Origin: an uncultured Bacteroidales bacterium
Lineage (GTDB): Bacteria; Bacteroidota; Bacteroidia; Bacteroidales; Paludibacteraceae
Reading direction: 5' to 3'
NCBI GenBank assembly: GCA_902799875.1
Contig: CADCCH010000032.1
Coordinates: 1 to 29,915 of the forward strand
Length of the DNA stretch: 29,915 nucleotides
In this document: one piece after another, positions 1 to 29,915 of the stretch
Layout: every line of letters begins with the position of its first letter
Numbering within the stretch: the stretch's first letter is position 1
The notes under the pieces: generated by a model
The model's database searches: none
What the model was told of the DNA's origin: nothing
What the model saw: the letters and a program-made list of their open reading frames with translations, nothing else
Translations under genes and position numbers: made by a program

Positions 1-324
1 ATCGCGTTGCCCAAGAGTGTGGTAAAAGGAAAGATATTGAAGGTCGTTCAACCCGACGGCACGAAGCGCTATGACTTCCAGTTCGTCAACACCCGCGGGT
101 TTAAGACCACCGTTGAAGGACTGAGTTATAAGTTCGACCGCGAGTTCTGGAACTACGCCCGGCTCATTTCCGGCGTGCTGCGTTACGGCATGCCGATCGA
201 CCAGGTGGTACACATGATCAGCGGTCTGCAAATGGACAATGACTCCATCAACTCCTGGACCACCGGTGTGGCGCGCGTGCTCAAGCGCTATATTCCGGGC
301 GCAGAGATCTCGGAAGAAGAATAA
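1..324 (+). CDS. nrdJ: C-terminal end of ribonucleoside-diphosphate reductase, probably adenosylcobalamin-dependent (partial)
   Basis: This is the last ~107 residues of a gene that begins outside the window. The reading frame is open to base 1, so the TTG at position 7 is probably internal. The segments TTVEGLSYKFDREFWNYA and NDSINSWTTGVARVLKRYIP match, from memory, the C-terminal TSCPD-type region of class II (B12-dependent) ribonucleotide reductases of Bacteroidota. These enzymes reduce ribonucleotides to deoxyribonucleotides in the cytoplasm. The protein stops at IPGAEISEEE with no cysteine. Relatives I remember often carry a cysteine-rich tail after this point, used in redox relay or zinc binding. 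A terminator hairpin follows 6 bases after the stop. The subclass is inferred because the catalytic domain is not visible. Confidence 0.75.
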   Translation: MALPKSVVKGKILKVVQPDGTKRYDFQFVNTRGFKTTVEGLSYKFDREFWNYARLISGVLRYGMPIDQVVHMISGLQMDNDSINSWTTGVARVLKRYIPGAEISEEE

Positions 325-330
325 AAGAAA

Positions 331-359
331 AAGCCGGCGCTGGCCGGCTTTTCTTTTTT
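331..359. terminator. Bidirectional intrinsic terminator between nrdJ and rng
   Basis: A perfect 8-bp stem, AAGCCGGC with GCCGGCTT and a GCTG loop (331-350), is followed by a T-rich run at 351-359. An A-rich stretch at 322-330 precedes it and gives a U-tract on the other strand. It can end transcripts of both converging genes. The rng stop codon (358-360) lies directly against the T-run. Confidence 0.9.
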
Positions 360-1884
360 ACTTTTCTGCACTAAATCGTGTTTCGAGCATTCCTAAGGCT
401 TGATTCTCAACCACTTTGATACCATACTTACGCCTCCATTGGCCGGCTAATGAGCGCCAGAAGCCGCGTGTAACGTAAGAATAGATGTAGGGGTGAAGAT
501 GTAACTGCAGCCCCTTTCCGTGTTGTAGGTACTCCTGTTCGCATTGCTCTGCAAGTTGGTCGGTAAAGAGAATCGATGCTTGGATCTTTCCCTTGCCGCC
601 GCATGTCGGACAGGTCTCTTCCACTTGCACTTCCACTGCCGGTCGAACGCGTTGACGCGTGATCTGCATCAGACCGAACTTACTGAGCGGCAAGACATTA
701 TGCTTCGCCCGGTCGCGGTCCATGAGTTTGCGTACATAATCGTAGAGTTGCTGCTGATGGCCTTTATCATCCATGTCGATAAAATCGACGATGATGATGC
801 CGCCAATATCGCGCAGGCGCAACTGATGTACCAACTCCTCTGCTGCCAGCATGTTAAACTGGAAGGCATTTTCCTCTTGGTCCTCGTATATCTTCTTGCT
901 GCCGGAATTGACATCTATGGAGAACAGTGCTTCGGTTTTGTCGATGATGAGGTAACCTCCATGCTTAAAACCGACCGTTCTGCCGAGTCCCGTCTTCATT
1001 TGACGGGTGATGTCGAAATGGTCAAAGATAGGCTGCGTGCCGTCGTAGAACTTCACGATCTTCGCGCTCTCGGGGGCGATGAGTTCCAAATAGTGGCGAA
1101 CGTCATTATAGATGTCGCGATCATTGATTTGGATAGTGGTGAAGTCGGGACTGAGTACATCGCGGATGATACCGAGTGTACGTCCCATTTCTTCGCTGAC
1201 CAGACTGACGGGTTCTTTCTGCTGCAGCGTCTTGACCGTCTCTTGCCAGCGCTCCACGAGCAGACGTAACTCGTTGTCCAATTCGGCTACGCGCTTGTCT
1301 TCGGCTACAGTACGAACGATAATGCCAAACCCTTGCGGTTTGATAGATAGCAACAGTTGTTTGAGTCGCTGGCGTTCTGCCTCGCGTTTAATTTTCTGAC
1401 TGACCATGACGCCGTCGGAGAAAGGCATGAGGACGATATTGCGACCGGCGATAGAGATCTCCGCCGTGAGGCGCGGGCCCTTGGTGTTGATCGGCTCCTT
1501 GGAGACTTGCACCAGAATAGGGTCACCTACCTTCAGCACATCCGCTATCTGTCCTTCTTTGCCTACCTCGGGCTGACGCTGCGTCTTTTGAATCAGAGGC
1601 ACGCGACGTTTATCCGAGACCGCTTTGGCGACATAGGTCTGCAGCGTTCGAAACTGAGAACCTAAATCCAGATAATGCAGAAAAGCTTCTTTCTCATGAC
1701 CTACATCCACAAAGACTGCGTTGAGCGCCGGCATCACTTTCTTCACCCGACCGTAGTAGATATTTCCCACCGAGAAATTATCCTGGTCACGTTTCTCACG
1801 TGCAACTTCCTGTAAGCGGTCGTCCTCTGTCAGCGCTATCGCGATCTCTTGCGGCTGTACGTCCACAATCAATTCGCTTTTCAT
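358..1884 (-). CDS. rng: Ribonuclease G/E family endoribonuclease
   Basis: Single-strand-specific endoribonuclease of the RNase E/G family, acting in rRNA maturation and mRNA decay in the cytoplasm. At 508 residues it is the length of RNase G-type proteins and lacks the long degradosome scaffold tail of E. coli RNase E. An S1-like domain starts near residue 38 (GNIYYGRVKKVMPALNAVFVDVG) and appears to carry an insertion at about 80-118. The catalytic metal-binding aspartates are D324 (SIDVNSGSK) and D367 (VDFIDMDD). The zinc-link cysteines are C425 and C428 (CPTCGGKG). It is the last gene of a likely HU/29-residue protein/rng group. A terminator-like hairpin sits in its leader and could set read-through levels. 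Enzymes of this family are known to regulate their own message through the leader; that it happens here is inference. Confidence 0.95.
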   Translation of the reverse strand: MKSELIVDVQPQEIAIALTEDDRLQEVAREKRDQDNFSVGNIYYGRVKKVMPALNAVFVDVGHEKEAFLHYLDLGSQFRTLQTYVAKAVSDKRRVPLIQKTQRQPEVGKEGQIADVLKVGDPILVQVSKEPINTKGPRLTAEISIAGRNIVLMPFSDGVMVSQKIKREAERQRLKQLLLSIKPQGFGIIVRTVAEDKRVAELDNELRLLVERWQETVKTLQQKEPVSLVSEEMGRTLGIIRDVLSPDFTTIQINDRDIYNDVRHYLELIAPESAKIVKFYDGTQPIFDHFDITRQMKTGLGRTVGFKHGGYLIIDKTEALFSIDVNSGSKKIYEDQEENAFQFNMLAAEELVHQLRLRDIGGIIIVDFIDMDDKGHQQQLYDYVRKLMDRDRAKHNVLPLSKFGLMQITRQRVRPAVEVQVEETCPTCGGKGKIQASILFTDQLAEQCEQEYLQHGKGLQLHLHPYIYSYVTRGFWRSLAGQWRRKYGIKVVENQALGMLETRFSAEK

Positions 1885-1903
1885 ACTTGAAAGGGATTAA
1901 AGT

Positions 1904-1963
1904 AAATAAAAAATAGCCTTGTGGCAACTTACCCACGCTTGAGCAAGTTAACGCCACAAAGCC
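1904..1963 (-). terminator. Terminator-like hairpin in the rng leader (possible attenuator)
   Basis: On the minus strand an 11-position arm (complement of 1953-1963) pairs with the complement of 1915-1925 using G-U wobbles at two positions. A further 5-bp stem follows inside (AACTT 1926-1930 with AAGTT 1945-1949). The 3' arm runs straight into an ATTTTTTATTT tract (complement of 1904-1914). This has the form of an intrinsic terminator placed between the 29-residue gene and rng, so it may act as an attenuator. No experiment supports the regulatory reading. Confidence 0.55.
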
Positions 1964-1978
1964 ACGGTCGATCGTCAA

Positions 1979-2068
1979 TTACTTATGCTTATGACGATTC
2001 TTACGCAGACGTTTTTTACGTTTGTGCGTAGACATCTTGTGTCTCTTATGCTTCTTTCCGTTAGGCAT
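1979..2068 (-). CDS. 29-residue basic AURKAIP1/COX24-like protein, possible ribosomal subunit
   Basis: A very short gene encodes 29 residues beginning MPNGKKHKRHKMSTHKRKK and ending RLRKNRHKHK, of which about 18 are Lys, Arg or His. I recognise it as the small basic protein widespread in Bacteroidota and annotated with the AURKAIP1/COX24 C-terminal domain, the family of the mitochondrial small-subunit protein mS38. A role in the ribosome or RNA binding is therefore likely but inferred. It starts 37 bp after the HU stop with no clear promoter of its own, so co-transcription with HU is plausible. It is followed by the terminator-like hairpin ahead of rng. The gene is easily missed because of its size, but the composition and family match are distinctive. 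Confidence 0.85.
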   Translation of the reverse strand: MPNGKKHKRHKMSTHKRKKRLRKNRHKHK

Positions 2069-2105
2069 AATTGTAATGAAATTAGTTGTTAATATATTAT
2101 TTATG

Positions 2106-2414
2106 TTATTTTGCTTTTTTCGCTTTCTTCTGCAACTTCAGGTCATGAACCACCTCGCAGAACTCAGCAGCCGGCTTGAAGTCAGGTACGCAGTGAGCCG
2201 GAACGAAAACCGAAGTACGGGCAGTGATGTCACGAGCCATACGCTCCTTGCGAGCCTTGAGCACGAAACTACCGAAACCGCGGAGATATACTTCCTCGCC
2301 CTTTGACATACTGTTTTTTATTTCCTTCATCAGACCTTCGGTAATAACCGTAACCGTCTTTTTATCATATCCCGTGGTCAATGCGATTTGTGAAATGAGT
2401 TCAGCTTTTCTCAT
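2106..2414 (-). CDS. HU/IHF family DNA-binding protein
   Basis: A 102-residue nucleoid protein of the HU/IHF fold that binds and bends DNA as a dimer. The N-terminal helices (MRKAELISQIALTTGYDKK) are typical. The RGFGSF turn lies at residues 45-50. The beta-arm and C-terminal signature read VPAHCVPDFKPA at 71-82, against a family form of roughly xPAHxVPxFKPG. A Lys-rich tail (KKAKKAK) extends past the usual ~90 residues. The start is the only reasonable ATG and lies about 40 nt below a -7 promoter box at 2458-2465. It leads a likely operon with the 29-residue protein and rng. Whether it is HU or IHF-like cannot be told from one chain. Confidence 0.93.
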   Translation of the reverse strand: MRKAELISQIALTTGYDKKTVTVITEGLMKEIKNSMSKGEEVYLRGFGSFVLKARKERMARDITARTSVFVPAHCVPDFKPAAEFCEVVHDLKLQKKAKKAK

Positions 2415-2457
2415 ATAATATTTATATTTAATTGTTCCAAAAAATCAAAAAAGCGTG

Positions 2458-2465
2458 CAAAGTTA
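2458..2465 (-). promoter_or_regulatory. Promoter -7 box for the HU gene
   Basis: The minus strand reads TAACTTTG, matching the Bacteroidota -7 consensus TAnnTTTG, and is followed by GCACGC as at the other promoters here. I see no clean TTG at the expected -33 distance. It is back to back with the mutY promoter about 40 bp away. Confidence 0.6.
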
Positions 2466-2505
2466 CTACAAATTAATGAAATATAAAAATTTTTCGGCAA
2501 AAAAA

Positions 2506-2536
2506 TTGCAAATTTGTGATTTTTTTTGTAATTTTG
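2506..2536 (+). promoter_or_regulatory. Promoter of mutY
   Basis: A TTG at 2506-2508 lies 20 bp from TAATTTTG at 2529-2536. Transcription would begin near 2540-2543, only a few bases before the mutY ATG at 2545. The message is thus predicted to be nearly leaderless. Confidence 0.75.
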
Positions 2537-2544
2537 CACCGAAA

Positions 2545-3543
2545 ATGGAGAATTTATATCGTCAATTGTATAATTGGTACGCTCAAAATCATCGTATTTT
2601 GCCTTGGCGGGACACCGACGATCCGTACGCGATTTGGTTGAGTGAGATCATCTTGCAGCAGACCCGGGTAGCACAGGGACTGGAGTACTATATGCGTTTT
2701 ATGGCCCGTTGGCCGCGTGTGGAAGATTTGGCGGCTGCCGATGAAGCGGAAGTGCTGCGTGAGTGGCAGGGCTTAGGATACTATTCCCGGGCGAGAAATC
2801 TGCACAAAGCGGCGCAGACGGTAGTGGAGCACGGTTGGGCACCCTTCCCTACCCGTTTTGAGGATATCCGTTCGCTTCCTGGAATTGGCGACTATACTGC
2901 CGGAGCGATTGCGAGTTTTGCATACAACCTACCCTACCCCGCTGTGGACGGCAATGTGTACCGGGTCGTAGCACGACTGCTCGATATCGATGAGGCCTTC
3001 GATACGTCTGCCGGAAAGAAACTTTTTCATCAGAAGATAGAAGAACTGCTCGATCGCGAGAACCCGCGGCTGTTTAACTCGGCTATTATGGAATTTGGGG
3101 CGCTCTACTGTACACCTATTCTGGGTGACGCCTGTCTGAATTGTCCGTTGCAGAACGTTTGTCAGGCTTATGCACACGGTACAGCGGAGTTGTTACCGGT
3201 GCGCAAACCCCGTCCGAAAGTGCGGGACCGCTGGTTCACATATCGTATCTACACGGACGGCGAACATACCTTGATTCAGCGACGCGAAGCCAAAGATATC
3301 TGGTATCATCTGTATGAGTTTCCGTGCGAGGAAACAAGTAGTCAGCCGTCAGCTGTCAGTGGTCAGCTTTCTTTTACCCACGTGCTTTCGCATCAGAAAC
3401 TGCATGCACGGTTTATCGTACACCAGGTACAAAAAATGCCGGAGTTACCCGGCACGATCTGCATTCGTTGGGACGAACTCAATGACTATGCGCTTTCTCG
3501 ATTAACGCTGCGAGCGCTCGATACACTTCAGCGTACGGCGTAG
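2545..3543 (+). CDS. mutY: A/G-specific adenine glycosylase MutY
   Basis: Base-excision repair enzyme that removes adenine mispaired with 8-oxoguanine. It has 332 residues. The ATG at 2545 was chosen because an ATG at 2455, in the same frame, lies upstream of the promoter. Visible features are catalytic Glu34 (WLSEIILQQT), the helix-hairpin-helix at 111-121 (LPGIGDYTAGA), Asp135 (VDGNVYR) and a 4Fe-4S cluster at Cys189, 197, 200 and 206. The first cluster spacing is CX7C; the classic form is CX6C. The C-terminal ~100 residues are the Nudix-like 8-oxoG recognition domain, including FTHVLSHQKLHARF. Residues ~264-276 come from a heptamer DNA repeat. The last 65 bases overlap the converging DUF2520 gene. 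Confidence 0.95.
   Translation: MENLYRQLYNWYAQNHRILPWRDTDDPYAIWLSEIILQQTRVAQGLEYYMRFMARWPRVEDLAAADEAEVLREWQGLGYYSRARNLHKAAQTVVEHGWAPFPTRFEDIRSLPGIGDYTAGAIASFAYNLPYPAVDGNVYRVVARLLDIDEAFDTSAGKKLFHQKIEELLDRENPRLFNSAIMEFGALYCTPILGDACLNCPLQNVCQAYAHGTAELLPVRKPRPKVRDRWFTYRIYTDGEHTLIQRREAKDIWYHLYEFPCEETSSQPSAVSGQLSFTHVLSHQKLHARFIVHQVQKMPELPGTICIRWDELNDYALSRLTLRALDTLQRTA
3341..3368 (+). repeat. Heptamer tandem repeat inside mutY
   Basis: Four consecutive 7-bp units read GTCAGCC, GTCAGCT, GTCAGTG, GTCAGCT. They encode a short Ser/Gln-rich linker in the C-terminal domain, just before the FTHVLSHQ motif, where the family varies in length. Confidence 0.8.
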
Positions 3544-4210
3544 TTTGCAGTATTTCCAGATGATGGTTCATCACGGCATGGTCCCCGCGTTGGGCGGGAC
3601 CGGTTTGTGCGTCTTCGGGTTTCATAAAGTGCACCTTGGCGGCCGTGTTGTCAATCAGCGGTAACAACGCCTCAAAAGGTATCGATGTACCTTTGAGGAC
3701 ATCTGCGGCAATGCGATACATTAGGTTGGTGTAGTTATTGGCAAAAATACCGGCTATATGTAACCGTTCGCGGTCGTGCTGATTCGCCTCGTAAATGTGA
3801 CTCGTCAGACATTGTGCGAGGCTGTATATCGCCGCGATATCGTCGATGTTTCGACCCTCGATGAAGCAAGGGATATTGCTCCAATCGTCGATCAGTTTTT
3901 CGCGACTGAAGGACTGAAAGAAATACAACACACCGGCATGGGGTTTGTCGGCACCGAACACCTCGATCGGCATTGATCCGGAGGTGTGAAGATGGAGCGA
4001 CTTGGGGGCGTTCACCAAAGACACCACTTCCCGCAACACATGGTCAGCCACGGTGTAGATATAGATGTCTGCTAAAGGCAGATCGTTTACTGCAGCGGGG
4101 TTAGCGGTGAGCGGACGAGCGTGTACTAACTCCGCGTGAATACCTTTGAGTTCCAAGCCGTGGTGGAGGTTGGTTCCTACACTTCCGGCGCCTATGATAG
4201 CTATCTTCAT
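3479..4210 (-). CDS. Rossmann-fold DUF2520 protein (NADP-dependent oxidoreductase-like)
   Basis: A 243-residue protein with an N-terminal nucleotide-binding motif, GAGSVG, at about residues 7-12, followed by a helical C-terminal half (NNYTNLMYRIAADVL, FMKPEDAQTGPAQRGD). This layout matches the Rossmann plus DUF2520 family, distantly related to pyrroline-5-carboxylate reductase and F420-dependent NADP reductases. The substrate is unknown. The start ATG shares four bases (ATGA) with the stop of the upstream dipeptidase, so the two are translationally coupled and may act on related peptides; that link is inference. The 3' end runs 65 nt into mutY on the other strand, and no terminator is visible. 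Confidence 0.85.
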   Translation of the reverse strand: MKIAIIGAGSVGTNLHHGLELKGIHAELVHARPLTANPAAVNDLPLADIYIYTVADHVLREVVSLVNAPKSLHLHTSGSMPIEVFGADKPHAGVLYFFQSFSREKLIDDWSNIPCFIEGRNIDDIAAIYSLAQCLTSHIYEANQHDRERLHIAGIFANNYTNLMYRIAADVLKGTSIPFEALLPLIDNTAAKVHFMKPEDAQTGPAQRGDHAVMNHHLEILQTTPYAEVYRALAALIEKAHSH

Positions 4211-5565
4211 TTTGCGTACTCCTTATAAAATTCCGTAACGGCGATAATACCTTTTTCCCACACTTCGAGATCCATGGACTCGTTGGGAGAATGGATAGCG
4301 TTTTGTTCAAGACCAAAGCCCATGAGGATGGTTTTGCAACCGAGAATCTGCTCAAAAGCCGCGATGATAGGTATCGAACCGCCACGACGTGCAGCGAGAG
4401 GACGTTTGCCAAAGGCTACCTCAAAGCCCTTCTCTGCAGCCTTGTATGCCGGGATATCGATGGGGCAAACATAGCCCTGACCACCGTGCATCGGAGTAAC
4501 CTTTACACGAACGCCTTTGGGGGCAATAGAGGCGATGTAATCGATGAACGCCTGCGAGATCTTGGCATGGTCTTGGTTAGGTACCAGACGGCAAGAGACC
4601 TTCGCAAACGCTTTGGAAGGCAGGACTGTTTTGGAGCCTTCACCGGTGTAACCGCCCCAGATGCCGCAGACGTCAAACGAGGGACGACAGGAGTTGCGTT
4701 CGAGGGTCGAGTATCCCGCTTCTCCGAAGACCTCATCCACATCGATTGCTTTGTTGTATTTCTTCTGCGAGAAAGGAATTTGTGCTATCATCTCCCGCTC
4801 GGCTTGAGGGATAGGTAGCACATCATCATAAAATCCTGGTATTGTGATGCGTCCGTCTTTATCCACCACTTGCGAAAGCATCTCACAAAGGGCATTGATC
4901 GGGTTTTTGACAGCGCCACCGAAATGTCCGGAATGGAGGTCACGGTTCGGACCATCGACTTCGATTTGCCAGTAGGCAAGTCCGCGCAGTCCGGTCGTGA
5001 TAGAGGGCGTCTCTTTGCCGATCATCGAGGTGTCGCTCACCAAGATAATATCCGCTTTGAGCAGTTCTTTGTGGTCTTCGAGGAAAGCCTCGAGACTCGG
5101 CGAACCGATCTCTTCTTCGCCCTCAAAGATGAACTTGACGTTGCATGCCATCAGCCCTTCGTGCACCAGGTACTCAAAGGCCTTGGCCTGAATCATCGCC
5201 TGACCTTTGTCATCATCGGCACCACGGGCATACAGACGTCCGTCGCGGATATCCGGCTCCCAAGGGTTGGATTGCCACAAATCCAACGGCTCCACCGGCA
5301 TCACGTCGTAATGCGCATACACCAGCACGGTAGGCGCCTGAGTCTTGACTCTGTATTCTCCGTAAACAAAGGGATTGCCGGCAGAAGGAAGGACTTCGGC
5401 TTTCTGGCAGCCGGCTTCTAACAGCAGTTCTTTCCAGCGCTCGGCACAACGGAGCATATCGCTTTTGTGCTCTGCCTGACAACTGACACTCGGGATACGA
5501 ATGAGACTCGCCCACTCCTCCATGAACCGCGCTTTATGCGCCTCGATGTAGTTCTGTATCGTCAT
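4207..5565 (-). CDS. M20 family dipeptidase
   Basis: A 452-residue zinc metallopeptidase of the M20 family that probably hydrolyses dipeptides or similar small peptides. No signal peptide is visible, so it should be cytoplasmic. Metal and catalytic residues are readable: H85 and D87 (AHYDVMP), the bridging Asp117 (ARGADDDKGQ), the Glu pair at 150-152 (FEGEEEIGS), Asp178 (LVSDTS) and the C-terminal histidine in NAIHSPNES. The dimerisation domain follows the GPNRDLHSGHFGG segment. I start it at 5565 (MTIQNYIEAHKARF) rather than at an in-frame start 51 bp upstream, because the promoter -7 box lies at 5586-5593. It is the first gene of a two-gene operon with the DUF2520 protein. Confidence 0.93.
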   Translation of the reverse strand: MTIQNYIEAHKARFMEEWASLIRIPSVSCQAEHKSDMLRCAERWKELLLEAGCQKAEVLPSAGNPFVYGEYRVKTQAPTVLVYAHYDVMPVEPLDLWQSNPWEPDIRDGRLYARGADDDKGQAMIQAKAFEYLVHEGLMACNVKFIFEGEEEIGSPSLEAFLEDHKELLKADIILVSDTSMIGKETPSITTGLRGLAYWQIEVDGPNRDLHSGHFGGAVKNPINALCEMLSQVVDKDGRITIPGFYDDVLPIPQAEREMIAQIPFSQKKYNKAIDVDEVFGEAGYSTLERNSCRPSFDVCGIWGGYTGEGSKTVLPSKAFAKVSCRLVPNQDHAKISQAFIDYIASIAPKGVRVKVTPMHGGQGYVCPIDIPAYKAAEKGFEVAFGKRPLAARRGGSIPIIAAFEQILGCKTILMGFGLEQNAIHSPNESMDLEVWEKGIIAVTEFYKEYAK

Positions 5566-5585
5566 AATGATTGATTTTGCGACTG

Positions 5586-5617
5586 CAAAATTACTGCTTT
5601 TTTTTGATATACGCAAA
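5586..5617 (-). promoter_or_regulatory. Promoter of the dipeptidase operon
   Basis: The minus strand has TTTG (complement of 5614-5617), 20 bp, then TAATTTTG (complement of 5586-5593). A perfect inverted repeat, ATTTTGC-GACT-GCAAAAT (5574-5591), spans the -7 box and predicted start site. Confidence 0.8.
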
Positions 5618-5640
5618 TGAAAAACAATCTAACAAAAAGT

Positions 5641-5663
5641 GTATATATACTACGTATATATAC
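5641..5663. repeat. Paired palindromes upstream of the dipeptidase promoter
   Basis: GTATATATAC occurs at 5641-5650 and again at 5654-5663 with a TAC spacer. Each decamer is its own reverse complement, so the pair is both a direct and an inverted repeat. The pair lies about 25 bp upstream of the -33 element, a plausible operator position, although AT-rich palindromes can arise by chance. Confidence 0.6.
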
Positions 5664-5696
5664 AGTATATGCATAAAAATGCAATTTTTGGTGATT

Positions 5697-5740
5697 TATC
5701 CTATGGGTATCCTATGGGTATAGTATGGATATCCTATGGT
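5697..5740. repeat. 11-bp tandem repeat, four units
   Basis: Four abutting 11-bp units read TATCCTATGGG, TATCCTATGGG, TATAGTATGGA, TATCCTATGGT. The period is about one DNA helical turn, so copies face the same side of the helix. They lie about 80-120 bp upstream of the dipeptidase -33 element. No protein-coding or CRISPR character is seen. Confidence 0.8.
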
Positions 5741-5790
5741 GCGCATAGTCATTTCTTCTTGATTTGGTTAATTTTTGATAGTGCGTGGTC

Positions 5791-5824
5791 ACAAAAAATC
5801 CGAGGCGCGGTGGGCGTCTCGGAT
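5791..5824 (-). terminator. Intrinsic terminator of the 5864-6610 gene
   Basis: An 11-bp stem with one G-U wobble and a 5-nt loop (5798-5824, arms ATCCGAGGCGC and GCGTCTCGGAT) is followed on the minus strand by a TTTTTTGT tract. It lies 40 nt past the stop of the gene ending at 5864 and separates it from the dipeptidase operon. Confidence 0.85.
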
Positions 5825-5863
5825 AGATGAGGAGGTAAGTGCTTTGGAATTTTAACAAGCCGA

Positions 5864-6610
5864 TTAGAAGTTTAAAGCCAGGCCTATGCCGTTACGACTA
5901 GTTGTTAACGACAATCGGAGTTGTGCTACTTCTTTCCTACCAGCACACTGTTCATTAAATACGTCCACCGCTGCAAGTCCTATAGCAGTTCCAGCAAGTG
6001 CACAAGAAAGCGAAGCGGCTACACCTGCTCCAAGCACACATGCTCCTGCAATAAGCAAGGTCTCATCATTTCTACCACCGATCATACATCCCACACCAGC
6101 ACCAAGTGATAATCCGCCAAAAATCAAACTACCATACATAAGGCCATAACCGGTCATGTACTTTTTGTAGGCTTTCTGACAATTTATCTTTAAGAAGTCT
6201 CTATATAAAGATTCATCCATTTCTATATTGCCATAGAAATACTTCGTTCGAGAGTTACCAGAAAAGTAGTCATTTCTTTCGCTTTTTTCGATTTTCTGTC
6301 CAGGAACAAAGACTATTTCTTTTGCTTCGCGAACACTAACCGTTGTATTTTGTTGAGCCACATTAGTATTAGCGAATGTTTTGACTTCTCCATTTTTAAA
6401 GACGATTGAAGCGATTTTGCTTGTAGAAATGACAAAGACCGGTCCATCAGGATTAGTCGCGGATTTGTACTTTACTTCTGTATCAGAAATCTCTGTGATC
6501 TTTGCGTCAATCCGCTCAGATTCAGTAGTCACAATGATGTCTTGCGCATAAACAAGCGAACAAAGCAACATCGCTAAAGTTGTGAGTAAAAATTTTTTCA
6601 TGTTTTTCAT
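5864..6610 (-). CDS. Secreted or envelope protein of unknown function
   Basis: I do not recognise a characterised function. The 248-residue product begins with a signal peptide (MKNMKKFLLTTLAMLLCSLVYA, likely cut before Gln23) and no lipobox. Residues ~24-75 (DIIVTTESERIDAKITEI, ending in ASIVFKNGE) resemble a small beta-rich domain common at the N-terminus of exported Bacteroidota proteins. The middle is charged. Two Gly/Ala-rich hydrophobic stretches lie at ~156-178 and ~184-214, so it may be membrane-embedded. The protein ends in phenylalanine. The DNA is visibly more AT-rich than its neighbours, which suggests an accessory or recently acquired gene. It stands alone between its own promoter and its own terminator. 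A second start three codons in (MKKFLL) is equally good. Confidence 0.75.
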   Translation of the reverse strand: MKNMKKFLLTTLAMLLCSLVYAQDIIVTTESERIDAKITEISDTEVKYKSATNPDGPVFVISTSKIASIVFKNGEVKTFANTNVAQQNTTVSVREAKEIVFVPGQKIEKSERNDYFSGNSRTKYFYGNIEMDESLYRDFLKINCQKAYKKYMTGYGLMYGSLIFGGLSLGAGVGCMIGGRNDETLLIAGACVLGAGVAASLSCALAGTAIGLAAVDVFNEQCAGRKEVAQLRLSLTTSRNGIGLALNF

Positions 6611-6655
6611 TGGCTGTTATATCCCATCGCCTCTTCGGTTTTAGATTCGACGGTG

Positions 6656-6687
6656 CAAAGGTACAACAAATTTTTGATATATGCAAA
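6656..6687 (-). promoter_or_regulatory. Promoter of the 5864-6610 gene
   Basis: The minus strand has TTTG (complement of 6684-6687), 20 bp, then TACCTTTG (complement of 6656-6663) and GCACCG. The -33 element begins an extended motif, TTTGCATATATCAAAA, which also occurs at the mnmE promoter. Confidence 0.8.
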
Positions 6688-6700
6688 TTTATTTACAAAA

Positions 6701-6850
6701 AAGTAGTAACTTCGGCCCTCCCGCAAGCGGGTTCCCGCCGAATTTAGTTCTTAGCCGCAAGGGCACGATTATCTCGCACTTTCGTGCAAACAACAAGCTT
6801 TTTAGCAAAATAAAGCTCACTTAAGCAAGCTTAATCTGCATTTTTTTGCC
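6701..6850. other. Hairpin-rich non-coding region between divergent promoters
   Basis: This part of the 302-base gap between the 5864-6610 gene and lptD has no credible reading frame but several inverted repeats. TTCGGC with GCCGAA encloses CCCGC-AA-GCGGG (about 6711-6742). GCACGA can pair with TCGTGC, competing with a local GCAC/GTGC hairpin (about 6763-6798). TTAAGC-AA-GCTTAA lies near 6821-6834, followed by a T-run at 6840-6847. It could hold a small structured RNA or be the remnant of one. TAACTTCG at 6707-6714 is one base from a -7 box but lacks a spaced -33. Confidence 0.4.
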
Positions 6851-6857
6851 AAAAATC

Positions 6858-6888
6858 TTGCATATTTGAAAAATTTGTAGTAATTTTG
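6858..6888 (+). promoter_or_regulatory. Promoter of lptD
   Basis: A TTG at 6858-6860, 20 bp, then TAATTTTG at 6881-6888, followed by CGCCC. An in-frame TTG at 6886 lies inside the -7 box and so cannot be the translation start. Confidence 0.8.
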
Positions 6889-6912
6889 CGCCCGATTTTA
6901 TTTTGCGGTATT

Positions 6913-9735
6913 GTGCGTATACGTGTACGTGGACATATAATTGCAGCGATTTTGATGCTCGCCGGAATAGCGGCGAGAGCAGAACAACCGGTAGATTCTC
7001 TATCGGCAGATACGGCTTTTGTTGACACGGCTCGGATCGATACGGCACGCATAGACACGGTACAGTTGCAAGAGCCGCAGCCAAAGAAAAAGAGTGCATT
7101 GACGGCACCTGTTCATTATCAGTCGAGTGATTCGATGATTATGATGGCGAACGGTACGGCGTATCTGCATGGTAAGGGTGAGTTGCATTTCGAGAAGATG
7201 GAGCTGACGGCTGACTACGTGCGGATGAACATGGACTCGAGTCAGATCTACGCCCGTGGCGTTTATGACAGTCTGGAGTACGAATGGAAGGGCAAGCCGG
7301 TCTTTAAGGACGGAAAGGACGAGTACCAGACAAATGAGATCACGTACAACCTCAAGACGCAAAAAGGTTATATCCGGCATGTAGTGACCCAGCAAGGCGA
7401 GGGATATATCATTGCCGACAAGACGAAGAAAGTGGGAGGTACGGAGATGATGATGGCCGGTGGACAGTACACGACCTGCGACAATCACGATCACCCGCAC
7501 TTTTACCTCAAGATGACCAAAGCGAAGGTCAAACCCGGCGATTACATCGCTGCCGGTCCTTCATACATGGTGGTGGGTGACGTGCCGTTGCCTTTAGCGA
7601 TCCCGTTCGGATTCTTCCCCTTCACGAGTTCGTACTCGAGCGGTATCATTATGCCGACGTTCGGTGACGACTACAGCCGGGGTCTGTATCTGAGTAATTT
7701 CGGATACTATTTTGCGCTCTGCGATTATCTGGATTTGGAAGCAACGGGAGATATCTACTCACGTGGCACGTGGGCCGTGCGTGCGAAGAGTAAATATGTC
7801 TGGCGGTATCATTTCTCGGGTAACATCAGCATCAACTACCGTAACGATGTGACGAGTGAGAAAGGTATGCCTGACTATGCGTCGCGTAGGAACTTCAGTG
7901 TCCAATGGTCGCATAACCAGGACTCGAAAGCCAACCCGTACAGTACGTTCTCGGCGAGTGTGAACTTCGCGACGAGTGGTTACAACCGCAGTAACATCAA
8001 CAGTTACTACAACCCGAACCTCTATTCGGAGAACACGAAGAGCAGTACGATCAGTTACACACAGCGTTTCCCGGACAGTCCGTGGAATATGAGTATGTCC
8101 GCCAGTATCACGCAGCGTACGAGTGACTCGACGATATCGATCACGGCACCGCAGTTGACGGTGAACATGAACAGTATCTATCCGTTCAAGTTATGGAGAC
8201 AGGCGACCCTCAAGCGCAAAGGCAAAGTGGGCGGTAAGGAGAAATGGTTCGAGAAGATCAAGATGAGTTACGCGATGAACGGTAAGATCGTGAACCGCGG
8301 AAACATGAAAGAGAGTGAGTTCCTCAAATCGGATTTCCTCAAAGACTGGACGACCGGTATGAGTCACAGTGTACCGATCAATGCCAGCTTTGTGCTGTTC
8401 AAGTACCTGACGGTGACGCCGAGTATCAACATGCGTGACAGGATGTATTTCATGCGCACGAACACGACCTGGAACGACGATCTGCAGCAAGTAGAACGGG
8501 ACACTACGACGGGATTCTATAACGTGTTTGATTTTGACGCCGGCATCAGTATGGAGACCAAGATATACGGATTCTACACACCGCTCAAGAAACTGTTCCC
8601 GAACGGCAAAGTGGAGAAATTCCGTCATGTATTCACGCCGCGTATCAGTATGACCTATCATCCGGACTTCGGTAAGGACAGTTGGGGTTATTATAACAAC
8701 TACGACGAGCCGGTATATTCGGGTACGGACAGTATCACGGGGCGTAAGATACAGAAAGTGGATGAGAACGGTAATCCGGTGACGATGAGTCGTCAGGTGT
8801 CGCGTTTCCAGAACGCACCGTACGGTAACGCGCCCGGCGGAGGTATGTCCGCCACTTTGAACTTCGGTCTGGACCAGAACCTGGAGATGAAGATGTTCAA
8901 CAAGAACGACACGACAGGCAAGAACCCTTATAAAGTAGTGAGTATCATCGATAAGTTCGGTGTGACCGGGGCATATAACTTTGCCGCCGACTCGATGAAC
9001 TGGAGTAATTTCCAGGTTAACCTGCGTTTGAAATTCCCGTTCCTGAACAACTACAGTTTGAACCTCAACACCCAGTTGGATCCGTACATGTACGAGTTGG
9101 ATGCCTACGGCAAACCGCACCGCACCAACAAGCAGTACTGGCACAACGGTAAGTTCCCGCACTGGAACGGTCTGAGGTGGAACTTCAGTTATACCTTCTC
9201 GGACGCGACAATCCGCAAATGGAAGAACAAGTTAGAAGGCAAGAAGGTCAAGGAGGAAGAAACCTCAGAGATGGAGGCGATAGAGAAGAACGAGGAAGGC
9301 ATGGAGACGAACGCCAAGCCGGAAAAGAAGAAGGCCGAGGAGGTGGATGACGGATATATCAAGACGGATATCCCGTGGAGTCTGTCGCTCAGTTACTCGC
9401 TCTCCTATGCTCCGGGCAGTACGTTTGATTACGAAAAGATGTACTACAAAATGCGACTGTCTCATTACCTGACCTTGAGTGGAAATATCGGACTCGGTCA
9501 GGGATGGAAAGTGAGCGGAAACATGACGTATAACTTCGATACCAAGCAAGTGACATCGTGTACATTCAACGTCAGTCGAGACCTGCACTGCTGGAACATG
9601 ACAGCCAGTATCAACCCGATCGGACCGTTCAAGAGTTATACCTTCCATATCGGTATCAACGCTTCGATCCTGGCCGACCTCAAATACGATAAAAACAGTA
9701 ACCAGTCCACAAACGGACGTGTAAATTGGTGGTAG
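6913..9735 (+). CDS. lptD: LPS-assembly outer-membrane protein LptD
   Basis: Outer-membrane beta-barrel of the Lpt machine that inserts lipopolysaccharide into the outer leaflet. The 940-residue length fits the Bacteroidota form. The start is set at GTG 6913: the frame is open further upstream, but the TTG at 6886 lies inside the promoter, and the GTG gives a good signal peptide (MRIRVRGHIIAAILMLAG, cut after ARA). A short linker with DTARI repeats follows. An OstA-like periplasmic domain covers ~65-190 (SSDSMIMMANGTAYLHGKGE, then YADYVRM-type strands; here ELTADYVRMN). The LptD signature region GDVPLPLAIPFGFFPF lies near 223-238, followed by a long barrel. A charged Lys/Glu-rich insertion near 780-815 is probably an exposed loop. 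It heads lptD-slyD-der. Confidence 0.92.
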   Translation: MRIRVRGHIIAAILMLAGIAARAEQPVDSLSADTAFVDTARIDTARIDTVQLQEPQPKKKSALTAPVHYQSSDSMIMMANGTAYLHGKGELHFEKMELTADYVRMNMDSSQIYARGVYDSLEYEWKGKPVFKDGKDEYQTNEITYNLKTQKGYIRHVVTQQGEGYIIADKTKKVGGTEMMMAGGQYTTCDNHDHPHFYLKMTKAKVKPGDYIAAGPSYMVVGDVPLPLAIPFGFFPFTSSYSSGIIMPTFGDDYSRGLYLSNFGYYFALCDYLDLEATGDIYSRGTWAVRAKSKYVWRYHFSGNISINYRNDVTSEKGMPDYASRRNFSVQWSHNQDSKANPYSTFSASVNFATSGYNRSNINSYYNPNLYSENTKSSTISYTQRFPDSPWNMSMSASITQRTSDSTISITAPQLTVNMNSIYPFKLWRQATLKRKGKVGGKEKWFEKIKMSYAMNGKIVNRGNMKESEFLKSDFLKDWTTGMSHSVPINASFVLFKYLTVTPSINMRDRMYFMRTNTTWNDDLQQVERDTTTGFYNVFDFDAGISMETKIYGFYTPLKKLFPNGKVEKFRHVFTPRISMTYHPDFGKDSWGYYNNYDEPVYSGTDSITGRKIQKVDENGNPVTMSRQVSRFQNAPYGNAPGGGMSATLNFGLDQNLEMKMFNKNDTTGKNPYKVVSIIDKFGVTGAYNFAADSMNWSNFQVNLRLKFPFLNNYSLNLNTQLDPYMYELDAYGKPHRTNKQYWHNGKFPHWNGLRWNFSYTFSDATIRKWKNKLEGKKVKEEETSEMEAIEKNEEGMETNAKPEKKKAEEVDDGYIKTDIPWSLSLSYSLSYAPGSTFDYEKMYYKMRLSHYLTLSGNIGLGQGWKVSGNMTYNFDTKQVTSCTFNVSRDLHCWNMTASINPIGPFKSYTFHIGINASILADLKYDKNSNQSTNGRVNWW

Positions 9736-9754
9736 GCGGCGATTGCTCGGTGTA

Positions 9755-9832
9755 GTACTCATCGAGACAACTCGCCCCATGCTCGACGACTCTCGCGTTC
9801 CCCATCCGCTCGAGACGGTCCCGATTGAGTAC
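9755..9832 (+). repeat. Structured repeat element, copy A
   Basis: A 78-base element bounded by GTACTCA and TGAGTAC lies 19 nt after the lptD stop and ends 2 nt before the slyD ATG. Its arms pair (TCGAGAC with GTCCCGA, one mismatch, one bulge) below an inner TCTCG/CGAGA stem. Its 76-base core matches copy B at 67 positions, and the 41-base stretch from TGCTCGACGACTCTCGCG onward is identical. Two differing arm positions are compensatory pairs. It is not a family I recognise. Confidence 0.85.
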
Positions 9833-9834
9833 CA

Positions 9835-10392
9835 ATGATACAAAATTTAAAAGTAGTAAAAGCCACGTACGAGTTGTATATCAACGGCGAAGGTGGTAAA
9901 GAAGAGTTAATGGAACAAGCGACGGAAACCACACCGCTCGTTTGGTGCCAAGGTGAAGGAATGATGCTCCCTGCTTTCGAGGCACAAATGGCCGGAAAGG
10001 AAGAGGGTGACAGCTTTGATTTTGTGCTCAAGGCCGAAGAGGCGTACGGCGAGTATATTCAGGAGGGACTGATGGATTTGCCGAAGAAGATGTTCTTCAA
10101 CGGCGACGGTGAGTTTGACGAGGAACGCGTGTATGTCGGTGCGATTGTGCCGATGAACACGGTCGATGGTCAGATCGTCAAGGCACAGGTCTGCGAGATC
10201 ACGGATGACCAGGTGACAATCGATCTCAACCACCCGTACGCCGGAGAGGATCTGCATTTCAAAGGCAAGATCCTGGAGATCCGCGATGTGACGGAAGGAG
10301 AGCTCAAAGCAATCAGAAACCCGCACGGTTGCGGCAAGTGTCACGGCAAATGTGACGATTGCGAAAGCGAGTGCGGAAATTGTAAACAATAA
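9835..10392 (+). CDS. slyD: FKBP-type peptidyl-prolyl isomerase, SlyD-like
   Basis: A 185-residue cytoplasmic prolyl isomerase and folding helper. The FKBP core is split by an insert-in-flap chaperone domain at about residues 72-128. The SlyD signature [11 protein letters not shown] lies at 130-140. The tail carries six cysteines (166, 169, 173, 176, 180, 183) with two histidines, as in SlyD proteins that bind nickel or other metals. The ATG lies 2 nt after repeat element A and no promoter is visible in the 99-bp gap, so it is probably expressed by read-through from lptD, with the hairpin at its ribosome entry region. der follows 14 nt downstream. Confidence 0.9.
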
Positions 10393-10406
10393 AAAATATT
10401 AGATCT

Positions 10407-11723
10407 ATGGCGAATATTGTGGCTATAGTGGGTCGTCCCAACGTTGGGAAATCGACTCTGTTTAACCGCTTGACGGGCACTCGTCGGGCGATAGTGATGA
10501 ACACGGCGGGAACGACGCGTGACCGGCAGTACGGTAAGGCCGAATGGTGCGGACGTGAGTTCTCGGTCATTGATACCGGTGGTTGGGTCGTTAACTCGGA
10601 CGATACGTTTGAGTCCGAGATCAACCGCCAGGTGGATCTGGCGATCCGTGAGGCGGATGTTGTGATGCTGGTGGTGGACGTGAACGAAGGTGTGACGCAG
10701 TTCGATATGGAAGTGGCACATCTCCTGCGTCAGGCGAAGAAACCGACTATCCTCTGCGTGAATAAAGTGGATACGTTTGAGAACCAATACGGTGCGGCGG
10801 AGTTCTACAAACTCGGACTCGGCGAGCCGTTTATCCTGTCCGCCGAGAACGGACTCGGCACGGGCGACCTGCTGGACGAAGTGGTGAGTCGTTTCCGCAA
10901 GGAAGATAACAGCGACGAAGAACTGGAAGAACTGCCGCGTTTTGCGATTGTAGGTCGTCCGAATGCCGGTAAATCGAGTATTCTGAATGCGTTTATCGGT
11001 GAGGAGCGTACGATTGTGACGGACATCCCGGGTACGACGCGTGACAGTATTTATACAAGATATAACAAGTTCGGCAAGGACTTTTATCTCGTGGATACAG
11101 CGGGTATCCGTAAGAAAGCGAAAGTGACGGAAGACCAGGAGTATTACTCGGTCGTTCGTTCGATTCGTGCGATCGAGAATTCGGACGTTTGTATCCTGAT
11201 GATCGACGCCACACGCGGTATCGAGGCACAGGACCTGAATATCTACTCGCTGATTCAGAAGAACAAGAAAGGTCTGGTCGTTTGTATCAACAAATGGGAC
11301 CTCATCGAGAGTAAGACCAATCAGGACATCAAGGCCTACGAGGCAGCGATTCGTGAGCGTATTGCTCCCTTCACGGACTTCCCGATCATCTTCACGAGTG
11401 CGCTGACCAAACAGCGTATCTTCAAGGTGGTGGAGACGGCGATCCATGTGTATGAGAACAAGAACAAAAAGATCCCGACCGCGCAGCTGAATGAGAAGTT
11501 CCTGCCGCTGATCGAGAATTACCCGCCCCCTGCATGGAAAGGCAAATACATCAAGATCAAATACTGTACGCAGTTGCCGAACACCCAGATTCCGACTTTT
11601 GTGTTCTTTGCCAACCTGCCGCAGTACGTGAAGGAGCCGTATCGTCGTTTCCTGGAGAACAAGTTACGCGAATGGTGGGATTTTGAAGGCACACCGGTGC
11701 AACTGTTTATAAGGGCTAAATAA
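10407..11723 (+). CDS. der: Ribosome biogenesis GTPase Der (EngA)
   Basis: Essential double GTPase that helps assemble the 50S ribosomal subunit. At 438 residues it is the usual length. The first G domain has GRPNVGKS at 9-16, DTGGW and NKVD. The second has GRPNAGKS at 183-190, DTAGIRKK and NKWD. The C-terminal KH-like domain ([18 protein letters not shown]) follows. The start codon lies 14 nt after the slyD stop in an A/T-rich leader typical of Bacteroidota. Repeat element B begins 11 nt after its stop, and a separate promoter drives the next gene, so der is the likely end of the lptD operon. Confidence 0.97.
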
Positions 11724-11733
11724 TTACTAGTTC

Positions 11734-11824
11734 GCATATACTACTCATCGGAGTAACTCGCCCCCTGCTCGACGACTCTCGCGTTCCCCATCCGCTCGAG
11801 AGGCCTCCGATTGAGTATATATGC
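11734..11824 (+). repeat. Structured repeat element, copy B
   Basis: The second copy of the element at 9755-9832 lies 11 nt after the der stop. The outer arms are longer here. GCATATA (11734-11740) pairs perfectly with TATATGC (11818-11824), then TACTCA with TGAGTA and TCGGAG with CTCCGA, with single-base bulges at 11741 and 11811. The inner stem is CTCTCG/CGAGAG. No T-run follows, so it is not a standard intrinsic terminator. Confidence 0.85.
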
Positions 11825-11863
11825 TCACAATTTTTAAGAAAAAGAGTACAATTTGCATTTTTA

Positions 11864-11895
11864 TTTGCATATATGCAAAAATTTTAGTACCTTTG
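11864..11895 (+). promoter_or_regulatory. Promoter of the FAH-like/porU/porV operon
   Basis: TTTG at 11864-11867, 20 bp, then TACCTTTG at 11888-11895 and CACCG. The -33 element is part of a perfect 16-bp palindrome, TTTGCATATATGCAAA (11864-11879), which could also be an operator. Confidence 0.8.
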
Positions 11896-11915
11896 CACCG
11901 CGTTTTATGGGGTAA

Positions 11916-12446
11916 ATGAAGATCATAGGCTTTGTATATCACAACGGAAGTACGGAAATGGTGCTCAAAGGAGACAGTTGTCTGCTCAACGGTCGCAAGC
12001 CTTTCTTTATGCCTGATTGGACGAACGAAGTGGGTGTAACCGATTGTATCATTTTGCGTGTGAGTCGTTTGGGTAAAGAGATATCGCCTAAGTTTGCACA
12101 TCGTTACTACGACGCCCTCACGCCGGGTGCGGATTTCATAGCGCTGGACGTTGCCCGTGAGGCACAACAAGCCGGTAAACCCTGGACAAAAGCTATAGCA
12201 TTCGACTATTCGCTGGCAATTGGTGAATGGATTAACAATGATGAAATGAGCGCAGCAGAGCTGCTCAATGATGAATTGATTATTTCGCCCGAAGAAGCGA
12301 TTGCGCAAGCCAGTAAGGTGATGACTATTCGGCAGGGAGACCTCATCTATATCCAAGTTAAGCAGGCCCCGCGGCGTGTAGAGAAAGAAGAAATTATTCG
12401 CGTCGAGATAAACGGCGAAGAAAAATTATATTGTAAGATTAAATGA
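11916..12446 (+). CDS. Degenerate fumarylacetoacetate hydrolase (FAH)-fold protein
   Basis: A 176-residue relative of the FAH superfamily, shorter than the ~200 residues of intact members I recall from Bacteroidota. The fold signature FAHRYYDALTPGADF is clear at 60-74, retaining Asp73. The metal-ligand motif, usually YETExVVRI, reads VTDCIILRV at 41-49. The usual KGFDGS is IAFDYS at 94-99, and the usual GDLLYTGTP is GDLIYIQVK at 141-149. The active site therefore looks lost, and a structural or binding role is more likely than catalysis. It overlaps porU by four bases (ATGA). From memory, a FAH-family gene also precedes porU in Porphyromonas gingivalis. A two-codon frame (ATG GGG TAA, 11907-11915) directly abuts its start. 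Confidence 0.75.
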   Translation: MKIIGFVYHNGSTEMVLKGDSCLLNGRKPFFMPDWTNEVGVTDCIILRVSRLGKEISPKFAHRYYDALTPGADFIALDVAREAQQAGKPWTKAIAFDYSLAIGEWINNDEMSAAELLNDELIISPEEAIAQASKVMTIRQGDLIYIQVKQAPRRVEKEEIIRVEINGEEKLYCKIK

Positions 12447-15400
12447 AAAAAATACGGTCCATACTCTTGTTGATAGCGCTCGGCTTCTTTTTGGGAGCGA
12501 GTGCACACACCTATACGAACCAATCGGTTTTGGCGAACGGTAAATGGGTGAAGATCAGCGTGACTAGCAGCGGTATCTGTCGCATGTCTTTCGATGAGAT
12601 TCGTGCGGCAGGGTTAGAGCCGACGCAGTTGCGCGTGTTCGGATACGGTGGTGGACAGTTGAATTCGGATTTCAGTAAACGAAAGATAGACGACCTGCCG
12701 CAAGTGCCGGTATATGTCGGTTCAGACTTCGTGCTGTTCTACGTACAGGGTCCGATCAGTTGGGCGTATAACGGTAGTCGTTTTGTGCATACTAAAAACA
12801 CCTATTCGGATAAGGGTTACTACCTGCTGAGCGATAATGCGGGCAGTTTGCTGGCACCCACGACCGGTGAGGCGGTTAGCGGAACGACGCAAGAAGTAAC
12901 GACCTATCTGCAGTTACAAGTACACGATAAAGACTCCGTTAACCTGGTGGATCGCAACGGTATTGTCGGTGGCGGTAAGACCTTCTACGGAGAGCAGTTC
13001 GGTGTAGGTCATCGCCGTACGTTCAGTTTCACAACGCCGAATGCCGTAACGAGTAGCAGCAGTTCGGTGTTCATCGATCTGGCAGCGAATGCCACCACCA
13101 CCTCTACGTTCACCGCCAAACTGAACGGTTCCGGCAGTCAATCGGTATCGTTCACTCCCCCTGCCGCTTCGGATTATTATACCAAAGGTGTAGGAGGTAG
13201 CATCTCCATGAGCGGCACAAGCAAGAGTGGTCAACAGCAGATTCAACTGTCTTTCAGTAACGCAGAGAGCTCGAGTGCCCTCGGTTGGCTCAATTATATC
13301 GAGATCAGTACTCCTTCTACGCTCCGTATGACAGGCGATTGGATGGAGATCCGCACCAACGAAGGAATCGCCTCGTCCAATACCTTGCGCTATCATCTGC
13401 AGAACGCCAACAGCAACATACAAATCTGGGATGTCACCGATCTCTCGGCTATCCGTCGGATGCCGGCTACGCTGAACGGGAGTGAGTTGACTTGGACCGG
13501 CTCTAACTTGAGCGGAGCGCGCACGTATGTGGCTGTCAAAATCAACGGTTCGTCGTACGTGAGTGCGAAAGCGGAAGGGGCAGTGAGCAACCAGAATTTG
13601 CACGCCTTGCGTAATATTGACTATGTCATCATCTGTCCCGAAGGACTGGAGGCAGAGTCGCGACGTTTGGCACAAGCACACGAAGCCAAACAGTCCATCA
13701 CATGGGCCGTGGTAACGGATAAGCAGGTATATAATGAGTTCTCTTCGGGTACCCCGGATGCATGCGCTTACCGGTGGTTGATGAAGATGCTATATGACCG
13801 TGCCAATAACGGAGACGGACAGAAACCGCGGTGGTTGTTGTTGATGGGACACGGTTCGTTTGACAACCGGGGATTATTACCTAACTCCGGTAACAAGATG
13901 CTGTTGACCTATCAGTCGGACAACTCGCTCAATGAGGTGAAGGCGTACGCGAGTGATGATTTTTTCGGTTGGTTAGACGACAACGAAGGCACCAATGATG
14001 TATCGGCCAAGATGGATATCGGAGTCGGACGTCTGCCGGTAGAGAGTGCAGAGGACGCAACGAAAGTGGTGGATAAGATTATCGCCTATATGCAGAACAC
14101 CGAGCCGGGTAAATGGAAGAACCAACTGGCTTACCTGGCAGACGACGGTGATCACGGAGACCATACGCGTACGGCCGAAGGAAGTGCCGAACTGGTGCGG
14201 CTCCAGAATCCGGATTTCGTAGTGCATAAGGTCTATCTGGATGCGTATCCGCAGGAGGTGAATGCGAGTGGAGAGAGTTATCCGCTGGCCAAGAACAAGA
14301 TACAGAACTTACTCAAGAACGGTGTGTTCTTTTTCGACTACTCCGGTCACGGCGGTTACAACGGTGTGACGAGTGAACAGGTACTGAGTCTGAAGGATAT
14401 CGAGAAGATGAATAACAAGAACCTGGCTTTTTGGTTGTTTGTTACCTGTAACTTTGCCCAGTATGACGGTGGTCGTCGTTGTGCGGCAGAGGTGGCGGTT
14501 ATGAACCCCAACGGAGGTGCAGTCGGTGTATTGGCAGCGACCCGTACGGTCTATGCCGAGCAGAACACCAAACTGAACCGTGCCGTATCACGAGAACTGT
14601 TCAAACATGAAGATTCTTTCCATTACGAGGCTACACTTGGTGAAGCCCTGATGAACGGTAAGAACGCCCTCAATAACGATGATAACAAGATGGCGTACGT
14701 GCTCTTGGGTGACCCGGCCCTGCGACTCAACTACCCCACCGACTATTGGGTGAAGACCACCACGCAGATGGATACGCTCAATGCACTCAGTGTACAGCAG
14801 GTACAGGGACAGATCATTGACGAGGACAGTACGGTGGTGAGCGATTTCAACGGAACGGTGGATATCACCGTGTATGACAAGTTGCAGGTCATCGTGACGC
14901 GCGACAATGACGACACGAGCGGTGAACCGAATGAGATACCGTACAACGACTATCCCAATACGATCTTCAGCGGTTCGACGCAGGTGAAGAACGGACAGTT
15001 CAGTTACACCTTTATGGTACCTAAGGATATCCGGTATAATTTCGGTAACGGACGTATCGTGTATTATGCGCACGACGACGAGTTCAACGAGGATGCGGTC
15101 GGGCATTTTGAGGACTTTGTAGTAGGCGGTACAGGCTCGATTGTAGCTGCCGATACGGCAGGACCGGAAATGACCATCTACCTCAATAATATTGCGTTCA
15201 AGAACGGCGATAAGACCTATCCTACCCCGCGGTTCTATGCAGACTTGTACGACGTACACGGCATCAACACAGCCGGCGCGGGTATCGGTCATGACCTACT
15301 GTTAGTGGTCGATAACGATCCCAAGCAGACCTATACGCTCAATGAGTATTTCACCTCGGAGCAAGACAGCTACCAAGCAGGACAGGTCAATTACCTGATG

Positions 15401-15793
15401 CCGGAGATGGCAAACGGTGCGCATAGTCTGCGTTTCCGTGCGTGGGACTTGATGAACAACAGTACGACGCAGACACTCAACTTTATTGTAGAGTCCGGAC
15501 TCGATCCTTCTATCTACTCCGTTACCACGTATCCTAACCCGGTACAGGAGACGGGTATCCTGAATCTCGTTGTCAACTATGACCAGCCGGATGAGCTGAT
15601 ATACACCGAGTTGTATATCTCCAACCTCAACGGACAGGTGCTTTATACACATACGCAAAACAACCCGGATCGCATGTCCGTCAACCTGGCGGAGATGAGT
15701 CTGCAACCGGGTATCTATATGTATACCGTACGAATCAAAACCGAAAGCAGTAAATACAGTACTTCTTCGGGTAAAATCATTGTTACCAAATAG
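12443..15793 (+). CDS. porU: Type IX secretion system sortase PorU
   Basis: Surface peptidase of the gingipain (C25) family. It removes the C-terminal sorting domain of type IX cargo and attaches the cargo to anionic LPS. The product has 1116 residues with a signal peptide (MKKIRSILLLIALGFFLGASA). Catalytic His636 (DYSGHGG) and Cys669 (FVTCNFAQYD) are 33 residues apart, the same spacing as H657 and C690 of P. gingivalis PorU (from memory). Further gingipain-like motifs include LLMGHGSFDNRG and LLGDPALRL. The last ~85 residues (TYPNPVQETG, ending KIIVTK) form a type IX-style C-terminal domain, which PorU itself keeps. It overlaps the FAH-like gene by four bases and precedes its partner porV. 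Confidence 0.95.
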   Translation: MKKIRSILLLIALGFFLGASAHTYTNQSVLANGKWVKISVTSSGICRMSFDEIRAAGLEPTQLRVFGYGGGQLNSDFSKRKIDDLPQVPVYVGSDFVLFYVQGPISWAYNGSRFVHTKNTYSDKGYYLLSDNAGSLLAPTTGEAVSGTTQEVTTYLQLQVHDKDSVNLVDRNGIVGGGKTFYGEQFGVGHRRTFSFTTPNAVTSSSSSVFIDLAANATTTSTFTAKLNGSGSQSVSFTPPAASDYYTKGVGGSISMSGTSKSGQQQIQLSFSNAESSSALGWLNYIEISTPSTLRMTGDWMEIRTNEGIASSNTLRYHLQNANSNIQIWDVTDLSAIRRMPATLNGSELTWTGSNLSGARTYVAVKINGSSYVSAKAEGAVSNQNLHALRNIDYVIICPEGLEAESRRLAQAHEAKQSITWAVVTDKQVYNEFSSGTPDACAYRWLMKMLYDRANNGDGQKPRWLLLMGHGSFDNRGLLPNSGNKMLLTYQSDNSLNEVKAYASDDFFGWLDDNEGTNDVSAKMDIGVGRLPVESAEDATKVVDKIIAYMQNTEPGKWKNQLAYLADDGDHGDHTRTAEGSAELVRLQNPDFVVHKVYLDAYPQEVNASGESYPLAKNKIQNLLKNGVFFFDYSGHGGYNGVTSEQVLSLKDIEKMNNKNLAFWLFVTCNFAQYDGGRRCAAEVAVMNPNGGAVGVLAATRTVYAEQNTKLNRAVSRELFKHEDSFHYEATLGEALMNGKNALNNDDNKMAYVLLGDPALRLNYPTDYWVKTTTQMDTLNALSVQQVQGQIIDEDSTVVSDFNGTVDITVYDKLQVIVTRDNDDTSGEPNEIPYNDYPNTIFSGSTQVKNGQFSYTFMVPKDIRYNFGNGRIVYYAHDDEFNEDAVGHFEDFVVGGTGSIVAADTAGPEMTIYLNNIAFKNGDKTYPTPRFYADLYDVHGINTAGAGIGHDLLLVVDNDPKQTYTLNEYFTSEQDSYQAGQVNYLMPEMANGAHSLRFRAWDLMNNSTTQTLNFIVESGLDPSIYSVTTYPNPVQETGILNLVVNYDQPDELIYTELYISNLNGQVLYTHTQNNPDRMSVNLAEMSLQPGIYMYTVRIKTESSKYSTSSGKIIVTK

Positions 15794-15816
15794 CCTATGA
15801 AACATATCGCTTGAAA

Positions 15817-15844
15817 AGTTGAAAGATGAAAGTTTAGAGTTTGA
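15817..15844 (+). repeat. Heptamer tandem repeat between porU and porV
   Basis: Four imperfect 7-bp units read AGTTGAA, AGATGAA, AGTTTAG, AGTTTGA. They fill much of the 78-bp gap. No promoter or terminator is convincing here, so porV is probably co-transcribed with porU. Confidence 0.6.
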
Positions 15845-15871
15845 ATTTAATAAAACAACAATAACAAGACA

Positions 15872-17068
15872 ATGAAAAAATTCTTTTTATCTCTCGCAGC
15901 TGTCGTATGCTTTAGTGCAAGCATCTATGCTGTGGACGAAACGATGAACCCGCTGATTACCTCGATGCCGTCCATGTCGATTGCTCCGGACGCTCGTGCA
16001 GCCGGTCAGGGTGACTTAGGTGTAGCCACCGAAGCGGATTTTAACTCGCAGTACTGGAACCCTGCCAAGTATGCGTATATGTACACGAACGGTGGTATCA
16101 CCGCTAACTATACACCGTGGTTGCGTAAGTTGGTAAGCGACATCGACTTGGCTTACCTCGCCGGTTTCTATAACTTCGGTGACCTGGCCGGTGGTATCGG
16201 TGCGAGCTTCACGTATTTCTCGATGGGTGACGTACAGTTGACAAATGCAAACGGAGATGCTATCCAAACCGTACGTCCGAACGAGTGGGCGCTGGATTTG
16301 AGTTACTTCCGTAAACTGCACGAGTATGTGTCTATGTCGGTTGCCGTTCGTTTCCTCTATTCGGACCTCAACAATGGTGCCAACAGTTCTACTTCGGGTA
16401 GTGCTCAGGAGATGTTTGCCGCATGGACGATGGCTGCAGACATCGGTCTGTACTATCGTCAACCGCTTGAGTTACCGATGGGTACCAGTCATCTCGGTGT
16501 AGGTTTCACGCTCAAGAACCTCGGTGGTAAGATGACGTACGACAAAGTAACGCAGAACTTCATCCCGGCTTCGATGAACATCGGTGCCAGCTATGAGTTG
16601 CCTTGCGACAAGTACAATTTCCTGACCTTCAATGTAGAGGCCAACAAACTGCTCGTTCCGAGTCGTAAGTCGCGTTTCACCGAAGGCTTCAATGCGGATG
16701 ACGAGAAGACCTGGCAGATGAGTCAGGACGCTTACTCGGCTCTCAACTCCGCGAAAGGTTGGTTCCAATCGTTTGCAGACGCTCCGGGTGGTGCAAAAGA
16801 AGAATTCAATGAGGTTCGCTGGGGTGTAGGTCTCGAGTACAGCTACAACAAGCAGTTCTTTGCGCGCGCCGGTTACAGCTACGAGAACTTCTACAAAGGT
16901 AACCGTAACTACCTCACCTTTGGTGCAGGATTCCACCTCTCCATCGTAAGTCTGGACGTATCGTACTGCGTGGGTCTGGCTGCATCCAACCCGTTGGATC
17001 AGACCATGCGCTTCACGCTCGGCTTCGACCTCTACGGCATCAAGGACTTGGTTAACAACAAGAAATGA
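15872..17068 (+). CDS. porV: Type IX secretion outer-membrane protein PorV
   Basis: FadL-like outer-membrane beta-barrel (also called LptO) that collects cargo from the SprA translocon and shuttles it to the PorU attachment complex. It has 398 residues with a signal peptide (MKKFFLSLAAVVCFSASIYA). The N-terminal segment DARAAGQGDLGVATEADF followed by SQYWNPAKYAY is diagnostic of the PorV family. Alternating strands with many Tyr and Phe residues follow to the C-terminus. The gene follows porU after 78 bp, with an A-rich leader (AATAACAAGACA). Its stop shares four bases (ATGA) with ispF. Confidence 0.95.
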   Translation: MKKFFLSLAAVVCFSASIYAVDETMNPLITSMPSMSIAPDARAAGQGDLGVATEADFNSQYWNPAKYAYMYTNGGITANYTPWLRKLVSDIDLAYLAGFYNFGDLAGGIGASFTYFSMGDVQLTNANGDAIQTVRPNEWALDLSYFRKLHEYVSMSVAVRFLYSDLNNGANSSTSGSAQEMFAAWTMAADIGLYYRQPLELPMGTSHLGVGFTLKNLGGKMTYDKVTQNFIPASMNIGASYELPCDKYNFLTFNVEANKLLVPSRKSRFTEGFNADDEKTWQMSQDAYSALNSAKGWFQSFADAPGGAKEEFNEVRWGVGLEYSYNKQFFARAGYSYENFYKGNRNYLTFGAGFHLSIVSLDVSYCVGLAASNPLDQTMRFTLGFDLYGIKDLVNNKK

Positions 17069-17553
17069 TCCCCCGTATAGGTTTCGGATATGACGTGCAT
17101 CAATTTTCCCCTGACCGCCAACTGTGGTTAGGGGGAATTGAAGTGCCGTATGAGAAGGGTCTGCTCGGTCATTCGGATGCCGACGTAGTAATCCATGCCT
17201 TGTGCGACGCTATCTTAGGTGCAGCATGTATGCGTGACATCGGTTATCATTTCCCTGATACCAAAGGGAATGAATACGAAGGTATCGACTCCAAGATCCT
17301 GCTGCGTCGCGTGATGGAGATGATCCGTGAGGCCGGATACGAGTTAGGCAACTGCGATATCACCATTTGTGCGCAGCAACCCAAACTGAACCCGCATATC
17401 GAGTCCATGCAGGCTTGTCTGGCCGAGGTCATGGGCGTGGAAACCAATCAAGTAAGTCTCAAAGCGACCACCACCGAGCATCTCGGATTCGTGGGACGCG
17501 AAGAAGGAATAGCGGCCTATGCTGTTGCTCTTATCTCTCAGTCTGATTGCTGA
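17065..17553 (+). CDS. ispF: 2-C-methyl-D-erythritol 2,4-cyclodiphosphate synthase
   Basis: Cytoplasmic enzyme of the non-mevalonate isoprenoid pathway that cyclises CDP-methylerythritol 2-phosphate and releases CMP. The length of 162 residues is standard. The zinc ligands are Asp10, His12 (GYDVHQF) and His44 (VVIHALCDAILGA). The C-terminal signature is SLKATTTEHLGFVGREEGIAAYAVALI. The start overlaps the porV stop by four bases, and its 3' end overlaps the next gene by 35. Its place after porV resembles the Porphyromonas arrangement as I recall it, though no functional link with secretion is evident. Confidence 0.97.
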   Translation: MIPRIGFGYDVHQFSPDRQLWLGGIEVPYEKGLLGHSDADVVIHALCDAILGAACMRDIGYHFPDTKGNEYEGIDSKILLRRVMEMIREAGYELGNCDITICAQQPKLNPHIESMQACLAEVMGVETNQVSLKATTTEHLGFVGREEGIAAYAVALISQSDC

Positions 17554-17848
17554 TCTGTTTCAACTGGGCGGAAACCCGACAGTTGTGGTCAAAGACAGTG
17601 TGTACGAACGCATTGCCCTGACGGACAGCACGACGCTCGAGGTCTATCAGGCTCCCGACTCTATCTACGTGGTCTTTACGGCGTGCGCCCCGCAGTGTTC
17701 CTCGTGCGCGCGCGTATATAATAAGGAGTGGAAACAAGTTCGAACCGTTACCCCACCCTTCACTTCGATCTTTCCCTTAGCAACCATCGAGAACGGTCGT
17801 ATCATCTGGACCGACAACGACACATGGAACTACCAATCTACCTTATAG
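17519..17848 (+). CDS. Small exported protein of unknown function
   Basis: A 109-residue product I cannot assign. It begins with a hydrophobic segment (MLLLLSLSLIADLFQLGG) that looks like a signal peptide without basic residues, followed by ~90 residues of probably beta-rich sequence. A cysteine motif, CAPQCSSC, lies at about residues 54-61 (CX3CX2C). There may be faint similarity to the C-terminal half of DUF3256 proteins of Bacteroidota, but I would not rely on it. The gene is squeezed between two enzymes, starting 35 nt inside ispF and ending 25 nt inside aroK, each in a different frame. The frame stays open through both overlaps, and the start of exported character at the ATG supports it being real. 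Confidence 0.6.
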   Translation: MLLLLSLSLIADLFQLGGNPTVVVKDSVYERIALTDSTTLEVYQAPDSIYVVFTACAPQCSSCARVYNKEWKQVRTVTPPFTSIFPLATIENGRIIWTDNDTWNYQSTL

Positions 17849-18369
17849 GATACATGGGAGCCGGTAAGACGACTGCCGGACGTCTGCTGGCCGATAAACT
17901 CGGCTGGCGATTTGTTGATCTGGACGAGGCGTTTGCCATTATCCACGGTTACACCACGGCGCAGTATATCCGTCAATTCGGACTGGAGGCTTTTCGTCAG
18001 AAAGAGAAAGAGGTAGTTGAGGATCTGGCGGATAAAATACCCTACGAACATGTGATTTATGCAACCGGTGGAGGATACCCGTGCTGGGAGGATAACATGG
18101 ACTGTCTGCGCGAGTTAGGTACGAGTATCTATATTCGTTGGAAACCCGAACATCTGGCCAAACGTCTCAGTCTGACAGACCTCAGCGAACGACCGGTCTT
18201 ACAAGGTCGTACAGAAAAGGAGCTACTTGAATTTATAGCTCCCCAACTTCAAGCGCGTGAACCGTTCTACAGTCAGGCGCATCATATTCTCGATGTCGAA
18301 ATCTGCGATGAAAACTCCGATGAACGGATCGCAGAAGATTTATTTCGTCTGATACGCGAGCGCGTATAG
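17824..18369 (+). CDS. aroK: Shikimate kinase
   Basis: Cytoplasmic kinase that phosphorylates shikimate with ATP in aromatic amino acid synthesis. It has 181 residues from the ATG at 17824 (MELPIYLIGYMGAGKTTAGR). The P-loop GAGKTT lies at about 12-17. The shikimate-binding segment VDLDEAF includes Asp34, GGG lies in ATGGGYPCW, and the lid-region arginine is in RPVLQGR. Upstream in-frame codons were rejected because they give no family similarity and extend far into the small exported gene. It is the last gene of the porU operon. Its final 30 bases overlap the converging sufE gene and no terminator is visible. Confidence 0.95.
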   Translation: MELPIYLIGYMGAGKTTAGRLLADKLGWRFVDLDEAFAIIHGYTTAQYIRQFGLEAFRQKEKEVVEDLADKIPYEHVIYATGGGYPCWEDNMDCLRELGTSIYIRWKPEHLAKRLSLTDLSERPVLQGRTEKELLEFIAPQLQAREPFYSQAHHILDVEICDENSDERIAEDLFRLIRERV

Positions 18370-18762
18370 TTTCAACTGTTTTAACATCGCTACTACTCCA
18401 TTCGATCGCGTCGGACTTAAGTGTTCGCGCAGACCTATCGCGTCGATGAAATAGAGTTCGGCGTCGCATATCTCTTGCGGTGTATGATCGCTCAACACAG
18501 AGAGCAACATCGCCACGATGCCGCGCACCAAGATCGCATCCGAGTCTCCGGTAAAATGCAGTTTACCCTCTTCCATCCGTGCCGTGAACCATACCTTGGA
18601 CTGGCAGCCGTCAATGAGGTTCTGGTCGTTCTTATCGGCTTCATGCATAGGTTCGAGGTCCTTACCATAGTCGATAATCAACTGGTAACGGTCCATCCAA
18701 TCCTCCAGACATTCGAACTCATCGATCAGCTCGTCTTGTATCTCATTAATGGATTTCGCCAT
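18340..18762 (-). CDS. sufE: Cysteine desulfuration protein SufE
   Basis: Sulfur-acceptor protein that takes persulfide sulfur from a SufS-type cysteine desulfurase for Fe-S cluster assembly in the cytoplasm. It has 140 residues. The acceptor Cys53 sits in the signature LIDGCQSKVW, and the pattern LVRGIVAMLLSVLSDHTPQEI is typical of the family. I use the ATG at 18762 ([12 protein letters not shown]); an in-frame TTG two codons upstream is possible. It begins 17 nt inside ftsE, the last gene before it, in a DUF349-ftsE-sufE operon. Its 3' end overlaps aroK by 30 nt. No other suf genes are in the window. Confidence 0.93.
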   Translation of the reverse strand: MAKSINEIQDELIDEFECLEDWMDRYQLIIDYGKDLEPMHEADKNDQNLIDGCQSKVWFTARMEEGKLHFTGDSDAILVRGIVAMLLSVLSDHTPQEICDAELYFIDAIGLREHLSPTRSNGVVAMLKQLKLYALAYQTK

Positions 18763-19402
18763 TTTCAAAAAGCAGTTTGCGCCCCGGATAGAGTTCGGGC
18801 CAGTTTAAGTTATGTGTGGACATCAGCACCGTGATACCGGCTTGGGAGATGGCGTACAGCAGATCCATGATCTCACGACCGGTCTCAGCATCGAGGTTAC
18901 CCGTAGGCTCATCGGCAAGGATCATCTCCGGACTGTTCAGGAGCGCACGCGCGATGACCACACGTTGTTGCTCTCCACCGGACAGCTCATACGGTTTCTT
19001 ATAGGCCTTGGTCTCCATGCCCACCTGCTCGAGCACCTCGCGCACATGTGCGCTCATCAGTTTCTTGTCTTTCCAACCTGTGGCACGAAGGACGAACAGC
19101 AGATTCTCCTCCACCGAGCGGTCGGTCAGCAGTTTATAGTCCTGGAAGATGATCCCCAGACGGCGACGGAGATACGGCAACTTACGGCGACGGATATGCA
19201 TCATATCGTATCCTAATACCGATGCCTCACCGCTCGCGATAGGTAAGGCACCGTAGAAGGTCTTCATCAGACTCGATTTACCGCTACCTACCTTACCCAG
19301 CATATAGATCATCTCACCGCCTTCGACCGTCAGATTGACGTCGTGCAGCACGATCTGATCCGCCTGGTGGATCTCCACATTTTTATAGTCGATTAACGCC
19401 AT
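18746..19402 (-). CDS. ftsE: Cell-division ABC transporter ATP-binding protein FtsE
   Basis: ATPase that works with the membrane protein FtsX to control peptidoglycan hydrolases at the division septum. It has 218 residues. The Walker A motif GKVGSGKSS lies at 36-44, followed by the Q-loop (IIFQDYKLL), signature LSGGEQQR and Walker [17 protein letters not shown]. The DYKLL segment and the short length fit FtsE better than other ABC ATPases, but no ftsX is in the window, so a LolD-like role cannot be fully excluded. Its start directly abuts the DUF349 stop (19403) and its end overlaps sufE by 17 nt. Confidence 0.87.
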
Positions 19403-20641
19403 TTATTCTTCGTCTAACTTCTTCTCCACTTCCGCCAACTGTGCCTTCAGTTCTTCGATCTTCTTCTGCATGCCGGCTACGAGTTTGTCCGCACCTTTGG
19501 ACTTGGCGGTAAAGAAAAGGATATTGTTCTCAGCCGTCTTGATGTCTTGTTTGAGTCGCTCGTGCATCCGACGGAGATTGTCACCGCCCTTAGCCACGAA
19601 TGCCTTACGTTGCTCTTCGCGTTCTTTAGCGCGCTCCTCACGTGCTTTCTGACGCTCCAGGTACTCTTTATGACGCTGCTCACGCTCTTTTCGACGTTCG
19701 CGGAGTTCCAGGAAAAACTCTTTCTTGGTAGCAAAGAAGCGATCGCACTCTGCACGGTAGGCTTCGTAGATGGACTGGTTGAATTTCTTAGGTGCAAAAC
19801 CGATCTTACGCCATTCAACTTGCAGCGCCTGCACTTTCTCTGTGGCCTCTTCCCACTGTTTAGCGTTCCACGGTTCCCCGTTGATAATCGGCTCATTGAT
19901 GGCCTTCATCTGCTCGATGATAGCTTGCTTAGCCTCCAAGTTAGCCTGCTCCTTCGCGTGCAGTTCATCGAAATAAGCCTGATGTTTCTTATTGATGATG
20001 GTCGAAGCCGTTTTAAAGCGGTTCCACAGGTCTTCACGCAACTCACGGGCAACAGGACCGATCTCCGTCCACTCGTCGTGCAACTGCTGCAACGCACGCG
20101 AAGCCTCAACGATATTGTCATTGTTCTGCAGTTTCTCGGCTGCTTCACACAACAAGGTCTTGAGCTCCAAGTTCTTCTTGAAGTCCAAATCACGCAACTC
20201 GATATTAATCTTCACCAGGTCGTAGAACTGCTCCTGCACCTGCTGATAGGCCTTACGGATGGCCTGAGTCTCGGTCGCCGGAACGGCACCGATCTTCTTC
20301 CACTCCGCTTGCAACTCACGCATGCGTTGCAGGTTAGCCATCACGCCATCTGCATTCGCACCCTCTACCATCTGCTGCATCTCTTCGAGGATAGCACGCT
20401 TGCGGGCGAGGTTCTCCTTTTCCTCTTTCGCCTGCACGGCCGCTTCCTCTGCACGCTTCGCCTTATAGACAGCCAGCAATTCCTTGAATTGCTCTTCCTG
20501 CTCCTTCACTTCCTCTTCTACCCCGTCCGTGATGGTATAGAACTGCGTTTTGAGGTGATCCACCTGCTCCTTGAGAGCCGACTCGTTCTGCTCAAGCAAA
20601 GCCTTGAGTTCATCGATAATCTCTTGTCTTGTGTTAGCCAT
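19403..20641 (-). CDS. DUF349 domain-containing coiled-coil protein
   Basis: A 412-residue, highly charged, mostly helical protein of unknown function. It contains three DUF349 repeats, each marked by a Trp-x-x-Ile-Gly core: EWKKIGAV at W114, EWTEIGPV at W191 and EWRKIGFAPKK at W277. The flanks are long Glu/Lys/Arg-rich coiled coils, strongest at ~300-345 (LRERRKEREQRHKEY). A final coiled coil ends the protein. Relatives in Bacteroidota are, from memory, often longer (~600 residues). It is the first gene of the operon with ftsE and sufE. Its promoter interleaves with that of mnmE. The linkage to ftsE is suggestive of an envelope or division role but is not proof. Confidence 0.9.
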   Translation of the reverse strand: MANTRQEIIDELKALLEQNESALKEQVDHLKTQFYTITDGVEEEVKEQEEQFKELLAVYKAKRAEEAAVQAKEEKENLARKRAILEEMQQMVEGANADGVMANLQRMRELQAEWKKIGAVPATETQAIRKAYQQVQEQFYDLVKINIELRDLDFKKNLELKTLLCEAAEKLQNNDNIVEASRALQQLHDEWTEIGPVARELREDLWNRFKTASTIINKKHQAYFDELHAKEQANLEAKQAIIEQMKAINEPIINGEPWNAKQWEEATEKVQALQVEWRKIGFAPKKFNQSIYEAYRAECDRFFATKKEFFLELRERRKEREQRHKEYLERQKAREERAKEREEQRKAFVAKGGDNLRRMHERLKQDIKTAENNILFFTAKSKGADKLVAGMQKKIEELKAQLAEVEKKLDEE

Positions 20642-20667
20642 AACTGTAAAAATATCCTTTGCGGCTG

Positions 20668-20698
20668 CAAAGGTACAAAAAAATTTGCATATATCAAA
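20668..20698 (-). promoter_or_regulatory. Promoter of the DUF349-ftsE-sufE operon
   Basis: The minus strand has TTTG (complement of 20695-20698), 19 bp, then TACCTTTG (complement of 20668-20675). A perfect inverted repeat with a 4-nt loop, CCTTTGC-GGCT-GCAAAGG (20656-20673), spans the -7 box and predicted start. Confidence 0.8.
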
Positions 20699-20715
20699 AT
20701 TTTTTAGTAATTTTG
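20684..20715 (+). promoter_or_regulatory. Promoter of the mnmE operon
   Basis: TTTG at 20684-20687, 20 bp, then TAATTTTG at 20708-20715. Its -33 element lies inside the spacer of the divergent DUF349 promoter, so the two promoters interleave within 20668-20715. Confidence 0.8.
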
Positions 20716-20730
20716 TGCCGATTTTGTCAA

Positions 20731-22059
20731 ATGAAAACGATTTGTGCTATATCAACGGCCTACGGAACAGGTGGAATTGCCGTGATCCGTGTCTCGGGTG
20801 AGCAGAGCATATCGATTGTCGATACGCTCTTTCAGGGTCGTACTGCCCTAAAGGATACGCCGGCTAATGTCGTGCGGCACGGACGTATAGAGCGGAACGG
20901 AGAGGTCCTCGATGAGGTACTCTGTTCCGTTTTTCGTGCCCCGCATTCGTTTACGGGAGAAGACACCGTTGAGATTGCCTGTCACGGCAGTCTGTATATC
21001 CAGCAGGAGTTGTTGCGGTGGTTGATCGACGCAGGTTGCCGCGCCGCTGAGCCGGGGGAATTTACGAAACGGGCATTCCTCAACGGTAAGATGGACCTGA
21101 CGCAGTCTGAAGCGGTAGCCGATCTGATTGCCGCGCAGAGTAAAGCAGAGAAAGATCTGGCACTGAGTCAACTGCGCGGATCGGTATCCACAGAGTTGGC
21201 AAATCTACGGGAAAGACTGCTGCATTTCACGTCGCTCATTGAGTTGGAGTTGGACTTTGCGGACCATGAGGAGTTGGAGTTTGCCGACCGAACGGAGCTC
21301 AAAGAACTGGCCGCCGAGATAGAACATAAACTATCGGCTTTGTTGGCCTCTTTCCGTACGGGTAATGCGATTCGGAACGGTATACCTGTAGCAATTGTCG
21401 GTGCACCGAACGTAGGTAAATCGACGCTGCTCAATGCGCTGCTGGGAGAGCAACGCGCGATCGTGAGTGATATACAAGGAACGACGCGCGACACGGTGGA
21501 AGATACACTGCTTTTAGACGGCATCCTCTTCCGGCTCATCGACACTGCGGGACTGCGTGAAACGAACGACACGATTGAGAATATGGGTATCGAACGTTCA
21601 CGCAAAGCCATAGAAAAGGCGCAGATTATTGTGCACGTGATTGACGATTTGACGATTGACGATGTACGATTGATTGACGAGGGAGTAAAAGGGACGATTA
21701 TACATGTGTTGAATAAGATTGACCTTTCACCCATTCATCCCTTCACCCATTCATCCTTTATTCCTATCTCTGCCAAAAACAACGAGATTGAACCACTCAA
21801 ACAGGAGTTGGTACGGATCGCCAAGGCGTCCATGGAAACTAGTGCGGTAATGCTCAGTAACGCACGCCATTATGAGGCGATTACACGTGCACACGAGGCG
21901 ATTCAACGGGTACAAGAGGGCTTGATAGATGGTCTTTCCGGTGAACTACTGTCGATGGATCTGCAGGACTGTTTGAATGCACTAGGTGAGGTAACCGGAC
22001 AGATTACCAACCAGGAAGTATTGACCAATATTTTCAGTAAATTCTGTATAGGGAAATGA
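20731..22059 (+). CDS. mnmE: tRNA modification GTPase MnmE
   Basis: Works with MnmG to place the 5-carboxymethylaminomethyl group on wobble uridine 34 of certain tRNAs. It has 442 residues from the ATG at 20731 (MKTICAISTAYGTGGIAVIR). A longer in-frame start at 20659 lies upstream of the promoter and was rejected. The N-terminal folate-binding domain is followed by helices and an inserted G domain with GAPNVGKS at 224-231, DTAGLRET at 271-278, NKID at 328-331 and SAK at 347-349. The catalytic C-terminal CIGK includes Cys439. Two simple-repeat stretches lie in the G domain. Its stop shares ATGA with yicC. Confidence 0.97.
   Translation: MKTICAISTAYGTGGIAVIRVSGEQSISIVDTLFQGRTALKDTPANVVRHGRIERNGEVLDEVLCSVFRAPHSFTGEDTVEIACHGSLYIQQELLRWLIDAGCRAAEPGEFTKRAFLNGKMDLTQSEAVADLIAAQSKAEKDLALSQLRGSVSTELANLRERLLHFTSLIELELDFADHEELEFADRTELKELAAEIEHKLSALLASFRTGNAIRNGIPVAIVGAPNVGKSTLLNALLGEQRAIVSDIQGTTRDTVEDTLLLDGILFRLIDTAGLRETNDTIENMGIERSRKAIEKAQIIVHVIDDLTIDDVRLIDEGVKGTIIHVLNKIDLSPIHPFTHSSFIPISAKNNEIEPLKQELVRIAKASMETSAVMLSNARHYEAITRAHEAIQRVQEGLIDGLSGELLSMDLQDCLNALGEVTGQITNQEVLTNIFSKFCIGK
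21639..21756 (+). repeat. Two simple-repeat stretches in the mnmE G domain
   Basis: Around 21639-21680 the motif GATTGACGA recurs three times with small changes. At 21726-21756 a 15-bp unit, TTCACCCATTCATCC, occurs twice with one base between. The second encodes the SPIHPFTHSSF segment between NKID and SAK, a variable loop. The repeats keep the frame. Confidence 0.65.
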
Positions 22060-22946
22060 TTTTATCGATGACCGGCTACGGAAAAGCCGAAACAATTTTC
22101 CGGGGAAAGAAACTGATTTGTGAACTTCGTTCACTGAACTCCAAATCGATGGACTTGTCTGTTCGTCTGATACCCCAACTGCGGGCACACGAATTGGATA
22201 TCCGCACGATCATTAACCAACGATTGGAGCGAGGGAAAGTAGACTTATTATTGATGAATGATGGAATGAGCGAGACTTCGTCTCTCAATGATGTAACGCC
22301 CGTTAACTGGGAAGCCGCCAAAACCTACGCCGCGCAGTACAAAGAACAGTTTGGTGAGGTGCCGGCAGAAGTGATGGCAGCGATTCTGCGTTTCCCGGAT
22401 GTACTCAAGCAACAAGAAGATTGTTCGGACCTGACAGACGAAGAATGGAAACAGATCCAAGGCCTACTGAACGAGACCATCGAGGCTTTTATTGCCTTCC
22501 GTACCCAGGAAGGTGCCGCGCTGCAGGCGATGTTCAATGAGAAACTCGACGGGATAGCGGACCTGTTAGCACAGGTGGAGCCGTTTGAAAAAGGTAGGGT
22601 AGCAAAGATCAAAGAACGACTGGAATCCAGCCTCGCGCAACTGTCCACCGAGACCCAAGCGCAGATTGACCGCAACCGACTGGAACAGGAGATGATCTAT
22701 TACCTCGAGAAACTGGATGTCACCGAAGAGAAAGTGCGGCTCACCAACCACATCAAGTACTTCCGGGAAACCATGGATTCCGAAGGCAGCGGTGTCGGTA
22801 AAAAACTCGGGTTCATTGCCCAAGAGATGGGTCGCGAGATCAACACCCTCGGGTCCAAATCCAACCAATCCGAGATGCAGATCATCGTGGTGAAGATGAA
22901 AGATATCCTTGAACAAATAAAAGAGCAAGTGCTCAACGTCTTATGA
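22056..22946 (+). CDS. yicC: YicC family endoribonuclease
   Basis: A 296-residue protein of the YicC/YloC family, whose members have been described as endoribonucleases. The opening MILSMTGYGKAE is the family hallmark. It is followed by NSKSMDLSVRLIPQLRAHE and, near the C-terminus, the conserved block VRLTNHIKYFRETMDSEG plus GKKLGFIAQEMGREINTLGSK (DUF1732). It overlaps mnmE and gmk by four bases each (ATGA), so the three are translationally coupled. yicC next to gmk is a common bacterial arrangement, which supports the call. Confidence 0.95.
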   Translation: MILSMTGYGKAETIFRGKKLICELRSLNSKSMDLSVRLIPQLRAHELDIRTIINQRLERGKVDLLLMNDGMSETSSLNDVTPVNWEAAKTYAAQYKEQFGEVPAEVMAAILRFPDVLKQQEDCSDLTDEEWKQIQGLLNETIEAFIAFRTQEGAALQAMFNEKLDGIADLLAQVEPFEKGRVAKIKERLESSLAQLSTETQAQIDRNRLEQEMIYYLEKLDVTEEKVRLTNHIKYFRETMDSEGSGVGKKLGFIAQEMGREINTLGSKSNQSEMQIIVVKMKDILEQIKEQVLNVL

Positions 22947-23509
22947 TATACATTTTTTGTGCCCCTTCAGGTAGCGGTAAATCGACCATGGTGAAGCACC
23001 TGCTGACCATGTACCCCAATTTGTTTGAACTCTCTGTCTCCTGTACTACTCGTGCCCCGCGCGGACAGGAAGTACATGGAAAAGAGTACTATTTCATTTC
23101 CGTGGAGGAGTTCCAGAAACGCATTAAGAACGATGAGTTCATTGAGTTTGAGCAGGTCTATGACGGCCTTTATTACGGGACACTCAAAGAGGAGATCGAC
23201 CGTATCGAAGCAGCAGGTCGTCAGGTGCTGTTCGATGTCGATGTAAAGGGAGGAATCAACCTCAAGCATATCCTCGGGGACAAAGCCACTTCCATCTTCA
23301 TCTGTCCGCCTTCCATCGAAGAATTACGTCGTCGTCTGGAAGGTCGCGGAGACACTTCGCCGGAGATGATCGAGAAACGACTCGCAAAGGCGGAGTATGA
23401 GATGAGTTTTCAACCGCAATTCGATAAGGTGGTCATCAATGATGACCTCACGCACGCCTTTGAGCAGTTAGACGCAATCATCGATGAGAATAGGGATTTA
23501 CGGGGGTAG
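22943..23509 (+). CDS. gmk: Guanylate kinase
   Basis: Cytoplasmic enzyme that phosphorylates GMP to GDP with ATP. It has 188 residues. The P-loop APSGSGKST lies at 7-15. The GMP-binding region includes the segment CTTRAPRGQEVHGKEYYF, and the GLYYGT and VLFDVDVKGG motifs follow. The start overlaps the yicC stop by four bases, and the last 26 bases overlap nadD in another frame. The length and motif order are ordinary for bacterial Gmk. Confidence 0.97.
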   Translation: MIYIFCAPSGSGKSTMVKHLLTMYPNLFELSVSCTTRAPRGQEVHGKEYYFISVEEFQKRIKNDEFIEFEQVYDGLYYGTLKEEIDRIEAAGRQVLFDVDVKGGINLKHILGDKATSIFICPPSIEELRRRLEGRGDTSPEMIEKRLAKAEYEMSFQPQFDKVVINDDLTHAFEQLDAIIDENRDLRG

Positions 23510-23999
23510 TTTCAATCCTGTGCACTTCGGGCATGTGGGTTTGGCACGATGGGTGATAGAAAACACCGATCTGGATGAACTGTGGTTGTTGGTGAGCCCG
23601 AACAATCCCTTGAAACCGTCAGGAATCTTAGCGCCGGAGGCTGAACGGTTAGCGGCTGTACAGAAAGCGGTCAAGGACATACCGCATGTGAAAGCTTCCG
23701 ATTTTGAGTTCTCTCTACCCCGCCCCTCCTATACCGCCAATACGCTGCGTGAACTGCAGCGCGCCTATCCGGAGGACAAGTTCACGCTGGTCATAGGCGA
23801 AGACAATCTCGCCATCTTTGATCAATGGCGGGAGTATGAATATATCTTACAAAACTTCCGGGTATTTGTTTATCCGAGAAATCTGAGTAATCCGATTAAT
23901 CCGGATCTTCTGAATAAACCGAACATCCTTTTCCTTAAGGACGCTCCGCTTTTCGACATCTCATCAACCGCCATTCGCCGTTCGCAAGGACGTCTATAA
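23484..23999 (+). CDS. nadD: Nicotinate-nucleotide adenylyltransferase, short C-terminus
   Basis: Joins nicotinate mononucleotide to ATP to form deamido-NAD in NAD synthesis. The nucleotidyltransferase signature GGSFNPVHFGH lies at 7-17 and SSTAIRR at 160-166. The protein ends at residue 171, only five residues after that motif. Relatives usually continue for another ~20 residues with a terminal helix. The frame is otherwise intact, so this is a short or eroded tail rather than an obvious frameshift. The start lies 26 nt inside gmk. The last 65 bases overlap the converging prmA gene, which may explain the shortened end. Confidence 0.93.
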   Translation: MRIGIYGGSFNPVHFGHVGLARWVIENTDLDELWLLVSPNNPLKPSGILAPEAERLAAVQKAVKDIPHVKASDFEFSLPRPSYTANTLRELQRAYPEDKFTLVIGEDNLAIFDQWREYEYILQNFRVFVYPRNLSNPINPDLLNKPNILFLKDAPLFDISSTAIRRSQGRL

Positions 24000-24708
24000 G
24001 CGTGAGGCCTTGTTGCTCCGCTGCGGTTTGCAACGCCGCACAATCGGATTCATAGAATCCGCTGAGCCATAATTCACCGTTTGGTGTGAGATGTTTAGCG
24101 TACGCGCTCATGTTAGCCAAGAGCACATTACGATGTATATTGGCGAGAATGATATCGTACTGCCCTTCAGGCACGGTATCTCCCAAACGGACATCGATTT
24201 CTTCGCTGTTCAGCGCTGCATTCTCTTTGGCATTCTCCACACTCTTCTCATCGATATCGACGGCGATGACCTCTTTGGCACCGAGATGTTTGGCAAAGAT
24301 CGCCAGCACACCGGTTCCTGTTCCGTGATCGAGTACGATCTTGTCCGTCAGGGTGACCTCCATCAAGCTGTCAATCATCATGGATGTGGTCTCATGGTAA
24401 CCTGCGCCAAAGGCACAATGCGGGATAATTTGGATACCTAACGGCAGTTCATGAATCGGGTGCTCCGCTTCCCATGCCGCATTCCAGTTCTCATCCGGAC
24501 ATTCTTCGGAGCTAACCAAAATCACACCTTCTGTCTCCGCACAAAAACGCTCGATTTCATCGGCATTTTGTTGCCATAGTTCGGAAGGGATATAGTAGTC
24601 CTCGGCATCGATGGTGTCCACGCCTAACTCACATATCTGCTGGTCAAACACATCTCGTTGCCATTCTTCGGCAAAATTCGTCTTAATGTGAATACAATGA
24701 TATCGCAT
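23935..24708 (-). CDS. prmA: Ribosomal protein L11 methyltransferase
   Basis: S-adenosylmethionine-dependent enzyme that trimethylates ribosomal protein L11. It has 257 residues, with a short N-terminal substrate-recognition domain followed by a class I methyltransferase domain. The SAM motif is LDHGTGTGVLAIFAKHLGA (from ~126), the acidic loop is VIAVDID, and the catalytic-region motif is ILANIHRNVL. The PrmA segment usually reading FGTGxHxTT is FGAGYHETT at 100-108. It starts 26 nt inside folC and is the last gene of dnaE-folC-prmA. Its 3' end overlaps nadD by 65 nt, with no terminator visible. Confidence 0.93.
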   Translation of the reverse strand: MRYHCIHIKTNFAEEWQRDVFDQQICELGVDTIDAEDYYIPSELWQQNADEIERFCAETEGVILVSSEECPDENWNAAWEAEHPIHELPLGIQIIPHCAFGAGYHETTSMMIDSLMEVTLTDKIVLDHGTGTGVLAIFAKHLGAKEVIAVDIDEKSVENAKENAALNSEEIDVRLGDTVPEGQYDIILANIHRNVLLANMSAYAKHLTPNGELWLSGFYESDCAALQTAAEQQGLTLIDVLANGEWRLMRCRKAERP

Positions 24709-25918
24709 CTGAAACTAAATAATTACTTCCTCCGATAAATATTGCGTCCTCTGCGGATGCCTGCGCTTGTGCGTATTGAATCGCCTCTTGCGGGTCATCG
24801 ATAGCCATCCCCTTTTTGCCCCATAATTCCAGCATTTCCTGTGCGGAACGGGCGCGTTGCGTGTTCGGGCGCGTAAAGATATAGTGGTACTTTTCTCCCT
24901 GTGGCAGAAGTCGCATCACGACATCCGTATCTTTGTCATTCACCATGCCGAAGACCATCCATACCTGCGGATTATTCAACTCTTTGAGTTGCCGCGCTAC
25001 GTACTGGATTCCGTGACTGTTATGCCCTGTGTCGCAGATCGTAAGCGGACGTTCTTGCAGCACCTCCCATCTTCCGCGCAGACCGGTCATCGTACACACT
25101 TTCGCAAAACCCTCCCGGATAGCAGAATACGGAACACGGATAGCTCTCAATGCCACAAATGCTGTCTGTAAATTATGCTCCTGGTAGATGCCGTGTAACT
25201 CGCATTCGGGTGCAACGCGCAGACGCGTACGGCGCAGGTACTCACACTGGTCGGCAAAATAAATCTCCGCCTCACACTCCTGTGCTTTGCTTAGGAACAC
25301 ATTGATGGTCTGCGGGTGACTCTCTCCGACGACCACAGGAACATGCGGCTTGATGATACCGGCTTTCTCACGGGCAATCTTAGGTAAGGTATTACCTAAA
25401 AACTCCGTATGATCGAGACCTATATTGGTGATGACCGACAAGATCGGTGTCAGCACATTCGTGCTGTCCAGACGACCTCCCAGGCCCACTTCGACCACGG
25501 CGACATCTACTTTCTCACGGACAAAATAATCGAACGCCATGACCGTCATGGTCTCAAAAAAAGAGGGCTGCAGTTTATCCAGCAACTCTCTGTGCTTCTC
25601 CACAAAGGCCGCTACCTCCTCTTCCGGAATAGGCTGACCGTTGATACGAATGCGTTCGGTCAGACTCACCAGATGCGGACTAGTGAACAGTCCTACTTTG
25701 CGTCCCGAAGCTTGTAGAGCTGCTGCGATCAGATGACTCGTTGACCCTTTCCCGTTGGTACCCGCTACATGAATCGCCTGCAGTTGTTCGTGCGGGTTGC
25801 CTACCTGCGCCATCAAACGGAGCGTGTTCTCCAAACCCGGTTTATAGGCACTCGCACCCACCTGATGAAAAGGCGGACGGGAGGTATACAAATATGTGAC
25901 GGCTTCCTGATAACTCAC
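24683..25918 (-). CDS. folC: Bifunctional dihydrofolate/folylpolyglutamate synthase
   Basis: Mur ligase-like enzyme that adds glutamate to dihydropteroate and to folates, using ATP. It has 411 residues. The P-loop GTNGKGST lies at 53-60. The segment GLGGRLDSTNVL, ITNIGLDHTEFLG and the C-terminal domain motif ICDTGHN-HGIQY all fit FolC. The start codon is GTG at 25918, whose last bases form the dnaE stop (GTGA overlap), which supports that choice. prmA begins inside its 3' end. Confidence 0.95.
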   Translation of the reverse strand: MSYQEAVTYLYTSRPPFHQVGASAYKPGLENTLRLMAQVGNPHEQLQAIHVAGTNGKGSTSHLIAAALQASGRKVGLFTSPHLVSLTERIRINGQPIPEEEVAAFVEKHRELLDKLQPSFFETMTVMAFDYFVREKVDVAVVEVGLGGRLDSTNVLTPILSVITNIGLDHTEFLGNTLPKIAREKAGIIKPHVPVVVGESHPQTINVFLSKAQECEAEIYFADQCEYLRRTRLRVAPECELHGIYQEHNLQTAFVALRAIRVPYSAIREGFAKVCTMTGLRGRWEVLQERPLTICDTGHNSHGIQYVARQLKELNNPQVWMVFGMVNDKDTDVVMRLLPQGEKYHYIFTRPNTQRARSAQEMLELWGKKGMAIDDPQEAIQYAQAQASAEDAIFIGGSNYLVSDAISLYSH

Positions 25919-28900
25919 TCTTTGGTCAACACACTAAACTCAAACACCCCATCCATACGTTTCTCAGCCAGCCATTTATAGAAGCGCGGCGTGACATGAA
26001 TGGCATGGGAGCGGCTGGTTAACGCCACCTGATGGCGGTTCATAGGATTGAAGATCGACACATGCAGTCGTCCGTTACCGCGGTTAGCTTTGATCTCGTC
26101 CGCTAACTCATCAATCAACTCATTGTTGATCAACTCCAGATTGAGCCGTATGTTCAGTCCTTCGGTACGTTTTTCCTGCACCTCGTTGAGCATCGTTACG
26201 TTCTGTACGACAAACTCAAACTCCGCCTCCTCGTCCTTCGCTTCCCTGAACCATTTCTGTCCGGCTCCTTTTTGCTGGACGACACCTGTCACGAGCACGT
26301 ACAGGTCCTTGAGCATCATATGGGCAAACTGCGAATACGCGTTTCCGAAGAGGGCGAACTCATAGGTGCCGGTGTAGTCGGTGATCACGTAACGTCCGTA
26401 GGGGTTGCCCTTCTGACTGATACGCTGCTCGGCGGCCGTGATGATTCCGCCCAGCAGACAAGCTTGGTTCTTATGCCGCGCAATGAACTCCGAAGGGATG
26501 ACCTTGGTCTCGTCCGGTTCCGCCGTCAACTCCTGTTTGATGCGCACCTCCGCCTCTTTGCGAACGTCCGGCTTGCGCCATTGATCGAATTGTGTCAACT
26601 CGGCAGCGGTCACGTTACACAACTCACGCACTTCGTATTCGTACTCGTCCAGCGGGTGCGCGGAGAGGTAGATACCAATCAGGTCTTTCTCTTTGTTAAG
26701 CCGCTCGATCGTGTTCCACCGCGGCACTTGCGGCAACTCAGGGTGCTTGATGTCAATCGCGATATCGAAATCTGCAAAGAGGGAATTCGTATTGGAGGCC
26801 TGATCCGCCTGCCATTTCTGACCGTAGTTCATCAGCAGATCCAAACCGGAGTTACCGTTCTCGTCCACGCCGAAGAACTGCTCGCGGTACAGGTCCTCAA
26901 AGCACTCGAACGCACCGGCTTGCGCAAGGTTCTCGATGGTCTTACGGTTGCAGGACTGCAAGTTAACGCGCTCCAGGAAATCGTAGATATCTTTGTACTT
27001 ACCGTTCTTCTCGCGCTCGGAGATGATCGCTTCCGCGGCACCCTCACCGACACCTTTGATACCACCCAAACCGAAACGGATTGCGCCCTCTTTATTGACG
27101 GTAAAGGTCAACTCCGACTCGTTCACGTCCGGCTCCAACACTTGCAGTCCCAGCGCTTTGCACTCGTCCATGAGCTTGGTCACCTCTTTGATATCGTCCT
27201 TATGGACGGTGAGGTTAGCCGCCATGAACTCGGCCGGATAGTGGGCCTTCAGATAGCCCGTCTGGTACGCTACCCACGAGTAGCATGCCGCGTGCGATTT
27301 GTTGAAGGCGTAAGACGCAAACTTCTCCCAATCGGCCCAGATCTTATTCAGCGTCTTCTCGTCGTGACCGTTGGACTTACCGCCGTCCATGAACTTATCT
27401 TTGAGTGAGGCCAGCACCGCCATCTGCTTCTTACCCATCGCCTTACGGAGCTTGTCGCTCTCGCCGCGGGTGAAGTTAGCGAGCAAACGGCTGAGGAGCA
27501 TGACCTGCTCCTGATAGACCGTCACGCCATACGTGTCCTTGAGGTATTTCTCCATCACCGGGATGTCGTACGTCACCTCTTCGAGGCCTTGCTTACGCTT
27601 GATGAACTGCGGGATATAATCCATAGGACCCGGACGGTAGAGGGCGTTCATCGCGATCAGGTCACCGATCACGGTCGGTTTCAACTCACGCAGGTATTTC
27701 TGCATACCTGCCGACTCAAACTGGAACACCGCGACCGTGCGGCCTTCCTGGAAGAGCTTGTAGGTCAACTCGTCGTCGATGGGTATATGATCGATGTCGA
27801 TATCGATGCCGCGCGCTTTCTTGATGTTGCGCAGACATTCCTTGATAATGGTCAGGGTAATGAGTCCCAGAAAGTCCATCTTGATCAGTCCCACACTCTC
27901 CACCACATGGCCGTCATACTCTGTTACCAGCACACGTTTCTTGCTGTTTTTGTCTTCCACCGAACTCAACGGGGCAAAATTGGTCAAATCATCGGCTCCG
28001 ATAATCACGCCACAGGCGTGGACGCCTACTTGCCGGATTGTTCCTTCGAGCCGTGCGGCATATTCCAACATCGAACGCGTGTTCGGATCGCCTGTCTCGT
28101 ATTCGCGCTTGAGTTCCTCGATATACTTATAGCAGTTCTTGAGGTTCACTTTCGGTTTCTTCGCGTCCTTCGGCAGACTCTTGAGCACTGAATCGGGGAA
28201 ATCACGATCGGGCACGTAACTCTTGAGTTCATTGACGAACGCAAGCGGAACTTGCTGCACACGGCCGACGTCCGCCAAAGCAGACTTGGTCGCCATCTTA
28301 CCGTAGGTAACGATATGCGCTACGTGCGTCTCGCCGTACTTGCGGCTCACGTAATCCAGCACCTTTCCTCGTCCGCAATCCTCAAAGTCCGTATCGATAT
28401 CAGGCAACGAGATACGGTCAGGGTTCAGGAAACGCTCAAACAGCAGATCGTACTTCAACGGATCCAGGTCCGTGATCTTCAAACAGTAGGCCACCACCGA
28501 TCCGGCGGCACTACCACGACCCGGGCCAACCGACACGTCTAACTCTTCACGCGCCGCGCGGATGAAGTCCATCACAATCAGGAAATAACCCGGGAAACCC
28601 ATCGAGATGATGGTGTTCAACTCAAACTCAATACGCTCTTTCAACTCCTCGTCCGTCGCCAGCCGCTCCTCGCCGTACCGCTGCTTGGCTCCTTCCATCG
28701 TCAGGTAACGCAGGTACGCACTCTCGAACGCCAGACGGTCGGGGTAATCTTCTTCCTTACCAAACGAAGCCGGGATATCGAACTTCGGCATAATAGGTCC
28801 GTGGTCAATATCGTAGATCTCCACTTTATCGACGATCTCCTGCGTGTTCGCCAAGGCCTCCGGGATATCGGCAAAAATCTCCGCCATCTCCTCCGGGGTC

Positions 28901-29712
28901 TTGATCCACTCCTGCTTGGTGTAGTGCATGCGGTTGACGTCGTTCACGTAGTGGTTCGTGCTCAAGCAGATCAACCGGTCGTGCGCCTCCGCGTCCTCTT
29001 CGTTGACGAAGTGCGCATCGTTGGTAGCAATGATCTTAATATCGTATTTCTTCGCCAACTCAATCAGAATCGGATTGACCTGTTTCTGCCGCTCGTACAC
29101 CTCTACGTCCGCACCGGGTTTCTGCGTCTCGTGGCGCTGGATCTCGATATAATAGTCCTCCCCAAAGAGGTTCTTGAACCATTTGACGGTCTCTTCCGCT
29201 TCCGAGAAATCACCACCTTTCGCTATCCCGTCCAGGATCTTCTGCGGAAGTTCTCCACCCAAACAAGCCGAGCAGCAGATGATCCCTTCGTGCCATTTCT
29301 CGAGTAGCTCCTTATCGATACGCGGCGTATGGTAAAACGCATCCGACATGTACCCGTGCGACACGAGACGGCAGAGGTTATGATACCCCACCATATTCTT
29401 CGCCAGCAGGATCAGGTGCCAACCCGAACGGTCAATCACGTACGTACGACCCTCACCGTTCACCGCTTTGTCGTCATTCATTGAATGACGTCCGCGACGG
29501 GCACAGTAGGCTTCGGTACCGACAATCGGCTTGAAACCTTCCTTTTTCTTGCAGTAGTCCAGCAGGTCCTTAATACCGTACATGTTGCCGTGGTCGGTCA
29601 AGGCAACCGCGTTCATCCCGCTGTCGATACATTTATCCACTATCTCCTCTACCTTACTTAATCCGTCCAGCAGCGAGTAGTGCGAGTGCACATGTAAATG
29701 CGTAAAGTTCAT
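25915..29712 (-). CDS. dnaE: DNA polymerase III alpha subunit
   Basis: Catalytic subunit of the replicative DNA polymerase. It has 1265 residues. The N-terminal PHP domain starts HLHVHSHYSLLDG at 5-17 and continues with VALTDHGNMYG. The polymerase active site includes LPDIDTDFED, with Asp438 and Asp440 as likely metal ligands, plus the GRGSAAGS block. Then come a helix-hairpin-helix region (IRFGLGGIKGVGEGAA) and an OB-fold (ACLLGGIITAAEQRISQKG). The single-strand-binding C-terminal part ends at VLTKE. It is the first gene of dnaE-folC-prmA, with its own promoter about 20 bp upstream of the start. The length and domain order are those of the DnaE1 type. Confidence 0.98.
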   Translation of the reverse strand: MNFTHLHVHSHYSLLDGLSKVEEIVDKCIDSGMNAVALTDHGNMYGIKDLLDYCKKKEGFKPIVGTEAYCARRGRHSMNDDKAVNGEGRTYVIDRSGWHLILLAKNMVGYHNLCRLVSHGYMSDAFYHTPRIDKELLEKWHEGIICCSACLGGELPQKILDGIAKGGDFSEAEETVKWFKNLFGEDYYIEIQRHETQKPGADVEVYERQKQVNPILIELAKKYDIKIIATNDAHFVNEEDAEAHDRLICLSTNHYVNDVNRMHYTKQEWIKTPEEMAEIFADIPEALANTQEIVDKVEIYDIDHGPIMPKFDIPASFGKEEDYPDRLAFESAYLRYLTMEGAKQRYGEERLATDEELKERIEFELNTIISMGFPGYFLIVMDFIRAAREELDVSVGPGRGSAAGSVVAYCLKITDLDPLKYDLLFERFLNPDRISLPDIDTDFEDCGRGKVLDYVSRKYGETHVAHIVTYGKMATKSALADVGRVQQVPLAFVNELKSYVPDRDFPDSVLKSLPKDAKKPKVNLKNCYKYIEELKREYETGDPNTRSMLEYAARLEGTIRQVGVHACGVIIGADDLTNFAPLSSVEDKNSKKRVLVTEYDGHVVESVGLIKMDFLGLITLTIIKECLRNIKKARGIDIDIDHIPIDDELTYKLFQEGRTVAVFQFESAGMQKYLRELKPTVIGDLIAMNALYRPGPMDYIPQFIKRKQGLEEVTYDIPVMEKYLKDTYGVTVYQEQVMLLSRLLANFTRGESDKLRKAMGKKQMAVLASLKDKFMDGGKSNGHDEKTLNKIWADWEKFASYAFNKSHAACYSWVAYQTGYLKAHYPAEFMAANLTVHKDDIKEVTKLMDECKALGLQVLEPDVNESELTFTVNKEGAIRFGLGGIKGVGEGAAEAIISEREKNGKYKDIYDFLERVNLQSCNRKTIENLAQAGAFECFEDLYREQFFGVDENGNSGLDLLMNYGQKWQADQASNTNSLFADFDIAIDIKHPELPQVPRWNTIERLNKEKDLIGIYLSAHPLDEYEYEVRELCNVTAAELTQFDQWRKPDVRKEAEVRIKQELTAEPDETKVIPSEFIARHKNQACLLGGIITAAEQRISQKGNPYGRYVITDYTGTYEFALFGNAYSQFAHMMLKDLYVLVTGVVQQKGAGQKWFREAKDEEAEFEFVVQNVTMLNEVQEKRTEGLNIRLNLELINNELIDELADEIKANRGNGRLHVSIFNPMNRHQVALTSRSHAIHVTPRFYKWLAEKRMDGVFEFSVLTKE

Positions 29713-29732
29713 ATTCTTTCAATTTGCGGGTG

Positions 29733-29764
29733 CAAAATTACAAAAAAAAAATGAGATGTGCAAA
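29733..29764 (-). promoter_or_regulatory. Promoter of the dnaE operon
   Basis: The minus strand has TTTG (complement of 29761-29764), 20 bp, then TAATTTTG (complement of 29733-29740). An inverted repeat, TTTGC-GGGT-GCAAA (29723-29736), spans the -7 box and predicted start. Confidence 0.8.
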
Positions 29765-29794
29765 TAAAAAGGAGATTTTTTTAGGTCGATGTCG

Positions 29795-29814
29795 TAAGGA
29801 CGTTATAAGGACGT
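29795..29814. repeat. Short direct repeat TAAGGACGT
   Basis: TAAGGACGT occurs at 29795-29803 and 29806-29814, an 11-bp period. It lies between the dnaE promoter and the putative insertion-sequence end. Its meaning is unknown. Confidence 0.6.
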
Positions 29815-29824
29815 CGGGATGAGG

Positions 29825-29915
29825 TGTCCCCAAAAAGTTGGACAGGGTTAGTAAATATTGTTAAGTATTTGTGTGTTCGTTGACATATTGTTTGTGTGTT
29901 TTTGCCGGTATTTTA
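29825..29915. mobile_element. Possible end of an insertion sequence (IS3-like terminal repeat)
   Basis: TGTCCCCAAAAAGTTGGACA at 29825-29844 resembles the terminal inverted repeats of IS3/IS150-type elements as I remember them (a TGTCC start with an AAAAAGTTGGACA core). If correct, the element continues past the right edge. No transposase sequence is inside the window and no target duplication can be seen, so this is tentative. The rest to 29915 is T/G-rich with no gene. Confidence 0.35.

Follow-up and report, generated by a model that had tools for sequence, protein, structure and literature searches.

A new family of dispersed palindromic repeats in uncultured rumen Bacteroidales, probably non-autonomous mobile DNA that forms intercistronic mRNA hairpins

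Within the 29,915-nt stretch of DNA analysed here (the window), two structured elements of nearly the same sequence, A and B, stand just behind stop codons in the same orientation. What are they? A preliminary description of the locus offered three candidates: a REP/BIME-like repeat, a 3'-end RNA motif and a small non-autonomous mobile element. The best answer lies among these candidates, with a dedicated RNA motif the less favoured one. A and B are most likely members of a lineage-restricted, dispersed and modular family of palindromic repeats that spreads as DNA, as a non-autonomous mobile element.

Copies A and B and the genes around them

A repeat search of the window returned A and B as a 99-nt direct repeat (81% identity, 1986 bases apart). 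With up to three mismatches allowed, a core 22-mer has two occurrences in the window, compared with 0.00 expected from shuffles. Element bounds were judged by the family, foot to foot. The features of the region, in window positions, are:

6955..9735, + strand: lptD-like gene upstream of A (LptD_2, PF19838; longest ORF from 6886)
9745..9841, + strand: element A, full copy with core type I, in the lptD-FKBP gap (model score 85.9 bits, E 1.3e-23, not independent of the model, A being one of its 16 building sequences)
9756..9768, + strand: long arm of A, 5' side, paired with 9818-9831, which has one extra base (pairs counted over 16 and 86 distinct copies)
9771..9785, + strand: left hairpin of A, with a GCCCC loop (alignment)
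9790..9814, + strand: right hairpin of A, with a CCCC loop; its stem contains a TC/TC tandem mismatch (our register) or a 2-base bulge (RNAalifold)
9818..9831, + strand: long arm of A, 3' side (alignment, pair counts)
overlapping the FKBP start codon (9835), + strand: 3' foot of A, degenerate
9835..10392, + strand: gene for an FKBP-type peptidyl-prolyl isomerase (PF00254), between A and B
10407..11723, + strand: der/engA GTPase gene upstream of B (MMR_HSR1 twice, KH_dom-like)
11730..11828, + strand: element B, full copy with core type I and an intact GTTCG/CTCAC foot (model score 106.2 bits, E 9.7e-30, B likewise being among the 16 building sequences)
11730..11740, + strand: GTTCG foot and outer stem of B, 5' side, paired with 11818-11828; TC stands opposite TC at the foot
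11742..11754, + strand: inner arm of B, 5' side, paired with 11804-11817 (extra base 11811)
11757..11771, + strand: left hairpin of B, with a GCCCCC loop (alignment)
11776..11800, + strand: right hairpin of B (alignment, fold)
11804..11828, + strand: inner arm, outer stem and CTCAC foot of B, 3' side (alignment, pair counts)
11916..12446, + strand: FAA-hydrolase-like gene downstream of B (domain match)

Between B and the FAA-hydrolase-like gene lies TTTGC...TACCTTTGC, which we take to be a Bacteroidales-type promoter.

Much of the preliminary description could be reproduced from the alignment of A with B. The cores match at 67 of 76 positions (9756-9831 in A), and two arm positions are true pair swaps in our reading, G-C for A-T and A-T for G-C. 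Neither 3' foot is directly followed by a T run, in agreement with the reported absence of a terminator U-tract, and B does have the additional outer stem, intact together with its foot. Other details needed correction. The identical centre, given as 41 bases, is 36 bases at its longest (9780-9815), and seven rather than all but one of the nine differences lie in the arm, position 9816 belonging to the adjoining junction and 9779 to a loop. Both elements do follow stop codons, but measured foot to foot they start 9 nt (A) and 6 nt (B) behind them, not 11-19 nt.

Distribution, modules and turnover in related genomes

A covariance model search of relatives, named beforehand as the check on the preliminary description, found many further copies at unrelated loci: 43 in seven relatives (G001 13, G002 8, G003 3, G004 7, G025 8, G130 1 and G138 3). 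Copies were present in 18 of 61 genomes sampled from the genus, 4 of 150 from the family and 2 of 393 from the order, always at low number (1-13 per bearing genome). Copies outside the building set reached E values down to 5.7e-26 in other genomes. As the 16 building copies were found via the type-I core, other core types are under-sampled. Outside G003, the genus sample gave 67 matches, from which we fetched 40 regions holding 42 matches, leaving aside matches near contig ends and many weaker ones; the 87-copy set used below is 45 + 42 copies, with those of G001 and G004 partly orthologous and so not independent.

The family has no description in the literature we searched. Rfam 15 gave no match above the gathering score in the window, and relaxing the threshold to E 10 gave nothing on A or B. 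On ten fetched loci it reported one tRNA and nothing else. No match was found in a phage collection with B as query, nor in viral contigs by exact 21-mer. A plasmid collection queried with A returned one 29-base match in Natronosalvus (E 0.02), which we take as chance.

Most copies measure about 93-101 nt foot to foot, some forms having an extra outer stem, and consist of a single long arm topped by two hairpins with C-rich loops. By eye, core types I, II and III share a GCCCC-type loop. The feet are GYTCR/YTCRC, GATAGC or other, and by our own pattern rules for foot and core classes three core types are each combined with at least two kinds of foot, showing that feet and cores have been exchanged. 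Half elements adjoin whole ones, as seen by eye and as partial matches, at five loci (L068, L072, L135, L170 and L171), and some copies look, by eye, as if nested in the remains of another element.

Comparison of two close genomes, G001 and G004, shows gain or loss of copies. Longer aligned blocks at five locus pairs are mostly 92-98% identical. At five of six aligned gaps, chosen because they differ, the element is present in one genome only, and the sixth has identical outer arms with a different tip. Three further gaps share a whole copy, nearly unchanged (1/94, 0/99 and 2/98 positions differing). The lptD-FKBP gap of G004 holds other structured DNA that resembles a stretch of another genome, and the site of copy B holds a 27-nt stem-only remnant. 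As a class, stem-only mini-copies were rejected: a search of 1.38 Mb (both strands of the fetched loci) returned too few, one with TC/TC feet, one with GA/GA feet and none for each of four other variants. Elements come and go against a conserved gene order in the loci that were compared, and the same gaps in relatives are often empty or hold other repeats. No target-site duplication could be read, the compared gaps differing over their whole length.

Pairing, G·U rarity and strand

Pairing of the arms, as the preliminary description had claimed from two copies, is preserved across the family. Over the 16 building copies, both-sided changes occur at 19 of 32 pairs, compared with 10.2 in shuffles, and the covariation score of 0.301 exceeds those of shuffles (0.135) and of slid partners (0.110 at most). 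One measure, the count of further pair types, did not exceed shuffles (26 versus 29.6; 488 of 500 shuffles reach 26). Changes in the arm are mostly full Watson-Crick swaps. The second foot pair, for example, which B has as T-A, is C-G in other copies (column pair 2/102: CG 8, UA 7, other 1 among the 16 copies). For single copies, the top-strand fold of B is far more stable than expected (z -4.15; 0 of 200 shuffles equally stable), and that of A is no better than its own shuffles (z -0.16).

Wobble pairs are scarce. In alignments fitted to the structure of the model, with arm columns that we picked after seeing the 86-copy pair counts, 766 Watson-Crick pairs stand against only 2 top-strand and 6 bottom-strand G·T pairs; over all columns of these fitted alignments the counts are 2324, 29 and 46. 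On either strand G·U is rarer than in a tRNA control (38 of 574 pairs; 27 distinct tRNAs from the 30 best-scoring loci of five genomes).

The preliminary description had also proposed two mutually exclusive inner folds, which the pair counts do not support, while for core type I they may exist. RNAalifold drew 21 pairs from the 16-copy alignment, with a 2-base bulge in the type-I right hairpin. The CTCGA/TCGAG pairing is absent from this consensus, and TCTCG/CGAGA is partly kept: columns 50-53 pair with 71-74, followed by the 2-base bulge, and the last G of TCTCG pairs elsewhere (column 54 with 68). In the 86-copy alignment, fitted to that structure, register 49/73 has 51 C-G and 25 G-C pairs. 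We dropped the idea of a hammerhead-like motif on the minus strand, which by eye is not conserved.

In our register, tandem TC/TC mismatches occur on the top strand in 67 cases at three places, where they interchange with Watson-Crick pairs. On the bottom strand they would read as G·A tandems, and G·A on the top strand is rare (236 versus 13 cells). This argument is weakened because RNAalifold draws a bulge at one of the TC/TC places. The bottom strand is the more stable in 79 of 86 copies with RNA energies and in 71 of 86 with DNA energies. However, the difference is larger in shuffles (mean -6.96 versus -5.81 for RNA and -2.08 versus -1.28 for DNA), so strand energies give the bottom strand no support and lean slightly to the top.

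Placement, candidate mechanisms and known systems

The placement of copies at gene ends, foreseen in the preliminary description, holds for most of them. With genes called by our own simple codon-score method, 52 of 87 copies lie within 60 nt of, or overlap, the stop of a co-oriented upstream gene, the remaining 35 being elsewhere or at the ends of the fetched stretch. Within -30 to +12 nt of the upstream stop lie 38 of 87 copies, compared with 0 of 87 at the mirror position. Between co-directional neighbours, 58 of 68 copies are sense and 10 antisense; in the GYTCR-foot class the ratio is 36 to 3, or 31 to 3 without G004. Co-oriented downstream starts lie at least 13 nt away in 42 of 49 cases. 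Four copies (L068, L095, L096 and L097) supply the stop codon of a flanking gene.

Sense orientation and proximity to stops suggest that there may be an effect at the mRNA level, and they are a reason to consider that the top strand is a cis-acting mRNA element (termination control, processing or stabilisation) kept by selection, with movement incidental. Other observations agree with this. The copies shared by G001 and G004 differ little, which, like the sense bias, also fits selection for an mRNA function, and in G025 and G130 the FKBP-der gap keeps an element in which, by eye, three or more pairs have changed at both positions. REPs of E. coli down-regulate translation when less than 16 nt separates them from a stop codon, according to earlier work cited in PMC12306157. 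Against a dedicated mRNA element stand the rarity of G·U on either strand, the same gaps in relatives, which are often empty or hold other repeats, the lack of a common function among the adjoining genes that we scanned, and two type-III copies of G025 (L087 and L089) that are antisense between co-directional genes. Furthermore, the short 5' gap may partly reflect keeping the next leader free, in line with the spacing of downstream starts. We regard a dedicated mRNA element as possible and rather unlikely. G·U rarity, apparent nesting, patchiness and the interchange of cores and feet speak for a mobile repeat acting at the DNA level.

For such a DNA-level repeat, the folded single strand would be the substrate of a trans-acting enzyme, and mobility would pass through single-stranded DNA. 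The two arms may be homogenised by a template-switch or hairpin-copy process. In an operon, the element would form an mRNA hairpin a few nt behind the stop, which could slow termination or affect transcript stability, and the A-rich leader 3' of the element would serve the next gene.

One candidate enzyme is a RAYT/TnpA-REP transposase of the Bacteroidetes subclass 2.6 kind, the family then being an atypical REP. Bacteroidetes tnpA-REP genes are described as bordered by atypical secondary structures that are also present at other sites of the genome (PMC6006769), and GTAG REPs as often providing the TAG stop of flanking ORFs (PMC3733652), much as our four copies supply stops. Matches to Y1 transposases were nevertheless about as common without elements as with them (7 of 16 element-free and 6 of 16 element-bearing genomes). 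Y1_Tnp was not found in six element-rich genomes (G001, G002, G004, G159, G184 and G191), and 0 of 18 Y1 loci (about 3 kb each; 11 over the Pfam cut-off) carried an element. As these genomes are incomplete MAGs, the absence is not proof, and mobilisation by a RAYT is improbable rather than refuted.

A more specific proposal, which we put forward as a long shot, is a stop-codon-seeking element of a new mechanistic type. Its enzyme would recognise the bottom strand in folded form, with tandem G·A pairs (5'-YGAR-3' opposite 5'-YGAR-3') replacing Watson-Crick pairs at several positions. It would place the element and its A-rich leader in sense orientation directly behind stops, so that operons are invaded without gene breakage, with feet and cores as exchangeable modules.

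A bottom-strand fold also recalls the attC sites of integrons, which follow each ORF in the same orientation and form imperfect hairpins with unpaired bases. Our elements resemble them in placement and orientation relative to the ORF and in the imperfect hairpin, and the 67 TC/TC cases would supply bottom-strand G·A tandems where top-strand G·A is rare. Even so, attC-like recombination is very improbable. No integron integrase exceeded the TIGR02249 curated cut-off in 16 genomes (sub-cut-off matches, in 16 of 16, are taken as ordinary tyrosine recombinases), no AAC/GTT boxes are seen by eye, one TC/TC place may be a bulge, and the energies give no preference to the bottom strand. We gave up the idea of cassette-like gene movement, as the compared loci keep their gene order. 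Finally, chance similarity or ordinary terminators, to which the general commonness of post-stop hairpins and the unexceptional fold of A might point, are already refuted by the shuffle expectation, the E values of copies outside the model, and the strong covariation; in addition, neither A nor B has a T run immediately behind its 3' foot.

The repeats shape intergenic space in a group of uncultured rumen Bacteroidales, with copies in the stop-proximal gaps of housekeeping operons, turnover between close genomes and seeming nesting. As a test case, they can show how small palindromic DNA is able to spread while leaving genes intact, why the two arms of a palindrome change in concert and with so few G·U intermediates, and how often covariation, which is usually taken to indicate functional RNA, is produced at the level of DNA. 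Several copies lie at or near MAG contig ends, so the family may also matter for assembly.

Among known systems, the family is like REP/BIME-RAYT in being dispersed extragenic palindromes near stops, sometimes supplying the stop, built of foot and hairpin, with a plausible single-stranded DNA route (PMC6006769, PMC3733652, PMC12306157). It differs in being about 100 nt long with two inner hairpins, the REP unit being given as 20-40 bp (PMC3733652), and in having neither a GTAG/CGTC foot tag nor a linked Y1 transposase; the subclass 2.6 structures were compared through their description in PMC6006769 only. ERIC/IRU and related enterobacterial RU elements (103-168 bp; PMC2759123) are similarly intergenic and co-transcribed repeats of about 100 nt, and for one orientation of ERIC a triggering of transcript cleavage has been proposed (PMC3049150). 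Compared by description, they belong to another lineage, and feet and cores are exchanged in our family. BOX, RUP and SPRITE of pneumococci are described as structured and dispersed, thought to be mobilised in trans and able to be co-transcribed with genes, and BOX is modular, as is our family; we saw no tandem central module in the latter, which has a strong sense bias behind stops (compared with PMC3049150). The BrickBuilt MITEs of Porphyromonas gingivalis, compared by description, are also intergenic, repeated and non-coding, and they too are from Bacteroidales (PMC5771137). Overall, the many loci, the extragenic position near gene ends, the fold with paired changes and the gain or loss between close genomes place the family in the REP/ERIC/BOX kind, broadly understood, as a new member, probably a non-autonomous mobile DNA that forms an intercistronic mRNA hairpin.

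The repeat family and its host range

The preliminary description was borne out, with some corrections of detail: the plus strand carries a pair of similar structured elements. Copies A and B form a 99-nt direct repeat of 81% identity, 1986 bases apart. They and two features downstream of copy B are located in the window as follows:

9745-9841 (+): copy A, between lptD and the FKBP gene
11730-11828 (+): copy B, behind der
11829-11855: TTTTTTAAGAAAAAGTGTAC-like stretch after der
12443-15793: a large protein of the C25 (gingipain-type) peptidase family, directly downstream (PF01364), possibly a PorU-like secretion component

The reported 67 of 76 matching positions were reproduced at 9756-9831, with 36 bases rather than 41 as the longest stretch of identity. 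With up to three mismatches allowed, a core 22-mer occurs twice in the window (mean 0.00 in shuffles). The RNA fold of copy B is stable on both strands (z -4.15 and -4.14; 0/200 shuffles as stable). Copy A is stable on the bottom strand (z -2.43) and not stable beyond shuffles on the top, or sense, strand (z -0.16). Rfam gave no match at gathering score anywhere in the window, and none over A or B even at E up to 10. Built on 16 copies that include A and B, a covariance model scored A at 85.9 bits and B at 106.2 bits and matched nothing else in the window. The TTTTTTAAGAAAAAGTGTAC-like stretch, with a matching region in loci L068, L079, L083 and L090 of related genomes, is kept behind der in five genomes with or without an element; it is possibly the der terminator or a piece of the next promoter region.

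The exact core 21-mer was found at five loci among 84,980 species genomes, each of them in a MAG from uncultured Bacteroidales; it was absent from viral contigs, and copy B had no match in a phage collection. With copy B as query, the four genomes behind these loci yielded 22 matches (E up to 1), the weakest of them short. A covariance-model search of relatives, proposed in the preliminary description, returned many further copies (43 across seven genomes). Larger searches found model matches in 18 of 61 genomes of a genus sample centred on the MAG G003 (17 of 60 besides G003), 4 of 150 of a family sample and 2 of 393 of an order sample (G001 and G025), all lower bounds because samples and stricter filters were used. 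Since the genus sample centred on G001 has the same 60 others, we place G001 and G003 in one genus. As far as seen, the family is limited to this genus-level group plus some relatives within its family.

Modular anatomy of the elements

The elements share a common plan: a long arm, whose 3' side carries one extra base, ends in two hairpins, the left with a GCCCC-type loop and the right with a CCC(C) one. L080 has a different tip. Every core class was found on every foot class (the outermost ends) among 87 copies, as assigned by our own pattern rules.

Core and foot classes, assigned by our own pattern rules
Core class I: GGAGTAACTCGCCCC..
Core class II: GGGGTACCGGCCCC..
Core class III/other: e.g. 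CAAAAAACGTACTGCCCCGTAC..
Foot class GYTCR...YTCRC: 45/87 copies
Foot class GATAGC: 21/87 copies; further outer stem, by eye
Foot class other: 21/87 copies

Arm sequence is variable and pairing is retained, as the preliminary description had proposed from A and B. Both sides changed in 19 of 32 pairs (10.2 expected from shuffles), with 54 double-change cells (16.4 expected) and a covariation score of 0.301, compared to 0.135 in shuffles and at most 0.110 with slid partners. One covariation measure, further pair types, did not exceed shuffles (26 vs 29.6).

Of two inner pairings suggested earlier, CTCGA/TCGAG is absent from the consensus fold and TCTCG/CGAGA survives only in part. The pair of alignment columns 54-68, present in both registers considered, is backed by L090 and L133, in which G-C is swapped for A-T. 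Full pairing in L095 and L096, together with a C-G/G-C swap at columns 49/73 over 86 copies, makes a type I register with a TC/TC tandem mismatch the favoured one; RNAalifold instead prefers a two-base bulge at this place.

At three helix places our register gives the top strand either Watson-Crick pairs or TC/TC (12, 31 and 24 cases of the latter). The GYTCR foot also shows TC/TC by eye, and over all columns T·C/C·T mismatches outnumber G·A/A·G by 236 to 13. On the bottom strand TC/TC would be tandem G·A, mostly 5'-YGAR-3' by eye, a motif stable in both DNA and RNA. This pattern hints that the bottom strand may be the one that folds. Against this, shuffle-corrected folding energies show no bottom-strand preference and lean slightly to the top.

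Placement at gene ends and turnover between genomes

Placement was examined for 87 copies (45 + 42 from two rounds of fetched loci). Neighbouring genes are co-directional in 68, with the element sense in 58 and antisense in 10 (P 2e-9 if 1:1 is expected and P 2e-4 if a 65% strand bias is assumed). For the GYTCR foot the counts are 36 and 3; leaving out G004, some of whose copies are orthologues of G001 copies, gives 31 and 3. In 38/87 copies the 5' foot is between -30 and +12 nt from the upstream stop, compared with 0/87 at the mirror position. Placement at gene ends, first noticed for A and B, holds for most of the copies. With short gaps on both sides, it is the 5' gap that is smaller in 37/40 (median 4.5 vs 29 nt). 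Among the co-oriented downstream starts listed, 42/49 are at least 13 nt away, copy A, with its degenerate 3' foot, being an exception; the gap asymmetry may in part simply protect the next gene's leader. Some stop codons lie wholly or partly inside a copy. The DHFR gene extends 24 nt into the element in L066 and L077, as does a gene sharing that 3' end in L140. Scanned neighbours are ordinary and unrelated, including LptD, FKBP, Der, ThyA, DHFR, a peptide-release-factor gene, BipA, trigger factor, a MoxR-type ATPase, acetate kinase and LptF/G.

G001 and G004 mostly share 92-98% identity in longer aligned blocks (five locus pairs). At six aligned gaps, selected for differing, five have the element in only one genome. 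In the OmpA-ThyA gap, G001 has an element and G004 a short palindrome. Between lptD and FKBP, G001 carries a type II copy, and G004 has different structured DNA that resembles a stretch in L168. Structured G004 stretches in L079 and L078 have lookalikes in L168 (79% over 86 nt) and L082 (79% over 75 nt), so more dispersed families probably share element sites. The release-factor gene gap carries an element in both genomes, with identical outer arms (38 + 25 bases) and wholly different tips (L080:5392-5512 and L067:5848-5944). The copy B site has a 27-nt stem-only remnant in G004 and nothing in G001. By eye, half elements adjoin whole ones in L068, L072, L135, L170 and L171, those in L068 and L072 being partial sequence matches. 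No target-site duplication was readable at the compared gaps.

At three other gaps a whole copy is common to G001 and G004, differing at 1/94, 0/99 and 2/98 positions, below the 4% assumed for the surroundings (Poisson P 0.003). The FKBP-der gap is occupied in G001, G004, G025 and G130, and the window has no element there; between G025 and G130 at least three pairs are altered on both sides (by eye). In L157 (G159), an element likewise follows a gene with a similar 3' end. Such persistence argues for a degree of usefulness or else for recent exchange.

Other features in the related genomes
Recurring small protein of ~125 aa, near elements (within a few kb) in G002, G004 and G025; several copies have a SAGIDSVSGAL-like start, and none of the four scanned matches Pfam: L096:355-741, L088:6267-6638, L085:6048-6428, L082:4512-4895, L089:8456-8647
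Structured intergenic stretches of G004 where G001 carries an element: L079:6402-6534, L078:6157-6290
Short dispersed intergenic repeat around a CCCTCCCTAAAGGGAGGG palindrome: L071:6856-6930; also L169, L152, L069, L146, L075, L078, L091, L076, L081
92-nt repeat (CCCCCTTCAGGGGG palindrome plus second hairpin, CTCGC...GCGAG in one copy), three copies: L082:5035-5126, 5099-5190, 7546-7637; a CTCGCACAATGATGTGCGAG stretch in L025 is similar
148-nt unit, three times within an element-rich stretch of G191: L162:3970-4495

Mobile DNA repeat or selected RNA

The evidence best supports reading A and B as members of a new repeat family of the REP/ERIC/BOX kind that is restricted to this lineage, modular and palindromic, and probably consists of mobile, non-autonomous DNA. 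The earlier interpretation, which offered an extragenic repeat, a 3'-end RNA motif or a small mobile element, is supported in part. The main rival is a selected cis-acting RNA, for which the sense bias and the persistent sites speak. Wobble pairs bear on this choice. Arm columns picked after column-pair counts had been viewed contain 766 Watson-Crick pairs, with G·T counts of 2 (top strand) and 6 (bottom strand); all 32 pairs contain 2324, with 29 and 46. As a control, 27 distinct tRNAs of G001, G003, G025, G159 and G191 have G·U in 38/574 pairs. Wobble pairs are rarer than in tRNAs on either strand (Fisher P ≤6e-8, all columns), a figure somewhat biased because the model search favours paired copies. 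Such scarcity is unusual for a conserved RNA. In quasipalindrome template switching (PMC8604942, PMC3820800 and PMC7202029), both arms change together in DNA; joint change of this kind would explain the scarcity.

Within an mRNA, an element would form a hairpin immediately after the stop codon. REPs of E. coli reduce translation when they lie <16 nt from a stop codon, according to earlier work cited in PMC12306157. By analogy, it is plausible that the hairpin would mildly affect the upstream gene.

In the search for a partner enzyme, Y1 transposases, which serve REP elements, were found in 6/16 element-bearing genomes and 7/16 genomes without a model match in the genus sample, and were not found in the element-rich G001, G002, G004, G159, G184 and G191. 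None of 18 Y1 loci (~3 kb each) carries an element, and no integron integrase reached the curated cut-off in 16 genomes; because the genomes are MAGs, a missing gene is weak evidence. By the features tested, the family fell outside both the REP-RAYT system and the attC sites. It resembles both in placement, and is of interest for its clear orientation rule, exchangeable modules and rare wobble pairs.
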